Source: Mesorhizobium sp. B2-4-15 (GTDB taxonomy: Bacteria; Pseudomonadota; Alphaproteobacteria; Rhizobiales; Rhizobiaceae). Taken from it: a stretch of 64,000 bases of DNA. The translations under genes were made by a program, and so were the position numbers. The notes beneath the pieces were generated by a model. It did no database searches, was not told where the DNA came from, and was given only the letters and a program-made list of their open reading frames with translations. The stretch covers positions 62,001-126,000 of the forward strand of contig NZ_VFUZ01000002.1 in assembly GCF_006658505.1 (NCBI RefSeq), given 5' to 3'. This document shows, piece after piece, positions 1 to 64,000 of the stretch. Each line of letters starts with the position of its first letter. Position 1 is the stretch's first letter.

Positions 1-1943
1 TCCTGCCCGAGCAGGTTGCCGGACATGTATTCCTTCTCCGACACGCCGCGCGCGCCTGAGCGGCTGGCAATCATGGCGTCGGTCAAAAGGCCGGACCGGA
101 TGCGGTCGGCATTGACGGCGTTGGAACGGATGCCGTAAGCGCCGTAATCGAGTGCATACTGCCTGGACAGGAACAGCGTCGCCGCCTTCGGCACTCCATA
201 GGCGCCGAACTTCGGGCCTGGATTGACCGCCTGCTTGGAGGTGTTGAACAAAAGCGCCCCGCCCGTGCCCTGTTCCAGCATGATGCGCACGGCGTTCTGC
301 GCCACCGACTGGTGGGCGAAGAAGTTGAGCTCAAAACTCTTGCGCAGCAGCGCGTCATCGAGTTCGCCGATGCGGCCTTCCCAGGCAGCGCCCGCATTGG
401 ATACCAGTATGTCGACGCCGCCGAACACGGCAACCGCCTTGTCGAAGGCAGCGCGCACCTGTGCCGGGTCGGTGATGTCGGCACCAACGCCGATCGAATT
501 GTTGCCGGCTTTCTTGGCCGCGTCGGCAGCCTTTTCGGCATCGAGATCGACGACGACGGCATGGGCGCCATTGTCGGCGAACAGCTTGGCGGTCGCCGCG
601 CCGATCGCGCCGGCACCGCCGGTGACCAGCACCACTTGGCCGGTCAGCGGCTTTGGTTTGTTGGAAGCAAGCTTGGCCTGTTCGAGCGACCAGTATTCGA
701 GCGGGAACAGATCGGCTTTGGAAAGTGGGTGGAAATGCCCGACCGCTTCGGCGCCGCGCACCGCCTCTATCCACATCTCGCCGACGTCGGAAGCGATCCT
801 TGCGTCCTTCAACGTGCGGCCATGGCCGAACATGCCGAGGCCCGGCACCAGCGTCAGGCGCGGCATGGGGTCGAGCATGGTCCGCTTGACGTCGTCGCGC
901 GCATCGTTTGTCTCGAAATAGGCGCGATAGTCCTTGGCGAAGACGTCGACATGGCTCTTGATAACGCCCTTGTAATCGCCGATCTTTTCGGCATCCGGCG
1001 CCGGCACGGCCATCGGTCCGGTCTTGATGCGGATCGACAGATCCGGCGTCGACACGCCGCGCCCGGCATAGTCGGCGATCTTGGATGAGTTGATGAAATC
1101 GACGATTGCGTCCGAGGTGCGGAAATCGCTGATCATGCGGTCGAAGCGGCCTTCGCCGCGCGCCACCGCGACAGCGCCGCGCAGCATCGGCGCGATGGAG
1201 CCCGGTGTCGCGAGCCTTGCCGGCAGCACTGCCTTTGCCGCCGTCGGCTTAGCGTGCTTGGCGACATAATCCTCGGCGACATTCACATAGTGGATCATCC
1301 GGTCGTAGGCCTGCTTGGCATCGTCGCCGAAGGTGAAGATGCCATGCTTGTCGAGGATCAGGCCTTCGACATCAGGGTCGACATCAAAAACGTCGGCCGC
1401 GGCCTTGGCGAGGTCGAAGCCCGGCATGATGTAGGGCACGTAGCCCATCTTCTCCCCGAACACCGTCTTCACCAGGGGCTTGCTGTCTTCCTGGTCGACA
1501 ATGGCCAGGATGGCGGTCGAATGGGTGTGGTCGACGAATTTGTGCGGCAGGAATGCGTGCAACAGTGTTTCGACCGAAGGGTTGGGCGAGGCCGGATTGA
1601 TCAGGTTCGCCCGCTGCAGGGCCACCATGTCCTCGTCGGAGAGCTTGTCCAGCGCGCGCGCCTTGAGCAGGGCGCCCATCTTGACCGCCGGCAGGCCCTG
1701 CGGTTCGATGACGGCCATGTCCCAGCCGCTGCCCTTGACGCACAGCACGTCCCATTCGTCGCCGACGAGGTCGGTCGCCTTGGTCTTGCAGGAGGTGTTG
1801 CCGCCGCCATGCAGGACCAGTTGTGGCACGCCGCCCAGCAGCCGAGTCGTGTAGACGCGCAGAGCGAGGTCGCGGCCGACGCCCTTCTTCGCATAGTCGG
1901 CGACAAGTCTCTCGGCCGCGTCGTCGTTCCACAGGTTCTTCAT
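1..1943 (-). CDS. rhaD: Bifunctional rhamnulose-1-phosphate aldolase / short-chain dehydrogenase, 3' end cut off
   Basis: The protein joins a class II aldolase domain to a short-chain dehydrogenase, the fused form used in rhizobial L-rhamnose breakdown: it would cleave rhamnulose-1-phosphate and oxidise the lactaldehyde product. About 647 codons are visible and the frame runs off the left edge; the family is roughly 700 residues, so only the C-terminus is missing. The N-terminal half shows HGGGNTS and HTHST, the phosphate and zinc-binding type motifs. The C-terminal half shows the Rossmann motif TGGAGAIG and a YxxxK active site (YGVPK). The start at 1943 (MKNLWNDD) lacks a strong ribosome site. 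It follows a SorC-type regulator on the same strand, 91 bp away, probably co-transcribed. The fusion architecture makes the call firm. Confidence 0.9.
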   Translation of the reverse strand, partial: MKNLWNDDAAERLVADYAKKGVGRDLALRVYTTRLLGGVPQLVLHGGGNTSCKTKATDLVGDEWDVLCVKGSGWDMAVIEPQGLPAVKMGALLKARALDKLSDEDMVALQRANLINPASPNPSVETLLHAFLPHKFVDHTHSTAILAIVDQEDSKPLVKTVFGEKMGYVPYIMPGFDLAKAAADVFDVDPDVEGLILDKHGIFTFGDDAKQAYDRMIHYVNVAEDYVAKHAKPTAAKAVLPARLATPGSIAPMLRGAVAVARGEGRFDRMISDFRTSDAIVDFINSSKIADYAGRGVSTPDLSIRIKTGPMAVPAPDAEKIGDYKGVIKSHVDVFAKDYRAYFETNDARDDVKRTMLDPMPRLTLVPGLGMFGHGRTLKDARIASDVGEMWIEAVRGAEAVGHFHPLSKADLFPLEYWSLEQAKLASNKPKPLTGQVVLVTGGAGAIGAATAKLFADNGAHAVVVDLDAEKAADAAKKAGNNSIGVGADITDPAQVRAAFDKAVAVFGGVDILVSNAGAAWEGRIGELDDALLRKSFELNFFAHQSVAQNAVRIMLEQGTGGALLFNTSKQAVNPGPKFGAYGVPKAATLFLSRQYALDYGAYGIRSNAVNADRIRSGLLTDAMIASRSGARGVSEKEYMSGNLLGQ

Positions 1944-2034
1944 GTTCGCTTCGTCCAGTTCATGTCTTTGGATGGTGAAACAGGAATGCCGCGACGCCTT
2001 GATGACAATGTGCCGGCGGCAAATGTGCTTTTCT

Positions 2035-3000
2035 TCAGGGTGCTTTCTTGGGCGCCGCTCCGGCATGATCGAGCAGCCGCTGCGCCATATGCGCGCCGAC
2101 CACCAGATGCGTGCAAAGTCCACCGGCGATCGCCGCCAGCAGCGGCTCGAACTTGCTGTCCTCCTGCACCACCATCAGCCGTCTGGCGATGGCGCGCAGC
2201 GAAGCAAGCTCGGCGGAGATAACCCGGCGGTTGTAGCTGCAGTCGAGCACCTTGCCTTCGGCATCGATGATCTGCCCGGCAATGACACCGGCGGCACCTC
2301 GGCTGCGCAACTCCGCCATCTCGCCCGAGCTCAGCGCGCCGCATTTGACCAGGTGGCTGTCGGCATCGACCGCGCCGACCGAGTAGAGCGCCAGATCGCA
2401 GTCGCTGATATCAGACAGCTGCTCGCGGATCACCGGCTCGGCCCGCAGCGCCCGCGCCAGCTCTTCCGTCGACAGCACCAGCGGTGCGTAGAAATTGAGG
2501 CCCTTGGCGTTGAGCCGGCGCGCGATCTCCATCGTGCACTGGTCCGGCCGGTAGGAATAGGGGGCGCCGAGATTGCCGCAGAGCTGCACCACCGTCACAT
2601 CCTGCAGGTCGGCATAGGACATGACGTCGGCGATCGTGTAGATCGTGCGGCCCCAGGCGACACCGATGCGGTCGCCCTTCTTGACCAGTTCGAGGAAGAC
2701 GCTCGCCGCCAGCACGGCGATGTCCGTCGAGGGGTCCGGGACATGGCTGTTTTCCGGCGCGATCCAGACCGCGTCGAGGCCCAGCGCGTCCTCGAGCCTG
2801 CGCGCCATCACGTCGTCGGTGAAAAGCTGGGTCGAGGTCGAGATGTTGACGATGCCGGTCTCGCGCGCCTTGCGCAGATACATGGCCACCGAGGCGCGGG
2901 AAATGTTAAGCTGGCTCGCCACCTGGTCCTGGCGCAGGCCATGCGCATAGTACAGCCAGGCGGCCTTGTGGATGAGCTGTTCTGCCGGTCGGATCGCCAT
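2035..3000 (-). CDS. SorC/DeoR-type sugar-responsive transcriptional regulator
   Basis: A 321-residue regulator with an N-terminal helix-turn-helix (RQDQVASQLNISRASVAMYL, about residues 25-45) and a long C-terminal sugar-binding domain of the SorC family (GVAWGRTI, CGNLGAPYSYRPDQ, SSGEMAELRSRGAAGVI). Family members bind phosphorylated sugars. The start at 3000 (MAIRPAEQ) is preferred over an upstream in-frame codon near 3039 because GAGGAGAC lies just before it. It precedes rhaD on the same strand and likely controls rhamnose genes that continue beyond the left edge. Rhizobial rhamnose loci described in other genera use a DeoR-type regulator, so a SorC member here is a variation. The ligand is inferred only from the neighbour. 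Confidence 0.8.
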   Translation of the reverse strand: MAIRPAEQLIHKAAWLYYAHGLRQDQVASQLNISRASVAMYLRKARETGIVNISTSTQLFTDDVMARRLEDALGLDAVWIAPENSHVPDPSTDIAVLAASVFLELVKKGDRIGVAWGRTIYTIADVMSYADLQDVTVVQLCGNLGAPYSYRPDQCTMEIARRLNAKGLNFYAPLVLSTEELARALRAEPVIREQLSDISDCDLALYSVGAVDADSHLVKCGALSSGEMAELRSRGAAGVIAGQIIDAEGKVLDCSYNRRVISAELASLRAIARRLMVVQEDSKFEPLLAAIAGGLCTHLVVGAHMAQRLLDHAGAAPKKAP

Positions 3001-3201
3001 GCCGTCTCCTCGGCTGACATTAGTCACGGCTCTCGACAAAAGTCAAATTGGGATGTGCGGGCGCGATCGCCTCTCTGCAGACGCTTATCCGGATCGCCGT
3101 TCTACAAAGCCGCTATACCTTAGCATTTTCGGTCATTCGAGGGGATAGCCTGAGGAGAGGCCTAAGGTTAGAAAGCTTGAAAGGACTTTGGGGAGGACGG
3201 G

Positions 3202-4842
3202 ATGGGAAATCCCTACGAGCAGGATCTCGACCGGAATGCGGCCAACCATCAGCCGCTGACGCCGCTCACCTATCTGGAGCGGGCGGCAAAGACCTATCCT
3301 GATCACATCGCCATCATCCATGGCCACCAGCGCGTCACTTATCGCGATTTCTGGCGCCGCTCGCTGAAACTTGCCTCGGCGCTGCAAAAGCGTGGCATCG
3401 GCAAGGGCGACACGGTCAGCGTCATGCTGTCCAATACGCCACCCATGCTGGAGGCGCATTTCGGCGTGCCGATGACAAAGGCGGTGCTGCATTCGCTCAA
3501 CACCCGCCTCGATGCCGCCGTCATCGCCTTCCAACTCGACCACGCCGAGACCAGGCTGCTCATCGTCGATCGCGAATTCTCCGGCGTCGTCCGGCAAGCG
3601 CTCGATCTGGCCAGGGTCAGGCCGCTGGTCATCGACTACGACGATCCCGAATACGCCACCGACGCGCCCTATCCCAAGGGCGAGCGGATCGGCAGCATGG
3701 ATTATGAGGCGTTTGTCGCCGGCGGCGACGAGGATTTCGACTGGTCGATGCCCGACGACGAATGGGACGCCATCTCGCTCAACTACACCTCGGGCACCAC
3801 AGGCAATCCCAAGGGCGTCGTCTACCACCATCGCGGCGCGGCGCTGATGGCCTACACCAACACCATCCATGCCGGCATGGCCAAGCACGCCGTCTATCTC
3901 TGGACGCTGCCGATGTTCCATTGCAACGGCTGGTGCTTCCCCTGGACGCTCGCGGTCCAGGCCGGCACGCATGTCTGCCTGCGCTGGGTGCGGCCGAAGC
4001 CGATCTACGACGCCATTGCCGACCATGGCGTCACCCATCTGTGCGGCGCGCCGATCGTGATGTCGGTGCTGATCAACGCAAGCGAGGAGGACAAGCGCCA
4101 GTTCCCGCAGACGGTGACCTTCAACACCGCGGCCGCACCACCGCCGGAAGCCGTGTTGTCCGGCATGGCCGACGCCGGCTTTGCCGTCACCCATCTCTAC
4201 GGCCTGACCGAGACCTATGGCCCCGCCGTGGTCAACGAGTGGCACAGTGACTGGGACGCGCTCGACAAGGGGGCGAGGGCGGGCAAGAAGGCGAGACAGG
4301 GCGTGCGCTATGCAGCGCTCGAAGGCCTGAGCGTCATGGATCCCGAGACGATGAAAACGACGCCGGCCGACGGCGAAACCATCGGCGAGGTCATGTTCCG
4401 AGGCAATATCGTCATGAAGGGCTATCTGAAAAACCGCAAGGCGAGCGACGAAGCCTTCGCCGGTGGCTGGTTCCACTCCGGCGATCTCGGCGTCATGCAT
4501 CCCGACGGCTACATACAGCTCAAGGACCGCTCCAAGGACATCATCATCTCTGGCGGCGAGAACATTTCCTCGATCGAGGTCGAGGACGCGCTCTACAAGC
4601 ACCCGTCCGTTGCCTCCTGCGGCGTGGTGGCGCGCCCTGACGACAAATGGGGCGAGGTGCCCGTTGCCTATGTCGAACTGAAGACCGGCAAGACCGCGAC
4701 CGAGGCCGAGATCATCGAGCATTGCCGGACGCTGCTCGCCCGCTTCAAAGTGCCGAAAGCGGTTATTTTCGCCGAAATTCCCAAGACCTCGACCGGCAAG
4801 ATCCAGAAGTTCCGGCTGCGGGAAATGGCCAAGGTGGCGTGA
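3202..4842 (+). CDS. AMP-dependent acyl-CoA synthetase (DmdB/medium-chain-like)
   Basis: This 546-residue ANL-superfamily ligase would activate a carboxylic acid to its CoA thioester through an acyl-adenylate. The P-loop motif YTSGTTGNPKG starts near residue 195; YGLTETYG, the GDLG region and the C-terminal catalytic-lysine motif KTSTGKIQK are intact. The pattern GENISSIEVEDALYKHP and overall length fit the acyl-CoA synthetase group that contains 3-methylmercaptopropionate-CoA ligase (DmdB) and many fatty/aryl acid ligases, so the substrate cannot be fixed. A strong GGGGAGGA ribosome site precedes the ATG. The gene diverges from the SorC regulator and stands alone, with no beta-oxidation gene beside it. 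No other DMSP-pathway gene is seen, which argues against reading it as dmdB. Confidence 0.82.
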   Translation: MGNPYEQDLDRNAANHQPLTPLTYLERAAKTYPDHIAIIHGHQRVTYRDFWRRSLKLASALQKRGIGKGDTVSVMLSNTPPMLEAHFGVPMTKAVLHSLNTRLDAAVIAFQLDHAETRLLIVDREFSGVVRQALDLARVRPLVIDYDDPEYATDAPYPKGERIGSMDYEAFVAGGDEDFDWSMPDDEWDAISLNYTSGTTGNPKGVVYHHRGAALMAYTNTIHAGMAKHAVYLWTLPMFHCNGWCFPWTLAVQAGTHVCLRWVRPKPIYDAIADHGVTHLCGAPIVMSVLINASEEDKRQFPQTVTFNTAAAPPPEAVLSGMADAGFAVTHLYGLTETYGPAVVNEWHSDWDALDKGARAGKKARQGVRYAALEGLSVMDPETMKTTPADGETIGEVMFRGNIVMKGYLKNRKASDEAFAGGWFHSGDLGVMHPDGYIQLKDRSKDIIISGGENISSIEVEDALYKHPSVASCGVVARPDDKWGEVPVAYVELKTGKTATEAEIIEHCRTLLARFKVPKAVIFAEIPKTSTGKIQKFRLREMAKVA

Positions 4843-4894
4843 GCGCACCGTCATTTTTGCTAGGTCTCGACAATTTGCCGCGGACCTAGGCGGC

Positions 4895-5122
4895 TTCGTC
4901 ATCCTAGGGCGGAGCAGTCGCGAAGCGACGTCGCGGAAACCCTAGGATCCATGCCGCGACCTGGCGGCCGTGCTCCAACGGTCGTGAATGACTGCTGCGG
5001 GCAACAGTTCGCCTTTTGATGTAACATATTGATCCGCCTCATTCTTTGACTGACGTCACGGAATGGATCCTAGGGTCCTGCGTTGCGTCGCTACGCTCCT
5101 TACTTCGCCCTAGGATGACGAA
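4895..5122. repeat. Inverted pair of palindromic intergenic repeats (CCTAGG-bounded)
   Basis: Two copies of one roughly 62-bp unit face each other. Copy one is at 4895-4958 and copy two at 5061-5122. Each begins TCGTCATCCTAGGGCG, ends CCCTAGGATCCAT and contains a GCGAAGCGACG-type inner hairpin, so each unit is itself an imperfect palindrome. The arms agree at their ends and vary in the middle. There is no coding frame or transposase. It resembles REP-like elements common in rhizobial intergenic DNA. It fills most of the 444-bp gap between the acyl-CoA synthetase and the TetR gene and could fold in RNA as a terminator-like structure for the synthetase. Confidence 0.7.
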
Positions 5123-5170
5123 TTCATGGGGGCTGATCGCCAATCGCGAGCGCCGGTTGTCGCACCCGCC

Positions 5171-5266
5171 TCTGTCACCATCTGTCACCAATCGTACGCG
5201 TACGTCGATTTCGCGTTGACATCGCCCTCTCTTCAATTTACGACTGACGAAAATTGAAATTCGTCA
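5171..5266 (+). promoter_or_regulatory. Promoter and operator candidates of the TetR/RND operon
   Basis: TTGACA (5216-5221), 17 bp, then TACGAC (5239-5244) form a plausible sigma-70 promoter reading toward the TetR gene. Just upstream are a direct repeat of TCTGTCACCA (5171-5190) and a perfect palindrome CGTACGCGTACG (5193-5204). Over the expected start site lies an inverted repeat, TGACGAA-N8-TTCGTCA (5245-5266). Either palindrome could be the TetR operator; the second is best placed for autorepression. No binding data are implied. Confidence 0.45.
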
Positions 5267-5286
5267 CTAATAAATCGAAAGCGAAG

Positions 5287-5895
5287 ATGTCCGAAGCTGC
5301 CAACATCGTGGCCGATGCCGCCAGACAGGAGAATGTCACCCGTATTCTCGATTGCGCCGAGCGCCTGTTCCGCCATTACGGCTATGGCAAGACCAACGTT
5401 GCCGACATCGCCCGCGAACTCGGCATGTCGCCCGCCAACATCTATCGTTTCTTTGCCTCCAAGGTTGAAATCCACCAGGCTGTCTGCGGCCGCATGCTCG
5501 GTGCCAGCTATAAGATGGCCTACGAGATCTCCCGTCTGCCGATCAGCGCCGAGGAGCGGCTGCGGCGCTACGTCCACGCGCAGTACAAGATGACGATGGA
5601 GGTGTTGCTCGACGACCAGAAGGTCCACGAGATGGTCATCGTCGCGCTCGAACGGGACTGGGGCGTCATCGACAGGCATGTCGACAGCATCCACGACCTT
5701 TTAGCGGAAGTGATCCGCGAGGGCATCGAGGCCGGCGAGTTCGCCGAGCAGGATCCGGTGATCGCGTCACGCTGCTTCGGCGCCGCCACCGTGATCCTGT
5801 GCCATCCGCAGATGGTGGCGCAGTGCCTCGCCAAGACAAACCGGGCGATGCCCGACGACCTTATCGATTACGCGATCAAGGCCCTGAAGAAATAG
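5287..5895 (+). CDS. TetR-family repressor of an RND efflux operon
   Basis: A 202-residue one-domain regulator with the canonical TetR helix-turn-helix (TNVADIARELGMSPANIYRFF, first third) and a variable ligand-binding C-terminal half. An in-frame TTG at 5254 would extend it, but that codon sits in the inverted repeat next to the promoter, so the ATG at 5287 is preferred. It is followed 54 bp later by an RND membrane-fusion protein and then the RND transporter, all on one strand. This is the usual layout of a local repressor that releases its own pump operon on drug binding. The inducer is unknown. Confidence 0.85.
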   Translation: MSEAANIVADAARQENVTRILDCAERLFRHYGYGKTNVADIARELGMSPANIYRFFASKVEIHQAVCGRMLGASYKMAYEISRLPISAEERLRRYVHAQYKMTMEVLLDDQKVHEMVIVALERDWGVIDRHVDSIHDLLAEVIREGIEAGEFAEQDPVIASRCFGAATVILCHPQMVAQCLAKTNRAMPDDLIDYAIKALKK

Positions 5896-5949
5896 CCGCC
5901 GCCCGCCGGGCGCCGGTCGACAGTTCATCTCCAGTTCGGGAGTGCCAAG

Positions 5950-7092
5950 GTGTCTTTGTCCAATTCCATCCTCCGCAGATTGCCGGTCGCCGGCTTGATC
6001 GTCGCCGCACTCGGGCTTGCCGGCTGCAGCCAGGAGAAAGCCGAAGTCAAGGATATCATCCGCCCGGTCAAGGTCGTCGAGATCGCCCAGGCGCATGATA
6101 CCCGCACATTGTCCTATTCGGGTTCGGTAAGAGCCCGCACCGAAAGCGCCCTGGCTTTCCGCGTCAACGGCAAGATCACGGAGCGTCTTGTCGACATTGG
6201 ACAGCGTGTGGCGCCCGGCGACGTGCTCGCCCGCATCGATCCCTCCGATTACGACCTTTCGGTCAAGAGTGCGCAAGCCGCCCTTGACGCCGCCGAGCGG
6301 CAGGTCGAGACCGTCGAGCTCGCCCGCAAGCGGGCCGAACAGCTCTTTGCCAAGAACTTCGCGCCGAAATCGCAGCTCGAACAGGCGACGCTGACCTATG
6401 ACCAGGCCGTCGCCACGCGCGATTCCGCCCGCTCGTCGCTTGACCAGGCCAAGAACCAGGTCGGCTATACCGATCTCAGGGCCGACAGGGACGGCATCGT
6501 CACCGCGGTCAACGCGGATGTCGGCCAGGTGGTCGGCTCCGGCACGCCGGTGGTCACGGTCGCGGTCGACGGCGAAAAGGAAGTGCTGATCGCGGTGCCG
6601 GAAATGGAAATCGCCGAGTTCAAGCCGGGCAAGATCGTCAGGGCCGGCTTCTGGTCCGATAGTGCACTGGCGCTCGACGGCAAGGTCCGCGAGGTTGCCG
6701 GCAGCGCCGATCCGCAATCGCGCACCTTTGCCGTCCGCGTCAGCCTGCCCAACGACCCGCGCGTGCTGCTCGGCATGACCGCCAATATCGAGGCATCGGC
6801 GGCCAACGAAAAGCAACTCGTGTCGATCCCGCTGAGCGCGCTGGCGCAGAAGGACAGCCAGTCGATCGTCTGGACCGTCGACCGTGGCGCCGACACCGTC
6901 CATGCCCGTCCGGTCAAGGTCGCCGAGTTCGCCGCAGGTGGCGTGCGTGTCGCCGAGGGGTTGAAGCCCGGCGATATAGTGGTCGCCGCCGGCACGCAGT
7001 TCATGACCGAGGATCTGAAGGTGAAGCTCGCCGGCGGCATGACGCAGCAATCCGCCTCCGCCGAGAGCGATGACGCCAGCCGGCTGCGCTGA
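5950..7092 (+). CDS. RND efflux periplasmic adaptor (membrane fusion protein), lipoprotein
   Basis: A 380-residue HlyD/AcrA-type adaptor that would link an inner-membrane RND pump to an outer-membrane channel. The N-terminal signal ends in a lipobox (LAGC, Cys near residue 26), so it is probably lipid-anchored in the periplasm. The lipoyl half-motifs (RVNGKITERLVDIGQRVAPGD and later TDLRADRDGIVTAVNADVGQ) flank a short coiled-coil rich in Ala/Glu/Lys, followed by beta-barrel and membrane-proximal domains. Start is GTG at 5950, supported by GGGAG seven bases upstream. It lies between the TetR gene and the RND permease. No outer-membrane channel gene is present, so a shared TolC-like protein elsewhere is likely. 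Confidence 0.88.
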   Translation: MSLSNSILRRLPVAGLIVAALGLAGCSQEKAEVKDIIRPVKVVEIAQAHDTRTLSYSGSVRARTESALAFRVNGKITERLVDIGQRVAPGDVLARIDPSDYDLSVKSAQAALDAAERQVETVELARKRAEQLFAKNFAPKSQLEQATLTYDQAVATRDSARSSLDQAKNQVGYTDLRADRDGIVTAVNADVGQVVGSGTPVVTVAVDGEKEVLIAVPEMEIAEFKPGKIVRAGFWSDSALALDGKVREVAGSADPQSRTFAVRVSLPNDPRVLLGMTANIEASAANEKQLVSIPLSALAQKDSQSIVWTVDRGADTVHARPVKVAEFAAGGVRVAEGLKPGDIVVAAGTQFMTEDLKVKLAGGMTQQSASAESDDASRLR

Positions 7093-7104
7093 CGGCAGAC
7101 AGAT

Positions 7105-7126
7105 CGGCCGCGCGTTCCCGCGGCCG
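7105..7126. other. GC-rich hairpin between adaptor and RND permease genes
   Basis: CGGCCGCG, a six-base loop CGTTCC, and CGCGGCCG form a perfect 8-bp stem starting 12 bp after the adaptor stop. No T-run follows, so it is not a standard terminator. It might stabilise the adaptor message or weaken read-through into the permease gene 210 bp downstream. The rest of the 244-bp gap shows nothing recognisable. Confidence 0.4.
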
Positions 7127-7336
7127 CAGGTTTCCGGGCGGCGCACGCCCGAAGGTCGAGACGTCAAGGCCGATGTACCCCCGCATCGATCCTCGCGTCC
7201 CACCGCGATGAGTGTCTCTCCGCTCGAAGAGTCGCGCCGCCCGGAAGCCGGTATCGAACGCAGATGATTTCGTTTCGCGCGTCGCGCTTCGTCGAGGCAT
7301 CAGGCGCCGGCAAACAAGCAAAGTGGATCAGCACCG

Positions 7337-10300
7337 ATGACGACCTCCACTGAAGAAAAGCGGCCCTTCAACCTTTCGCGCTGGGCCATCGGCCATCCCT
7401 CCATCGCGCGGTTCCTGTTCGGCCTCATCATCATCGCCGGCGCGCTCGGCCTGATGCACATGGGCCAGAAGGAGGACCCCGACTTCACCTTCCGGGTGAT
7501 GGTCGTGCAGGCGATCTGGCCAGGCTCCTCGATCCACGAGATGGAGGACCAGGTCGTCAACAAGATCGAGCGCAAGCTACAGGAGACGCCGCATCTCGAC
7601 TTCGTGCGCTCCTTCACCCGCGCCGGCAGCGCCATCATCACGGTGCAGATCAAGGGCGATACCAATGCCGCCGAGGTGACGGACGCTTTCTATCAGGTGC
7701 GCAAGAAGGTCGGCGACATATCAGGCGACCTGCCGCAGGGCCTGCTCGGCCCCTACTTCAACGACGAGTTCGGCGACACTTTCATCACGCTGCATTCGAT
7801 CAGCGGCGAAGGCTTCTCCTATCCCGAGCTGAAGAAATTCGCGATCCAGGCGCGCGACATGCTTCTGACGACGCCCGGCGTCGAGAAGGCGGTGATCATC
7901 GGCGATCAGCCGGAAAAACTTTATATCGACGTCTCGTCGAAGGCGCTGGCCGAACGCGGCCTGACGCTGACCGACCTGCAGAACGCGATCAAGGGCCAGA
8001 ACAATGTCGATCCGGCCGGCGCCGTCGACACCGGCGTCAATTCGGTCCGCATTTCGGTCGAAGGCGACGTGAGCAAGGCCGCCGACATCAGGGAACTGCG
8101 CCTGCGCGCCGGTGGTCAGGTCACCCGGCTCGGCGATATCGCCACCGTGACCTCGGGTCTCGAAGATCCCTTCCAGCGCAAATACCGCTTCAATGGCCAC
8201 GACAGCGTGCAGCTTGGCGTCGTCATGGCCAAGGGCTTCAAGGTCACCGATGTCGGCAAGGATGTCGAGGCGACCTACAAGCGCTTCGAGGCGGCGCTGC
8301 CCTATGGCGTTTCCGTCGACCAGATTTCCGACCAGCCCGAGGTTGTCAGGGATGCCGTCAGCGAGTTCATGCATGCGCTCGGCGAAGCGCTGCTGATCGT
8401 GCTTGTCGTCTCGTTCCTCTCGATCGGCTGGCGCTCCGGTCTGGTTATCGCCATTGCCATTCCGCTGGTTCTGGCCGCCACCTTCGCCATCATGTACGAG
8501 CTTGGCATCGACCTGCAGCGCATTTCGCTGGGCGCTCTGATCATCGCGCTCGGCCTGCTCGTCGACGACGCCATGATCGTCGTCGAGATGATGGAACGCA
8601 AGCTGGAGGAGGGGTTGGTCAAGATCGAGGCGGCGAGCTTCGCCTATACCTCGACCGCCTTCCCGATGCTGACCGGCACGCTCATCACCACCGCCGGCTT
8701 CATCCCCGTCGGTTTCGCCGCCTCGACCGCAGGTGAGTATGTGCGCACCCTGTTCTATGTCGTCGGCATCGCGCTGATTGTGTCATGGTTCGTCGCGGTC
8801 TATTTCACGCCATGGCTCGGCAACATGATCCTCAAGCAGCGCAAGCATGCCGGCAGCCATCATGATGTCTTCGACACGCGCTTCTACCGGCGGCTGCGTG
8901 CCACCGTCGGCTGGGCCGTGCGCCATCGCATCATCGTGTTGGCGATGACGCTGGCGACTTTCGGCACCAGCCTGTGGGCGTTCCAGTTCATCCCGCAGAA
9001 TTTCTTCCCGCAGTCGTCGCGGCCGGAGATTCTCGTCGACCTCTGGCTGCCGGAAGGCACCAGCATCAAGGAGGTCGAGGCGCAGGCGAAGGCGCTTGAA
9101 GCCAGGATGATGGACGACAAGGACAAGCGTTTCATCGCCACCTATATCGGCGAGGGCGCACCGCGCTTCTTCCTGCCGCTCGACCAGCAGCTGCGCAATC
9201 CCAACTTTGCCCAGATGCTGGTCATGGCCAATGACGAGCCGGCGCGCGAGCGGCTGATCGTCAAGCTGCGCACCGTTCTGGCCGAGGATTTCCCCTCGAT
9301 CCGCGCCAAGGTCGACCGGCTGTTCCTCGGACCGCCGACCGGCTGGCCGGTGCAGATGCGCGTCATGGGTCCGGATCGGCAGGAGGTGCGCCGCATCGCC
9401 GATCAGGTGAAGGCGAAGTTCCATGAGAATCCGCTGCTCGGCGCCATTCATGACGATTGGCTCGAACCGGTGCCGGCGATGAAGCTGGTCATCGACCAGG
9501 ATCGTGCCCGTGCGCTCGGCGTCACCTCGCAGCGCATCCGCCAGATGCTGCAGGCAACGATGTCCGGCGCGCCGCTCGACAATTTCCGCGACGGCGAGGA
9601 GACGGTCTCGATTGTGGCCCGCGAGCCGGATGCCAGCCGCAGCCTGCTGTCCTCGGTCGATTCCGTCTATATCCCGACGGACTTCGGTGGCTTCGTGCCG
9701 CTGTCTCAGGTGGCCAAGGTGGTGCCGGTGCTGGAGCAAGGCATAGAATGGCGCCGCGACCGTCTGCCGACCATCAGCGTGCGCGCCACGCTGCCCGATG
9801 GCATACAGTCCAACGATGTCGTGGCCAAGATGTACAAGGACATGCAGGGCCTGCGCGACGGCCTGGCGCCCGGCTACAAGATCGAGATCCAGGGCGGCGC
9901 CGAGGATTCGGCCGAAAGCCAGGCGTCCATCGCCGCCAAGGCGCCGGTCATGCTGGCCATCATCGTCGTGCTTTTGATGATTCAGCTGCAGAATTTCGGC
10001 AAGGCGATGCTGGTGCTGGCGACCGGTCCGCTCGGCATCATCGGTGCGGCCGCCGCCCTCCTGATCAGCGGCGCGCCGTTCGGCTTCGTCGCCATCCTCG
10101 GCGTCATCGCGCTGCTCGGCATCATCATGCGCAACTCGATCATTCTGGTCGATCAGATCGACCAGGACATCGCCACCGGCATGGCCCGTTCCGAGGCCAT
10201 CATCGGCTCGGCTGTTCGCCGTTTCCGGCCGATCGTGCTGACGGCGATGACGGCGGTGCTGGCGCTGATCCCGATCTCGCGCGCCGTGTTCTGGGGGCCG

Positions 10301-10477
10301 CTGGCCTACGCCATGATGGGCGGCATTCTCGTCGCCACCGTGCTCACCATCCTGGTGCTGCCAGCCGGCTACGCCCTGTTCTTCGGTCGCGAGCCGAAGA
10401 AGGCCAAGATCGACGAACAGACGTCCGAATCCAAGCTGCCTGCCGAGAGGCCGCAACTGGCACTGGCCGCCGAATAA
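7337..10477 (+). CDS. RND-family efflux transporter permease (HAE-1 type)
   Basis: A 1046-residue proton-driven pump of the AcrB/MexB superfamily, with the expected twelve membrane helices and two large periplasmic loops. The TM4 proton-relay block LLVDDAMIVVEMM keeps both acidic residues. In TM10 the block reads GIIMRNSIILVDQ, where AcrB has a lysine in SAKNAILIVEF; here that position is Arg. The N-terminus (NLSRWAIGHPSIARFL) is typical. It is the third gene of a TetR-adaptor-permease operon, 244 bp after the adaptor. The ATG has only a weak ribosome site. Substrates cannot be predicted; the family covers drugs, bile salts and plant phenolics, the last being plausible for a root-associated bacterium. 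Confidence 0.92.
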   Translation: MTTSTEEKRPFNLSRWAIGHPSIARFLFGLIIIAGALGLMHMGQKEDPDFTFRVMVVQAIWPGSSIHEMEDQVVNKIERKLQETPHLDFVRSFTRAGSAIITVQIKGDTNAAEVTDAFYQVRKKVGDISGDLPQGLLGPYFNDEFGDTFITLHSISGEGFSYPELKKFAIQARDMLLTTPGVEKAVIIGDQPEKLYIDVSSKALAERGLTLTDLQNAIKGQNNVDPAGAVDTGVNSVRISVEGDVSKAADIRELRLRAGGQVTRLGDIATVTSGLEDPFQRKYRFNGHDSVQLGVVMAKGFKVTDVGKDVEATYKRFEAALPYGVSVDQISDQPEVVRDAVSEFMHALGEALLIVLVVSFLSIGWRSGLVIAIAIPLVLAATFAIMYELGIDLQRISLGALIIALGLLVDDAMIVVEMMERKLEEGLVKIEAASFAYTSTAFPMLTGTLITTAGFIPVGFAASTAGEYVRTLFYVVGIALIVSWFVAVYFTPWLGNMILKQRKHAGSHHDVFDTRFYRRLRATVGWAVRHRIIVLAMTLATFGTSLWAFQFIPQNFFPQSSRPEILVDLWLPEGTSIKEVEAQAKALEARMMDDKDKRFIATYIGEGAPRFFLPLDQQLRNPNFAQMLVMANDEPARERLIVKLRTVLAEDFPSIRAKVDRLFLGPPTGWPVQMRVMGPDRQEVRRIADQVKAKFHENPLLGAIHDDWLEPVPAMKLVIDQDRARALGVTSQRIRQMLQATMSGAPLDNFRDGEETVSIVAREPDASRSLLSSVDSVYIPTDFGGFVPLSQVAKVVPVLEQGIEWRRDRLPTISVRATLPDGIQSNDVVAKMYKDMQGLRDGLAPGYKIEIQGGAEDSAESQASIAAKAPVMLAIIVVLLMIQLQNFGKAMLVLATGPLGIIGAAAALLISGAPFGFVAILGVIALLGIIMRNSIILVDQIDQDIATGMARSEAIIGSAVRRFRPIVLTAMTAVLALIPISRAVFWGPLAYAMMGGILVATVLTILVLPAGYALFFGREPKKAKIDEQTSESKLPAERPQLALAAE

Positions 10478-10594
10478 AATTGCTGGCTGGGCGATGCCGC
10501 CCGGCCGGCAAGCTCACGTCCATCGCCAATTCGCCCGCTCTCTCCGCCGGTCCGCGTGACCGGCGCGGTCGCCGCGCAATGGCCAGGAGAGCAA

Positions 10595-10633
10595 ACAACA
10601 AAAAATCCATCCCGGCTTTCGCAGGGATGGATT
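10595..10633 (-). terminator. Rho-independent terminator of the APC permease gene
   Basis: On the minus strand a perfect 10-bp stem AATCCATCCC / GGGATGGATT with a 10-base loop is followed by TTTTTGTTGTTT. It lies 56 bp past the permease stop codon and so would end the transcript of the minus-strand permease gene (and perhaps the whole tdm unit). Confidence 0.75.
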
Positions 10634-10688
10634 GGATCGATGGAAGATGCGGACCGGGCCCCGACAGGCGCCCGGCCTATTGCGTTGG

Positions 10689-12398
10689 TCAGATGACGAA
10701 CACCCAATTGGCGATGAGCATCACCGCCACGCCGGCGACCAGCGTCAGATAGGGCAGCATGCCCGCCTTTTTGACCGAGAGGTCGGCTCCCGCCATGCCG
10801 AGGTCCGCCAGCATGTGCTCCGGGAATTTGCCCTTGTCCTGGATGTAGTGGCGGAAGCAGAACACCGGGATGATCAGCGCAGCGGTGATCAGCCCGGCCC
10901 ATAGCGCCAGGGGATTCCAGACCTTGGCACCCGCGCCCATGAAGATCGCGTTGACGTAGGCGAAGATCGCCCCGATCCCCAGAAGCCAGGTCGGCGCCTT
11001 CCAGGGGCGCGCGATATGGCCGTTGTCGATGCGATGGATCCAGCCGGCGTTGAGGTTGAGGAAGTTGAAGATGATGTAGCCGCAATTCGACACGGCGAGG
11101 ATGAAGAAGAAGCTCGTCGCGTCGGCCGAGGCGATGGCCAGCACGATCAGGTTGAAGCAAAGGTCGGTCCACATGGCGCGGGTCGGCGCGCCGTGCTCGT
11201 TGACATGGCTGAGGTAGCGCGGCAGCCAACCGTCGACCGAGCCCTGGTAGAGGGTGCGCGACGAGCCGGCCATCGCCGTCATGATGCACAGCACCAGCGC
11301 CAGGATCATCAGCATCACCAGCAGGCTATGGATAAGCTGGCCGCCGCCGACCATACCGGCCAGCGCATCCGCCACGCCGGAGCCATCGACGATCGGCGTC
11401 GCCAGCATGCCGTTCAGGCCGAGCACGCCCTGGAAGGTGAAGGGCACCAGGATGAACAGAAGCATGCAGAGCAGGCCGGAATAGAAGATGGCCTTGAAGG
11501 TGTCGGTGCCGGGGTTCTTGAACTCCGAAGTATAGCAGACGGCGGTCTCGAAACCGTAAGTCGACCATGCGGCGATGAACATGCCGCCAAGTGCCAGCGT
11601 CCAGCCGGCGATGTTCCAGGAGCCGGGTTCGGGCGCGTAGGCGGCCGCGAGCGGCACCAGCGGCGAGAAATTCGCCCAGTCGATCTGTCCCGTGAAGATC
11701 GGCACCACGCCGACGATCAGCATCGGGATGATGACGAGCAGCCCGATATACTTTTGCACGCTGGCCGTGCCGAGGATACCGCGATGCTGGATCGAGAAGA
11801 TGATCAGCATCAGCACGGCGCCGATGAAGAAGGTGGCATTGAAGGTGAAGGAAACCGGACCCAGCGTGTGGCTGAAAAGCGTCCAGTTGCGGATCGCCGG
11901 CGTTGCGGCTGCGGTGACCGCCGCGATGGCGTCGGCCGGAGCGGTTCCGGCGTGCGCGGCGATGTAGGCTACGACTTCCGCCGATGTCTCGGTGAAGATC
12001 GGCACCGGCGCCAGCGCGTTGAGGATATAGGCGGCGGCGATCGAGCAGCCGAGTGACAGCACCGGCGACCAGGCGAACCAGTTGCACCACACCGAGAGCG
12101 GCGCGATGAACTTGGAGTAGCGCAGCCAGGCCGTGGCGCCGTAGATCGAGGCGCCGCCCGACTTGTTGGGGAACAGGCCGGCGATCTCGGCGTAGGTGAA
12201 GGACTGGAGGAAACCCATGATCATGGACACCGTCCAGATCAGGAAGGCAAGCTTTCCCGTCGTGCCGGCAATGCCGCCGATCGAGAATAGGACCAGCGCC
12301 GGAACGCCGCTCGCCACCCAGAAGGCGCCGCGCCAGTCGATGTGCCTGAGCAGCTTGCTTTCGGCAGGCTGCTCGAGGGCAGTGCTTATCGTGCTCAT
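10689..12398 (-). CDS. APC-superfamily amino acid/amine permease
   Basis: A 569-residue secondary transporter with about 12-14 hydrophobic helices. FSIGGIAGTTGKLAF in helix 1 and FTYAEIAGLFPNKSGG are typical of amino acid-polyamine-organocation permeases; STYGFETAVCYTSEFKNP matches the central helix 6-loop region. The start at 12398 (MSTIST) is chosen because AAGGGGAA precedes it; an in-frame codon 99 bp upstream has no such support. It follows tdm on the same strand 254 bp away, and its upstream region carries a TTCACTC..GAAA element like those of the other amine operons. The likely cargo is therefore a methylated amine, glutamine/glutamate derivative or related amino acid, but this rests on context only. 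Confidence 0.85.
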   Translation of the reverse strand: MSTISTALEQPAESKLLRHIDWRGAFWVASGVPALVLFSIGGIAGTTGKLAFLIWTVSMIMGFLQSFTYAEIAGLFPNKSGGASIYGATAWLRYSKFIAPLSVWCNWFAWSPVLSLGCSIAAAYILNALAPVPIFTETSAEVVAYIAAHAGTAPADAIAAVTAAATPAIRNWTLFSHTLGPVSFTFNATFFIGAVLMLIIFSIQHRGILGTASVQKYIGLLVIIPMLIVGVVPIFTGQIDWANFSPLVPLAAAYAPEPGSWNIAGWTLALGGMFIAAWSTYGFETAVCYTSEFKNPGTDTFKAIFYSGLLCMLLFILVPFTFQGVLGLNGMLATPIVDGSGVADALAGMVGGGQLIHSLLVMLMILALVLCIMTAMAGSSRTLYQGSVDGWLPRYLSHVNEHGAPTRAMWTDLCFNLIVLAIASADATSFFFILAVSNCGYIIFNFLNLNAGWIHRIDNGHIARPWKAPTWLLGIGAIFAYVNAIFMGAGAKVWNPLALWAGLITAALIIPVFCFRHYIQDKGKFPEHMLADLGMAGADLSVKKAGMLPYLTLVAGVAVMLIANWVFVI

Positions 12399-12510
12399 GT
12401 CGGTTAATTCCCCTTTTTGATGTTCCCCGCCGGCGATGCTTCGGCTTTGCGAAGCTTGCTCCCCGGCCAATGATCGGTACGATTCCGGTGTTTCCACTCA
12501 GTCGTATTTT

Positions 12511-12552
12511 TTTCTTAAGAGTGAAGATTGATCCGGCGCGCTTTCACGTCAA
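12511..12552 (-). promoter_or_regulatory. Candidate promoter and operator of the APC permease gene
   Basis: Minus strand: TTGACG (12547-12552), 17 bp, AATCTT (12524-12529), overlapping CTTCACTCTTAAGAAA (12511-12526). The last element matches TTTCACTCTCTTGAAA in front of the small-membrane-protein cassette at 12 of 16 positions when aligned without gaps. The -10 is poor, so the promoter call is tentative; the resemblance between the two operators is the stronger observation. Confidence 0.4.
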
Positions 12553-12652
12553 GCGATTTGTGGCGCCGTGCACATCACGCTTGCGAGCGCAGCCCGCAAT
12601 GCGGCTTGTAGGCATCACCGGCAAGCCAAATCCATGTGCCGGAGTGCAGCGC

Positions 12653-15022
12653 TCAGGAGCGTGGTTTGGTCTTCTGCGGATCATAATGGGCGAAGGCGAC
12701 GACCCGCGCAGGCAACCGCTTGGCGTGGCCGTCGAGCTTGCCGATCTCGACCTCCGTGCCGACGGCCGAGTATGTGACGTCGAGCCTCGCCAACGCGATG
12801 TTCTTGTTCAGCACCGGCGAGCGCATGCCCGAGGTTACGACGCCGATCTGGGCACGGCCGACATGGACGCAATCGCCGTGGCCGACAGCGACATTGCTGT
12901 CAATGTCGAGCCCCACCAGTTTGTTTTGTGGGTTCTCCTTGCGGCGGATCAGCGCCTCGCGGCCGATGAAGTCGTCGGTCTTGGTCTTCAACGGCACGGT
13001 AAAGCCGATGCCGGCCTCGAATGGATCGGTCTGGTCGGAGAATTCGTAACCGGCAAAGATGAGCCCGGCCTCGATACGCACCATGTCCAGCGCCTGCAAC
13101 CCCATCGGCTTCAGCCCGTGCGGCTGGCCGGCTTCCCAGATCGCATCGAACACTTTTTCGGCGTCGCGCGGATGGCACCAGATCTCGTAACCGAGTTCGC
13201 CAGTATAGCCGGTGCGCGATACGACGACCGGAATGCCATTGCCGCCGCCGATACGTGCCACCGCGAAGCGGAACCACTCCAACTCCTCGATCGACGGTTG
13301 AAGCGGCGAGGTCCAGATGACTTCCCTCAAAATATCGCGACTCTTCGGGCCCTGTACGGCGACATTGTGCATCTGGTCGGTAGAGGAGCGCACCAGCACG
13401 TTGAGCCCGAGTTTTTTCGCCGTGTCGCGCAGCCATTCGCCGGATAGATCGTCGCCGCCGACCCAGCGGAAATTGTCCTTGCCGAGCCGCAGCAGCGTGC
13501 CGTCGTCGATCATGCCGCCGTGCTCGTAGCACATGGCGGAGTAGACGACCTGGCCGACGCCGAGTTTCTTGACGTCTCGGGTCAGTGTGTATTGCAGCAG
13601 CGCTTCGGAATCCGGACCAGTCACCTCGAACTTGCGCAGCGGCGACAGGTCCATGATCACGGCATCCTGCCGGCAGGCCCAGTATTCGGCGATCGGTCCC
13701 TCCTTGGCGAAGGAATTGGCCAGCCAATAGCCCCGGTACTCGACGAAGTCGCGGGTGTGTTTGGCAAAGCTCGAATGAAAGGCTGTCTCGCGGGTCATTT
13801 TCGGTTCCGAATCGGGCGTCATGCGTCTGGCGATCGCTCGCGAGAATTTGTGCTGGCCGGAATAGGTCCGCACATGGATGTCGGTGAGATTCCAGCCATT
13901 GGCCGGCGTCGTGTCGTCTGGGCAGGCGGAGGACACGCAAACGATGTCGGTCAGCGCGCGCAGCAGCACGTAGTCGCCGGCGCGCGACCACGGCTCGTCG
14001 GAGACCATGACGCCATGCGCGTCGATGGCCGTGTTGAAGAAGAAGTTGATCGCCATCCAGCCGGCGCGGGAATCGACGCCCTTGCCAGCCAGTGCGCGGT
14101 TGAAATTCTCGGAGCAGTTGGTGTGGCCGGGATAGCCGATGTCATCGTAGTATTTGGCAGCACAAGCGAGTGCGAACGCATCGTGCCGGCCGCACGTGTC
14201 CTGCACCACTTCGACCAGCGGCTCCATGTCCTGGTCATAGTATTTCGAATGCAGGCCCGGCATCGGATAGCTCGACCCCATCAGCGTGCGCGTCGTCGTC
14301 ACATCGAGCGGATGATCGAGACCCTTGTCGAGCTTGCGCGCCGAGAAGCATTGGAAGTCGGTGCATTGGCGCCCGTCGACATCGATGATCTGCAGATAAT
14401 CGCCGGCCTTCACGAAATAGGATTCGGCTGTTGCCGAGTGGACGCGCAGGTCGAGCACCGGATCGGCGAGCGGATCGGCAAGCTGGGATTTTGTTTTCGG
14501 GCGGACCGTGGCGCGGCGCACCATGACGGTAAGCGGCGTCGCGGTGTCATGGCCATCGACCAGCATCGGCCCGCCGGGCGCGGCGATCAGCAAAGCGCCG
14601 TCGCGGGCGATGGCAAACGCCTGCTCCGTGCCGGCAGGCGTCGAGCCGCCGAAGATGCGCACCGCCTTGGGTTGGTCGAGTTGCACCTGCCGGCGCTCGA
14701 GCCCGCGGCGCACGGAAGCGAGACTGTCGTCGCCTTCCGCCAGCAGCGCCTTGATGCCGGCAGCGTTGCTGTTCGACTTCTCGCCGAGAATTCCGGGATC
14801 GGTGACGCCGCTATGGTCCCACGCCAGCAATTCGCAAGCCTGGCCGCCTTCGACATTGCGCACCGTGATCGTGTCGCCGGCCTCGACCTCGAGCAGCACC
14901 GCGCCATTGCCCTGGATCGTATAGCGCTCCATGCCTGGCGGCAGCGCGATTTGGCCGGGCCGCAGGATGAGGCTCGGCCTGGGCGGTCCGGCCGTGACGG
15001 CGGGGTAAGGCGATTGGCTCAT
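12653..15022 (-). CDS. tdm: Trimethylamine N-oxide demethylase (TMAO aldolase)
   Basis: This 789-residue protein joins an N-terminal DUF1989/urea-carboxylase-associated module (about 20-390) to a C-terminal GcvT/aminomethyltransferase module (about 410-789). That fusion is the signature of Tdm, which converts TMAO to dimethylamine and formaldehyde in the cytoplasm. Candidate metal-binding cysteines in the first module include Cys220, Cys277, Cys303 and Cys367. In the second, SRTGYTGELGYEIW is the typical tetrahydrofolate-binding GcvT motif, suggesting that the released formaldehyde is captured on THF. Start at 15022 has AAGG six bases upstream. It lies just downstream of the mgd genes, separated by a palindromic repeat, and shares the island with tmm, tmo and dmm, which makes the substrate call secure. 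Confidence 0.93.
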   Translation of the reverse strand: MSQSPYPAVTAGPPRPSLILRPGQIALPPGMERYTIQGNGAVLLEVEAGDTITVRNVEGGQACELLAWDHSGVTDPGILGEKSNSNAAGIKALLAEGDDSLASVRRGLERRQVQLDQPKAVRIFGGSTPAGTEQAFAIARDGALLIAAPGGPMLVDGHDTATPLTVMVRRATVRPKTKSQLADPLADPVLDLRVHSATAESYFVKAGDYLQIIDVDGRQCTDFQCFSARKLDKGLDHPLDVTTTRTLMGSSYPMPGLHSKYYDQDMEPLVEVVQDTCGRHDAFALACAAKYYDDIGYPGHTNCSENFNRALAGKGVDSRAGWMAINFFFNTAIDAHGVMVSDEPWSRAGDYVLLRALTDIVCVSSACPDDTTPANGWNLTDIHVRTYSGQHKFSRAIARRMTPDSEPKMTRETAFHSSFAKHTRDFVEYRGYWLANSFAKEGPIAEYWACRQDAVIMDLSPLRKFEVTGPDSEALLQYTLTRDVKKLGVGQVVYSAMCYEHGGMIDDGTLLRLGKDNFRWVGGDDLSGEWLRDTAKKLGLNVLVRSSTDQMHNVAVQGPKSRDILREVIWTSPLQPSIEELEWFRFAVARIGGGNGIPVVVSRTGYTGELGYEIWCHPRDAEKVFDAIWEAGQPHGLKPMGLQALDMVRIEAGLIFAGYEFSDQTDPFEAGIGFTVPLKTKTDDFIGREALIRRKENPQNKLVGLDIDSNVAVGHGDCVHVGRAQIGVVTSGMRSPVLNKNIALARLDVTYSAVGTEVEIGKLDGHAKRLPARVVAFAHYDPQKTKPRS

Positions 15023-15047
15023 TTCAGCCTTGCGGTTCGAGAAACAA

Positions 15048-15075
15048 GTTTGCCTGTGCGTGAAATTATTTTAGC
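15048..15075 (-). promoter_or_regulatory. Candidate promoter/operator of tdm
   Basis: On the minus strand TAAAAT is followed closely by TTTCACGCACAGGCAAAC (15048-15065). It resembles TTTCACCCAAGGTGAAC near the XRE gene and the -10/TTTCAT junctions at mgsA and tmoX. It sits 26-53 bp before the tdm start codon. If real, tdm has its own start besides read-through from mgdD. No convincing -35 is visible. Confidence 0.35.
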
Positions 15076-15115
15076 AGGGAGAATAGCAGGGCGGTTGGGT
15101 TTGGCAAGGTGAAGC

Positions 15116-15281
15116 GCGCTTCTTCCTTCTCCCCCTTGTGGGAGAAGGTGGATCGGCGCGGTAGCGCCGAGACGGATGAGGGGTGTTCCAGCGGAGTGAG
15201 ACGTTGGTGTTCCCTGGAACACCCCTCATCCGTCGCCTTCGGCGACACCTTCTCCCACAAGGGGGAGAAGGAAGAGCGCAG
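15116..15281. repeat. Nested palindromic intergenic repeat between mgdD and tdm
   Basis: Two inverted arms of about 70 bp share CTTCTCCCCCTTGTGGGAGA at the tip and ACGGATGAGGGGTGTTCCAG at the base, around a roughly 20-bp centre. The tip is itself a hairpin (TTCTCCC..GGGAGAA), and between tip and base each arm has a small variable stem (GGCGCGGTAGCGCC in one, GTCGCCTTCGGCGAC in the other). No open frame lies inside. This is a rhizobial dispersed-repeat architecture; in the transcript it would form a long cruciform-like hairpin that could terminate or process the mgd-tdm message. Confidence 0.8.
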
Positions 15282-15283
15282 CG

Positions 15284-15925
15284 TTACGCCAAATCCTCGG
15301 AATACGCGATCTCGATTCCATACTCGGCACCCGAGTCCAGCATCATCTGCCACAGGCTCTCGGCAAATGTCGCGAACACCAGAACGTTGAACACCGCCTG
15401 GCCATCAGTCCGATCATTACCGCGCCACAGCGTGACGCTGGTGTGATCCATCGAGGTCGCGGCGGCCGCACCGACCGGGAACGCCTCGGCGTGCAGATCG
15501 ATCGACGACAGCTTGGCGAGCATCATGCGCGCCTTGGTACCGGAAATGCTGATCAGCACCCGCGCATGCGATTGATCCGACAGCGAGGCAGAGCCGGAGA
15601 ACCCCGGCGCCAGCGCGCCCATCCCATGCCTGCCGCCCTTCGACAGGACGAAGAACTGGTCCGGTCCCGACCAGATCAACGTGGCATCCGCCGTCCGCAC
15701 CGCCTTGGGCGTTTCTGGAGCGGCGACACCGAAATGGCCGTTGGCGGCTGTCGCCGTTTCGGCCGCCTTGCCGCGCCGCGCCATCACCTGGACGAGGTCG
15801 AAATTACGGATCTCGGTCAGCGACACACCGGCATCGCCGTGTGCGCCGTACGGTCCAGCAACGAGCGCGCGTTCGAGCGGGCTGCGGACGTCCCAGGAAA
15901 ACTCAACCACGCTGGCGCCCTCCAT
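15284..15925 (-). CDS. mgdD: N-methylglutamate dehydrogenase subunit D (sarcosine oxidase gamma-like)
   Basis: A 213-residue SoxG-type subunit of the heterotetrameric N-methylglutamate dehydrogenase. It resembles the small GcvT-like gamma subunit of sarcosine oxidase (SPLERAL near the N-terminus, WSGPDQFFVL, HARVLISISG, FNVLVFATFAESLW near the end). The ATG at 15925 overlaps the last 23 bases of mgdC in another frame, a coupling normal for this operon. A longer in-frame extension to 16087 would lie wholly inside mgdC and is rejected. It is the last mgd gene; a large palindromic repeat begins immediately after it. Confidence 0.88.
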   Translation of the reverse strand: MEGASVVEFSWDVRSPLERALVAGPYGAHGDAGVSLTEIRNFDLVQVMARRGKAAETATAANGHFGVAAPETPKAVRTADATLIWSGPDQFFVLSKGGRHGMGALAPGFSGSASLSDQSHARVLISISGTKARMMLAKLSSIDLHAEAFPVGAAAATSMDHTSVTLWRGNDRTDGQAVFNVLVFATFAESLWQMMLDSGAEYGIEIAYSEDLA

Positions 15926-18884
15926 CCGGGTCGTAGAAGACGGGGTTGCAGAGTTCGACATCATAGTCCTCACCGCGCAATGGATCATGCGCGTGCACGA
16001 TCTCGCCGATGCGCTCACGGCCACGCTCGACGAGTGCGAGCCCGATCCACTGGTCTGATGTCGGCGAGAAGCAGACCGAGGTGACATAGCCCTGGTCGTT
16101 GCTCGGGCCGGGTGTCTGGCCCTTCGGGATGATGTGTGCGCCGGAGCGCAGCCGGCTCGCCTTGTCGGTCGGCTTGACGCCGACCACGACCTGTCGGTCC
16201 GGGGCGACCAGCGCCTCGCGGCCGGCCATGACGCGGCCGATGAAGTCCTTCTTGGTCGACATCATCTTACCCAGGCCAAGGTCGGCGGCCGTCGTCGTGC
16301 CGCTAAGCTCGGGGCCGGCGACATGGCCCTTCTCGATCCGCATCACGCCGAGCGCCTCGGTGCCGTAAGGCGTGACGCCGAAAGGCTTGCCGGCCAGCAT
16401 CAGATTGCGCGCCATGGCTTCGCCGTAGCGAGCCGGCACGGAAATCTCGAACGCCATCTCGCCGGAGAAGGAGATGCGGAACAGCCGCGCCTTGATGCCG
16501 CCGCGCAACGCCACTTCGCGCGCGCCCATGAACGGGAAACCTTCGTTGGAGAGATCCTCGGCCGGATCGACGATCTCCTTCAGCAGATCGCGGGTCTTGG
16601 GTCCGGCAATGGAAAATTGCGCCCACTGGTCGGATATCGAAGTCAGTTGCACGTCGAGTTCCGGAAACAGCACCTGCCGGCAGAATTCGAGATGCTGCAT
16701 CACCAGCCCGGCCTTGGCGGTCGTAGTGGTCAGGAAATAGTGATCCTCGGCCAGCCGCGACGTCGTGCCGTCGTCGTAGACCAGACCATCCTCGCGCAGC
16801 ATCAGTCCGTAGCGCGCCTTGCCGACGGCAAGGTTGGAGAAGGTGTTGATGTAGACGCGGTCGAGGAAGGCGCCGGCATCCGGGCCATGCACGTCGATCT
16901 TGCCGAGCGTCGAGACATCGCAGAAGCCGACGCCCGAGCGCACCGCCTTGACTTCTCGGGTTACCGATTCCAGCCAGTCCTTCTCGCCGGCACGCGGATA
17001 CCATTGCGCGCGCTTCCACAGGCCGGTGTCGACGAAGACCGCGCCCTGTTCGGCCGCCCAGTGATGCGACGGCGTCAGCCGCGTCGCATGGAAGGTCTCG
17101 TCGCGGTGATGGCCGGCAAAGGCGCCTATGGCGACGGGCACGTAAGGCGGCCGGTAGATCGTCGTGCCTGTCTCGGGAATGGAGCGGCCGCTTACCGCTG
17201 CCATGATGGCGAGGCCGGCGACGTTGGAGGTCTTGCCTTGGTCGGTCGCCATGCCGAGTGTGGTGTAGCGCTTCAGATGCTCGACCGATTCAAAGCCCTC
17301 GCGCTGAGCAAGCTCGACATCGGAGGCGGTGACGTCATGCTGCTGGTCGACGAAGGCCTTGCCCTTGCCGGCAACATGCCAAAGCGGCGTCAGCGAAAAG
17401 GCTTCGTCGTCGGAGACCGGCATCGAGCCGGAACTGCCGCTACGCCCCGCATCGTGCGCCGCGGCAGTGCCTGCCGCAAACCCTTCGCGCAGGCAGGCGC
17501 CAAGGCCGAAGGAACCGGTGGCGGCGCCAGCGGCCACCATGCCGGGCGGCGCGCCGTCGGGCACGAAGGCGGCGATATCTTCACGCCATTTCGGCCGGCC
17601 TCGATGATAGGAGGTCAACCCGACAGCGGGGTTCCAGCCACCGGAAACGGCCAAGCCGTCGGCCTCGACCTCGGCGCGCGCACCGCCGGTGAGTGAGACA
17701 GCGATTTTGCGGACGCCGTCCTTGCCGCTGTCGACACCGCTGACGGAGCCGTGCAGCACCGGGAATCCGCCCTTGGATGCCAGCGAACGATGGGCCGGCG
17801 ATATGTCGTGCCGTGCGTCGATCACCGCCGCGATTTGCAATCCCGCGCCGAGGGCGGTCTCGACCGTGCGCCAGCCGTCCTCATTGTTGGTGAACAGCGC
17901 GACGCGCCTTGCAGGCGCCGCGGCATAACGTATGACATAGCTGCGCATCGCCGAGGCCATCATCACGCCGGGCGTGTCGTTGCCGGCAAAGACGATCGGC
18001 CGTTCGATGGCGCCAGCCGCGACCACACAGCGTTTGGCCACGATCCGCCACAGCCGCTGGCGCACCTGATGCTCGGGCGGCGAGGGGAGATGGTCGTTCA
18101 CACGCTCGATCGCGCCATAGGTGCCGCCGTCATAGGCGCCGAACAGCGTGGTGCGGGTCATGATGCGGACATCGGGCATCGTTGCGAGTTCAGCCAGCGT
18201 TCGCGACAGCCACTCCGCCGCCGGCAGTCCGTCGATCGTGCCGCCATCCGAGAGCAGGCGTCCGCCGAGCGCGAAATCCTCTTCGCACAGGATGACGCGG
18301 GCACCCGTGCGGCCGGCAGCCAGCGCCGCCGCGAGGCCCGTTGGACCGGAGCCGGCGATCACCACGTCGCAATGCGCCCAGGCTTTGTCGTAGTGGTCGG
18401 GATCGGCGATGCCCGCGGCGCGGCCGAGGCCTGCGGCGCGGCGGATCGCCGGCTCGTAGACCGCTTCCCAGAACTTCGCCGGCCACATGAAGGTCTTGTA
18501 GTAGAAGCCGGCGACGAAGATCGGCGCGAACAGCTGGTTGATCGACATCACGTCGAAGCGCAGCGACGGCCAGCGGTTCTGGCTGGCGGCCTCGAGGCCT
18601 TCATAGAGCTCGGCGGTCGTGGCCTTGGTGTTCGGCTCGCGCCTCGCGCCCGTACGCAATTCGACCAGCGCGTTGGGCTCTTCGGAACCCGCGGTCAGGA
18701 TGCCACGCGGACGGTGGTACTTGAACGAGCGGCCGACGAGTTTGACGCCATTGGCGACCAAAGCGGAGGCGAGCGTGTCGCCCTGGAAGCCGGCGAAGCT
18801 CTTGCCGTCGAAGCGGAAATTCAGCGCCGCCGAGCGGTCGATGAGGCCGCCGGATGTGAGGCGATGGGATTGGCTGGAATTCAC
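15903..18884 (-). CDS. mgdC: N-methylglutamate dehydrogenase subunit C (sarcosine oxidase alpha-like)
   Basis: The largest subunit (993 residues) of the complex that oxidises N-methylglutamate to glutamate and passes the methyl carbon to tetrahydrofolate. Order of domains: N-terminal 2Fe-2S-like SoxA domain (LNFRFDGKSFAGFQGDTLAS, about 20-105), FAD/NAD-binding domain (VVIAGSGPTGLAAALAAG, about 173-190), and a C-terminal GcvT/THF domain from about residue 610 to the end. Translation starts with GTG at 18884 (MNSSQSHRL). The gene is separated from mgdB by a 241-bp gap holding a palindromic repeat but overlaps mgdD. The full-length homologue of sarcosine oxidase alpha is distinguished from it by the adjacent mgs and gmaS genes. 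Confidence 0.92.
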   Translation of the reverse strand: MNSSQSHRLTSGGLIDRSAALNFRFDGKSFAGFQGDTLASALVANGVKLVGRSFKYHRPRGILTAGSEEPNALVELRTGARREPNTKATTAELYEGLEAASQNRWPSLRFDVMSINQLFAPIFVAGFYYKTFMWPAKFWEAVYEPAIRRAAGLGRAAGIADPDHYDKAWAHCDVVIAGSGPTGLAAALAAGRTGARVILCEEDFALGGRLLSDGGTIDGLPAAEWLSRTLAELATMPDVRIMTRTTLFGAYDGGTYGAIERVNDHLPSPPEHQVRQRLWRIVAKRCVVAAGAIERPIVFAGNDTPGVMMASAMRSYVIRYAAAPARRVALFTNNEDGWRTVETALGAGLQIAAVIDARHDISPAHRSLASKGGFPVLHGSVSGVDSGKDGVRKIAVSLTGGARAEVEADGLAVSGGWNPAVGLTSYHRGRPKWREDIAAFVPDGAPPGMVAAGAATGSFGLGACLREGFAAGTAAAHDAGRSGSSGSMPVSDDEAFSLTPLWHVAGKGKAFVDQQHDVTASDVELAQREGFESVEHLKRYTTLGMATDQGKTSNVAGLAIMAAVSGRSIPETGTTIYRPPYVPVAIGAFAGHHRDETFHATRLTPSHHWAAEQGAVFVDTGLWKRAQWYPRAGEKDWLESVTREVKAVRSGVGFCDVSTLGKIDVHGPDAGAFLDRVYINTFSNLAVGKARYGLMLREDGLVYDDGTTSRLAEDHYFLTTTTAKAGLVMQHLEFCRQVLFPELDVQLTSISDQWAQFSIAGPKTRDLLKEIVDPAEDLSNEGFPFMGAREVALRGGIKARLFRISFSGEMAFEISVPARYGEAMARNLMLAGKPFGVTPYGTEALGVMRIEKGHVAGPELSGTTTAADLGLGKMMSTKKDFIGRVMAGREALVAPDRQVVVGVKPTDKASRLRSGAHIIPKGQTPGPSNDQGYVTSVCFSPTSDQWIGLALVERGRERIGEIVHAHDPLRGEDYDVELCNPVFYDPDGGRQRG

Positions 18885-18926
18885 GATGCCCGGCCCTCAC
18901 TCAATTCGGCTTCATAGGAGAGGGTA

Positions 18927-19108
18927 GCACTGCCCCTCATCGCCCTGCCGGGCACTTCTCCCCGTATAGAAACGGGGAGAAGGGGGCTGGCTGCAACGCC
19001 GGCTTCCTTCCTAGAATGCCGACGATTGGCGAAACCGTTGGCGAGAGCGCCCCTCTCCCCGTCCCTATACGGGGAGAGGATGCCGGCAGGCAGGTGAGGG
19101 GCAGCGCC
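18927..19108. repeat. Inverted palindromic repeat between mgdB and mgdC
   Basis: Arms at 18927-18987 and 19047-19108 match as inverted copies: both read GC(A/G)CTGCCCCTCA, then CTCCCCGTATAG and GACGGGGAGA-like sequence. The tip of each arm is a hairpin (CTCCCCGTATAGAAACGGGGAG in one arm). The 60-bp centre is unique. It belongs to a different sequence family from the repeats at 15.1 and 4.9 kb. It interrupts an otherwise tight operon. Confidence 0.75.
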
Positions 19109-19125
19109 GAGATTGACGGGAAATC

Positions 19126-19401
19126 TCATTTCACAACATGCCTCGCACCGGCACCAGCCGCCGGCTCAACCAAAGAAATCTCATGGGTCAGCGTGTTGCG
19201 GGTGACCTTCAGCCACGCCCGGCAGCCGCCGCCGTGGTACCAGTTCTCCTCCATCACGCCGGCGATGTTGTCGCGCAGATAGACGTAGTCGAAAACCTCG
19301 TCTTCCGGGGCGCCGGCCACAGGCCGCACCGGCTTGGCATCACCCAGATAAGTGAACTCGCCGAGTTCGCGTTCGCCGCAGAAGGGACAGACAATGCGCA
19401 T
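19126..19401 (-). CDS. mgdB: N-methylglutamate dehydrogenase subunit B (sarcosine oxidase delta-like)
   Basis: A 91-residue SoxD-type subunit. It opens with CPFCGERELGEF, the zinc-binding Cys pair of this family, and contains EENWYHGGGCRAWLKVTRNT, the second, conserved block. In the sarcosine oxidase family this small subunit bridges the flavin subunits through a bound zinc. The start at 19401 has AGGA upstream, and the gene lies 16 bp after mgdA. Length and motif spacing are normal. Confidence 0.92.
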   Translation of the reverse strand: MRIVCPFCGERELGEFTYLGDAKPVRPVAGAPEDEVFDYVYLRDNIAGVMEENWYHGGGCRAWLKVTRNTLTHEISLVEPAAGAGARHVVK

Positions 19402-19417
19402 GGTTTCCTGACCGTCC

Positions 19418-20671
19418 TCAGTGAAGGTTCGGTTGGGCGCCCTGGCCCTTTTCGTCGATCATGGCGCCGGTGCGGAACCGGTCGAGGCGGAAGCGCGCCG
19501 CTTCCTTGTGCGACTCGTCGCGAGCCAGAAGATGAGCGAAGACGAAGCCCGATCCCGGCGTCGCCTTGAAGCCGCCATAGCACCAGCCGGCGTTGAGATA
19601 GAGGCCATCCACCGGTGCCTTGTCGATGATCGGCGAGCCGTCCATCGACATGTCCATGATGCCGCCCCACTGGCGCAGCAGCCGTACGCGCCCGATCATC
19701 GGGATCAGCGCCATGCCGCCCTCGCAGACATCCTCCATCACCGGCATGTTGCCGCGCTGGGCGTAGGAATTGTAGCCGTCGATATCGCCGCCGAAGACGA
19801 GGCCGCCCTTGTCCGACTGGCTGACATAGAAATGGCCGGCGCCGAAGGTCATGACATTGGGGATCAGCGGCTTGATCGCTTCGGAGACGAAGGCCTGCAG
19901 CACATGGCTTTCGATCGGCAGCCGCAGGCCAGCCATCGCCGCGACGCGCGACGAAGAACCGGCCACCGCCATGCCGACCTTGCCGGCGCCTATCCTGCCG
20001 CGCGAGGTCTCGACGCCGGTGACTTTGCCGTTGGCATCCCTGACGAAACCAGTGACCTCGCAATTCTGGATGATGTCGACGCCAAGTTCGCTCGCGGCGT
20101 GGGCATAGCCCCAGACCACGGCGTCATGCCGGGCCGTGCCGCCGCGCCGCTGCAGCAGCCCGCCCTGCACGGGAAAGCGCGCATTGTCGAAGTTCAGGAA
20201 CGGCATCATCTTCTTGACCGCGGCGAGGTCGAGCAGTTCAGCGTCGATGCCGTTGATGCGCATCGTGTTGCCGCGCCGCGCATAGGCGTCGCGCTGTGCG
20301 TCCGAATGGTAGAGGTTGATGACGCCGCGCTGGCTGACCATGGCGTTGTAGTTGAGGTCCTGCTCCATCCGCTCCCACAGCTTCATCGACAATTCGTAGA
20401 AGCCGGTATTGCCGGGCAGGCCGTAGTTGGAGCGGATGATGGTGGTGTTGCGGCCGGCATTGCCGGAACCGATCCAGCCTTTTTCGAGCACGGCGACATT
20501 CTTGATGCCGAACTCGCTGGCGAGGAACCAGGCGGTGGCCAGGCCATGGCCGCCACCGCCGATGATCACCACGTCGTAGCGATCCTTCGGGGTGGCGTCG
20601 CGCCAGGTGCGCTGCCAGTTCTTGTGGCCGGAAAGGGCGGCACGTGCGAGCGAGAAGATCGAGTATTTCAT
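19418..20671 (-). CDS. mgdA: N-methylglutamate dehydrogenase subunit A (sarcosine oxidase beta-like)
   Basis: A 417-residue flavoprotein of the SoxB/DAO family, carrying the FAD-binding motif VVIIGGGGHG (about residues 34-43) and the C-terminal GWCYGGFKATPGSG block. In the NMG pathway it forms the catalytic site that oxidises N-methylglutamate. The start at 20671 (MKYSIFSLAR) is used because the next upstream in-frame codon would lie inside gmaS. It sits 35 bp after gmaS and 16 bp before mgdB, so operonic translation is likely. Sarcosine oxidase beta is the obvious alternative; the neighbouring gmaS and mgsABC decide for mgdA. Confidence 0.9.
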   Translation of the reverse strand: MKYSIFSLARAALSGHKNWQRTWRDATPKDRYDVVIIGGGGHGLATAWFLASEFGIKNVAVLEKGWIGSGNAGRNTTIIRSNYGLPGNTGFYELSMKLWERMEQDLNYNAMVSQRGVINLYHSDAQRDAYARRGNTMRINGIDAELLDLAAVKKMMPFLNFDNARFPVQGGLLQRRGGTARHDAVVWGYAHAASELGVDIIQNCEVTGFVRDANGKVTGVETSRGRIGAGKVGMAVAGSSSRVAAMAGLRLPIESHVLQAFVSEAIKPLIPNVMTFGAGHFYVSQSDKGGLVFGGDIDGYNSYAQRGNMPVMEDVCEGGMALIPMIGRVRLLRQWGGIMDMSMDGSPIIDKAPVDGLYLNAGWCYGGFKATPGSGFVFAHLLARDESHKEAARFRLDRFRTGAMIDEKGQGAQPNLH

Positions 20672-20706
20672 CAGGTCATTCCGAGGCCGCTCGCACCGCT
20701 GGACGG

Positions 20707-22014
20707 TTATATGTCCAGCGTGTGGTCGCGCTCCCATTGCGTGAAGTGCGAAGCATAGGAATTCCATTCCTGGTGCTTCAGCTTTAGATAAGCCGACGAG
20801 AATTCCTCACCCAGCGCCGCCTTTAGCGATTTGTCCTTGTCGAACTCGCGCAAGGCGTCAAGCAGGTTGAGCGGCAGTTTCGGCGCGCCCTTCACCGTAT
20901 GGCCGTTCTGGTACATGTCGATGTCGTAACGCCTGCCCGGATCGGCCTTGGAGCGGATGCCGTCGAGGCCGGCGGCAATGATGACGGCCTGCAACAGATA
21001 GGGGTTGGCGGCGCCATCCGGCAGGCGCAGTTCGAAGCGGCCGGGGCCGGGCACACGCACCATGTGGGTGCGGTTGTTGCCGGTCCAGGTCACCGTGTTC
21101 GGTGCCCAGGTCGCGCCCGAAATCGTGCGCGGCGCGTTGATGCGCTTGTAGGAGTTGACCGTCGGGTTGGTGATCGCCGCGAGCGCCGAGGCATGCTTCA
21201 TGATGCCGCCGAGGAAGTTCCTGCCCTTGGCCGACAGGCCGAGTTCCATCGAATTGTCGGCAAAGACGTTGGTCTTGCCGGATTTGTCCCACACCGAGAT
21301 GTGAGCATGGCAGCCATTGCCGGTCAGGCCCTGGAAGGGCTTGGGCATGAAAGTGGCGCGAAGGCCATGCTTCTCGGCGATCGACTTGACCATGAACTTG
21401 AAGAAGGAGTGCTTGTCGGCAGTGGCCAGCACATCGTCGAAGGCCCAGTTCATCTCGAACTGACCGTTGGCGTCCTCATGGTCGTTTTGGTAGGCGCCCC
21501 AGCCGAGCGCCAGCATGTGGTCGCAAATCTCGGCGATGACATCGTAGCGGCGCATCACCGCTTGCTGGTCGTAGCAGGGCTTCGAGGCGGTATCGTATTC
21601 GTCGGAGATGGTTTTGCCATCGGGCGAAATCAGGAAGAACTCGGCTTCCACGCCGGTCTTCACATGCATGCCGTCGCTGGCGGCTTCCGCGATCAGCCGC
21701 TTCAGCGTGTTGCGCGGCGCCTGGTCGACATCCTTGTCGTCCATGATGCAGTTGGCGGCGACCCAGGCGACTTCAGGTTTCCACGGCAACTGGATGACAG
21801 AATCCGGATCCGGAACCGCCAGCATGTCGGGATGCGCTGGGGTCAGGTCGAGCCAGGTGGCGAACCCCGCGAAGCCGGCGCCGTCTTTCTGCATATCGGC
21901 GATCGCCTGTGCCGGCACCAGCTTGGCGCGCTGCCCGCTGAACAGGTCGGTGTAGGAAATCATGAAGTATTTGACGCCGTTCTCCTTGGCGAATGCGGCG
22001 AGATCGTTCCCCAT
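20707..22014 (-). CDS. gmaS: Gamma-glutamylmethylamide synthetase (glutamine synthetase type III-like)
   Basis: A 435-residue glutamine-synthetase homologue that would ligate methylamine to glutamate with ATP, giving gamma-glutamylmethylamide. GS-family blocks are present: VEAEFFL (metal-binding Glu), NGCHAHISVW (catalytic His loop) and GPGRFELRLPDGAANPYL (near the C-terminus). The reading is GmaS rather than an assimilatory GlnA because it is embedded between the glutamate-synthase-like mgs genes and mgd. The start at 22014 follows GAGGAAAC. Spacing is 38 bp to mgsC and 35 bp to mgdA. Confidence 0.93.
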   Translation of the reverse strand: MGNDLAAFAKENGVKYFMISYTDLFSGQRAKLVPAQAIADMQKDGAGFAGFATWLDLTPAHPDMLAVPDPDSVIQLPWKPEVAWVAANCIMDDKDVDQAPRNTLKRLIAEAASDGMHVKTGVEAEFFLISPDGKTISDEYDTASKPCYDQQAVMRRYDVIAEICDHMLALGWGAYQNDHEDANGQFEMNWAFDDVLATADKHSFFKFMVKSIAEKHGLRATFMPKPFQGLTGNGCHAHISVWDKSGKTNVFADNSMELGLSAKGRNFLGGIMKHASALAAITNPTVNSYKRINAPRTISGATWAPNTVTWTGNNRTHMVRVPGPGRFELRLPDGAANPYLLQAVIIAAGLDGIRSKADPGRRYDIDMYQNGHTVKGAPKLPLNLLDALREFDKDKSLKAALGEEFSSAYLKLKHQEWNSYASHFTQWERDHTLDI

Positions 22015-22052
22015 TATGTAGTTTCCTCGCTATGTGATCTGGGTAGTCTTTG

Positions 22053-23381
22053 TCAGAAACCGTTCTTCCCCGGTATCCAATTGGTGCCGGCCAGCGGGAC
22101 GCCGGCCATCGCGGCTGCCTCGATCGTCAGTGCGACGAGGTCCTCGGGTTCGAGATTGTGCAGGCTGTTCTTGCCGCACGCACGGGCAATGGTCTGAGCC
22201 TCCAGTGTCATCACTTTCAGGTAATTGGCCAACCGCCGTCCCGCCGCGACCGGGTCGACCCGCTTCATCAGATCGGGATCCTGCGTGGTGATGCCGGCGG
22301 GGTCGCGGCCCTCGTGCCAGTCGTCATAGGCGCCGGCCGTGGTGCCCAGTTCGTTGTACTCCGCCTCCCAGCGCGGATCGTTGTCGCCAAGCGCGACCAG
22401 GGCTGCCGTGCCGATCGAGACGGCATCGACGCCAAGTGCGAGCGCCTTGGCGACATCGGCGCCGTTGCGAATGCCGCCGGAGATGATCAGCTGCACCTTG
22501 CGGTGCATGCCAAGGTCCTGCAACGCTTGCACCGCCGGCCGGATGCAGGCGAGCGTCGGCTGGCCGACATTCTCGATGAACACTTCCTGCGTCGCCGCCG
22601 TGCCGCCCTGCATGCCGTCGACGACGACGACATCGGCGCCGGCCTTCACCGCGAGCGCGGTGTCGTAATAGGGGCGGGCGCCGCCGACCTTGACGTAGAT
22701 CGGCTTTTCCCAATCGGTGATCTCGCGCAGTTCGAGGATCTTGATCTCGAGATCGTCCGGTCCGGTCCAGTCGGGGTGGCGCGAGGCCGAGCGCTGGTCG
22801 ATGCCCTTCGGCAGCGTGCGCATCTCGGCGACACGGTCGGAGATCTTCTGGCCAAGCAGCATGCCGCCGCCACCGGGCTTGGCGCCCTGGCCGACGACGA
22901 CTTCGATGGCGTCGGCGCGGCGCAGGTCGCGCAGGTTCATACCGTAGCGCGACGGCAAATACTGATAGACCAACTGCTTGGAATGGCCGCGCTCTTCCTC
23001 GGTCATGCCGCCATCGCCGGTCGTGGTCGAAGTGCCCGACAGCGTCGCGCCGCGACCGAGCGCTTCCTTGGCGGGGCCCGAGAGCGAGCCAAAGCTCATG
23101 CCGGCGATGGTGATCGGGATCTTCAATTCGATCGGCTTTTTGGCGTGGCGCGAGCCGAGCACGACTGATGTGTCGCAGCGCTCGCGATAGCCTTCCAGCG
23201 GATAGCGCGAGATCGAGGCGCCGAGGAACAACAGGTCATCGAAATGCGGCAGCTTGCGTTTGGCGCCGGCACCACGGATGTCGTAGATGCCTGTCGCTGC
23301 GGCGCGGCGGATTTCGGAAAGTGTGTAGTCGTCGAAAGTCGCGGATTTGCGGGGCGTTGTGGGCGGGTTGCGATAGGTCAT
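22053..23381 (-). CDS. mgsC: N-methylglutamate synthase subunit C (FMN-binding glutamate synthase domain)
   Basis: A 442-residue protein equivalent to the FMN/synthase domain of large glutamate synthase (GltB central part). Characteristic stretches are ITIAGMSFGSLSGPAKEALG, GQGAKPGGGGMLLG, and EVFIENVGQP followed by IISGGIRNGADVAKALALG. Together with MgsA and MgsB it would make N-methylglutamate from methylamine-derived intermediates and glutamate/2-oxoglutarate. GAGGCAGC precedes the ATG at 23381. Only 6 bp separate it from mgsB. The split of GltB into three polypeptides is the defining feature of mgsABC and of the related glxBCD genes. Confidence 0.92.
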   Translation of the reverse strand: MTYRNPPTTPRKSATFDDYTLSEIRRAAATGIYDIRGAGAKRKLPHFDDLLFLGASISRYPLEGYRERCDTSVVLGSRHAKKPIELKIPITIAGMSFGSLSGPAKEALGRGATLSGTSTTTGDGGMTEEERGHSKQLVYQYLPSRYGMNLRDLRRADAIEVVVGQGAKPGGGGMLLGQKISDRVAEMRTLPKGIDQRSASRHPDWTGPDDLEIKILELREITDWEKPIYVKVGGARPYYDTALAVKAGADVVVVDGMQGGTAATQEVFIENVGQPTLACIRPAVQALQDLGMHRKVQLIISGGIRNGADVAKALALGVDAVSIGTAALVALGDNDPRWEAEYNELGTTAGAYDDWHEGRDPAGITTQDPDLMKRVDPVAAGRRLANYLKVMTLEAQTIARACGKNSLHNLEPEDLVALTIEAAAMAGVPLAGTNWIPGKNGF

Positions 23382-23387
23382 GCTGCC

Positions 23388-24113
23388 TCAATACGCGTCG
23401 GCGTTGTCGATATTGAAATTGTAGAGGGTGCGCGCCGAGCCGTAGCGCTTGAACTCCGACGGCTTGACCCCGGTGACGCCGGCACGGTCGAGCAGGCCTT
23501 GAAGCAACTCCAGATGCTCGGGCCGCATCTCCTTGGCGATGCAGTCGGCGCCGAGGCTGTCGACCTTGCCGCGCACGAAGAGCCTGGCCTCATAGATGGA
23601 ATCGCCCAGTGCATCGCCGGCATCGCCCAGCACCACGAGGTTGCCTGATTGCGCCATGAAAGCCGACATGTGGCCGATATTTCCATGCACGACGATGTCG
23701 ATGCCTTTCATCGAGATGCCGCAGCGCGACGAGGCATTGCCCTCGATGATCAAAAGGCCGCCCTTGCCGGTGGCGCCGGCATACTGGCTGGCGTCACCTT
23801 TCACCGTTATCGAGCCCGACATCATGTTCTCGCCGACGCCCGGGCCGGCGGAGCCATGGACGGTGATGGCGCCGCCTGAATTCATCCCGCCGCAATAGTA
23901 GCCGACACTGCCGCGCACATCGATGCTGACGGGCTGGTCGACGCCGACGGCGACCGAATGATTGCCCTTCGGGTTGAGCACTTCCCATGCCGTTTCGTTC
24001 GAGCCGGGGGCCAGACTGTGCAGCGCCTGGTTCAGCTCGCGCAGCGACATGACGTCGAGGTCGAAGACGCGCGCATGGGCTTGGTCGAGCGTTGCCTTGG
24101 AGGTTGCCGTCAT
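23388..24113 (-). CDS. mgsB: N-methylglutamate synthase subunit B (GXGXG domain)
   Basis: A 241-residue protein built from the right-handed GXGXG beta-helix of glutamate synthase: GSVGYYCGGMNSGG, GSAGPGVGENMMSG, GNIGHMSAFMAQSG and GDAGDALGDSIYEA occur at regular intervals. This domain is structural, holding the amidotransferase and FMN domains in register. The ATG at 24113 lies 4 bp after the mgsA stop (TGA GTTC ATG), with the ribosome site inside mgsA. An in-frame extension to 24170 overlaps mgsA and is not used. Confidence 0.92.
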   Translation of the reverse strand: MTATSKATLDQAHARVFDLDVMSLRELNQALHSLAPGSNETAWEVLNPKGNHSVAVGVDQPVSIDVRGSVGYYCGGMNSGGAITVHGSAGPGVGENMMSGSITVKGDASQYAGATGKGGLLIIEGNASSRCGISMKGIDIVVHGNIGHMSAFMAQSGNLVVLGDAGDALGDSIYEARLFVRGKVDSLGADCIAKEMRPEHLELLQGLLDRAGVTGVKPSEFKRYGSARTLYNFNIDNADAY

Positions 24114-24117
24114 GAAC

Positions 24118-25014
24118 TCAATGCTCCCAGAAATAGACGGTTGCGGGCTCGGGCTCCCAGACCCTTGCATTGTCTATGCCGGGCAGTTTGGTCAGCGCGC
24201 GATATTCCGAGCCGAAGGCGACGTACTGGTCGGTTTCGGCCATGACGGCGGGCTTGCAGGCGATCGGGTCGCGCACGACGCCAAAACCGTTCTTGGTGCC
24301 GACAACGAAGGTGAAGAAGCCGTCGAGGTCGGAGAGGGTGCCTTCCAGCGCCTCGCCGAGATTCTTGCCATGCGCCATCTGCGAGGAAAGGTAGGCGGCC
24401 GCGACCTCGGTGTCGTTTTCGGTCTCGAAGGTCATGCCTTCGCGGATCAACTCGCGGCGGACATTGTTGTGGTTGGAGAGCGAGCCATTGTGCACCAGGC
24501 ACTGGTCGGCACCGGTCGAGAATGGATGCGCGCCCATCGTCGTCACCGCCGATTCGGTCGCCATGCGGGTGTGGCCGATGCCATGCGTGCCGGTCATCTT
24601 GCGGACATCGAAGCGATCGACGACCGCTTCGGGCAGGCCGACCTCCTTGTAGATCTCGACCACGTCACCGGCGCCCATGACGCGGACGTCGGGACGCAAC
24701 GTCTGGATGGCCTCGCGGGCCTCGTCGATCTTGTCGGGGCGGGTTCTGACCACGGCGTGGGTCGACTTCACCGCGATGCTCACTGGCACGCCGAGCGCCT
24801 TGGCGAGCTCGGTATCGAGGTCGCGAAAATCGCTGCCTGGTTTCGCCGATTGGATGGTGATCTTGGCTTCGTTGCTGGATGGGGCGCCATAGATGGCGAT
24901 GCCCGCGCTGTCCGGGCCGCGATCGCTGAGCGATACCAACATCTCCGACAGCATCGCCCCGAGCTTGGGCTCCAACGATTTGTCCTTCAGAAACAGCCCG
25001 ACGATTCCACACAT
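24118..25014 (-). CDS. mgsA: N-methylglutamate synthase subunit A (class II glutamine amidotransferase)
   Basis: A 298-residue Ntn-hydrolase beginning MCGIVGLFLKD, so that Cys2 becomes the N-terminal nucleophile after Met removal. SDRGPDSAGIAIYG and GIGHTRMATESAV are the standard amidotransferase motifs, with LVHNGSLSNHNNVRREL following. It is the first gene of the mgsABC-gmaS-mgdABCD run. GGAGG lies just before the ATG. An 81-bp gap upstream holds an operator-like element, so transcription could start here even though the preceding cassette is co-directional. Confidence 0.93.
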   Translation of the reverse strand: MCGIVGLFLKDKSLEPKLGAMLSEMLVSLSDRGPDSAGIAIYGAPSSNEAKITIQSAKPGSDFRDLDTELAKALGVPVSIAVKSTHAVVRTRPDKIDEAREAIQTLRPDVRVMGAGDVVEIYKEVGLPEAVVDRFDVRKMTGTHGIGHTRMATESAVTTMGAHPFSTGADQCLVHNGSLSNHNNVRRELIREGMTFETENDTEVAAAYLSSQMAHGKNLGEALEGTLSDLDGFFTFVVGTKNGFGVVRDPIACKPAVMAETDQYVAFGSEYRALTKLPGIDNARVWEPEPATVYFWEH

Positions 25015-25062
25015 GTCAGCCTCCGACCTTTGTTCTCTGGAGATGTACCGAATGAGTTCCGG

Positions 25063-25090
25063 GAATTCAATGGGATGAAAAAAATATTCC
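25063..25090 (-). promoter_or_regulatory. Candidate promoter/operator in front of mgsA
   Basis: In the 81-bp gap between the 109-residue membrane protein gene and mgsA, the minus strand reads TATTTTTTTCATCCCATTGA. The plus-strand 11-mer ATGGGATGAAA (25070-25080) is repeated exactly upstream of tmoX (39474-39484). In both places a -10-like A/T hexamer abuts TTTCAT, as expected for a repressor site over the transcription start. A good -35 is not seen. Confidence 0.4.
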
Positions 25091-25095
25091 TGTAG

Positions 25096-25425
25096 TTATA
25101 TATCTGCCTGCGCACCGCCACCGGCGGTATCGTCCTGGTGGCGTTCGCTGTGAACCCGTTTGGCGGTGCGGATGCGGGCGATCTTGTAGGCGTCGAGTAT
25201 CGACAGCGCATAGATCAGGAGACCACCCGCATGGCGGCCGACGAACCTGGCGTCCGGCGGCGCGATCTTCATCGTTACCCACGCCAGGATCACCATGAAG
25301 AAGATGAACTGCAGGCCGCGCACCGGCACACCGAGAATGACGTGTCCGCTTGCCGGCAGGATGATTGCCGCGCCGAGAACCAGATACGGGTTCGGTGGAG
25401 CGGGCGCTTTGGTCGTGCTGGTCAT
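25096..25425 (-). CDS. Small integral membrane protein of unknown function (cassette gene 6)
   Basis: A 109-residue protein not recognised from any named family. It has two or three hydrophobic segments (about 14-33, 36-53 and 66-78) and a charged C-terminal tail. The ATG overlaps the stop of the preceding gene by ATGA, indicating translational coupling. It is the last gene of a tight six-gene cassette and lies 81 bp before mgsA. An accessory role to the amine permease or the NMG complex is only inferred from position. Confidence 0.7.
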   Translation of the reverse strand: MTSTTKAPAPPNPYLVLGAAIILPASGHVILGVPVRGLQFIFFMVILAWVTMKIAPPDARFVGRHAGGLLIYALSILDAYKIARIRTAKRVHSERHQDDTAGGGAQADI

Positions 25426-26111
25426 GCGGCCTGCCTTTCAGCATGGTTGATGGCGTCGCGAAGCGCCGAAATCGAAGTGAGCAACCTTTCGACCAGCGCC
25501 GGATCGAGCATTGCACCGCCGAAATCGGCCTGCCGGAACACGCCGTAACGCGCGCGCTGCGCCTCGGCCAGGAGCCAGACGATACGAACGCCCTTGGGTG
25601 TGATGAGCAGCTCCTTGGCGCGTCCGTCGCAAAAGAGGTCGAGATGGCTGGCAATCAGGCCCTGCGGAAAGCGTGCGCCCCTGCCGTCTGTCCGCAGCAC
25701 TGCTTCCGCCGGAAATCCCGGGGCCTTCGGCAGCGTATGTTCCAGGTGGTCGAAATTGGAGAACGTCGTCGGCGACCCTGGCCGCATCATCATGTCGAAA
25801 GTGGCGGCGAACGCGACCTTTTCGAGGATCGAGATCGATAACCAGCGAACCGGCAGCTTTCGCGTCGCCAACGTATCGACGATGGTCCGCACCTGAACGC
25901 GCCGGCCCTTCCATGAGCCTTCCCAGGTGACGATGCCAGCGGTGCCGTCCGAGACATTGGCTGCATTCGAAATGACGGAACGAAGGCTGGCTTGTTCGAC
26001 CGCGAGTGCGGCCGAAGCCCTGTTGCGGCTGGCGCGCACCAGCCACATCAGGTGAAGGACGAGAGCCAGGGCAATCGCCCCGGCGAGCAGTGCTGACGTC
26101 ACCTCGGACAC
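25422..26111 (-). CDS. Membrane-anchored protein of unknown function (cassette gene 5)
   Basis: A 229-residue protein with one N-terminal hydrophobic helix (ALLAGAIALALVLHLMWLV, about 7-25) and a soluble remainder, presumably facing the cytoplasm or periplasm as an anchored domain. No enzyme motif was found. GTG at 26111 is the best start; an ATG lies close upstream but in another frame. It is 45 bp after the APC permease and overlaps the next gene by four bases. Its codon use and orientation match its neighbours, so it appears to be a genuine operon member rather than an insertion. Confidence 0.7.
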   Translation of the reverse strand: MSEVTSALLAGAIALALVLHLMWLVRASRNRASAALAVEQASLRSVISNAANVSDGTAGIVTWEGSWKGRRVQVRTIVDTLATRKLPVRWLSISILEKVAFAATFDMMMRPGSPTTFSNFDHLEHTLPKAPGFPAEAVLRTDGRGARFPQGLIASHLDLFCDGRAKELLITPKGVRIVWLLAEAQRARYGVFRQADFGGAMLDPALVERLLTSISALRDAINHAERQAA

Positions 26112-26156
26112 CTTGTCATGCCATGCCCGCCCGGGATCTGGACGGGCCTTCTTCCA

Positions 26157-27563
26157 TCAATACCCCTGAGGCTTCGGCCACGGCATGGAGAACTGATCGC
26201 CGCGACGCACGAACTTGTAGCGGTAGAAATGAAACCATACCGAGATCAGGAAGTAGAACGCGATCATCGCGATCAGTTGCGAACCGAAGCCGAGGAAGAT
26301 GGCGAAGTAGGTGACCACGCACAGGCAGAACAGCACGATGGCCGGCAGCGGATGGAAAGGATGCGTGTAGCCACGGCGGATCGAACCCAGCGGCCACTTC
26401 TTGCGGAACATCATGATGTTGATGCTCATGAACGTGTATTGCAGCACGCCAGACAGGATCGAGAAGGTGATCGCCTGGTTGAGGTCGGCGATGAAGGCGA
26501 AGGCGAGCGCGATCGGCAGCAGGAACAAGATCGAGCGGTAGGGTGTGCGATACTTCGGATGCACGGCCGAGAACCAACTCGGCAGGTAGCGGTCGCGGCC
26601 AAGCGAGAACCAGGCGCGCGCGGCATCGTTGATGCAGCCATTGGCGGAGGCGATGGCGGCAAGCAGCGTCGCGACGAACAGGAGGTTTTCGAGCAGCGGG
26701 CTGCCGGTCAGCTTGCCCGCGTCCCAAAGCGGATAGGGCGTGATGCCGAGATATTCCCATGGCATCAGCGAGGCGCAGACATACCAGGTCATGGCGGCGG
26801 CGATGAGCAGGGTGATCATGCCCGCCATGGTGCCGTAGGGGAGCGAGCGTGCCGGCGAGCGCACTTCCTCGGCGGCCTGCGTGGTACCCTCGATGCCGAG
26901 ATAATACCAGATGCCGAACTGGAAGGCTGCGATGACGCCGATCCAGCCATAGGGGAGCGCATTGCCAGGCGTGACCAGTTCGTTGAGCTTCAGCACCGCG
27001 CCTTGCGTCCACGGGCTGACCGAGAAGAACAGGATCACGATCGAGACATAGGCGATCGCGGTGATGACGAAGTTGACGTTGAGCGTCATCAGCACGCCGC
27101 GATAGTTGAGCCATGCCAGCACCACGATGGTGGCGGCGATGAAGGAATTGTGGGTGAGCCCATCGATCCCCGCCTTGGCGACGATCGTGTCGCCGAGCAG
27201 GATCGCATCGGAGACTTCGAGCATCGTGTAGGCGAAAACCAGGAACAGCGCGACGTTGAAGGCCATCAGCGGCCCGACGATGTGTTTTGCCTGGGCGTAT
27301 TGGCCGCCCGCGGCGGCAACGGTCGACGTGACCTCGGAATCGATCATGGCGACGGATGTGTAGAGCAGGCCAACGACCCAGCACACGATAAGCGCCGCCA
27401 GCGTACCGCCCTTGTCGGCGGAGAAGTTCCAGCCCGTGAATTCGCCGACCAGGACGATGCCGACGCCGAGCGCCCAGACATGGGCCGGGCCGAGCACCCT
27501 GAGCAGCGAAACCCTGTCGCCGCCATTTACCGCCGTTCCTGCCGTTTCAACCGCGACCGTCAT
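26157..27563 (-). CDS. APC-superfamily permease, ethanolamine-permease-like (cassette gene 4)
   Basis: A 468-residue transporter with about twelve hydrophobic helices. GIVLVGEFTGWNFSADKGGT in helix 1 and FGIWYYLGIEGTTQAAEEV in helix 6 resemble bacterial ethanolamine permeases of the APC superfamily. No ethanolamine ammonia-lyase genes are nearby; instead the gene is surrounded by methylamine-pathway genes, so a short-chain amine such as methylamine or dimethylamine is a reasonable cargo. Start at 27563 has GGGGA upstream. It is 15 bp behind the 53-codon membrane gene, and the two tiny upstream genes are equally close. Confidence 0.85.
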   Translation of the reverse strand: MTVAVETAGTAVNGGDRVSLLRVLGPAHVWALGVGIVLVGEFTGWNFSADKGGTLAALIVCWVVGLLYTSVAMIDSEVTSTVAAAGGQYAQAKHIVGPLMAFNVALFLVFAYTMLEVSDAILLGDTIVAKAGIDGLTHNSFIAATIVVLAWLNYRGVLMTLNVNFVITAIAYVSIVILFFSVSPWTQGAVLKLNELVTPGNALPYGWIGVIAAFQFGIWYYLGIEGTTQAAEEVRSPARSLPYGTMAGMITLLIAAAMTWYVCASLMPWEYLGITPYPLWDAGKLTGSPLLENLLFVATLLAAIASANGCINDAARAWFSLGRDRYLPSWFSAVHPKYRTPYRSILFLLPIALAFAFIADLNQAITFSILSGVLQYTFMSINIMMFRKKWPLGSIRRGYTHPFHPLPAIVLFCLCVVTYFAIFLGFGSQLIAMIAFYFLISVWFHFYRYKFVRRGDQFSMPWPKPQGY

Positions 27564-27578
27564 CGTTCAAATCCCCAC

Positions 27579-27740
27579 TCAGATACGGTGTTTTTCGGAA
27601 ACGGCCTCAAGCTCGCCTTCGCGCGATGAGGTCAGAACGCCCTCGCTGTAGGTCGTGTCGACCTTGAACCAGTCGAAGAGCATCCACAGGGCGAGCACGA
27701 TCGAGATGCCCCAGCATGCATAAGAGAGTGCTATCCACAT
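27579..27740 (-). CDS. 53-residue single-helix membrane protein (cassette gene 3)
   Basis: This frame is short but well supported. ATG at 27740 follows GGGGAAGC, and the protein starts MWIALSYACWGISIVLALWM, one transmembrane helix (about 1-23). A charged 30-residue tail ending EAVSEKHRI follows. It lies 14 bp after the 125-residue gene and 15 bp before the APC permease, so it fills its slot exactly. No known family was recognised. Small single-helix partners are known for several secondary transporters and pumps, which makes a permease-accessory role a reasonable guess. Confidence 0.7.
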   Translation of the reverse strand: MWIALSYACWGISIVLALWMLFDWFKVDTTYSEGVLTSSREGELEAVSEKHRI

Positions 27741-27754
27741 GATGCTTCCCCGGT

Positions 27755-28132
27755 CTACTTGTCTTCGAATTTCTCGATGATGACGTCGCGATATTCCCGG
27801 TCGGATGCGCGGAACAGGAACACGAAATAGGCGATCAGCACGATCGCCATGATGATGAGCGTCGGCCAGTCGATCACATAGTGGAACCGGTTCTGGATGA
27901 CGTCATGCGCCGTTTCCGGCGTGTAGCCCAGCTTTTCCCAGATCGAGGCCATGGTTGGATTCTGGCCGAGGGCTTCCCAGGTCTTGGCGTCGAGCGCGTC
28001 GATGGATTTGGCCGCGCCGGCGAGGCCGAGCTTCAGCGGCAGCCATAGCGCCACGAATATGGCCACCACCACGACGACGATATCGAAGATCTGCCCGGTC
28101 TTGCTCTGCTCCGGCGGCGTATAGCGGGACAT
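27755..28132 (-). CDS. Two-helix membrane protein of unknown function (cassette gene 2)
   Basis: A 125-residue protein with hydrophobic segments at about 14-38 (IFDIVVVVVAIFVALWLPLK) and 88-110 (WPTLIIMAIVLIAYFVFLF) joined by a roughly 50-residue soluble loop containing KTWEALGQNPTMASIWEKLG. The start at 28132 follows AGGAGCC. It lies 12 bp after cassette gene 1 and 14 bp before gene 3. No named family was recognised; the loop is the most distinctive part for a remote-homology search. Confidence 0.75.
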   Translation of the reverse strand: MSRYTPPEQSKTGQIFDIVVVVVAIFVALWLPLKLGLAGAAKSIDALDAKTWEALGQNPTMASIWEKLGYTPETAHDVIQNRFHYVIDWPTLIIMAIVLIAYFVFLFRASDREYRDVIIEKFEDK

Positions 28133-28144
28133 GGCTCCTACCTC

Positions 28145-28432
28145 TCAGGACTTGCGGTTGCGGAACGCGTCCGCGTTCTTGATGTCGAGCCCGTAGATGA
28201 ACTCCTTGTCTTCCTTGTAATGCCTGACCATCGCCAGGATGGCGGCCGTGTTGAAGATCAGCACGGCGGCGGCGGCAACCGCTACGACGGCCTTGATGCC
28301 GCCGTGTGGGATGTAGGGCCATGTCATGGAAAGGACGAACAGGATCGTCGCCCACAGGCAGATGATCAGGAGCGCGGAGCCGCGTAAATCGGAACGGTAC
28401 AGCGCTTCGATGCGCTGCTGCAGGTCTGACAT
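28145..28432 (-). CDS. Two-helix membrane protein of unknown function (cassette gene 1)
   Basis: A 95-residue protein with two hydrophobic segments (about 19-38 and 46-70), a charged N-terminus (MSDLQQRIEALYRSDLRG) and a basic C-terminus. The ATG at 28432 has AAGGGGAA, the same ribosome site as the other APC permease gene at 12.4 kb. It is the first gene of the six-gene cassette and diverges from dmmD. Size and topology recall the small subunits that accompany some symporters, but no specific family was recognised. Confidence 0.75.
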   Translation of the reverse strand: MSDLQQRIEALYRSDLRGSALLIICLWATILFVLSMTWPYIPHGGIKAVVAVAAAAVLIFNTAAILAMVRHYKEDKEFIYGLDIKNADAFRNRKS

Positions 28433-28487
28433 CGGTTTTTTCCCCTTTTTCCGGCGCCCGGTTCCGAAGTTGCCGCTCGCCGCTCTC

Positions 28488-28513
28488 TTTCAAGAGAGTG
28501 AAATTTTTTTCAC
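28488..28513. promoter_or_regulatory. Candidate operator between the membrane cassette and dmmD
   Basis: TTTCAAGAGAGTGAAA (28488-28503) is an inverted repeat with 5-bp arms and 6-bp centre; it overlaps a second palindrome, GTGAAATTTTTTTCAC (28498-28513), with perfect 6-bp arms. Another everted pair, TGAAA-N8-TTTCA, lies at 28598-28615 nearer dmmD. The 288-bp divergent region contains no gene. The half-site TTTCA/TGAAA recurs upstream of the other amine operons. Confidence 0.45.
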
Positions 28514-28720
28514 AAAATCAGCCCGATTTCCGGAATTGTCAAGACGAATTTACGCAGAGTTAACCGCTTGGCCAAGGCAATGAATTTTGCCTGACAATGA
28601 AATTATTTGCTTTCAGGGGATTGCGGGTCTCTCTCGTTTGCGGTCAATATTCGCGCAAAGCCCCAGCCGCTGTGCGAAGGGGCAGGGAACATCAACGACT
28701 ATCGGACGGAGGACGATCGG

Positions 28721-29854
28721 ATGACGGCATCCTGGAGATTTTCGACCCTGGCGGATCGCCATCGCGCTCTGGGTTCGAAGCTCGAAGACTGGAGCGGCAT
28801 GGGGACCGCCTGGACCTACGACAAGGATGCCGACGAGGAATACATCGCCATCCGCACCAAGGCCGGGCTGATGGATGTTTCCGGCCTGAAGAAAGTCCAT
28901 ATCACCGGGCCGCACGCCTCGCATCTCATCGATCTCGCCACCACGCGCGATGTCGAAAAGATCTATCCCGGCAAATCGGCCTATGCCTGCATGCTGAACG
29001 AAGCGGGAAAGTTCACCGACGACTGCATCCTCTACCGCACCGGGCCGAACGCCTGGATGGTCGTGCATGGCTCAGGCACCGGCCATGAGGAGTTGCAGCG
29101 GGCGGCGACGGGCCGTGACGTGTCGCTGCGCTTCGACGACAATCTGCACGACCTGTCGCTGCAGGGGCCGACAGCGGTCGACTATCTGGCCAAGCACGTG
29201 CCCGGCATTCGCGACCTCAACTATTTCCACCACATGCAGACGCAGTTGTTCGGTTTTCCGGTCATGATTTCGCGCACCGGCTACACCGGCGAGCGCGGCT
29301 ACGAGATCTTCTGCCGCGGTCAAGACGCAGGCACGATCTGGGACAGGATTCTTGAAGAGGGCAAGAGCGACGGCATCGTCCCGTGCCGCTTCACCACGCT
29401 CGACATGCTGCGCGTCGAGAGCTACCTGCTGTTTTACCCCTACGACAATTCGCAGAAATACCCGTTCGAGAATGAAGGCCCCGGCGATACGCTCTGGGAA
29501 CTCGGCCTCGACTTCACCGTCAGCCCCGGCAAGACGGGCTTTCGCGGTGCCGAGGAACACTATCGCCTGAAAGGCAAGGAGCGCTTCAAGATCTACGGCG
29601 TCCTGCTCGACGGCAAGGAGCCGGCCGACGAGGGCGCTCCTGTCTATCGCGACGGCAAAAAGGTCGGCGTGGTGACCTGCGCCATGTATTCGCCGCTGGT
29701 CGAGAAATCGATGGGTATCGCCCGGCTCGACGTCGACTGCGCGGTGAAGGACACCAAACTCGAAATCCGCAACAAGAGCGGTTCGATCAAGGCGACCGCG
29801 CAGCCCTTGCCGTTCGACGATCCCAAGAAGATCAAGCGTACGGCGAAAGGCTGA
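28721..29854 (+). CDS. dmmD: Dimethylamine monooxygenase-associated GcvT-family protein
   Basis: A 377-residue aminomethyltransferase-like protein (GcvT fold) with the THF-site motif SRTGYTGERGYEIF and the C-terminal glycine-cleavage T barrel. In marine dimethylamine degraders a gene of this type begins the dmmDABC operon; it is thought to transfer the oxidised methyl group to tetrahydrofolate instead of leaving free formaldehyde. The start at 28721 follows GGAGGA eight bases before ATG; a longer frame beginning 28607 has no such support. Gene order D-A-B-C here is the same. Alternative readings, DMSP demethylase DmdA or plain GcvT, are less likely because no glycine-cleavage or DMSP genes accompany it. 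Confidence 0.87.
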   Translation: MTASWRFSTLADRHRALGSKLEDWSGMGTAWTYDKDADEEYIAIRTKAGLMDVSGLKKVHITGPHASHLIDLATTRDVEKIYPGKSAYACMLNEAGKFTDDCILYRTGPNAWMVVHGSGTGHEELQRAATGRDVSLRFDDNLHDLSLQGPTAVDYLAKHVPGIRDLNYFHHMQTQLFGFPVMISRTGYTGERGYEIFCRGQDAGTIWDRILEEGKSDGIVPCRFTTLDMLRVESYLLFYPYDNSQKYPFENEGPGDTLWELGLDFTVSPGKTGFRGAEEHYRLKGKERFKIYGVLLDGKEPADEGAPVYRDGKKVGVVTCAMYSPLVEKSMGIARLDVDCAVKDTKLEIRNKSGSIKATAQPLPFDDPKKIKRTAKG

Positions 29855-29894
29855 GGCATAATCGGCGGCGAGGGTTCGAGGCACGAAGACTTAA

Positions 29895-30491
29895 ATGGCA
29901 GCCAAAAGCATCATCAGCCGGCCGGTCTACGGAACGCTCTCTCCGCAGCCCGGCAAGCACCATCTTTTCATCGCCGATGCGGAGGGGGCGCTCGCTATAT
30001 CCGAGATGGCCGCGAAAGCGCCGGCCGGCTTTTTCGACGACGCCGAGATCGTCTTCATCCCCGGTCCTGACGGCAAACACATCGCCGCGCTGGAATCGCT
30101 GGGGCCGGCGCAGTTTCACCAGGCGCCGTCCTTCGCCAGCCTGCTGCCGAGGCTGAAGCAGACGCTGAGCAATGCACATATGGGCCTGCGCCTCTATCTC
30201 AGCGGCACCGAAGGCCTGATCGGCCAGGCCATGCAGGTGGCGCTCGAAGCCGGCATCGATCATACCTCCATGCAGACCGAGCATCGCGGCTCGCTGGCGC
30301 GGCGCATGCAATGCGTGCACTGCAAGGGCATCACCGAGAATGTGACGACGCAGCCCGCCACCTGTTCGCATTGCGGCCTGCTGCTTCTGGTGCGCGATCA
30401 TTATTCCAGGCGCCTCGCCGCCTTCCAGGGCGTGTGCATCAATGCCGAGGATCGCAGCGAAATTCCTCCGATGGAGGAGGCCTTCCCATGA
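29895..30491 (+). CDS. dmmA: Dimethylamine monooxygenase subunit DmmA family, zinc-ribbon protein
   Basis: A 198-residue protein whose last third carries a four-cysteine ribbon (Cys140-x2-Cys143 and Cys157-x2-Cys160), with an N-terminal domain lacking familiar motifs. Such a protein is one of the three components reported as needed for aerobic dimethylamine N-demethylation. Its position between dmmD and the ferredoxin-reductase gene is the expected one. The end overlaps dmmB by ATGA. Its biochemical role within the complex is not known from sequence. Confidence 0.83.
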   Translation: MAAKSIISRPVYGTLSPQPGKHHLFIADAEGALAISEMAAKAPAGFFDDAEIVFIPGPDGKHIAALESLGPAQFHQAPSFASLLPRLKQTLSNAHMGLRLYLSGTEGLIGQAMQVALEAGIDHTSMQTEHRGSLARRMQCVHCKGITENVTTQPATCSHCGLLLLVRDHYSRRLAAFQGVCINAEDRSEIPPMEEAFP

Positions 30492-31453
30492 GCACCGGCA
30501 CAACCAAGCTCGATGTGGTGGTCAGCGATGTCGTTCCGGTGAACGACCTCGTCACCCGCTTCCATTTCCGCCGGCGCGACGGCGAGCTCCTGCCGACTTT
30601 CTCCGGCGGCGCCCATGTCGTGGTCGAAATGCGGGACGGCGAGCGCACCAGGCTCAATCCCTATTCGCTGATGGGCTCGCCGCTCGACACGCGCGAATAC
30701 ACGATCTCGGTGCGCCGCGACGATGTCGGCCGCGGCGGCTCGCTGTTCATGCACAGGCACGTAAAGCCGGGCCTGGAGATGGTGATCAGCTATCCGGTCA
30801 ATCTGTTCTCGCTCGACCTCAGGGCGAAGAAGCATCTGATGCTGGCCGGCGGCATCGGCATCACGCCGTTCATGGCGCAGACCGCGCAGCTGGCGGGGGA
30901 GGGCGGGAATTTCGAGCTGCACTACACCTGCCGCACCGCCTCGCTCGGCACCTATGCCGATGTGCTGAGGGAACGTTACGACCGCCGTGTGCGGCTCTAC
31001 CATGACGACCGCGACGAGCGCATCGATCTCGACCGTCTGTTGTCGACGCAGCCGCTCGGCACGCATCTCTATGTTTGCGGTCCCGCCGGCATGATCAACT
31101 GGGTGCGCGACCGCGCGGCCGCCTTGGGCTGGCCCTCGGAGGCCGTGCATTTCGAGCATTTCGCGGCACCCCAGCCGGGTCTGCCCTTCGATGTGACACT
31201 TGCCGTCAGCGGCAAGACGATCCGCGTAGGTTCGCAGCAGAGCCTGCTCGAGGCGATCGAGGCGGCCGGCGTCGATCCACCCTATCTCTGCCGTGGCGGT
31301 GTCTGCGGCCAGTGCGAAACCAATGTCATTTCGTATGACGGCAAGTTCATCCACAACGACCATTGGCTGAGCGAGGAAGACCACCGTTCCGGCTGCAAGA
31401 TCATGCCGTGCGTGTCGCGCTTCGAAGGCAAATCGCTGGTCTTGGAAAGATAA
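30488..31453 (+). CDS. dmmB: Dimethylamine monooxygenase reductase subunit (FNR-2Fe-2S)
   Basis: A 321-residue reductase of the phthalate-dioxygenase-reductase/VanB type. It has the flavin motif RLNPYS (about 55-60), the NAD(P) motif GGIGITPFMA (121-130) and CGP (197-199), and a C-terminal plant-type ferredoxin with Cys268, Cys273, Cys276 and Cys308. It should pass electrons from NAD(P)H to the haem-containing DmmC. The ATG at 30488 overlaps the dmmA stop; a longer frame from 30311 lies within dmmA. A vanillate-demethylase reductase is the closest alternative and is excluded by the neighbours. Confidence 0.9.
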   Translation: MSTGTTKLDVVVSDVVPVNDLVTRFHFRRRDGELLPTFSGGAHVVVEMRDGERTRLNPYSLMGSPLDTREYTISVRRDDVGRGGSLFMHRHVKPGLEMVISYPVNLFSLDLRAKKHLMLAGGIGITPFMAQTAQLAGEGGNFELHYTCRTASLGTYADVLRERYDRRVRLYHDDRDERIDLDRLLSTQPLGTHLYVCGPAGMINWVRDRAAALGWPSEAVHFEHFAAPQPGLPFDVTLAVSGKTIRVGSQQSLLEAIEAAGVDPPYLCRGGVCGQCETNVISYDGKFIHNDHWLSEEDHRSGCKIMPCVSRFEGKSLVLER

Positions 31454-31463
31454 GGAGGCGAGC

Positions 31464-32504
31464 TTGGGAATCACCTTTCGCAAGGAAACATTCCGCGACG
31501 ACTTCACCTTCAGGAACAGCCCGGAGCACATCAGGCGGTTTCCGTTCCCGTTCCACGAAGACAGCTACATGTATGCGGTCAACATCGAGCCGCATGTCGT
31601 CGGCCCGAAGGGCAGCGTGCTGGAGAACCTGATCGACGTCGACGAACATTACGTCGCCGAGATGCAGGACCGCGCATTGGTGCTGGCCGAGGACCCGCTG
31701 CGCTGCCAGTCGCTGCCGCACATGACGCTAGCCGGCTGGGATCTGCTGGAACTCCTGATGGAGCAGCAGGCGCTGGGCTATCCCGAGCATTTCACGCTGA
31801 CGCGCGACGGCGACCGCTGGCGCTGGATCAACAGGCCGCTCGGCATCGACGACACCTTCACCTTCGGCGACACCTCGACGCTGCCTTATGGTCCGATGGA
31901 ATACATCACCCGGCAGAGCCAGGGCGATTTCTGCATCCTCGACCAGCGCGACGGCAATCTGTGGATGGATGCCGGCATGGTCACCACCCAGGCCGACTGG
32001 TCGCTCGATTTCGACATCGGCATGAACTTCTTCGAGTGGCACGCGCCGGTGCCGCTGGCACATGAGAAGGGGATTTTCACGCGCGCGCTGAAGTTCCTCA
32101 CCAACATTCAGCAGGGCAAGCCGGCACGGCGCCTCAACTGGACGATGACCATCAATCCGCGTCTCGATACGAGCCCGGAAAATTACCACAAATGGGGGCC
32201 GGACCGGGCGACGGTCACGCCCGAGAATGTCGGCGACAAGGTGCATCTGCGCGTCGAATTGCAGAGCTTCTGGCGGCTGCCGCGCTCCAACGGCATCGTC
32301 TTCCCGATCCGCTGCTACCTGATCAAAATGGATGAGCTGGTGACGCAACCGAAATGGGCACGGCGCCTGCACCGCGTCATCCGCGACCTGCCCGAGGAAC
32401 TCGCCACCTACAAGGGCCTGACGCGCTACCGCTCGACCCTGGTCGAATGGCTGTCGAAGCTCGATGACGGCAGCCCGACGAGCCCGGGGTTTGGGCCGGA
32501 TTAG
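31464..32504 (+). CDS. dmmC: Haem-dependent oxidative N-demethylase subunit (DUF3445)
   Basis: A 346-residue DUF3445 protein, the presumed catalytic haem subunit that uses O2 to demethylate dimethylamine to methylamine. The conserved core includes RFPFPFHEDSYMYAVNIEP near the N-terminus, the region ending in FFEWHAPVPLAHEKGIF and the LQSFWRLPRSNGIVFPIR block. Translation probably begins at TTG 31464, because a strong AAGGAGGCG lies just upstream and no ATG exists nearby. It is 10 bp after dmmB. A palindromic repeat follows the stop and probably ends the operon. Confidence 0.88.
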   Translation: MGITFRKETFRDDFTFRNSPEHIRRFPFPFHEDSYMYAVNIEPHVVGPKGSVLENLIDVDEHYVAEMQDRALVLAEDPLRCQSLPHMTLAGWDLLELLMEQQALGYPEHFTLTRDGDRWRWINRPLGIDDTFTFGDTSTLPYGPMEYITRQSQGDFCILDQRDGNLWMDAGMVTTQADWSLDFDIGMNFFEWHAPVPLAHEKGIFTRALKFLTNIQQGKPARRLNWTMTINPRLDTSPENYHKWGPDRATVTPENVGDKVHLRVELQSFWRLPRSNGIVFPIRCYLIKMDELVTQPKWARRLHRVIRDLPEELATYKGLTRYRSTLVEWLSKLDDGSPTSPGFGPD

Positions 32505-32523
32505 AGCTGGCCGCTGAGCTGCT

Positions 32524-32674
32524 AATCTCCCCACTTGAGGGGGAGATGTCGCCGAAGGCGACAGAGGGGGGCGCCGCGCGTGGAGCGCTAACCTCGTCCG
32601 CCGTAGAACGTTCAGCCTCCAGTCGAACCGACCCCCTCTGGCCTACCGGCCATCTCCCCCTCAAGGGGGGAGAT
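32524..32674. repeat. Nested palindromic intergenic repeat after dmmC
   Basis: Inverted arms 32524-32569 and 32631-32674 share ATCTCCCC-CTTGAGGGGGAGAT at the tip and CAGAGGGGG at the base, with a variable inner stem (GTCGCCGAAGGCGAC in the first arm and GGCCTACCGGCC in the second). The tip is a hairpin (ATCTCCCC..GGGGAGAT). The architecture is the same as the repeat at 15.1 kb but the sequence differs. It lies between the convergent dmmC and XRE-cupin genes and could act as a bidirectional terminator. Confidence 0.8.
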
Positions 32675-32683
32675 CAACTCCGC

Positions 32684-33409
32684 TCACCCCGCACTATTCT
32701 GCGCATAACAAATAATCGACAGATAGCGCATCGGCAGCTGTGTCAGCTGTTCGGGCCCGTGCGGCGCGTCGGCGTCGAAGAACAGACTATCGCCGGGCTT
32801 CATCGGATAAAGATTGCTGCCGTGCCGGTAAACGACCTCGCCTTCGAGCATGTAGAGGAATTCCATGCCCTCATGCTGGAAGGTCGGGAACACGTCCGAA
32901 TCTTCGGTCAGCGTGATCAGATAGGGTTCGACGACCACACCACTGGTGTTGGACCCGATATGGCCGAGCAGATTGTACTGATGGCCGGCGCGCGTGCCGC
33001 GCCGCTCGACGTCGAGCCCTTCCCCAGCCTTGACGAAGACGGCGCTGCGCTCTTCCTCGAAACGGCGGAAGAAGGCAGTGACGGGAACCCCCAGCGCTCG
33101 CGACAGAGCCTGCAAGGTGGTCAGCGACGGCGAGGTGATGCCGTTCTCGATCTTGGACAGCATGCCGAGCGAAATGTCGGTGGCGACAGCCAGGTCGGCG
33201 ACGGTGATGCCGAGCTTCTTGCGGAACGCCCGCACCTCGCGGCCGATCGCGACCTCCAGCACTTTCTCGCGGGTGTCACGAATGGCATGGGGGTTCTGCG
33301 TCAGCGGCGCGCGAATGGTCTTCCCGTCCGCCGAGACCCTCGGCTGCGGCTTTGGCTTGGCGCTCGCGGAACTGGGACCAGTCCTGGAAGCGGAAATTTT
33401 CTTCGCCAT
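32684..33409 (-). CDS. XRE-cupin transcriptional regulator next to tmm
   Basis: A 241-residue regulator with a helix-turn-helix (ITVADLAVATDISLGMLSKI, about residues 68-87) and a C-terminal cupin small-molecule domain (about 165-235, FQHEGMEFLYMLEGEV and PGDSLFFDADAPHGPEQL). Such proteins often control amine, polyamine or amino-acid genes. It diverges from tmm across a 260-bp intergenic region holding palindromes, and its stop lies just past a repeat that ends dmm. It is the only regulator inside the island and is therefore the natural candidate for controlling it; inducer and operator are unproven. Confidence 0.83.
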   Translation of the reverse strand: MAKKISASRTGPSSASAKPKPQPRVSADGKTIRAPLTQNPHAIRDTREKVLEVAIGREVRAFRKKLGITVADLAVATDISLGMLSKIENGITSPSLTTLQALSRALGVPVTAFFRRFEEERSAVFVKAGEGLDVERRGTRAGHQYNLLGHIGSNTSGVVVEPYLITLTEDSDVFPTFQHEGMEFLYMLEGEVVYRHGSNLYPMKPGDSLFFDADAPHGPEQLTQLPMRYLSIICYAQNSAG

Positions 33410-33433
33410 GTCTCCCGAACCCCCAAGGATTTA

Positions 33434-33450
33434 TTTCACCCAAGGTGAAC
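33434..33450 (-). promoter_or_regulatory. Candidate operator in front of the XRE-cupin gene
   Basis: TTTCACCCAAGGTGAAC contains a perfect inverted repeat TTCACC-CAA-GGTGAA (33435-33449), 25 bp before the regulator's start codon. That position suits autoregulation. The half-site is the same TTTCA/TGAA(A) seen at the other amine promoters. Confidence 0.5.
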
Positions 33451-33615
33451 ATGTCAGGTGCCGATACAGGAGCGCAACCGCGACGGCAAGCCATCTTGTG
33501 TCGCATGCGCCGGTCCCATGATTGCAGGCGCCGCGGTTTTTTCGCCAGGAATTCATCGCGCGCGAACGCCGTTCCCGCAGTTGGCTGTTGACAGCACCAA
33601 AGGGCCAATTACTGT

Positions 33616-33641
33616 CACTGTCAGTGAAATTTGTTTCGCTG
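33616..33641 (+). promoter_or_regulatory. Candidate operators in front of tmm
   Basis: Two overlapping palindromes lie 29-54 bp before the tmm start: TCACTGTCAGTGA (33616-33628, perfect around a central T) and CAGTGAAATTTGTTTCGCTG (33622-33641, arms matching at seven of eight positions). The second resembles GTGAAATTTTTTTCAC in front of the small-membrane-protein cassette. No clear -35/-10 pair was identified. Confidence 0.45.
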
Positions 33642-33669
33642 GGGAAATCAAAAAAGTGGAGGCCCGGAA

Positions 33670-35028
33670 ATGAACACTCGCGTTGCCGTCATCGGAGCCG
33701 GACCGTCCGGTCTGGCACAGCTCAGGGCCTTCAAGTCGGCGGCCGACAAAGGCGCCGATATTCCCGAAATCGTCTGCTTCGAGAAGCAGGCCGACTGGGG
33801 CGGCTTGTGGAACTACACCTGGCGCACCGGCCTCGATGAGCATGGCGACCCCGTGCACGGCTCGATGTACCGCTACCTCTGGTCGAACGGGCCGAAGGAA
33901 TGCCTGGAATTCGCCGACTACACCTTCGAGGAGCACTTCGGCCGGCCCATCGGCTCCTATCCGCCGCGCGCCGTGCTGTGGGACTACATCAAGGGCCGCG
34001 TCGAGAAGTCGGGCCTGCGCAAATGGGTGCGCTTCAACAGCCCGGTGCGCATGGTGACGTTCTCGGACGAGACGAAGAAATTCACCGTCACCGCGCATGA
34101 CCGCACCAACGACGTCACCTATTCGGAAGAGTTCGACAATGTCGTCGTCGCCTCCGGGCATTTCTCGGTGCCCAACGTTCCCTATTTCGAGGGTTTTTCG
34201 ACCTTCAACGGCCGCATTCTCCACAGCCACGATTTCCGTGACGCCATGGAATTCAAAGGCAAGGACATCCTGATCATCGGCCGCTCCTATTCGGCCGAGG
34301 ACATCGGTTCGCAATGCTACAAATACGGAGCTAAATCGATCACCTCCAGCTACCGCTCCAAGCCGATGGGCTTCAAATGGCCTGACAATTGGAAGGAAGT
34401 GCCGCTGCTGCAGAAGGTGGTCGGCAAGACGGCCCATTTCAAGGACGGCTCGACCAAGGATGTCGACGCCATCATTCTGTGCACCGGCTACCTGCATTCC
34501 TTCCCGTTCCTCACGGATGACTTGAAGCTCAAGACCGCCAACCGCATGTGGCCGCTGGATCTCTATGAGGGCGTCGTCTGGGAGAAGAATCCGAAGCTCT
34601 TCTATATCGGCATGCAGGATCAGTTCTACACCTTCAATATGTTCGATGCGCAGGCCTGGTACGCACGCGACGTCATCATGGGCCGCATCAAGCTGCCCTC
34701 CGCCAAGGCGATGGTCGAGCATGGCGCCAAGTGGCGGGCGCGTGAAGAGACGCTGGAAGACGCCGAGCAGATGATCTGGTTCCAGGGCGACTACACCAAG
34801 GAATTGATGGACCAGACCGATTATCCTGGCTTCGACGTCGAGGCGGTCAACCGGACCTTCATGGAGTGGGAGCACCACAAGGCGGAAGACATTATGAGCT
34901 TCCGCGACCACGCCTACCGCTCGCTGATGACCGGCACCATGGCGCCGCTGCATCATACGCCGTGGCTGCACGCGCTCGACGATTCGATGGAGAGCTATCT
35001 CGAAGTGAAGGGCGTCGCGGCGGAGTAG
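33670..35028 (+). CDS. tmm: Trimethylamine monooxygenase (flavin-containing)
   Basis: A 452-residue class B flavin monooxygenase that would oxidise trimethylamine to TMAO with NADPH and O2. The FAD motif GAGPSG is at 9-14, the FMO fingerprint [11 protein letters not shown] at 179-189 and the NADPH motif [10 protein letters not shown] at 204-213. Length and the conserved ends match bacterial Tmm rather than the longer Baeyer-Villiger enzymes. The ATG at 33670 is preferred to an upstream in-frame codon at 33631, which falls in the operator region. It runs convergent with the TMAO importer genes only 18 bp away. Indole and other small amines are possible side substrates of this family. Confidence 0.94.
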
Positions 35029-35046
35029 CCGCGACTATCTTCCCGC

Positions 35047-37026
35047 CTATCCCAGCCTTGCCCTGGCCTTCGCCGTCCAGGCGTTGAACAGCCGGTCGGC
35101 GACAATGCCGATGAAGGCGATGGCCAGGCCAGCGACGATGCCGCGGCCGGAATCGGCCTTGGAAAGTGCGATGAACACTTCCTGGCCAAGGTCGCGTGTG
35201 CCGACCATGGCGCAGATGATGATCATGGCCAGCGCCATTAGGATGGTCTGGTTGACGCCGAGCATGATCTCGGGGAGCGCCAGCGGCAATTGCACGCGAA
35301 AGAAGGTCTGGCGCGGCGTGCAGCCGGAAACCTTCGCCGCCTCGATCAGCGCCGGCGGCACCTGCCGAATGCCGTGATTGGTGTAGCGGATGGCCGGCAC
35401 CACGGCGAAGGCGACGGTGGCGATCATCGCGGTGACGTCGCCAACGCGAAACAGCATCACCACTGGAATGATGAAGCAGAAGGACGGCAGTACTTGCAGT
35501 GTGTCGACAATGGGTGTGACGATCTTCTCGAAGCGGTCGCTGCGCGATGCCGCGAACCCGATCGGGATGCCGATCAAGCAGGCGATGAAGGCCGAGATAC
35601 CGCAGAGATAGACTGTCGCCATGGTCTTTTCCCAGAGTCCGGTCACGGCGCAGAAGGCGGTCAGCGCCGCGACGAGCGCCGCCAGGCGCAAGCCTGAGAG
35701 TTGATAGCCGGCAAGGCCGAGCAGGAACACGGCACCCAGCCACGGGAAACCCTCGCAGAAGGCGCGCACCGGGTTGAGCACGTTGAGGATGAGCGCGACG
35801 CGGAACGCCTCGATCGTGTCGAAGAAGTTGATCGTGACCCAGTTCACCGCCGCTTTCCACAGCGGGGCGGTGGTGAAGGTGATCGCCTTTGGTACCGCCG
35901 CGAAGGCCGGCAGGAACAGGCCGAGCAGGGTCGTCGCGATGAGGATCGCGATGGCCAACGACAGATTGGGGTGGCGCCGCCAGACGCCTGGGGTCGTCTC
36001 TTGACGGATATGACCCCTGGCCTGCTTGTGTGCGATGGCCTGGCTCAGCCGGTCGAGCGCGATGGCCAGCGCGACAATGGCGAGACCTGCTTCCATCGCC
36101 TCGCCGACCTTCAGCGCGCGCAGCGCCAGAAGCACATCGTAACCCAGGCCACCGGCGCCGATCATCGACGCGATGATCACCATGTTGAGGGCCAGCATGA
36201 TGACCTGGTTGACGCCGACCATCAGCGTCGGCCGCGCCGAGGGCAGCAGCACCCGCCACAGTTTCTGCCGCGCGGTGCATCCCGCCATGTCGCTGAATTC
36301 GCCGATCTCGAGCGGCACGCGCGATAGCCCCAGCATCGTGGCGCGCACCATCGGCGGCGTGGCGAAGATGGCGGTGGCGATCATCGCCGACACCGGGCTG
36401 TTGCCGAACAGAAGCAGCATCGGGATGAGATAGGCGAAGGTCGGGATCGTCTGCATCAGGTCGAGGGCAGGGGAGACCACCAGCCTTTCGGCCCACGGCT
36501 TGCGCCACGCCCAGATGCCGGCGAACAGCCCGGTGACGATGCAGAACGGCACGGCGATGGAGATCAGCGCCAGCGTGAGCATGGCGCTGGTCCACTGGCC
36601 GAACAGCGCGATGTAGAGGAAGCAGCCACCCACCAGCAGACCGAGTTTCCGACCTCCCACGGCATGGCCGGCGAGGAAGGCGGCGGCGCACACGCCGACC
36701 CATGACAGGCGTGGCAGGACATAGGCGTCCGCGCCATGACCGATCTTGAAATTCTTGGCCAAGAGATCGAGCGCGAAATCGAGCGGCACGCCGAGCACCG
36801 CGGTGATCGAGCGGGTCAACCACGACAGGTTCGACTTGATCCAGCCCATCAGCGCGCTGACCCACTCGGCGACGGGGACGACGGCGCCGGCGGGATAGTT
36901 CACCGCCCAAGGAATGGTGTCTTGCAGCAGGAACATCATGAGCACGGCGGTGAGTGCGAGCGCCCAGATGACGAGCCACCGCTGAACCGGCTGTGTCACC
37001 TTGCTGGCGCTTGCCGTTACCGTCAT
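35047..37026 (-). CDS. tmoV: TMAO/quaternary-amine ABC importer permease, tandem-fused
   Basis: A 659-residue protein containing two consecutive ProW/OpuAB-type permease units. Each has the EAA-type loop: EFSDMAGCTARQKLWRVLLP followed by GVNQVIML in the first, and EAAKVSGCTPRQTFFRVQLP followed by GVNQTILM in the second. Thus one chain can form the whole transmembrane pore. The ATG overlaps the ATPase stop by four bases. It is the last of three importer genes and is convergent with tmm with almost no space for a terminator. The name assumes the TmoXWV importer described for marine bacteria; choline or betaine are alternative cargos of this permease family. Whether V or W denotes the permease should be checked. 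Confidence 0.82.
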   Translation of the reverse strand: MTVTASASKVTQPVQRWLVIWALALTAVLMMFLLQDTIPWAVNYPAGAVVPVAEWVSALMGWIKSNLSWLTRSITAVLGVPLDFALDLLAKNFKIGHGADAYVLPRLSWVGVCAAAFLAGHAVGGRKLGLLVGGCFLYIALFGQWTSAMLTLALISIAVPFCIVTGLFAGIWAWRKPWAERLVVSPALDLMQTIPTFAYLIPMLLLFGNSPVSAMIATAIFATPPMVRATMLGLSRVPLEIGEFSDMAGCTARQKLWRVLLPSARPTLMVGVNQVIMLALNMVIIASMIGAGGLGYDVLLALRALKVGEAMEAGLAIVALAIALDRLSQAIAHKQARGHIRQETTPGVWRRHPNLSLAIAILIATTLLGLFLPAFAAVPKAITFTTAPLWKAAVNWVTINFFDTIEAFRVALILNVLNPVRAFCEGFPWLGAVFLLGLAGYQLSGLRLAALVAALTAFCAVTGLWEKTMATVYLCGISAFIACLIGIPIGFAASRSDRFEKIVTPIVDTLQVLPSFCFIIPVVMLFRVGDVTAMIATVAFAVVPAIRYTNHGIRQVPPALIEAAKVSGCTPRQTFFRVQLPLALPEIMLGVNQTILMALAMIIICAMVGTRDLGQEVFIALSKADSGRGIVAGLAIAFIGIVADRLFNAWTAKARARLG

Positions 37027-38102
37027 GTGCCGGCTGCCGCGCGCTCGATGCCGGCCAACAGATCGATGACGGCTTGCGGCGTCACTTCGCCGATCGGCTT
37101 GCCGGTGCCGTTGACCACCGCGAACGGCTTGCCGGCTGAAACGATGTCGGCCGAGAAACTGGCGATCTTGGCTTCGGGCGCGACCGTGCCGCCATGCTCC
37201 GCGCCTTCGCAGGCGCGCATCAGGCTACGTGCAGAAATCACCTTGGCGCGGTCGACATCGCGGGTGAATTCGGCGACATAGTTCGTCGCCGGGTTGACCA
37301 CGAGCTCTTCCGGCGTGCCGATCTGGATAACCTCGCCATCCTTCATGATAGCGATGCGGTCGGCGAGCCTTATCGCCTCGTCGAAATCATGGGTGATGAA
37401 GACGATGGTCTTGTGCAGCATGGTCTGCAGCCGCATCAACTCGTCCTGCATCTCGCGGCGGATCAGCGGATCGAGCGCGGAGAACGGCTCGTCGAGGAAC
37501 CATATCTCGGGTTTGGTGGCGAGGCTGCGGGCGATGCCGACGCGCTGCTGCTGCCCGCCGGAGAGCTCGCGCGGATAGAAATGCTCGCGGCCACGCAGGC
37601 CGACAAGTTCGATGACTTCGCGAGCGCGCGCCTCGCGCGTCGTCCGATCCTGGCCCTGGATGCTGAGCGGAAAGGCGATGTTGTCGAGCACATTGAGATG
37701 CGGCAGCAAGGCAAAATTCTGGAACACCATGCCCATGCGATGGCGTCGCAACTCGATGAGCGCGGCGTCGGAGATTTTCAGCAGGTCCTTGCCTTCGAAC
37801 TCGACCTTGCCGTGGCTCGGCTCGACCAGCCTGGACATGCAACGCACCAGCGTCGACTTGCCCGAGCCGGACAAGCCCATGATGATGAAGATCTCGCCCT
37901 GGCGTATTTCGAGATCGACGGCGCGCACCGCGCCGACCAGTCCGGCCGCGGCGACATCGGCCATGCTGGCCTTGCCATCGCGCTGGCGGATGAAATTGGC
38001 CGCGTTCGCTCCGAACAGCTTCCACACATTGCGGCAGGCAAGTTTTACCGGACGGCTACCCGTGTCCGGTTGCATCGCCCCCTGTTCAGTCCTGTCCGTC
38101 AT
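37023..38102 (-). CDS. tmoW: TMAO/quaternary-amine ABC importer ATPase
   Basis: A 359-residue ProV/OpuAA-type ATPase. Walker A GLSGSGKST, the signature LSGGQQQR, Walker B IWFLDEP and the switch His in FITHD are complete, and a C-terminal region of about 90 residues has the place of a CBS-like regulatory domain. The start at 38102 is chosen for AAGGACC upstream; a TTG-initiated longer form to 38126 is possible. It lies 77 bp after the binding-protein gene and overlaps the permease. Substrate assignment is by context with tmm and tdm. Confidence 0.85.
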   Translation of the reverse strand: MTDRTEQGAMQPDTGSRPVKLACRNVWKLFGANAANFIRQRDGKASMADVAAAGLVGAVRAVDLEIRQGEIFIIMGLSGSGKSTLVRCMSRLVEPSHGKVEFEGKDLLKISDAALIELRRHRMGMVFQNFALLPHLNVLDNIAFPLSIQGQDRTTREARAREVIELVGLRGREHFYPRELSGGQQQRVGIARSLATKPEIWFLDEPFSALDPLIRREMQDELMRLQTMLHKTIVFITHDFDEAIRLADRIAIMKDGEVIQIGTPEELVVNPATNYVAEFTRDVDRAKVISARSLMRACEGAEHGGTVAPEAKIASFSADIVSAGKPFAVVNGTGKPIGEVTPQAVIDLLAGIERAAAGT

Positions 38103-38179
38103 CCAATGGTCCTTGTGGAACATCAACAGCCGAGGGCCCGGCCGATCAACGGCCGGGTCTCACTTTCCAGTCGGAACGA

Positions 38180-39154
38180 TCACTGCGCCCAGGCTTTCCA
38201 GTCGGCTTCGTGTGCGGCGATCCACGCTGCAGCGACATCCTCTATCGGCTTGCCATTCAGGTCGACCTCGCCGCTCATCTTGTTGAGCTCGTCGGTGTCG
38301 ATCGTGTAGGCCTTGGCCACCTTGTAGGCGACAGGCCACTTGTCTTTCATGCCGTTCCAGGAGTACTTCCAGATCTCGCCATGCGGCTTGCCGCAGTCAT
38401 ATTTGGCGTCGGGGTTCACGCCCCATTTGGGGTCGTTGTAGCATTCGGGCGTGTATTCGGGGAATTGCACCCATTCGCCCTTGTACTTGGCCGGCGCCCA
38501 GTGCGGCGAGTAGATCCACAGCATGATCGGCGCCTTGCGTTGATAGGCCGACTCGAGCTCGGCGAACATCGCGGCATCGGTGCCGGCATGGATCACGGTG
38601 AAGGGCAGCTTCAGCGCGGCAACGCGCTCGTCATCAAAGCCTTCCCATGTGACCGGGCCTCCGAGATAGCGTCCTTTCGGTGCCGTCTCGGCGGTCGAGA
38701 ACGATGCCGCGCAAGTGGCGTCGAGCAGCGCATGCCAGTCCGGCAAGGTCGGGCACTTTTCCTTCATATATTCGGGAAACCACCACTCCTCCTTGGCCTT
38801 CGGCCCGAGCTTGCCGAGCCGCTCTGTCTGGCCGGTGGCGTCGGACGCCTTCATCGCCTCGCCGGCCGTCGTGTCCCAGAATTCCAGGCCAACATCGAGG
38901 TCGCCATTGGTGAGGCCGGTGGTCAGGCTGGAGAGGTAGTCGGCGGTCGGATATTCGACCGTGTAACCGAGTTTTTCGAGGATGCCGCCGAGGATCTTGG
39001 CGTTGAGGTTCACGCTGGTCCAGTCGAACAGCGCGATCTTGATCGGGTCGTTGGATTCCGGTGCCGCGGCATTGGCGATCGGACTGATGGCGCTTGCCGC
39101 GGCAAGAGCCAGGGCTCCCATTGAGAATTTCGAAATCACACTGCGAAGTGGCAT
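38180..39154 (-). CDS. tmoX: TMAO-binding periplasmic protein of an ABC importer
   Basis: A 324-residue OpuAC/ProX-type binding protein. A Sec signal peptide with a probable cleavage after residues near 29 (AISPIANA-AAPES) directs it to the periplasm. The mature protein is rich in Trp/Tyr at the positions expected for a cation-pi cage (DWTSVN, LEFWDTT, KEEWWFPEYMKEKCPTLPDW, LWIYSPHWAP), consistent with a methylated-amine ligand. AAGGAGAA precedes the start. First gene of the importer operon, with a promoter about 330 bp upstream. Choline or glycine betaine cannot be ruled out from sequence alone. Confidence 0.85.
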   Translation of the reverse strand: MPLRSVISKFSMGALALAAASAISPIANAAAPESNDPIKIALFDWTSVNLNAKILGGILEKLGYTVEYPTADYLSSLTTGLTNGDLDVGLEFWDTTAGEAMKASDATGQTERLGKLGPKAKEEWWFPEYMKEKCPTLPDWHALLDATCAASFSTAETAPKGRYLGGPVTWEGFDDERVAALKLPFTVIHAGTDAAMFAELESAYQRKAPIMLWIYSPHWAPAKYKGEWVQFPEYTPECYNDPKWGVNPDAKYDCGKPHGEIWKYSWNGMKDKWPVAYKVAKAYTIDTDELNKMSGEVDLNGKPIEDVAAAWIAAHEADWKAWAQ

Positions 39155-39571
39155 TGCTTGTTCTCCTTCAAGCTGTGACGGTTATTGGTCGTTCCCTTCT
39201 TGCGTCTTTTCTTGATTGTCTGAAAAAAAATGATCGTTGCGCAAGGCCTCTGCCGCCATGCCGCAGCCAAGGCCGGCGCAGGCGCGATGATGCTCGATTT
39301 CGGTGGTGACGGGATGCTGCCGAGGTGGCCAGTGTCATGGCCGATGCATCGCTGCGGGAGCGATCGTCCGCGGATCGATTGCCAGTCCTGCGGCGCCCTG
39401 CGAGGTGCGAGCCATCACGGTCCCATGATCTCGGCTGTTGGCCCGGCGAGCCCCATCTCGCCAAGGCCGTTTCATGGGATGAAATTATATATACCAACGT
39501 TCATGCGGCGCAACGACTAACGCTTCGCCGTGTCGGAATTTCAGACTGCAGGCGAGGTTGGGCGCATTCGC
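39155..39571. other. 417-bp gene-free leader/regulatory region of tmoX
   Basis: No convincing gene is present; weak open frames here lack ribosome sites and family resemblance. If the promoter near 39.5 kb is used, most of this stretch becomes an untranslated leader of about 320 bases for tmoX, unusually long. No known riboswitch was recognised. The first 80 bp beyond the double-DUF427 stop codon are otherwise featureless. Confidence 0.5.
39470..39513 (-). promoter_or_regulatory. Promoter and operator candidate of the tmoX operon
   Basis: Minus strand: TTGCGC (39508-39513), 18 bp, TATAAT (39484-39489), a perfect -10. Overlapping the expected start site is TTTCATGGGATGAAA (39470-39484), an inverted repeat with 5-6-bp arms. 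The 11-mer ATGGGATGAAA within it is repeated at mgsA. A repressor bound there would block initiation. Confidence 0.55.
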
Positions 39572-40441
39572 TCAGAAATAACCGTTCGAGGCAGCGGTGG
39601 CTTCCTTCGGAACTTCGACGCCGTCGATCAGGATCTTGTCGACCAGTTCGTGGTGGAAGCAGACCAGTCCTTTGACACGCTCCGCCTCGTGCACCGGCTC
39701 CGGATAATACCAGACGAGGTTCTCATGCCGTTTCTTGGCTGTCGTCACATGATAGTAGTTGGAGATGCCCTTGTAGGGGCAGCGCGAAACGTAGCGGCTT
39801 GGCGCGAACATATCGAGCCGCGTGTCCGAGATCGGCAGATAGTGGCGCACCGGATGACCGGTCTCGAACAGAAACACCCCACGGCGTGAATCGGCAACTT
39901 GCTCGCCATCGAGGATGACTTGCACCCGCCGCGACGAGGGCAGGCAGTCGACCCTTCGGAACGGGTCGCGGGCGTGGACGAAAATCTCTTCGTCCTCCTC
40001 ATACCAGTGCGTCATCTTTGGCCAATAGAAGGACATGTAGTCCGTCAGCAGCGGAGATCCCTTGACCGGATCGAGATAGCGCCAGGCGGCATCCTCGACC
40101 AGCGTGATGCCGGTGTTGAGCGAATAATGCGTGGCGACGCCCTTGAACGGGCTCTCCGTCGTCGTCGTGCTTGGCAGCAGGAACTCCTCGCGCACGTCGC
40201 TCATCGGGAAATAATAGACGGGCAAATGGTCGGATTCGTAGAGCACCAGCGCCTTGGTCGTATCGGCGACGATCATTGACCCCACCTGCGCGCGAAGCCG
40301 CTTCTGCATCGGCATGGTGAAGGCGACATATCCCGGCTCGAACTCGTACTGGACGATATTGTCGAGCAGGGGGAAATGCGGCCCGCGGCCGCGCAGATGA
40401 GGCTTGCGAATGGTAGTCTCCCGTTTCTTTTCTTTTGTCAT
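39572..40441 (-). CDS. Double-DUF427 domain protein
   Basis: A 289-residue protein with two DUF427 units. The first contains VYYFPMSDVREEFL and SPFKGVATHYSL; the second HYLPISDTRLDMFAPS and CPYKGISNYYHV. DUF427 is a small soluble domain of unknown function. The start at 40441 (MTKEKKRETT) is used because the frame upstream overlaps the neighbouring binding-protein gene out of phase. It stands alone between the TMAO importer and the next ABC importer with no clear operon partner, 175 bp after the binding-protein gene on the same strand. Confidence 0.8.
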   Translation of the reverse strand: MTKEKKRETTIRKPHLRGRGPHFPLLDNIVQYEFEPGYVAFTMPMQKRLRAQVGSMIVADTTKALVLYESDHLPVYYFPMSDVREEFLLPSTTTTESPFKGVATHYSLNTGITLVEDAAWRYLDPVKGSPLLTDYMSFYWPKMTHWYEEDEEIFVHARDPFRRVDCLPSSRRVQVILDGEQVADSRRGVFLFETGHPVRHYLPISDTRLDMFAPSRYVSRCPYKGISNYYHVTTAKKRHENLVWYYPEPVHEAERVKGLVCFHHELVDKILIDGVEVPKEATAASNGYF

Positions 40442-40616
40442 CGAGCGTTGGCCAAAAGTGAGATGAGCTTCGGATTGAGCTGTTGTATCGGAGAGGGGTT
40501 CCGGGCGGCGGGTTTCTCCTGCATCCAGCTGCTGAAACGATGGCCCCCATCGCTCTTCGCAACCCTTCTGCCGGATAGCCTCACCGCCCGAAAAGCGGGT
40601 TGTCCAAGTCAAGCCT

Positions 40617-42272
40617 CTATCCCAGGGACACACGATCGAGCAGCAGCCCGGCGGCGATTGGCGGCAGGCCGCTGACATTCTTGCGCACCGGCACCAGCAG
40701 ATCGGGGAAATAGCTGAAGATGACCGGCGTCTCGTCGAGCAGCAGTTTCTGAATGTCGGACGCGGTCGCGCGCTGCGCGCCGATGTCGAGCGCTTTGAGA
40801 TAGGAGGTGACCATGCCGTCATAGGCCGGGTTCTTGAAATGCGCCGCGTTCCACGGCCCGTCGCTGACCAGCGGGCTTTTCAGGAAGACATTGGGCACGC
40901 TGCGATGGGCGTAGTCGGTGATGCCGAGCGGGCTGTCCAGCCAGTCCGATTGGCCGAACACCGCCTTGCCGTAATATTTGTCCTGGTCCTCGATGTTGAG
41001 CGAGATGCGCGCGCCAATCTCCTTGGCGAAGTTCTGGAACAGTTGCGCGTAGCCTGGAATGTCGGAATAGCGCAGCGTCGTCAGGGTGATGTCGAAGCCG
41101 CCGGCCAGCCCCGCCGCCTCGAGCAGTTGCTTGGCCTTGGCGATATCCTGCGTGCGCTGCGGCACCGACTTGTCGGTGGCCGGAAACGCCGGCGCGAACG
41201 GGCTGTCATTGCCGGTCGCTGCCATACCGCGGCACAGGCCATCGACCAGCTTGGAGCGATCGATGCACAGCGCCAGCGCCTGGCGCACACGCTTGTCGGT
41301 GAAGGGCGCCATGTCACAGCGCATGTGGAGCTGCCGGTGGGCGGTCGAGGCGACGCGCAGCACCGTGATGTCGGGGCTGTTCAGCACCACCTGGCTGACG
41401 TCGAGCGGAACGGCGTCGAGAATGTCGACCTCGCCGGCCTGCAGGGCCAGGATGCGCGGCTGCACGTCGCCGTAGAACTTGAATTCTAGCCGGTCGGGCA
41501 ACGCCTTCTCGCCCCAATAATCGGGGTTGCGCACGAAGGTCGCGCCGACCTTCGGCGTATAGCTTTCCAGCCGGAACGGTCCGGTGCCTTCGAAGGTCTT
41601 TTCGTAGTCGCCCTTGTAGCTCGCCGGCAGGATGACGGCGTTGTAATTGTCGATCGACACCGAATAGGGAAAGCTGCCGTTGGGCGCATCGAGATGGAAG
41701 GCGACGGTGTGATCGTCGACCTTCTGCGTGCCGCCCTTCGACAGCAGTCCCTTGAATACGGAGAGTGCGTTGGAAGCACCGTTAGGGTCGACCAGCCGGT
41801 CGAAGGTCGCGACGACGTCCTCGGCCTTGAAGTCCTCGCCATTATGGAATTTCACGCCCTTGCGCAGCTTGAAGGTCCACACGCTGCCATCCTCGTTCGG
41901 CGACCAGCTTTCCGCCAGCACCGGTTTCAAGGTGAGGTCGGGCTGGGTGACGCACAAGAATTCGGCGGTCTGGAAAACCAGCTGGTAGCTGCCGCTGTCA
42001 TAATAGGTGACGGGATCGATGGCGCCGCCCGGCGTAGCGACACCCGCGCGCACCGTGCCACCCGGCTTGCCTTCGGCGCGGGCTTGCTGCGTGCCGAGAC
42101 CGGCAGAGGCGACAAGGCTGCCCAGGAACGGCAGGGAAAGGCCAAGCACGCTGCCATGACGCAGGAAACCGCGACGGTCGAGCCTGCCGGCCAGCAATTC
42201 GTCGACAGCGGAATTTTCGATTGCGGTGAGGTTTCTGCGAGCGGCGTCGATCATCCTGAAATGCCTTGGCAT
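40617..42272 (-). CDS. Peptide/opine-type ABC importer binding protein 1, Tat-exported
   Basis: A 551-residue SBP_bac_5 family periplasmic binding protein. The N-terminus carries a twin-arginine signal (DRRGFLRHGSVLGLSLPFL, about residues 32-50), unusual in a family mostly exported by Sec. The mature part has the family blocks VWTFKLRKGVKFHNGEDFKA and FEGTGPFRLESYTPK. It diverges from a LysR gene and is clearly paralogous to the binding protein at 49.7-51.4 kb, with long shared stretches (e.g. ITDYxHRxVPNV, NAAHFKN). ATPase and permease genes lie beyond the LysR gene. The ligand is unknown; peptides, opines and nickel chelates are among the family's cargos. Confidence 0.85.
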   Translation of the reverse strand: MPRHFRMIDAARRNLTAIENSAVDELLAGRLDRRGFLRHGSVLGLSLPFLGSLVASAGLGTQQARAEGKPGGTVRAGVATPGGAIDPVTYYDSGSYQLVFQTAEFLCVTQPDLTLKPVLAESWSPNEDGSVWTFKLRKGVKFHNGEDFKAEDVVATFDRLVDPNGASNALSVFKGLLSKGGTQKVDDHTVAFHLDAPNGSFPYSVSIDNYNAVILPASYKGDYEKTFEGTGPFRLESYTPKVGATFVRNPDYWGEKALPDRLEFKFYGDVQPRILALQAGEVDILDAVPLDVSQVVLNSPDITVLRVASTAHRQLHMRCDMAPFTDKRVRQALALCIDRSKLVDGLCRGMAATGNDSPFAPAFPATDKSVPQRTQDIAKAKQLLEAAGLAGGFDITLTTLRYSDIPGYAQLFQNFAKEIGARISLNIEDQDKYYGKAVFGQSDWLDSPLGITDYAHRSVPNVFLKSPLVSDGPWNAAHFKNPAYDGMVTSYLKALDIGAQRATASDIQKLLLDETPVIFSYFPDLLVPVRKNVSGLPPIAAGLLLDRVSLG

Positions 42273-42358
42273 GGCTGCATTCCTCGCTTGCCCTTGGGGG
42301 ATTGGCCATTTAGGTCATTGTTGACCGCGACCGGAAAGCGATATTTTTTGATGGGGTC

Positions 42359-42375
42359 CATCGAAATTTTCGATG
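42359..42375. promoter_or_regulatory. Palindrome in front of the LysR gene
   Basis: CATCGAAATTTTCGATG has perfect 8-bp arms around one central base. It lies 12 bp before the LysR start codon and about 90 bp before the divergent binding-protein gene. A LysR-type autoregulatory site is plausible; the typical T-N11-A rule is not clearly met. Confidence 0.45.
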
Positions 42376-42387
42376 CAGGAGTGATTC

Positions 42388-43290
42388 ATGGATACCGAGA
42401 ACCTGCGCAGTTTCCTTGAGGTCGCCGAACATGGCAGCTTCACCGTCGCGGCCAGCCGGCTCAACCTCGCCCAATCCACCGTCAGCGCGCGGATCAGGGG
42501 GCTGGAGGAACAGTTGGGGCGCCGGCTTTTCGTCAGGGATCGCGATGGCGTCACGCTCACGCCGGCCGGCCGGCAGTTCCTGCCGCACGCATCGTCGATC
42601 ACCCGAACCTGGGAGCAATCCAGGCAGGACATCGCCGTTCCCGATGGCTACGAGAGCCTGCTGCGGCTGACCGCTCCCGCCTATTTGTGGGAACGTATCA
42701 CCTCGCCATGGGTCGAGTGGATGCGCGCCGAACGGCCGAACGTGGCGCTGCGGCTCGAAGGCAGTTTCCCGGATCTGGCGATCGATCAGCTGGCGGAAGG
42801 CTTGCTCGACATCTGCATCCTCTATCTGCCGCGCCCGCATCCAGGCATCGTCTATGAGACGCTTGCCGTCGATCAGGTCGTGCTCGTCCAGCATGCCGGG
42901 CAGACGAAGCCATGGACCGAAAATTACATCCTGATGGACTGGGGGCTGGAATTCCGCATCGAGCACGACCGTGCCTTTGCCGGCATGGTGAAGCCGGCGA
43001 TTTCGGCTGGGCTGGTCTTCATCGGGCTGCAGCATGTCTTGTCGCAGCAAGCGGCGGCCTATCTCCCGCTCAGCGCTGTCAGCGGCCATATCGAGCGCGG
43101 CGAGATGCGGCGTATCGACAACACGCCGGTGTTCCAGCGGCCGATCTATCTTGCCTATCCCTCGAACCCGGTTTCCTCGGATGTCCTGGATGTCGCGCTC
43201 ACCGGGTTGCGCACGCTGGCCGGGGACTGGCGCAGCGACCAGGGTTTTTCGGAAGGCGACCGCTCGCTGGGCATGACCGGGCGGATGTGA
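42388..43290 (+). CDS. LysR-family transcriptional regulator
   Basis: A 300-residue regulator with an N-terminal winged helix (FLEVAEHGSFTVAASRLNLAQSTVSARI, about 8-35) and the standard C-terminal effector-binding domain. GGAGTGATTC precedes the ATG. It diverges from binding-protein gene 1 and ends 29 bp before the convergent ATPase gene, so it likely governs this importer. The inducer is unknown. Confidence 0.88.
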   Translation: MDTENLRSFLEVAEHGSFTVAASRLNLAQSTVSARIRGLEEQLGRRLFVRDRDGVTLTPAGRQFLPHASSITRTWEQSRQDIAVPDGYESLLRLTAPAYLWERITSPWVEWMRAERPNVALRLEGSFPDLAIDQLAEGLLDICILYLPRPHPGIVYETLAVDQVVLVQHAGQTKPWTENYILMDWGLEFRIEHDRAFAGMVKPAISAGLVFIGLQHVLSQQAAAYLPLSAVSGHIERGEMRRIDNTPVFQRPIYLAYPSNPVSSDVLDVALTGLRTLAGDWRSDQGFSEGDRSLGMTGRM

Positions 43291-43319
43291 CGGGCCGGCA
43301 TGGCGAGCAGGAAATGCCG

Positions 43320-45404
43320 CTACGCTGCTTCGATGACGACACCCTTCTGCAGTCTCGCCAGTTCCGAATAGGGGATGTGGCAACGGATGGAATGTCCGGG
43401 TTGCGCCTCGGCGAGCGGTGGCTCCTGCTGTTCGCAGATCGGGCCGATTTTGCGCGGGCAACGCGTATGGAAGACGCAGCCCGAAGGCGGGTTGACGGCG
43501 CTGGGGATTTCGCCGTCGAGCCGGATGCGCGCCGTCTCGGTCTGATCGAGCTTGGGCACGGCCGAGAGCAGCGCTTCTGTATAGGGATGGTGCGGCCCGG
43601 AGAAGACTTGCTCCGACGGCCCGAGCTCCATGATGCGGCCGAGATAGAGCACGGCGATCTTGTCGGAGAGATAACGCACCACGCCAAGGTCATGCGAGAT
43701 GAAGATGTAGCTCACGTCTTCCTTCGATTGCAGATCGGCGAGCAGGTTGAGGATCGCCGCCTGCACGGAGACGTCGAGCGCCGATGTCGGCTCGTCGCAG
43801 ACGACGATGCGCGGGTCGCCGGCGAAGGCGCGGGCGATGGCGACACGCTGCTTCAAGCCGCCAGACAGCTGGCGCGGCTTGACGGCCAGATGCCGGTCGG
43901 TGAGCCGCACCGAGCGGACGAGATCGTCGAGACGCGTCTCCAGAGCCTTGCCGGACAGGCCGGCCAGCCGCTTCAACGCCCGGCCAAGGATGTGGCGGAT
44001 CGAATGCGAGCGGTTCAGCGCCGAATCCGGATTCTGGAAGACGATCTGCATCGCCTTGACCTGGTCGTCGCCACGGTTCTCCAGCTTCGGCGCCAGCGCC
44101 TTGCCCTCGAGTTCGATGGTGCCGCCATCATCAGGCGGCACCAGGCCGAGCAGCAGCCTGGCAAAGGTGGTCTTACCCGAGCCGGATTCGCCGACCAGCC
44201 CCAGCGTCTCGCCGGGCCTGAGATCAAGCGAGACGTCCTTGACGGCGCGCAAGGGATGGCCATGGCTGGCATAGGTCTTGTTCACTCCCGCCACCCGCAA
44301 CACAGGTTGGGCCGCAGGCTTTGGCGCGGGCGCCACATCGCTGGGTGTGGCGCGCGGCAGGGCTTGCGCCTTGTCGTGATAGTGGCAGCGCGACAAGCGT
44401 TTGCCGCGCTCGTCACTCAGATCATAGAGGGGCGGCAGTTCGGTGCGGCAGCGCTCGGTCGACAGCGCGCAGCGGTCGGCGAAGGCACAGCCGCTGATGG
44501 TGGCGCCAATGCCGGGCAGGAAGCCGGGAATGGTGTCGAGCCGACCCTGGTCCTTGCGCTGGCCACCGCGTGGCAGGCAGCGCAGCAGGGCGACGGTATA
44601 GGGATGGCGGGGATCGTTGAAGACGACCTCCGTCGGTCCTTCCTCGACCAGCATGCCGGCATAGAGCACGCCGACGCGGTCGCACATATTGGAGACGACG
44701 GCGAGGTTGTGGCTGATGAACAGGATCGAGGCCGAGAGTTCTTGCCGCAGTTGCGCGATGAGATCGAGCACCTCGGCCTCGACCGTGGCATCGAGCCCGG
44801 TGGTCGGCTCGTCGAGGATCAGCATGGAGGGATCGTTGGCCAGCGCCATGGCGATCGCCACGCGCTGTTGCATGCCGCCCGACAGCTGGTGGGGGTAACG
44901 CTGCATGACGCTTGCCGGATCGGAGATGCGCACGCGGTTCAGCATGGCAATCGCCTGATCGGTGGCTGCCTGGCCAGTAATGCCGCCAAGCTCGAAAATC
45001 TCGGTCATCTGCCGGCCGATGCGGATCGACGGGTTCAATGCCTTGCCTGGATCCTGATAGACCATGGACACGCTTTCGGCCCGGGTACGCCGCAGCGCCT
45101 CGGCATCGAGCTTCATGATGTCCTTGCCGTCGAGCGAGATCGCGCCGTCGGTTATCGAACCGTTCCTGGGCAGATAGCGCACGACGGTGAGCGCGACGGT
45201 GGACTTGCCGCAGCCGGATTCGCCGACCAGCCCATAGGCCTCGCCCTGGCCGATGGTCAGGCTCAGATTGCGCAGCACCGCGCGGTTGCGGCCGGCGACA
45301 CGGTAGGCGACCGACAGGTCCTTGAGTTCGAGCGCGTTTTTTGCCTTGCTCTGGGTCTTGGCGTTCTTTGTCTTCGTGCTGTGGGCCTGGGCGGGTTCAG
45401 TCAT
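43320..45404 (-). CDS. Dipeptide/opine-type ABC importer, fused double ATPase
   Basis: A 694-residue chain with two nucleotide-binding domains, equivalent to DppD plus DppF. First domain: Walker A GESGCGKST, signature LSGGMQQR, Walker B LILDEPTTGLD. Second: GESGSGKTT, LSGGLKQR, VVCDEPTSALD. Each domain ends with a Cys-rich oligopeptide-transporter tail (GCAFADRC and GCVFHTRC). ATG at 45404 follows GGAGCC; a longer start at 45416 lacks a ribosome site. It overlaps the permease gene by a few bases and belongs to one importer operon with both permeases. Confidence 0.9.
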   Translation of the reverse strand: MTEPAQAHSTKTKNAKTQSKAKNALELKDLSVAYRVAGRNRAVLRNLSLTIGQGEAYGLVGESGCGKSTVALTVVRYLPRNGSITDGAISLDGKDIMKLDAEALRRTRAESVSMVYQDPGKALNPSIRIGRQMTEIFELGGITGQAATDQAIAMLNRVRISDPASVMQRYPHQLSGGMQQRVAIAMALANDPSMLILDEPTTGLDATVEAEVLDLIAQLRQELSASILFISHNLAVVSNMCDRVGVLYAGMLVEEGPTEVVFNDPRHPYTVALLRCLPRGGQRKDQGRLDTIPGFLPGIGATISGCAFADRCALSTERCRTELPPLYDLSDERGKRLSRCHYHDKAQALPRATPSDVAPAPKPAAQPVLRVAGVNKTYASHGHPLRAVKDVSLDLRPGETLGLVGESGSGKTTFARLLLGLVPPDDGGTIELEGKALAPKLENRGDDQVKAMQIVFQNPDSALNRSHSIRHILGRALKRLAGLSGKALETRLDDLVRSVRLTDRHLAVKPRQLSGGLKQRVAIARAFAGDPRIVVCDEPTSALDVSVQAAILNLLADLQSKEDVSYIFISHDLGVVRYLSDKIAVLYLGRIMELGPSEQVFSGPHHPYTEALLSAVPKLDQTETARIRLDGEIPSAVNPPSGCVFHTRCPRKIGPICEQQEPPLAEAQPGHSIRCHIPYSELARLQKGVVIEAA

Positions 45405-46278
45405 TGAAGGCTCCATGAACGCCGTCGGCGGCCAGGTTGACGCCGATCACCAGCGAGGCGATGGCCAATGCGTCGAACAGCACCGTCCACCAGAAGCCGC
45501 CTCCGATCATGCCGTAATTGCTGGAGATCGACAGCCCCCAGTCGGGTGAGGGCGGCTGGATGCCGAAGCCCATGAAGGAGAGCGTGGCGACCGCGAAGAT
45601 GGCGTAGCCCAGCCGCACGGTGGTCTCGACCAGGATCGGCGGGATGACGTTGGGCAGGATCTCGACGAACATCGTGTGGAAGGCGCTCTCGTGCCGGAGC
45701 TGTGCGGCGGCGACATAGTCGAGTTCGCGCTCGGCCAGCACCGCCGAGCGCACCGTGCGGGCGATGATCGGCGCGAAGCTCAGGCCGATGACGATGATGA
45801 CGGTGGTCTTGGAGGTGCCGAGTGCGACGATGGCGAGCAGCGCCACGATGACCACGGGGATGGCCATGAAGGCTTCGAGGATGCGGCTGACGACATCGTC
45901 GACGATGCCGCGGAAGTAACCGGTAAGCAGGCCAAGCGCGGTGCCGGCGATCGTCGCCAGCAAGGTGGCGAGCGGTGCGACGGTCAGGATATCGCGCGAG
46001 CCGACAATGACGCGCGAGAAGACGTCCCGGCCGATCTGGTCGGTGCCGAACCAGTGTTCGGCCGAAGGCGGCGACAGCGCGTTGATGATGTCGTCGGCAA
46101 GCGGATCATAGGGCGCGAAATGTTCGCCGAACAGCGCGCAGGCGACCCAGAACAGGACGATGGCCAGACCGGTCAAAAAGGTGCCGGAGCGCATGAGCGA
46201 GGACAGGACCTCCGCCGCCGGGCTGCGCCGGCGCGTGTCGTCTTGTCGTACGGGAGAGGTGGTCTGGACGGCGCTCAT
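45397..46278 (-). CDS. DppC-type ABC importer permease
   Basis: A 293-residue permease with about six helices. The EAA loop (AAAQLRHESAFHTMFVEILP) and the C-terminal GFGIQPPSPDWGLSIS block are standard for the DppC group. The ATG at 46278 overlaps the DppB-type stop by ATGA and has GGGGAC upstream. A longer frame to 46563 lies inside the other permease gene and is not used. Confidence 0.88.
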   Translation of the reverse strand: MSAVQTTSPVRQDDTRRRSPAAEVLSSLMRSGTFLTGLAIVLFWVACALFGEHFAPYDPLADDIINALSPPSAEHWFGTDQIGRDVFSRVIVGSRDILTVAPLATLLATIAGTALGLLTGYFRGIVDDVVSRILEAFMAIPVVIVALLAIVALGTSKTTVIIVIGLSFAPIIARTVRSAVLAERELDYVAAAQLRHESAFHTMFVEILPNVIPPILVETTVRLGYAIFAVATLSFMGFGIQPPSPDWGLSISSNYGMIGGGFWWTVLFDALAIASLVIGVNLAADGVHGAFND

Positions 46279-47204
46279 TGGTCTGTCCCCAGCCGGATGC
46301 GTGGATTGAGCACGGAATAGAGGAAGTCGGCGATCAAGGTCGCCACGGCATAGACGATGCCGATGGTGAGGATGCCCGATTCCAGCATCGGAAAGTCCTT
46401 GCCGCGCGCGGCGGTGAAGATCAGTGAGCCGATGCCCTGGTAGCGGAACAGCGTCTCGATCACCACCAGGCCGCCGATGAGATAGCCGGTCTGGGTGGCA
46501 ATGACGGTGATGGTCGGCAAGAGCGCATTGCGCAGCACGTGGCGCCAGATCACCGTGCGCCATGGAAGGCCTTTCAGCACGGCGGTTCGCGTGTAATCAG
46601 AATCGAGCGCCTCGATCATGCCGGAGCGCGCCATGCGCGCGATATAGCCGAACAACACCAGGAACAGCGGCAAAGCGGGCAGGATGAGGTAGTAGAGCTG
46701 GGTGAAGAAGCCGGCATCCTTGGGCCATGCCGCAGAGATCGGCAGCCAGCGCAGCCACACACCGAAGATCAGGATCAGGATGATGCCGGTGACGAACTCC
46801 GGCAGCACGGTCACCGACAGGCCGCCGAGGCTGATGATGCGGTCGAGCGGCCGGTTGAGGTTGAGCGCCGCAATGACGCCGCCCAGGATGCCGATCGGCA
46901 CCACCAGCACGAAGGCGACCGCCGCCAGCTTCATCGAATTGCCGAGCGCGTCGATGACGAACGGCGCCACCGGCGAGCGGAAGATGTAGGAGGTGCCCAT
47001 GTCGCCCCGGACGAAGTTCCAGATCCAGGTCGCGTATTGGGTGAGGAGCGGGCGATCGACTCCGAGGGAGTGGTTGAGCGCGTCCACGGCCCGCTGGTCG
47101 GCGAACGGGCCCAATATGGCGCGTCCGACATTGCCGGGCAGCACCTGGCCGCCCAGAAACACCATGATGCTGAGCAAAAACAATGTGATCAGCGACAGCG
47201 ACAC
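46275..47204 (-). CDS. DppB-type ABC importer permease, start codon uncertain
   Basis: At least 309 residues, six helices, with the DppB motif RTAVLKGLPWRTVIWRHVLRN and the C-terminal FLYSVLNPRIRLG. The coordinates use GTG at 47204, which has no ribosome site. The homologous N-terminus (about eight more residues, ILSFFARR) is open in frame back to an ATT at 47228, which is preceded by AAGGAG at ideal 8-base spacing. The only ATG nearby is out of frame. It follows the molybdoenzyme stop by 12-36 bp. Confidence 0.83.
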   Translation of the reverse strand: MSLSLITLFLLSIMVFLGGQVLPGNVGRAILGPFADQRAVDALNHSLGVDRPLLTQYATWIWNFVRGDMGTSYIFRSPVAPFVIDALGNSMKLAAVAFVLVVPIGILGGVIAALNLNRPLDRIISLGGLSVTVLPEFVTGIILILIFGVWLRWLPISAAWPKDAGFFTQLYYLILPALPLFLVLFGYIARMARSGMIEALDSDYTRTAVLKGLPWRTVIWRHVLRNALLPTITVIATQTGYLIGGLVVIETLFRYQGIGSLIFTAARGKDFPMLESGILTIGIVYAVATLIADFLYSVLNPRIRLGTDQ

Positions 47205-47240
47205 ACGCCGGGCGAAGAAGGAGAGAATGGCATCGGCTCC

Positions 47241-49604
47241 TTATGAACGAGGTATCGGCCCGGCCACGTCCGGGCGGTTCGGTGAACTTACTGTGACAGG
47301 CGGATCGAAGGCTGTCACCGCCGGAATGACCCCGGCAAACAGCGACACCTGAACCAGTGTCGAATTGCAGGTCGGTGACTGGGCAAGGCGCGACGTGCCC
47401 CGGTCTGGTGTCAGCACGTTCGGGTTGCCATGCTTTTCCAGGCTGTGCGGCTGTCCTGGCTCGGCAGGGTCGAACCATGCGCCGGTCGGCAGCTGAACCA
47501 CGCCAGGGATCAAGCCGTCCGTCAGCACGGCGCCTGCCAGGCACGACCCGCGATCGTTGGAAACGAGGACGACCGCCCCGTCCTGTACGCCGCGCGCCGC
47601 GGCATCGGCCGGATTGATCCACAGCGGTGCGCGGTCCGATACCTTGCCCGCGCGACTGACCGAGCCATGATCATGCTGGCTGTGGAGCTTGTCCGCAGGC
47701 TGCGGCGACAGGAGATGCAGGGGGAACCGCTCCGCAAGGTCGCTGCCCAGCCATTCCCTGGGCTCCTGCCACACCGCGTGGCCGGGACAGTCGTCATAGC
47801 CGAAACCATCGATCTTCGAGGAAAACAACTCGATGCGTCCAGACGGGGTCGCCAGACGGTGGCGCTCGGGGTCCGAGCGGAATAAGCCCAGCAATGTCTG
47901 CGAGGTGACGCGACGGGTGAGATCGGCGTGACCCTCATGCCAGAAGCGTTCGAAAGGCGGCATGTCGACGCCGATGGCGCCCGCATTCTCCCTGGCCTGG
48001 TCATAGAGCAGGCGAAGCCATTCCTCGGTGTCCCGCCCCTCCGTGAAGGCCTCGCGCACGCCAAGCCCCGCTGCCAGCTCGGCAAAGATCCGGTGGTCGT
48101 CGCGCGCCTCCTGCACCGGATCGATGGCCTGTTTCATGGCGACCACCAGATTTTCACGGTTCGAAAAAGCGAGGTCATTCCTCTCCAGCGGCGTGGTGAC
48201 CGGCAGCACGATGTCGGCATGGCGTGCTGTTGCCGTCCAGAAAGGCTCGTGGACGATGATCGTCTCAGGCCGTTGCCATGCCTCGACGAGACGGTTCAGA
48301 TCCTGATGGTGGTGGAACGGGTTGCCGCCGGCCCAGTAGACGAGCCTGATATCGGGATAGGACATCGCGGCGCCATTGAATTCGAACGACCCGCCTGGAT
48401 TAAGCAGCATGTCGGCAATGCGGGCGACGGGAATGAAGTCAGGCACGCGGTTCTTGCCTTGTGGCACGGACGGCCACCGGAATCCCATCTCCGGTCTTCC
48501 GGCGCCGTTTGTCGATGAATAACCGAAGCCAAATCCGCCGCCCGGCAACCCAACCTGGCCAAGCAGTGCGGCAAGCGTAATCGCGGCCCAGTAAGGTTGT
48601 TCGCCATGGTCGGCCCGCTGCAGCGACCAACTGACCATCAACATGGTGCGTTTGACTGCCATTTCCCTGGCCAGGGCGACGATCCGGTCCTCGGCCACGC
48701 CGCTCAGGGCGGCAGCCCATGGCGCGTCCTTCGGTCGTCCGTCGCTTTCCCCGAGGATGTAGGCGCGAACGATCTCGAAACCGGTGCAGTAGCGCGCCAG
48801 AAAACCCTCGTCATGAAGGCGTTCGCTGACGAGGACATGGCATAAGGCCAGCATCAGCGCCGTGTCGCTGTTCGGCCGAAGCGGCAGCCATTCGGTATCG
48901 ACATCGCGCGGCGCGTCGTCGCGCACCGGCGAAACATTGACGAGGCGGGCGCCATTGCCGACGGCTTTGCGCAGGGCGTCCGCAGCCTCGTGGCGCGCCG
49001 TGCCGCCGCCTTGTATCTGCGCGTTGCGCCAAGGCAGCCCGCCGAAGGCGACGATCAGCTTGCTATGCTGTTCGATACCGTCCCAGGTGGAATGATTGCC
49101 CGTCAGGCCGTCGGTCCCGCCAAGCACATGCGGCAGGATGATTTCGGCCGCGCCATAGGAATAGCTCAGCACCGAACTGGTATAACCGCCGATCGTGTTG
49201 AGGAAGCGGTGCACCTGGCTCTGGGCGTGGTGGAATCTTCCCGCGCTCGCCCATCCATAGGATCCCCCATAGATTGCACTGTTTCCATGCTCGACGCGAA
49301 CCCGGTCCAGTTCGGCCGCCACGATGTCCAGTGCCGTTTCCCACGACACTTCGACAAAGGGCTCGCTGCCCCGCCGGCCGTTGGTGGTGGACCTGTTTCC
49401 CTCGAGCCAGCCGCGCCTCACGGCGGGACGTGCCACGCGCAGGTTTCCCTGTACCGTGCCGAGCATGGATTTGCCGATCGGCGATGGATCGGGGTCGCCG
49501 CTCCATGGCTCGACGCCAACGAGCCTGCCGTTCTCGGCACGGACTTCGTATGTTCCCCAATGCATGGTGGTGAGCAGGGTCTCGGACTCCGTCAGATCGG
49601 TCAA
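47241..49604 (-). CDS. Molybdopterin oxidoreductase of the BisC/DMSO-TMAO reductase family
   Basis: A 787-residue enzyme of the DMSO-reductase superfamily. MHWGTYEV near the N-terminus and the block SVLSYSYGAAEIILPHVLG, which should supply the serine molybdenum ligand, place it with biotin/methionine sulfoxide and N-/S-oxide reductases. There is no Tat signal and no N-terminal Fe-S cluster, so it is cytoplasmic like BisC. Start is TTG at 49604 with a weak ribosome site; ATG at 49565 is an alternative. It is co-directional with the importer permeases downstream and binding protein 2 upstream, implying that an imported S- or N-oxide is reduced. TMAO as a substrate is possible but not shown. Confidence 0.85.
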   Translation of the reverse strand: MTDLTESETLLTTMHWGTYEVRAENGRLVGVEPWSGDPDPSPIGKSMLGTVQGNLRVARPAVRRGWLEGNRSTTNGRRGSEPFVEVSWETALDIVAAELDRVRVEHGNSAIYGGSYGWASAGRFHHAQSQVHRFLNTIGGYTSSVLSYSYGAAEIILPHVLGGTDGLTGNHSTWDGIEQHSKLIVAFGGLPWRNAQIQGGGTARHEAADALRKAVGNGARLVNVSPVRDDAPRDVDTEWLPLRPNSDTALMLALCHVLVSERLHDEGFLARYCTGFEIVRAYILGESDGRPKDAPWAAALSGVAEDRIVALAREMAVKRTMLMVSWSLQRADHGEQPYWAAITLAALLGQVGLPGGGFGFGYSSTNGAGRPEMGFRWPSVPQGKNRVPDFIPVARIADMLLNPGGSFEFNGAAMSYPDIRLVYWAGGNPFHHHQDLNRLVEAWQRPETIIVHEPFWTATARHADIVLPVTTPLERNDLAFSNRENLVVAMKQAIDPVQEARDDHRIFAELAAGLGVREAFTEGRDTEEWLRLLYDQARENAGAIGVDMPPFERFWHEGHADLTRRVTSQTLLGLFRSDPERHRLATPSGRIELFSSKIDGFGYDDCPGHAVWQEPREWLGSDLAERFPLHLLSPQPADKLHSQHDHGSVSRAGKVSDRAPLWINPADAAARGVQDGAVVLVSNDRGSCLAGAVLTDGLIPGVVQLPTGAWFDPAEPGQPHSLEKHGNPNVLTPDRGTSRLAQSPTCNSTLVQVSLFAGVIPAVTAFDPPVTVSSPNRPDVAGPIPRS

Positions 49605-49731
49605 CGATCAATCGTCCCGTAGGCGAGGGTCCGCGTCAGGCCGGCGTGCAACGCCTTGCCTCGGCCTGGCCGCGAAAGCGCCAGCCCCCGATGGGGACTG
49701 ACAGTTGCGGGATGGGCTTGTCTCCTCGCGC

Positions 49732-51396
49732 TCAGGCCTTCGATGCCTTTTCGAGGAACAGTTGCGACATGGCGGTCGGCTGCACGCCCGCCACGCCCTT
49801 CGCCGTTGCCGTCAGGTAGTCGTAGAAATAGCCGAAGATGACAGGCGTTTCCTCGAGCAGCAGCTTCTGGATCTTGCCCGCCGTCGCTTTCTGCGCCTCG
49901 AGATCGAGCGCGGCGATGTAGCTGGTCGCCAGCGTGTCGTAGTCCTTGTTCTTGAAATGCGCGGCGTTCCAGGTGCCGTCGCTCTTCAGGGGAGCGGCGA
50001 GATAGACGTTGGGCACGCCGCGGTGGCCGTAATCGGTGATGCCCATCGCCGAATCCAGCCAGTTCGATTTGCCGAACACCGCGTCTCCGTAGTAGGCGCT
50101 CTGGTCGAGGATGTTGAGCTCCAGCTCGATGCCGATCTCCTTGACCCAGTTCTGGATGAGCTGCGCGTATTCCGGGATCTCCAGATAGCGCTCGGTGGTG
50201 AGCGTCATCTTGAAGCCCTTGCCGGCGCCGGCAGCTTCCATCAACTGCTTGGCCTGCGCGATGTCCTGCTCGCGCTGCGGCACGCTCTGGTCGGTCGATG
50301 GATAAACGGGGGCGAACGGGCTGTCATTGCCCGGTGAGGAGCGTCCCTTCATCAGGCCCGCGACCAGCTTCTTGCGGTCGATGCTGAGCGCGATGGCACG
50401 GCGCACGCGCGGGTCCTTCATCGGGCCGTCGTCGCAGCGCAGGTGCAACTGCTGATGCGCTGAAGACTTCAGGCTGATGATGTCGACACTCGGATCGTTG
50501 AGGAGAGCGACGCCGGCCAGCACCGGCATCTGGTTGATGATATCGATCTGGCCGCCTTGCAGCGCCAGGATCTGCGGCTGTATGTCCGTGAAGAAGGTGA
50601 ACTCGGTGCGCGCGGGCAGGGCCTTTTCGCCCCAGTAGTCCTCATTGCGCACAAAGGAAGCGCCGACCTTCGGCGTGTATTTCTCGAGCTTGAACGGCCC
50701 GGTGCCGTCGAAGCTCTTTTCATAGTCGCCCTTGTAGCTCGCCGGGATGATGACGGCGTTGTAATTGTCGGACGACAGCATGTAGGGGAAGTTGCCGTTG
50801 GGCGCTTCGAGATGAAATTCCACCGTGTAGTCGTCGACCTTCTTGCTGGCGCCCTTCGACAAGATGCCGGTGAACACCGACAGCGCGTTGGACGAATTGG
50901 CCGGATCGGCGAGGCGGTCGATGCTGGCCACCACGTCCTCGGCCTTCATCTCGCCGCCTGAGTGGAATTTCACGCCCTTGCGCAGCTTGAAAGTCCACAC
51001 CGAGCCGTTGTCGTTCGGCTTCCAGCTTTCGGCCAGTGCCGGTTTGAGCACCAGGTCGGGACCGTCGACGCAGAGGAATTCGGCGACCTGCTGCATGACG
51101 AGAAGCCCGCCGGCGTCGGCGATGGTGACGGGGTCGATGGCGGCGGCCGGCACGCTGCTGCCGACACGGAGTGTGGCGCCAGCCGCACCGGCGGCGCGCG
51201 CCAGCGATGGCATGCCGCCGAAGCCGGCGGCCGTGGTGATGCCGCCAAGCAGCGGCAGCGACAGGCCGAGCAGGCTGCCATGGCGGATGAAGTCGCGGCG
51301 GCTGACGCGGCCGTCGACGAGGCCATCGATGAGATGGTTTTCAAGCGGCGAACGGTTACGGCGGATCAGATCGAGAATGCGGTGGTTCTTGCTCAT
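49732..51396 (-). CDS. Peptide/opine-type ABC importer binding protein 2, Tat-exported
   Basis: A 554-residue SBP_bac_5 protein paralogous to the one at 40.6-42.3 kb. The Tat signal SRRDFIRHGSLLGLSLPLLG starts near residue 31 and is followed by family blocks VWTFKLRKGVKFHSGGEMKA and FDGTGPFKLEKYTPK. The start at 51396 (MSKNHRIL) replaces a longer frame that would begin 132 bp upstream without support. It stands 127 bp before the molybdoenzyme gene and presumably feeds the same permeases as binding protein 1. The roughly 250 bp upstream to the enolase gene show nothing clear. Confidence 0.86.
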   Translation of the reverse strand: MSKNHRILDLIRRNRSPLENHLIDGLVDGRVSRRDFIRHGSLLGLSLPLLGGITTAAGFGGMPSLARAAGAAGATLRVGSSVPAAAIDPVTIADAGGLLVMQQVAEFLCVDGPDLVLKPALAESWKPNDNGSVWTFKLRKGVKFHSGGEMKAEDVVASIDRLADPANSSNALSVFTGILSKGASKKVDDYTVEFHLEAPNGNFPYMLSSDNYNAVIIPASYKGDYEKSFDGTGPFKLEKYTPKVGASFVRNEDYWGEKALPARTEFTFFTDIQPQILALQGGQIDIINQMPVLAGVALLNDPSVDIISLKSSAHQQLHLRCDDGPMKDPRVRRAIALSIDRKKLVAGLMKGRSSPGNDSPFAPVYPSTDQSVPQREQDIAQAKQLMEAAGAGKGFKMTLTTERYLEIPEYAQLIQNWVKEIGIELELNILDQSAYYGDAVFGKSNWLDSAMGITDYGHRGVPNVYLAAPLKSDGTWNAAHFKNKDYDTLATSYIAALDLEAQKATAGKIQKLLLEETPVIFGYFYDYLTATAKGVAGVQPTAMSQLFLEKASKA

Positions 51397-51646
51397 GGGT
51401 TCTAAGCCCTTTCCCCAGTTGTTGTGGTTGGCGAAGCATTCCAGTTGACGAGTTCCGTGGAGTTCTCCCGTCCAGGCATTCATCACTATCGGTCGACGGA
51501 CTGTAGCATGCGGTTCTGACTGGTCCATCCGCTCCGTAGAGCGGAAAGGTCAGATTTTCTTGATGCATTTTCTGTCGGCCAGGCGACCCGATTGAAGCCG
51601 TGGCCGCCTTTTCCTCCGATATGTCCTCCTTGCTTTCAGCGTCCTT

Positions 51647-52831
51647 CTAGTTCAGGGGCAATCTGCGGTAAGTGCCGGACTTCTCCGGATCGTGATATTT
51701 GTTGCATGGTCCGTTCTCGACGAAGTCGCGATGGCAGGCGGCAAGCTTCTCCTGTGACAGCGTGATGCCGAGGCCATGTCCTTCCGGCACCGCCACCAAG
51801 TTGTTTTTCGGCGAAAACGGCCCTTCCTCGATGATGTCCATCGGCTGCATGCGAAACAGCGACTGGTTGGGCTCCCTGATCCAGCCGAGCGCGGCGCACA
51901 GATGCAGGTAGCAGGCACTGCCGATGCCCGTGTCACCACTATAGCACCAGTAGTCGATGGCCGCGTGCTCGCAGGCGCCGACGAAGCGCAGCATGCGGCC
52001 GATGCCGCCATGCGCCGTCGGGGTGCCGACGAAGGCGTCCGGCACCTTCACCTCCATGGCGCGCGGGATGTCGATATTGTGGGTCGAGAACGGGATCGAG
52101 CAATGCCGGCGCAGTTCGCGCATCTCCTCGATGGTCGCAACGGGATCCTCCCAGTTGCGCACGCCGAGTTCCTCCAGCGGCCGCGCCAGCCGCCTGGCGG
52201 TCGCCAGCGAATAGGCCTGATTGGAATCGATGCGGATCATCGCATCGTCGCCAAGGTTTTCGCGGATCAGCTCGACCATCCTCAGGGAGACTTTCGGGTC
52301 TTCGGTCGAGAACTTGCCCTCGAAGAAGGTCGTTCCGTGACGCTCGTGCAGTTCGACGCAATAGTCCGCGACTTCTTCCGGCGTCGTCTCGCCCTTCACA
52401 TCAGGGCCGTCGCCGCGCAGTGAGAAATAGTCGGTGAAGGGAATGGCCTTGCGCACCGCGCCGCCGAGCAGCTGATAGAGCGGCTGGTTCCACGCCTTGC
52501 CGCGCAGGTCCCACAACGCCATCTCGATGGCGCCGAAGGCCATGATGCGGGCGCGGTCGTTGATCGACTGCACGCCGGTCCAGAAGGGCAGGCAGACATG
52601 CTCGGCGCCGGCGATGTCGAAAGCGTCGCGGCCGACGAGCCGTTGGGCAAGCACGTCATTGATGATCGCGGCCGCGGCCGGCGTCGGCGCCTCGCCGAGA
52701 CCGACAAGCCCGTCCTCGGTCTCGACCTCGACGATGGTCGGCGAGAAGCCGTCGAGTTCGCCGAAGACCCAGACGTAAGGGGCTTCCAGCCGATAGTTGA
52801 TCGGCGTTGCCTTGATGCGCCTGATCTTCAT
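51647..52831 (-). CDS. Enolase-superfamily enzyme, mandelate racemase/glucarate dehydratase-like
   Basis: A 394-residue (beta/alpha)7-beta barrel enzyme. Likely metal ligands lie in RIDSNQAYS, NWEDPV and STHN; a catalytic lysine is in FFEGKFSTED, where many relatives have K-x-K. The C-terminal block reads YWCYSGDTGIG, without the His that opens this block in glucarate dehydratases, so the chemistry may differ. It starts one base after the neighbouring enolase stop (TGA G ATG), a tightly coupled pair under the GntR regulator. Sugar-acid dehydration is the usual reaction of the group but the substrate is unknown. Confidence 0.8.
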   Translation of the reverse strand: MKIRRIKATPINYRLEAPYVWVFGELDGFSPTIVEVETEDGLVGLGEAPTPAAAAIINDVLAQRLVGRDAFDIAGAEHVCLPFWTGVQSINDRARIMAFGAIEMALWDLRGKAWNQPLYQLLGGAVRKAIPFTDYFSLRGDGPDVKGETTPEEVADYCVELHERHGTTFFEGKFSTEDPKVSLRMVELIRENLGDDAMIRIDSNQAYSLATARRLARPLEELGVRNWEDPVATIEEMRELRRHCSIPFSTHNIDIPRAMEVKVPDAFVGTPTAHGGIGRMLRFVGACEHAAIDYWCYSGDTGIGSACYLHLCAALGWIREPNQSLFRMQPMDIIEEGPFSPKNNLVAVPEGHGLGITLSQEKLAACHRDFVENGPCNKYHDPEKSGTYRRLPLN

Positions 52832-52832
52832 C

Positions 52833-53939
52833 TCAGCGGCCGATCTCGAAGAAGGGCTTGCCGAGGAGCTCGGGAATGACGTCGATGCCAAGGCCCGGCC
52901 CGTCCGGAATGCCCATGCGGCTGCCTGTCACCGGCGGCATGTTCGATGCGGTGCGCACCGTCACCCATTCATGGAAGGCGATGGCATGCAGCCGGCGCTC
53001 CTCCGGCGTCGACAGCGACAGGTGCGCCATCGCTGATGTGTCGATCTCGGCGCCGCCAGTGTCCTCGACCGTGATCATGAAGCCGAGGTCGACGGCAACG
53101 TCGCGGATCAGTCGGGTCTTGGTGATACCGCCGAGCCGCGAGATCTTCAGCGTCAATCCATCGGCCGCGCCCCGGCGATGGATTTCCAGCATTTCCTCCA
53201 GCGAGGTGACGGATTCGTCGAGCACCATCGGCTTGTCGAGCATGCGGCGCACCGCCATGTTCTCGTCGATCGTCGTGCAGGGCTGTTCGAACGTATAGTC
53301 GATTGCGCGCGTCGCATCGGCGAACCGGCGGGCCTGGTAGGACGTCCAGCCCGCATTGGCGTCGCAGAAGATGACGGTGCCTTTCGGCACCGAAGCGGCA
53401 ACGGCCGTGACGCGCTCGACATCTTCATGGACATTGCCGCCGACCTTGACCTGCAGTCGGTGGAAGCCGTCCTTGACGATCCGCTTGGCCAGCGCCGCCA
53501 TGGCGTCGACGCTGCCGTGCGTGACGACCTTGTAGAGTTCGGCCGTGTCGCTCTCCTTGCCGCCGAGCAGCGTGACCAGCGGCACGTTGGCGGCGCGTGC
53601 GGCAAGATCCCAGCAGGCCATGTCGAGCGCCGACTTGATGTAGGGATGGCCCTTGAACACCGTGTCCATCAGGCGGCCGATGCCGGCCAGCCCACGCGGA
53701 TCTTGCCCGATGAGATGTGGCGCGATTTCCGGCACGCCCGCGCGTGTTCCCGCTGGAAACGCGGCCGAATAGAAATTGCCGAGCGGCGCCATCTCGCCCC
53801 AGCCGGTCAAACCGCTGTCGGAGGTGACGGCGACGATCACCGCGTCGAAGGCGTCGGCAACGCGTCCCTTGGACATGCGGTAGGGGCCGTCAACGAAGGG
53901 CTGCACGACATGATAGGCTTTGATGTTTTCGATCTGCAC
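52833..53939 (-). CDS. Enolase-superfamily enzyme, HpbD/betaine-epimerase-like
   Basis: A 368-residue MR/MLE-type enzyme. The blocks RLQVKVGGN and LKISRLGG hold two lysines in the positions used for two-base racemisation, and metal ligands lie in FCDANAGW, FEQPC and LDES. The Q-x-K form of the first motif recalls 4-hydroxyproline-betaine 2-epimerase and related racemases rather than dehydratases. GTG at 53939 is chosen since an upstream extension would overlap the GntR gene. It is the first enolase of the operon. A betaine or amino-acid derivative is a plausible substrate, consistent with the amine-rich surroundings, but this is inference. Confidence 0.72.
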   Translation of the reverse strand: MQIENIKAYHVVQPFVDGPYRMSKGRVADAFDAVIVAVTSDSGLTGWGEMAPLGNFYSAAFPAGTRAGVPEIAPHLIGQDPRGLAGIGRLMDTVFKGHPYIKSALDMACWDLAARAANVPLVTLLGGKESDTAELYKVVTHGSVDAMAALAKRIVKDGFHRLQVKVGGNVHEDVERVTAVAASVPKGTVIFCDANAGWTSYQARRFADATRAIDYTFEQPCTTIDENMAVRRMLDKPMVLDESVTSLEEMLEIHRRGAADGLTLKISRLGGITKTRLIRDVAVDLGFMITVEDTGGAEIDTSAMAHLSLSTPEERRLHAIAFHEWVTVRTASNMPPVTGSRMGIPDGPGLGIDVIPELLGKPFFEIGR

Positions 53940-53973
53940 TTTGGTGTCCGTTTTCAGCGATGAGGGGCCATGA

Positions 53974-54666
53974 TCAGGAGCCTTTCGACGTGCGCGCTTC
54001 GAGGCCGCGCGCATAGGCTAGAAGCTCTTCGAAATCGAGATCGATGTGTTCGCGGGCGTGACGCTGGGCGGCGCGCATGTCATCGCCCTTGAGCAGCCGC
54101 ACATAGGTCTCATGGACATCCTCGGCCGGTACGGCTTCCTTGCGCGCCTGCTGGTGCAGGGCGAAATACATCTGCAACCGGCTGGTCAGCCGCTGCCATG
54201 TCTCCAGGAGCACCGAATTGTCGGCCCATTCGTGGATCAGGCCATGCAACTGCAGCGCGGTTTCGATCTGCCTTGTGGTATCTCGATCGCGCGTCGCCTG
54301 CTTCACCGCCTCGTGGCGCCGGTCGAGCTCATCGAAGAAACGCTGGTCGCGCAGCTTCCAGGTCCGTTCGATGGCGAACTCGTCCAGCACCTTGTTGAGT
54401 GAATAGGCATCGTCGATGTCCTTGGCGGTGACGTCGATGACGAAGGTGCCGGCGTAGGGAATGCTGGTCAGGATGCCTTCCTGCACCAGTTCGCGCATCG
54501 CCTCACGCAACGGCGCGCGGCTGACCCGCATCTGTTCGGAAATCCTGAGCTCGTTGAGCTTCTGGCCGGGTTCTAGCTGGCCGGTCAGGATCGCGCGCCG
54601 CAGCAGCGCCACGATTTCGGCGCGGCGCGTCGTATCGGCAATCGGGCTGAACTCCGTCTTCACCAT
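53974..54666 (-). CDS. GntR-family (FCD domain) transcriptional regulator
   Basis: A 230-residue FadR-type regulator: winged helix at the N-terminus (LNELRISEQMRVSRAPLREAMREL, about 37-60) and an all-helical FCD ligand domain. Start at 54666 follows GGAG. It precedes the two enolase genes by 34 bp on the same strand and has a palindrome directly upstream, so it probably represses its own operon. The ligand is likely an acid related to the enolase substrate. Confidence 0.88.
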   Translation of the reverse strand: MVKTEFSPIADTTRRAEIVALLRRAILTGQLEPGQKLNELRISEQMRVSRAPLREAMRELVQEGILTSIPYAGTFVIDVTAKDIDDAYSLNKVLDEFAIERTWKLRDQRFFDELDRRHEAVKQATRDRDTTRQIETALQLHGLIHEWADNSVLLETWQRLTSRLQMYFALHQQARKEAVPAEDVHETYVRLLKGDDMRAAQRHAREHIDLDFEELLAYARGLEARTSKGS

Positions 54667-54694
54667 TCGGCCGCTCCAGCGAGAACAGGGATAA

Positions 54695-54717
54695 GACAAT
54701 CAGATTGTCGACAATCT
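54695..54717. promoter_or_regulatory. GntR operator candidate
   Basis: AGATTGTCGACAATCT (54702-54717) is a perfect 16-bp palindrome, and GACAAT-N3-ATTGTC (54695-54709) overlaps it, so three ATTGTC half-sites are staggered within 23 bp. It lies 29-51 bp before the GntR start codon; a fourth half-site, GCCGACAATCC, is near 54750-54760. ATTGT/ACAAT half-sites are typical for FadR-type GntR proteins. Confidence 0.65.
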
Positions 54718-54783
54718 AACAAGGCGTCATTTTCGGATTCTTCAATTTTGCCGACAATCCGATCCGCATGTGCCTGGAGCGGC

Positions 54784-55572
54784 TCAGGCGGCCCGGCCGT
54801 AGAAGCCGATCCGTTCCTCGGCACTGAACACCACCCCCGGCTTTTCATAGTAAGAGAACACCGCGATCATGCGTTCGCGTTCGCCTTCGACAGTGGTGAC
54901 GCGGTGCGCGGTGTTCTTGCCGCGGAAGACATTGAGCGTTCCCGGCTTCATGCGCAGGATCTTGGCCTCGGGATCGTGCCCTTCGAGCAGCTTGGCGACG
55001 CCCTCGTAGTTCGGGTCGTCGTCCGATCTGAGATCGGTGCGGTATTCCAGGTCGCCGCCGCGTTGCGCCTGCTGCAGCAGCAGCGTCGTGGTGAATTCGG
55101 AGCGGTCGAAATGCCAATTCAGCGCCTCGCCGGCGCGATAGGCCATGACATTGGCGCGGGCCAGCGGATCTTGCATGACATGCAGCCTCTCCTTGCCCAT
55201 CGTCGCGGCCAGGAACCGCACCAGCGGTTCATACTCGTAGATCGCCATCACCGTGCTGCCGGGTATCTGGTCGGCGCAGACAGTGTGGCTGATGGTTTCG
55301 ACTTTGCGCAGCGCGGGATGATCGGGCGCGAGTTCGGGGATATCGGGCTTGAAGTAGATGTTGTGCATCCGCTTGTGGACATGAGATTGCGTGTCCATCA
55401 CCGGCTTGATTTCCCGCACCGCCTGTTCGGCGACGCCGGGCCTCAAGAAACCTTCGAGATTGAACATGCCGTCGGCTTCGAGCGCTGCGATGGACTGCTC
55501 TACGAGGCGGTTCCATCCGGCGCTGCCCTCGCGGTCGAGCGGATAACGGTCGAGATCGAGAATGTCTTTCAT
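54784..55572 (-). CDS. 2-oxoglutarate/Fe(II)-dependent oxygenase (HalD/BesD-like fold, hydroxylase-type site)
   Basis: A 262-residue protein with a probable iron triad His154-x-Asp156 (NWHFDRSEF) and His223 (GKNTAHRVTTVEG), followed by RERMIAVFSYY which may hold the 2-oxoglutarate-binding Arg. Overall layout recalls the HalD/BesD group of amino-acid halogenases, but those have Gly in place of the Asp, so this copy is expected to hydroxylate rather than chlorinate. Start at 55572 (MKDILDLD). It diverges from a LysR gene by 101 bp and lies upstream of the GntR operon on the same strand. An amino-acid or betaine substrate is a guess from its position. Confidence 0.75.
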   Translation of the reverse strand: MKDILDLDRYPLDREGSAGWNRLVEQSIAALEADGMFNLEGFLRPGVAEQAVREIKPVMDTQSHVHKRMHNIYFKPDIPELAPDHPALRKVETISHTVCADQIPGSTVMAIYEYEPLVRFLAATMGKERLHVMQDPLARANVMAYRAGEALNWHFDRSEFTTTLLLQQAQRGGDLEYRTDLRSDDDPNYEGVAKLLEGHDPEAKILRMKPGTLNVFRGKNTAHRVTTVEGERERMIAVFSYYEKPGVVFSAEERIGFYGRAA

Positions 55573-55673
55573 GTCGTGTGCTCCATCGGTTGAGCACAGA
55601 AGACGGCAAAAAATTCTTTCTCTCAACGCCGAAAATTATTAGGAATGGCCAAGAAAAACTTATGGAGGCTGAC

Positions 55674-56582
55674 GTGGACCGCCTGCCGCCGCTGAATGCG
55701 ATCAGGGCTTTCGAGGTCGCGGCCCGCGCTGGCAGCTTCACTCTGGCCGCGAGTGAGCTTGGCGTTTCCTCGGCGGCGGTCAGCCAGCAGATCCGTAATC
55801 TCGAGACCTGGTTCGGCAAGCAATTGTTCGTGCGCACGGGCAATCGCATCACGCTGACCGATGCCGGCCATGCCATCTATCCGCAGACCGCGCGGGCGTT
55901 GGGCGACATTGCCGCCATCGGCCAGCGAATGCTGGAAGGCGGCTTGAGAACACGGCTTGTGGTCAGCGTGCCGTTCTCGCTGGCGGAATTGTGGCTTGCG
56001 CCGAGACTGGCCGCACTTCTTGAAGCTTTCCCGCACATGGCGATCGACGTGCGGGCGGAAGACGATCCGGTCGACCTGATGCGCCAAGGTGTCGATCTGC
56101 GCATCTCCTATGGCGACTACCACTATCCCGGCCTGCGGATGGTCCGCCTTGTCCATGATGATGTGCTGCCGGTCTGCGCTCCAGAGTTCTGGCACCGGCA
56201 TAGCAATGGCGACACAGGTCTGGTGGATCTGCATGAGAGCCTGTTCATCCACACCAATTGGGGTCCGAACTATGCCTCGCATCCGACCTGGGCGGATTGG
56301 TTCGCGGCATCCGGCGGCAACCGCTCGCCAGACCCGTCGCATGGCCGTCGCGTCGGCCTGTCCAGCCTGGCGATCGCGTCGGCGAGGCTCGGCCTCGGCA
56401 TTGCCCTTGGCCAGCGGGTAATGGCGCAGGCCGATCTGGACGTCGGGCGTCTGATCGCGCTGTCTTCGGTCTCGGTGCGCCTCGGTCATCCCTATTGCGC
56501 CTTCATGCCGCCAGCCAAGGCCGACCGCGCCGACGTGGCCGCTCTTGTCGGCCTGCTCGTGAAAACGGCGCCCACGACCTGA
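55674..56582 (+). CDS. LysR-family regulator, GcvA-like
   Basis: A 302-residue regulator with the GcvA/TrpI-type start (LPPLNAIRAFEVAARAGSFTLAASELGVS). The GTG at 55674 is favoured because GGAGG lies six bases before it; the ATG at 55662 is part of that ribosome site and has none of its own. The C-terminal half is a normal LysR effector domain. It is divergent from the oxygenase gene and probably controls it. The stop lies within a terminator-like hairpin shared with the convergent RND operon. Confidence 0.85.
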   Translation: MDRLPPLNAIRAFEVAARAGSFTLAASELGVSSAAVSQQIRNLETWFGKQLFVRTGNRITLTDAGHAIYPQTARALGDIAAIGQRMLEGGLRTRLVVSVPFSLAELWLAPRLAALLEAFPHMAIDVRAEDDPVDLMRQGVDLRISYGDYHYPGLRMVRLVHDDVLPVCAPEFWHRHSNGDTGLVDLHESLFIHTNWGPNYASHPTWADWFAASGGNRSPDPSHGRRVGLSSLAIASARLGLGIALGQRVMAQADLDVGRLIALSSVSVRLGHPYCAFMPPAKADRADVAALVGLLVKTAPTT

Positions 56583-56601
56583 GAAAGGGTCGAGGGCGCC
56601 G
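56561..56601 (-). terminator. Terminator of the second RND operon
   Basis: CGGCGCCC-A-CGACC (56566-56579) pairs with GGTCG-A-GGGCGCCG (56588-56601), a 13-pair stem with one A/A mismatch and an 8-base loop. Read on the minus strand it is followed by TTTTC, so it would end the RND transcript; it overlaps the LysR stop codon from the other side and may serve both. Confidence 0.6.
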
Positions 56602-56626
56602 CGCGGAAACCGGGCCTGCGGGGGAG

Positions 56627-57781
56627 TCAGGTAGCCGGTTTCTGTGGCAGTGGGGAGATCGGCATTCCGGGTCCGATCTTCTGCAGATTGCCCGTGATCA
56701 CCTGGTCGCCTTCGGCGACACCGCTCAGGATGGAGATCTGGTCGCCGCTGGTCGGTCCGAGCGAAACCAGCCGCTGGTCGACCGTGTTGCCCTTGCCGAC
56801 GACATAGAGATATTTGCCGAGCTGGCTCGAGCCGAGCGCGACCTGAGGCACCATCAGCGCGTCGGGCTGCTGTTTGACGTGCAGCCGCACGCGCACATAT
56901 TGGCCCGGCAGCAAGGTGAACTTCGCATTGCCGATGGTGGCGCGGGCCGTGATGGTGCCGGTGGAGTGGTCGACGGTGTTGTCGATGAAGGTCAGCTGAC
57001 CCTTCTGGCTGGCTTCCGTAGTGCCGGGCAGCAGGACTTCGACTTCGATCGGCCCGGATGCGCGGGCTTCCTCGATCTGCGCCAGGTCCGTCTCGCTCGG
57101 ATTGAAGGTGACGTAGATCGGGTCGAGCTGCACCAGCGTGTTCAGCACCGTGCCGGCGACGCTGACCAGCGTTCCGACCGAGGCCTGATTACGGCCCAGG
57201 CGGCCGGTGAATGGCGCATGGATTTCCGAATAGCTCAGATTGAGCTCGGCCGTGCGCACGGCCGCCTGGTTGAGCGCCAGCGACGCCTGCGCCTCGCGCA
57301 AGGTGCTGGTGCGCTGGTCGAAGCTGTCCTTGGCCAGATAGCCGCTCTTGGCCAGTTCGGAGCCGCGGCCGAGATTGGACCGCGCATAATCGAGCGTCGC
57401 CGTGTCGCGCTGAACCTGGGCCTTCGCCTGGTCGAGCGCGGCCTGGAAGTCGTCGGGCGAGATCTTGTAGAGCAGATCGCCCTGCCGCACATCGGCGCCG
57501 TCTTGCGCCGTCTGTTCTTGCAGATAACCCGGCACTCTGGCCTGCAAGGTGATGCTGCGGATTGGCTCGATGCGGGCGGCGTAGTCGAGATAGATGGGGA
57601 TCGTCTTCTTCACGACGCTTGCCACCGGCACCGGCATAACGAACGCCGCTGGAGTTGGCGTTGCCGCTCCCGCCGTGGCGCCGCCCAATCTGAGGTTACC
57701 CATGTCGAGCAGGTGGACGCTCGCCACGGAGATCGCGCCCAGCGCGACAGCCGTTCCCAACGCGATTTTCCATTTACGCAT
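56627..57781 (-). CDS. RND efflux periplasmic adaptor 2
   Basis: A 384-residue membrane-fusion protein with an N-terminal signal/anchor (about 5-26), lipoyl half-domains (ITLQARVPGYLQEQTAQDGADV and LSYSEIHAPFTGRLGRNQASVG), a helical hairpin rich in Ala/Gln, and beta-barrel domains. It belongs to the AcrA/MexE group. It follows the RND permease by 15 bp on the minus strand, an inverted order compared with most adaptor-permease operons. A terminator-like hairpin lies 25 bp after the stop. Confidence 0.9.
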   Translation of the reverse strand: MRKWKIALGTAVALGAISVASVHLLDMGNLRLGGATAGAATPTPAAFVMPVPVASVVKKTIPIYLDYAARIEPIRSITLQARVPGYLQEQTAQDGADVRQGDLLYKISPDDFQAALDQAKAQVQRDTATLDYARSNLGRGSELAKSGYLAKDSFDQRTSTLREAQASLALNQAAVRTAELNLSYSEIHAPFTGRLGRNQASVGTLVSVAGTVLNTLVQLDPIYVTFNPSETDLAQIEEARASGPIEVEVLLPGTTEASQKGQLTFIDNTVDHSTGTITARATIGNAKFTLLPGQYVRVRLHVKQQPDALMVPQVALGSSQLGKYLYVVGKGNTVDQRLVSLGPTSGDQISILSGVAEGDQVITGNLQKIGPGMPISPLPQKPAT

Positions 57782-57796
57782 GATCAGTCTCCAATC

Positions 57797-60700
57797 TTAT
57801 TCGGCCGCTTGCGCCAGGGGAGGGAAGGCGTGTTCGGCGGTTGGTTCAGTGTGCGTGGCGGCAGGCTCATCACCGCCACGGCGTTCGCGGAATTGTTCGA
57901 TGACCGCGTAGAAGACCGGCACGAACACCAGCGACAGGATGGTCGCGGCGACCATGCCGCCAAACACGGTGGTGCCGATCGATTGGCGGCTTGCCGCGCC
58001 CGCACCCGTGGCGAACATCAGCGGCAGCACGCCGAGGATGAAGGCGAAGGCGGTCATCAGGATCGGCCGCAACCTGAGCCGCGCGGCTTCCATGGCCGCC
58101 TCGACGATGCTCAAGCCTTCCTCGCGCCGCCGTCTTGCGAACTCGACGATCAGGATCGCGTTCTTGGCCGCCAGGCCGATCAGCATGACGAAGCCGATCT
58201 GCGAGTAGACGTCGATCTGCATGCCTCGCGCCCAGAGTGCGGCGAACGCGCCGAACAGAGCGAGCGGCACCGCCAGCAGCACCATGAACGGCATCGCCCA
58301 GCTCTCATATTGAGCCGCCAGGATCAGGAAGACGAAGACGATAGCTAGCCCGAAGACGACGGACGCGATCGATCCCGCTTTCAGCTCCTGGAAGGTGATG
58401 CCGGTCCATTCGAAACCGAAATCCCTCGGCAGCGCGGTGGCGGCCGCCCGTTCCATGGCAGCGACAGCTTGACCGGACGAGAAGCCGGGCGCGGCGCCGC
58501 CATTGATCGTGGCCGAGGCGTTGTTGTTGTAATGCGGCACGGTCTCCGGACCCACGAACGGTACCAGCTTGCCCAGCGTGCTGAGCGGCACCATGCCGCC
58601 GGAAGCATTGCGCACATAGAGCCGCGAAATGTCGGCCGCACCCGCGCGTGCATCCTTGTCTGCCTGGATAGTCACCCGGAAGGTGCGGCCAAACAGGTTG
58701 AAGTCGTTCACGTAGAGCGAGCCGAGATAGATCTGCAGCGTGTTGAAGACGTCGGGCAGGTTGAGGCCGAGCAGCTTCGCCTTGGCTCGATCGAGGTCGT
58801 AGTTGAACTGCGGCGTCGAGGTCGAGAAGGGCGAGAACAGTTGCTGCGGATTGATCTCGGGCTGCTTGCGCGCCTCGGCGATCACGGCCTGCGTTGCGTC
58901 GTTGAGCGCATTGCTGCCCCGGCCGGTGAGGTCCTCGACGACGAATTCGAAGCCGCCGGTCGTACCGATGCCAGGGATGGACGGCGGATCGAAGGAGAGC
59001 GCGAAGGCTTCCGGAATCTGCAGCAGCTTCATCCGCACGTCGGCAACGAGTTTCGAGGCACTCTGGTCGGGGCCGCGCTCCTCCCATGGCTTCAGGATAG
59101 CGAATTCGACGGCCGAATTCGACTGGGCGGCACTGGTCAGGAAGTTCAGGCCGCTGATCGAGCCGACAATGTCGACGCCGGGCGTCGCCTGCAGGATGTC
59201 GCGTGCCTTCTGCGCCACCGCGTCGGTGCGTTCCAGAGAGGCGCCGTCCGGCAACTGGATGACGACGAAGAAATAGCCCTGGTCCTCGACCGGAAGAAAG
59301 GTCGAGGGCAGGCGCTGCCATACGAAATAGGTGGCGACAAGCCCGGCCGCGAACAGGCCGAGCATGATCCAGCGCAGGCGGACGAGGAGGCGCACGCCAT
59401 GGGCATAGGCATGCGACAGTCTGTCGAAGCCGGTGTTGAACCAGCGGAACAGCACGAACTGCGTGTCATGGCGATGGCGCAGGAAGGCGGCACTAAGCGC
59501 CGGGCTCAGCGTCAGCGAATTGAAGGCGGAAATGCCGACCGAAATCGCCACCGTCAATGCGAACTGGTTGTAGAGCCGCCCCGAAACGCCGGGAATGAAG
59601 GCGACTGGTATGAACACCGCCATCAGCACGGCGGTGGTGGCGATGATCGGCCCGGTGACTTCGGCCATGGCGGCCTTGGTGGCCGCCAGCGGTCTCAGTC
59701 CGGCCTCGAGCTGTCGCTCGACATTCTCCACCACCACGATGGCGTCGTCGACGACAAGGCCGATCGCCAGCACCATGCCGAGCAGGGACAGCATGTTGAG
59801 AGAGAAGCCCAGCATCTCCATGACCACAAGCGTCGCCACCAGCGACACCGGAATGGCGATGGTCGGGATGATGGTCGTGCGCCAGCTTTGCAGGAACACG
59901 AACACCACCGCGACGACCAGCACCAGCGCTTCGCCGAGCGTGATCAGCACGTCATGCATCGACGCCGAGACGAAGCGCGTCGTGTCGTAGTGCATGGCGT
60001 AGGAGACGCCCTTCGGGAACCGGGTCGACAGCTCCTGCATCTTGTCCTTGACGCGCTGCTGAAGGTCGAGCGCGTTGGAACCGGGCATCTGATAGACGGC
60101 GAGCACGACGGTCGGGTCCTTGCCGAAGAAGGCCGAGGACGAATATTGCAGCGCGCCGAGCTCGATGCGGGCAACGTCGCGCAGCCGCACCAGCGAGCCG
60201 CTGGTCGTGTTGGCGCGCACGACGATGTCGCCGAATTCCTTCGGATCGCTCAGGCGGCCGACGGCGTTGACCTGCATCTCGAAGGCGGTGCCGGCAGGGG
60301 CGGGCGACTGGCCGATCTTGCCGGCCGCCACCTGGACATTCTGCTCGGAAATGGCGTTCTGCACGTCGACGGCGGTGATGCCGAGGTTGGCGAGCTTGTC
60401 CGGATCGAGCCAGACACGCATCGAATAGCGCCGCTCGCCGAAGATCTGCACGTCGCCGACGCCGGGCAAGCGCTTCAGCGGATCGACAACCTGCAGATAG
60501 GCGAGATTCGAAAGCGCCACCGGATCGACGGAATTGTCGGGCGAGGTGAGGTTGACGATCAGCACGAAGTTCGGGTTCTGCTTCTTGATCGTCACGCCGC
60601 CCTGGTTGACGATCGCCGGCAGCGACGAAGCCGCCTGCGAGACGCGGTTCTGGACGTCGACGGCGGCGGTGCTCAAGGAATAACCGACATCGAAGGTGAT

Positions 60701-60973
60701 GGTGATGGTCGAGGAGCCGTCATTCGAGCTCGTCGACGACATGTAGGTCATGCCTTGCACGCCGTTGATCTGCTGCTCCAGCGGCGTTGTCACCGTATCG
60801 GCCACCACTTGCGCGCTGGCGCCCGGATAATGGGCGCTGACGACGACCTGGGGCGGCGTGATGTCGGGAAACTGCGAGACCGGCAGCAGGAAATAACAAA
60901 TCGTCCCGGCGAGCACCATGATGATGGCGATCGCGGAGGCGAAGATCGGACGGTGGATGAAGAAATTTACCAC
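57797..60973 (-). CDS. RND-family multidrug efflux permease 2
   Basis: A 1058-residue HAE-1 pump close to AcrB/BepE in layout: FFIHRPIFASAIAIIMVLAG in helix 1, GLVVDDAIVVVENVER in TM4 with both proton-relay aspartates, and GLAAKNAILIVEFARRR in TM10 with the conserved lysine retained. The GTG at 60973 gives the typical N-terminus (MVNFFIHRP) and has GAGG ten bases upstream; an alternative GTG at 60982 is three codons earlier. It overlaps the end of the 82-residue upstream gene by seven bases, so the pair is translationally coupled. Substrate unknown. Confidence 0.92.
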   Translation of the reverse strand: MVNFFIHRPIFASAIAIIMVLAGTICYFLLPVSQFPDITPPQVVVSAHYPGASAQVVADTVTTPLEQQINGVQGMTYMSSTSSNDGSSTITITFDVGYSLSTAAVDVQNRVSQAASSLPAIVNQGGVTIKKQNPNFVLIVNLTSPDNSVDPVALSNLAYLQVVDPLKRLPGVGDVQIFGERRYSMRVWLDPDKLANLGITAVDVQNAISEQNVQVAAGKIGQSPAPAGTAFEMQVNAVGRLSDPKEFGDIVVRANTTSGSLVRLRDVARIELGALQYSSSAFFGKDPTVVLAVYQMPGSNALDLQQRVKDKMQELSTRFPKGVSYAMHYDTTRFVSASMHDVLITLGEALVLVVAVVFVFLQSWRTTIIPTIAIPVSLVATLVVMEMLGFSLNMLSLLGMVLAIGLVVDDAIVVVENVERQLEAGLRPLAATKAAMAEVTGPIIATTAVLMAVFIPVAFIPGVSGRLYNQFALTVAISVGISAFNSLTLSPALSAAFLRHRHDTQFVLFRWFNTGFDRLSHAYAHGVRLLVRLRWIMLGLFAAGLVATYFVWQRLPSTFLPVEDQGYFFVVIQLPDGASLERTDAVAQKARDILQATPGVDIVGSISGLNFLTSAAQSNSAVEFAILKPWEERGPDQSASKLVADVRMKLLQIPEAFALSFDPPSIPGIGTTGGFEFVVEDLTGRGSNALNDATQAVIAEARKQPEINPQQLFSPFSTSTPQFNYDLDRAKAKLLGLNLPDVFNTLQIYLGSLYVNDFNLFGRTFRVTIQADKDARAGAADISRLYVRNASGGMVPLSTLGKLVPFVGPETVPHYNNNASATINGGAAPGFSSGQAVAAMERAAATALPRDFGFEWTGITFQELKAGSIASVVFGLAIVFVFLILAAQYESWAMPFMVLLAVPLALFGAFAALWARGMQIDVYSQIGFVMLIGLAAKNAILIVEFARRRREEGLSIVEAAMEAARLRLRPILMTAFAFILGVLPLMFATGAGAASRQSIGTTVFGGMVAATILSLVFVPVFYAVIEQFRERRGGDEPAATHTEPTAEHAFPPLAQAAE

Positions 60974-61215
60974 GACACACACGCCTCGCCTGCTGCTCTT
61001 GCCCTGCCGAATGCGCGGGCAACGGTGGACAGCCGCTGGCGGCGCCCGGTATTGTCCAGCGTGCGGAGTAGCGGTTCGTCCCGGTTCTGCGCATCGGCGA
61101 GCGATCGCAGCATCGTTTCGAGGGCGCGCGGGTCGACGCCATCGGCTTTCATGACCAGCCGGATCATCGGATCCCGGACGGCTTCATCTATGGTAAGATC
61201 GCGGCGCTGTGACAT
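60967..61215 (-). CDS. 82-residue conserved-looking leader protein of the RND operon
   Basis: A small soluble protein starting MSQRRDLTIDEAVRDPMIRL, Arg/Leu-rich, with no signal or membrane helix. AAGGAG lies just before the ATG at 61215, a strong ribosome site; the longer frame to 61338 has none. Its stop overlaps the RND permease start. No family was recognised. It might be a translational coupling partner or a small accessory of the pump. Confidence 0.65.
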   Translation of the reverse strand: MSQRRDLTIDEAVRDPMIRLVMKADGVDPRALETMLRSLADAQNRDEPLLRTLDNTGRRQRLSTVARAFGRARAAGEACVSW

Positions 61216-61366
61216 TGGCCGGCTCCTTGTCTGTCGATTCGCAGCCCATGCTCGCGAACCGTTTTTCATCTCTTCACCGGCCGAGGCCGCATGATTGGCA
61301 ATCTTTTCGTCTGTCTCGATCTGGTAGGACCAGATCACGACCTTGTTATTGACGGCGGACGATATA

Positions 61367-61412
61367 GGTGTTACCAGTAAGTAACATTCTGGAAGTTACA
61401 GACCGGTAACAC
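61367..61412. promoter_or_regulatory. TetR operator candidate in the RND/TetR divergent region
   Basis: GGTGTTACC (61367-61375) and GGTAACACC (61404-61412) are exact inverted copies 28 bp apart; inside them GTAAC (61381-61385) and GTTAC (61395-61399) form a smaller pair. Four GTTAC half-sites in 46 bp suggest a two-dimer TetR site. It lies in the 243-bp region between the divergent 82-residue gene and the TetR gene. Confidence 0.6.
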
Positions 61413-61458
61413 CCTAGTCAAGAGGTGGCCGAGGGTTTTTTGGAAACGAAAGGAGATC

Positions 61459-62052
61459 ATGATGACAGACGGCGTCGTGGAGCGCTCTCGTCCCCGGGAT
61501 CGGATCCTGGAGACGGCACGCGACATGTTCCACAAGCACGGCATCAAAGGCGTCGGCGTCGACGCCATCACTGAAGCTGCCGGCACGAACAAGATGACGC
61601 TCTATCGTCACTTCGAATCCAAGGACGATCTCATCGTCGAGTGCCTGCGCGCCAATGCGGCCAAGGCCGGCGCGATGTGGGAAACATTCGAAGCGGAGCA
61701 TCCGGGCGACAAGCTCGCGCAGCTTCACGCCTGGGTTTCAAAGGCGGCCGCCATGCTCAATACCGACGGCCGCGGCTGCGACATGGCCAACGCCGCCGCT
61801 GAGTTGACCGAGCCGGACCATCCGGCAAGGCGCGTGATCAAGGAACTCAAGGAAGCCCAGCGCGAACGCCTGGTCGGACTGTGCCGCGATGCCGGCATCG
61901 GCCAGGCCGAGCTTCTCGCCGATACGCTGTCGCTGCTGTTCGAGGGCGCGCGTGTCAGCGTGCAGACCGTCGGCACCGAAGGCCCCAGCACGCAATTCGT
62001 GCGCATGGCGGAAGGACTGATCGTTTCCTTCCGGGGCGCTGCGGCCGGCTGA
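61459..62052 (+). CDS. TetR-family repressor, probable regulator of the second RND pump
   Basis: A 197-residue regulator with the TetR helix-turn-helix (VDAITEAAGTNKMTLYRHF, about residues 34-52) and a C-terminal ligand domain. Two ATG codons are adjacent (61459, 61462); the second has better spacing from AGGAG. It diverges from the RND operon across the GTTAC palindromes. It lacks the QacR/AcrR sequence details that would hint at the ligand. Confidence 0.87.
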   Translation: MMTDGVVERSRPRDRILETARDMFHKHGIKGVGVDAITEAAGTNKMTLYRHFESKDDLIVECLRANAAKAGAMWETFEAEHPGDKLAQLHAWVSKAAAMLNTDGRGCDMANAAAELTEPDHPARRVIKELKEAQRERLVGLCRDAGIGQAELLADTLSLLFEGARVSVQTVGTEGPSTQFVRMAEGLIVSFRGAAAG

Positions 62053-62355
62053 AATTCGTCGCGGCTATCGGTCATTTCCCGATCGCATCGGCGGCGACGC
62101 CTGGCGCCTTTGTTGGCCCGGGTGCTACCGCACTTCCCGCCGGCTGGACGAAAAAAGCCCGCTGCCGGGAGGAGGTGGCAGCGGGCTCGATTTCGAATGT
62201 GGCGCGGGAGGAGGTGCACCCCATTCAGCGTCGGCATCGCATCTGGGAGGAGTAGATGGCCGACAACCAGAAGCTACGAATTGCCCAATGATTCGGCAAC
62301 TGTGAATCGTGCATAGCTGCTGTGCAGATTTGCCGTGTCGTATTCGGGTGCGACC
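62053..62355. other. 303-bp gene-free stretch between TetR and LacI genes
   Basis: Convergent intergenic region. Apart from the LacI terminator at 62151-62187 it holds no gene, repeat or operator that could be recognised. Confidence 0.6.
62151..62187 (-). terminator. Rho-independent terminator of the LacI gene
   Basis: AGCCCGCTGCC (62156-62166) and GGCAGCGGGCT (62177-62187) form a perfect 11-bp stem with a 10-base loop. On the minus strand a run of six T follows directly. It lies about 170 bp past the LacI stop codon. Confidence 0.8.
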
Positions 62356-63378
62356 TCACTGCACCGGCACGTTTTCCCTAAAAATCAGCCGCGGCTCGAT
62401 AAATTTCCGGGTCAGATAGGGTGCCGATGACGCAATGGAGCCGAGCAGGCGGATGACCGATTGTTCCGCGATCAGCCTGGCATTCTGGTCGATGACTACG
62501 TCGACAAGGTCGTCGACGAGGTAGCCGCGCGTCTCCTTGGTCAGATCGTGGCAGATGAACACCGGCTTGCGATTGGGCCGCGCCTCCCGGATGGCTTTCG
62601 CAACACCGGAGCGTCCGGCCCCGACACAATAGATGCCGAGCAGTTCCGGTTCGTCGTGCAGCGCCTTCATCGTCTCGGCGTAGCTGGCATCCGGTTCGTC
62701 GTTGATCTCGACGGCACTGCTTATGGTCAGGTTGGGAAACTCCTCGCCAAGCACCGAGCGGAAACCCATTTCGCGCTCTTCATGCCCACGATAGGAGCGC
62801 GAGCCGACGACCATCGCCAGCTGACCCTCGCGTCCGCCGAGGAAACGCCCCATCAACAGCGCCGCCGTTCGCCCCGCCACCCGGTTGTCGATGCCGACAT
62901 AGGCCGAGCGGGGGGCGGCCGGAATATCCGACACCAGCGTCACCAGGCGGATGCCGGCTTCGACAATGTCGCCCAGGATGTTGCGGGTTCGTGGATGGTC
63001 GATGGCGATGACACCGACGCCATTAGCCCTCAGCGACAGGTTTTCCACGGCTGTCTGCAATGCGTTCGGCGAGATGCCGGCGAGGTTGTGGATCCGGCAG
63101 GACGCGACCAGCGGCAGGCGCGACGCATAGTCCTCGATGTGCCTTGCCAGATCCTGCATGAAGGCGTTGCTGCCGATCGGCAGGAAGAATTCGAGGTTTG
63201 CGGGCTTGGAGGGAAGCGTCACCTGATCGGCGACCGGCAAATAGCCAAGCTGCTTGGCGGCCTCCATGACGCGCTGTCTGTTGGCGGCGCTCACTCCGGA
63301 CCGATTGTTGAGCACCCTGTCGACTGTCGCCGTCGAGAGCCCGCAGTTCCTGGCGATATCGGAGACGGTGGCCTTCAT
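62356..63378 (-). CDS. LacI-family sugar-responsive regulator
   Basis: A 340-residue LacI protein: helix-turn-helix at 4-23 (TVSDIARNCGLSTATVDRVL), the hinge NNRSGVSAANRQRVMEAA, then a periplasmic-binding-protein-like effector domain (GIDNRVAGRTAALLMGRFLG, GIYCVGAGRSGVAKAIREA, FICHDLTKETRGYLVD). It lies 137 bp downstream of a sugar-type ABC ATPase gene in the same direction, so it probably controls a carbohydrate importer that continues beyond the window. No operator was identified. Confidence 0.88.
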   Translation of the reverse strand: MKATVSDIARNCGLSTATVDRVLNNRSGVSAANRQRVMEAAKQLGYLPVADQVTLPSKPANLEFFLPIGSNAFMQDLARHIEDYASRLPLVASCRIHNLAGISPNALQTAVENLSLRANGVGVIAIDHPRTRNILGDIVEAGIRLVTLVSDIPAAPRSAYVGIDNRVAGRTAALLMGRFLGGREGQLAMVVGSRSYRGHEEREMGFRSVLGEEFPNLTISSAVEINDEPDASYAETMKALHDEPELLGIYCVGAGRSGVAKAIREARPNRKPVFICHDLTKETRGYLVDDLVDVVIDQNARLIAEQSVIRLLGSIASSAPYLTRKFIEPRLIFRENVPVQ

Positions 63379-63515
63379 GCCGCAACCCTATGCGCCGACG
63401 CGTTGGCGCGCCAGACGGGTGATGTGAGAAGCGATGCGATCTGAGCGACGGATGATTGCCCACCATCATCCGCATTCGCATTCGACGGTTTTCGACAGGA
63501 CGGCTTCTGCCGTCC

Positions 63516-64000
63516 TCAGTGCGCCGGTTTGCCGTCGGCGATGGCGTCCCGGATTTCCTTGTCCGACATGCCGATGATGATCCGTTCGACTTCCGCGACA
63601 CTGGTCTTCTTCGGATCGATGTCGTCGGCGACCACCTTGCCCCGGCGCATGACGACGATGCGGTCGACCACCTGGAAGACATGGTGGATGTTGTGTGCGA
63701 TGAAGATGCAGGAATGACCGGAATCGCGTGCGTTGCGCACGAAACTCAGCACGCCCTGTGTTTCGGCCACGCCAAGGTTGTTGGTCGGCTCGTCGAGGAT
63801 GATGAGGTCGCTGTCGAAATGCATGGCGCGCGCGATCGCCACCGCCTGCCGCTCGCCGCCGGAGAGCGAGCCGATCGGCGTGGTCGGCGGGATGTTCTTG
63901 GAGATGCCGACCTGCTTGAGCAGGTCGCGGGCGACCGTGTTCATCGCCTCCTGGTCCATGCGGTTGAGGAAGCGCGGCGGCTTGATCGGCTCTCGCCCCA
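63516..64000 (-). CDS. Sugar ABC importer ATPase, 5' part beyond the window
   Basis: The C-terminal 160 residues or so of an ATPase: signature LSGGERQAVAIARAM, Walker B LIILDEPTNNLG and switch IFIAHN are visible, but Walker A lies beyond the right edge. The frame is open through position 64000 (reading ...EPIKPPRFLNR upstream of an internal Met), so the ATG at 63959 is not the start. The short form and the sequence GKVVADD resemble single-domain monosaccharide ATPases (FrcA-like). The LacI gene downstream supports a sugar cargo. Confidence 0.85.
   Translation of the reverse strand, partial: GREPIKPPRFLNRMDQEAMNTVARDLLKQVGISKNIPPTTPIGSLSGGERQAVAIARAMHFDSDLIILDEPTNNLGVAETQGVLSFVRNARDSGHSCIFIAHNIHHVFQVVDRIVVMRRGKVVADDIDPKKTSVAEVERIIIGMSDKEIRDAIADGKPAH

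Follow-up and report, generated by a model that had tools for sequence, protein, structure and literature searches.

The window analysed here, a 64,000-nucleotide stretch of the Mesorhizobium sp. B2-4-15 genome, contains a block of six ORFs (A–F) within an island of methylated-amine genes. The block and its immediate surroundings comprise the following features.

Gene A, 28145-28432, minus strand, ORF of 95 aa
Gene B, 27755-28132, minus strand, ORF of 125 aa
Gene C, 27579-27740, minus strand, ORF of 53 aa
Gene D, 26157-27563, minus strand, ORF of 468 aa encoding an APC-superfamily permease
Gene E, 25422-26111, minus strand, ORF of 229 aa
Gene F, 25096-25425, minus strand, ORF of 109 aa
mgsA, 24118-25014, following F in the reading direction of the block
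dmmD, 28607-29854, divergent from gene A
Palindromic operator-like site GTGAAATTTTTTTCAC, 28498-28513, in the A/dmmD intergenic region, upstream of A

The strand and lengths of the six ORFs agree with the first-pass annotation of this DNA, as do their spacing (gaps of 12, 14, 15 and 45 bp and one 4-bp overlap) and the position of the block between mgsA and the divergent dmmD. No RNA element over threshold was found in the region 25000-29000. Gene fusion as a direct sign of contact among A–F was dropped, with no pair sharing an open frame at any of 26 loci.

Gene D encodes a permease that belongs to Pfam families PF00324 (AA_permease; 104.8 bits, cut-off 24.6) and PF13520 (AA_permease_2; 94.1 bits, cut-off 27). 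Within NCBIfam it scores highest against the ethanolamine permeases (TIGR00908), with 169.8 bits and below the family cut-off of 381.75. The TMAO permease family NF053774 is absent from the 15 families listed for D at E ≤1. The TM1 motif G-x-[FY]-x-G-W-N is common to D and the ethanolamine permeases. Identity to six TIGR00908-matching proteins, two of which are over the family cut-off, is 25-27%; these proteins carry S-G-D or S-G-H in TM1 where D has V-G-E, and D differs further from the ethanolamine permeases in its extra conserved C-terminal tail and its five partner genes. The same island encodes the APC-type TMAO permease TmoP, of which the window's copy is over the NF053774 cut-off and shares 22% identity with D over approximately 310 columns. 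Among solved structures, the best sequence match to D (residues 14-440, E 6e-16) is PDB 5oqt, the APC transporter GkApcT with the small transmembrane protein MgtS packed on TM5. MgtS is an E. coli protein that GkApcT met when expressed in that host, whereas the small proteins described here are co-encoded with the permease.

The remaining five proteins were examined by hydropathy scan and family searches. Protein A has two predicted TM segments and a conserved C-terminal tail, H-Y-x-x-D-K-x-x-I-Y-x-L-D (7 sequences). Protein B has two predicted TM segments and a 55-residue loop and ends in a conserved E-Y-R-x-V-I-x-E-x-F (15 sequences). Protein C consists of one predicted TM segment and a 32-residue tail, conserved around L-T-S-S-R-E-G with slight variation in six loci (L129-L132, L134 and L135). 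Protein E has one N-terminal TM helix followed by approximately 200 soluble residues, and F has one segment above the TM threshold. The earlier statement that four of the five are almost wholly membrane-embedded was thus overstated, given the loop of B, the tail of C and the soluble portion of E. The statement that none belongs to a nameable family is correct for proteins A, B, C and E, which gave only weak matches below Pfam cut-offs. For F, weak links to DUF6677 were seen in 11 of 14 orthologues (E 3.4e-4 at best) and to DUF5683 in 5 of 14; single members of the F family match other DUFs. Candidate identities of A as DUF4153/MFS and of B as FixQ or WBS28 were rejected, the matches lying below cut-offs and resembling membrane composition, and profile comparison did not support A/B or A/C as mutual duplicates. 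The weak FixQ matches of B, seen for 10 of 15 members with E 0.002 at best and well short of the cut-off, together with automatic cytochrome-oxidase names on two homologues among the best 120 listed of 895 found, make a different membrane role for this protein possible.

The block occurs in many bacteria of soil and water, in the Alpha-, Beta- and Gammaproteobacteria, including three Gammaproteobacteria records (L105, L107, L108) and one from Paraburkholderia (L154). The small frames, whose lack of conservation would have counted against the first-pass annotation, are conserved in relatives: 97 of 101 loci carry all six genes in the order A–F, and the other four end at contig edges. Presence in 385 sampled alphaproteobacterial genomes was scored at E ≤1e-3 for B and E ≤1e-60 for D, and both genes occur in the same six genomes. 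Among 72,556 plasmid records, 22 match B and 22 match D, the number per genus being the same for both genes, and 18 accessions are common to the two among the matches listed. The small proteins are co-inherited with the permease, as judged from B in class genomes and on plasmids and from the full gene order across the 101 loci. Carriers include Paracoccus aminophilus JCM 7686, Aminobacter aminovorans KCTC 2477, Sinorhizobium meliloti Ak57 and Mesorhizobium ciceri WSM1271.

Methylated-amine genes lie in the flanking DNA examined at 93 of the 101 loci (none there in the other 8), and at 14 of 20 clusters formed at 85% B identity. N-methylglutamate synthase (MgsC) is encoded in 20 of 22 carrier genomes, which were chosen for diversity and are not a random draw, versus 52 of 385 sampled class genomes. 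The first figure combines 16 of 18 carriers (at least 68% identity) with genomes G068, G596, G686 and G756, and the second counts matches of at least 70%, two of them partial. Of the two carriers without a full MgsC, G040 has no match and G511 only a partial one of 51%. The proposed association of the block with methylamine genes is borne out by these counts. Trimethylamine monooxygenase (Tmm) was found in 16 of the 22 carriers and dimethylamine monooxygenase (DUF3445 Dmm subunit) in 11; in G367, G800 and G802, the block is accompanied by MgsC but by neither Tmm nor the DUF3445 subunit. An in-frame TGA had been reported in four Tmm matches, and in the three examined it is a real stop codon that ends the match. 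Since Tmm and Dmm are less constant than MgsC, methylamine is the likeliest shared substrate. The block is not required for the N-methylglutamate pathway, as 47 of the 52 MgsC genomes of the class sample lack it. Among ten neighbouring genes scanned, the transport genes are TmoP and a choline/betaine-type ABC set, with no evident methylamine importer.

From these sequence comparisons, with confidence a little short of even, A–F is read as an importer for short methylated amines. D, an APC permease related to the ethanolamine permeases, would be the transport subunit, and A, B and C would be dedicated small membrane subunits packed around it. The membrane-anchored E, with its TtfA-like predicted fold, and F would help in the assembly or stabilisation of D, or in linking it to the methylamine enzymes of the cytosol. 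Monomethylammonium is most likely the common substrate, and we infer both this substrate and the direction of transport. An amine transporter, as the first-pass annotation had proposed, is thus the best reading; its putative multi-subunit make-up rests on co-inheritance and co-divergence. The block offers a concrete and testable methylamine-importer candidate in named strains. In the accessible parts of the open-access literature, no methylamine importer for the N-methylglutamate pathway was found named, and no description of the A–F block was found, including in PMC5520151, PMC4543880, PMC13390433, PMC8235418 and PMC9800807. In the accessible parts of these papers, AmtB, from a protein family different from that of D, is a transporter named in the legend of a figure of methylated-amine gene clusters of Ruegeria, Methylocella and Pelagibacter (PMC5520151), and 'permease' is used for TmoP only (PMC4543880). 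A Methyloversatilis transcriptome is said to include amino-acid permeases responding to methylamine (PMC5023235). It was not counted as support because, in the accessible text, those permeases were not found identified and the Mgs/Mgd/GmaS genes have q-values of 0.65-0.75.

The conserved residues of D bear on the choice of substrate. V39-G40-E41 and W45-N46 are found in 107 of 107 aligned sequences and W219 and E225 in 109 of 109. The invariant acidic residues of TM1 and TM6 are candidates for binding an amine cation. This argument relies on the alignment because the AF2 model of D is poor (pLDDT 54.4). APC permeases are mostly amino-acid carriers, and the N-methylglutamate pathway is the most constant partner of the block; both points suit the import or export, in place of methylamine, of an amino acid of the pathway, such as glutamate, N-methylglutamate or gamma-glutamylmethylamide. 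Such a substrate appears quite improbable, given that the best NCBIfam match of D is to ethanolamine permeases and that D has Val39 in all 107 sequences at the position of AdiC Ser26, whose side chain binds the carboxylate (PMC5803215, in its accessible part). The Val39 evidence is only suggestive since the carboxylate contacts of GkApcT are backbone amides (PMC5803215), and for the same reason the loss of Thr43 at that site proves little.

The role of the small proteins in the proposed importer was considered through co-divergence with D. Partial values with MgsC removed, computed over 14 loci, are 0.86 for B, 0.84 for E, 0.78 for C, 0.64 for A and 0.49 for F, and none was reached in 999 permutations. 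Co-operonic genes co-diverge even without physical contact. We infer that A–F form a complex. D might instead import the amine alone, with A, B, C, E and F as transient insertion, stability or quality-control factors. This is unlikely but possible: lasting contacts are suggested by the conservation of the A, B and C tails and by the way these three proteins co-diverge with D. Possible, yet on balance doubtful, is a true hetero-oligomeric APC-fold transporter in bacteria. Its six components would include an amine permease at the centre, three tiny membrane subunits and an assembling or coupling factor of TtfA-like fold, and it would be devoted to methylamine import for the N-methylglutamate pathway. 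The transporter fold of D, which as a rule functions as a single polypeptide, is tied to five partner genes in this block.

The structural model of E predicts a TtfA-core fold behind the N-terminal TM helix. TtfA (PDB 6t84) is an accessory protein of the mycobacterial transporter MmpL3, which is of a family unrelated to D. The similarity lies in the predicted fold only, with 11% identity and Foldseek TM-scores of 0.37 and 0.46, both below 0.5, and a profile search with E gave no TtfA sequence match, returning only Slr0355 chains at E 1.2-1.3. The prediction ties an unannotated family to the TtfA fold and hints that accessory factors of transporters form a broader class. If the hetero-oligomeric transporter is real, TtfA-like factors would serve transporters outside mycobacteria, and this one may be a bacterial equivalent of the CCDC47-like fold found in the multipass translocon of eukaryotes.

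The surroundings of gene A also bear on an amine-sensing role, in which D would be a transceptor and A–F would relay its signal to a regulator. As read from translations, a response-regulator-like gene adjoins A in L024 and L138 and lies divergently beside it in L134; another is found some kb away in L021 and L022 (from translations) and in L155 (annotated). Sensing nevertheless appears very improbable, as family searches found no signalling domain in the six proteins, no such gene adjoins A in the window, L107 or L135, and the window's own regulator is PuuR-like and sits beyond the dmm genes. Under the importer reading, this regulator may control the block jointly with tmm and tdm in Mesorhizobium. 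The first-pass annotation had assigned the block the operator motif of the island, and this was confirmed: copies of GTGAAATTTTTTTCAC with 2 mismatches precede both tmm (at 33624) and tdm (at 15060), and the window holds four matches with at most 3 mismatches (one being the 28498 palindrome itself, read on the other strand) versus 0.42 expected from shuffles. By raw mismatch counts, the site upstream of A is conserved with at most 1 mismatch in 74 of 98 loci, and 21 distant loci among those listed have at least 4 mismatches.

The six-gene block runs leftward, starting at 28432 and ending at 25096, and its ORF sizes, gaps and overlap match the first-pass annotation. A multi-subunit amine transporter or a membrane complex coupled to methylamine use had been proposed there; the transporter is the better reading, narrowed to methylamine, and the block is best read as encoding a putative methylamine transporter in which a permease would work with dedicated partners. 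The permease is the APC protein D (468 aa), and one dedicated partner, E (229 aa), has the predicted TtfA-like fold of a transporter-accessory protein.

Block and neighbouring features
25096–28432, minus strand: block of genes A–F, flanked by dmmD (divergent) and mgsA
29895–30491: DmmA-family protein, from the NCBIfam scan of the neighbours
31464–32504: 'Dmm subunit' of 346 aa, whose S. meliloti homologue is annotated DUF3445

The NCBIfam scan of ten neighbours identified TmoP, Tdm and Tmm, each above the cut-off, together with a choline/betaine-type ABC set and a PuuR-like regulator. GmaS, Mgs and Mgd are named as in the first-pass annotation; Paracoccus aminophilus plasmid pAMI6 carries homologues of all three, which bear these names in PMC4543880. 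The dmm/regulator intergenic region (32525–32674) contains a long inverted repeat with 24-bp arms that are 96% complementary, and a palindromic element upstream of tdm, near 15120–15260, resembles it by eye. The two may be mobile palindromic repeats.

Proteins A, B and C are assigned to no family and have conserved motifs in their tails, and F is weakly DUF6677-like. The protein database yields 895 homologues of B, with Mesorhizobium providing the best named matches; among the best 120, the named ones are hypothetical or transmembrane proteins save two automatic cytochrome-oxidase names. Of 61 relatives 32 carry B, as do 13 of 398 genomes of the phylum and 6 of 385 of the class; in genomes of named species, a pattern scan confirmed 373 relatives. 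The best 80 of these, with ten and eleven regions from other searches, form the 101 loci examined, which are mostly Mesorhizobium (77 in one of 20 clusters at 85% B identity). All six genes occur in 97 loci; the remaining four stop at a contig edge, one with A and B only (L023) and three with A–D (L061, L133, L138). The conservation of the small frames and their order, on which the first proposal depended, holds, with the A–F order uniform across the 101 loci. Identity to the window falls as low as 32% (A), 37% (B), 39% (C), 62% (D), 25% (E) and 41% (F) in distant members. L105, L107 and L108 come from records titled Gammaproteobacteria, the genome of L134 belongs to a class other than that of the window, and a Paraburkholderia replicon carries six of six genes in order. 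In L129–L132, from one alphaproteobacterial genus, B is 159–160 aa and an insertion splits its match in the class-genome search. The D match of Rhizobium sp. RCAM05350 (L160) is split into two adjacent pieces, which suggests a frameshift or assembly error.

The claimed placement beside methylamine genes holds for most loci: by our own identity thresholds, methylated-amine genes lie in the examined flanks of 93 of the 101 loci (14 of 20 by cluster), and N-methylglutamate genes in those of 87. The eight loci with none are L022, L102, L104, L108, L109 and L110, whose genomes encode the N-methylglutamate synthase marker MgsC though not in these flanks, L023, and L133, which is only 3 kb long. The L022 neighbourhood was read as serine-cycle genes from translations, and a similar one in Aminobacter is annotated PEP carboxylase and GlyA. 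Among 22 carrier genomes chosen for diversity, with most Mesorhizobium omitted, 20 encode MgsC, 16 Tmm and 11 the Dmm subunit. The MgsC exceptions are G511, with a partial 51% match in an assembly 82% complete, and G040 (the L023 genome), rated 100% complete, which gave no MgsC, Tmm or Dmm match. A and B of L023, at the contig edge, adjoin a gene that shares 74% identity with the PuuR-like regulator. MgsC at 70% identity or more occurs in 52 of the 385 class genomes (hand count, two partial), and five of the six block carriers fall among them (hypergeometric p = 2e-4, which overstates independence, four of the five being one genus). Since 47 of these 52 genomes are without the block, it is an optional module. 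MgsC and the block share a replicon in six of nine plasmid records examined. Tmm and Dmm are both missing from three genomes that have the block and MgsC, namely G367 (rated 100% complete), G800 and G802 (both without a rating); this suggests monomethylamine as the minimal shared substrate. The hmgA gene and its neighbours (homogentisate pathway) are near the block in L153 and L155, from two distant genera.

The best match of D among solved structures is GkApcT (PDB 5oqt). In the phmmer alignment, Thr43-Gly44 of GkApcT, which make backbone contacts to the substrate carboxylate according to the GkApcT paper, correspond to Val39-Gly40 of D, followed by Glu41. Phe231, a site to which that paper assigns AdiC Trp202, corresponds to Trp219, while Asp237 and Glu115, described there as tested together as a coupling site, correspond to Glu225 and Ala111. 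V39, G40, E41, W45 and N46 are invariant in the 107 D sequences aligned over 39–46, and A111, W219 and E225 in all 109 (chiefly Mesorhizobium). Six proteins matching the ethanolamine permease family TIGR00908 (two above cut-off) share G-W-N with D, whereas they have S-G-D or S-G-H and D has V-G-E. The predicted substrate site thus offers a hint of an amine cation without a carboxylate, and only a hint because the alignment scores about 60 bits and the GkApcT carboxylate contacts are backbone ones. D also has a conserved C-terminal tail (QF.M.WP.P.GY) that is absent from the six TIGR00908-matching proteins and is plausibly a docking site.

The genes are inherited together. B and D occur in an identical set of six class genomes, and the D search of all 385 found no further protein at 1e-60. 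At E up to 1e-50 for D and up to 1e-5 for B, each matches 22 of the 72,556 plasmid records; the lists of the best 20 of 22 share 18 accessions and the genus tallies are identical. Pairwise distances over 14 MgsC-carrying loci, with MgsC divergence removed, correlate with those of D at 0.64 (A), 0.86 (B), 0.78 (C), 0.84 (E) and 0.49 (F), values reached by 0 of 999 permutations in each case. Correlation of the six with MgsC is just 0.22 to 0.44. Taken together, these values show the six genes diverging as one unit, in part separately from the adjoining pathway. This co-divergence favours contact among the block proteins and falls short of proof, because joint inheritance would give the same pattern.

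The palindrome before A is found again before tmm and tdm in the window. By raw mismatches over 98 loci, without a shuffled control, it lies upstream of A at no more than one mismatch in 74, most loci being close kin, and 21 distant loci are listed with at least four. Our guess, from linkage, is that the PuuR-like regulator binds it. Response-regulator-like genes near A are mostly in loci with serine-cycle-like neighbours. Such a gene adjoins A in L024 and L138 and is divergent in L134 (read from translations), and is some kb from A in L021 and L022 (from translations) and L155 (annotated). A universal-stress-protein-like gene is read from translation between D and E in L134, and Paracoccus sp. 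MA (L156) has an annotated one immediately upstream of its A gene.
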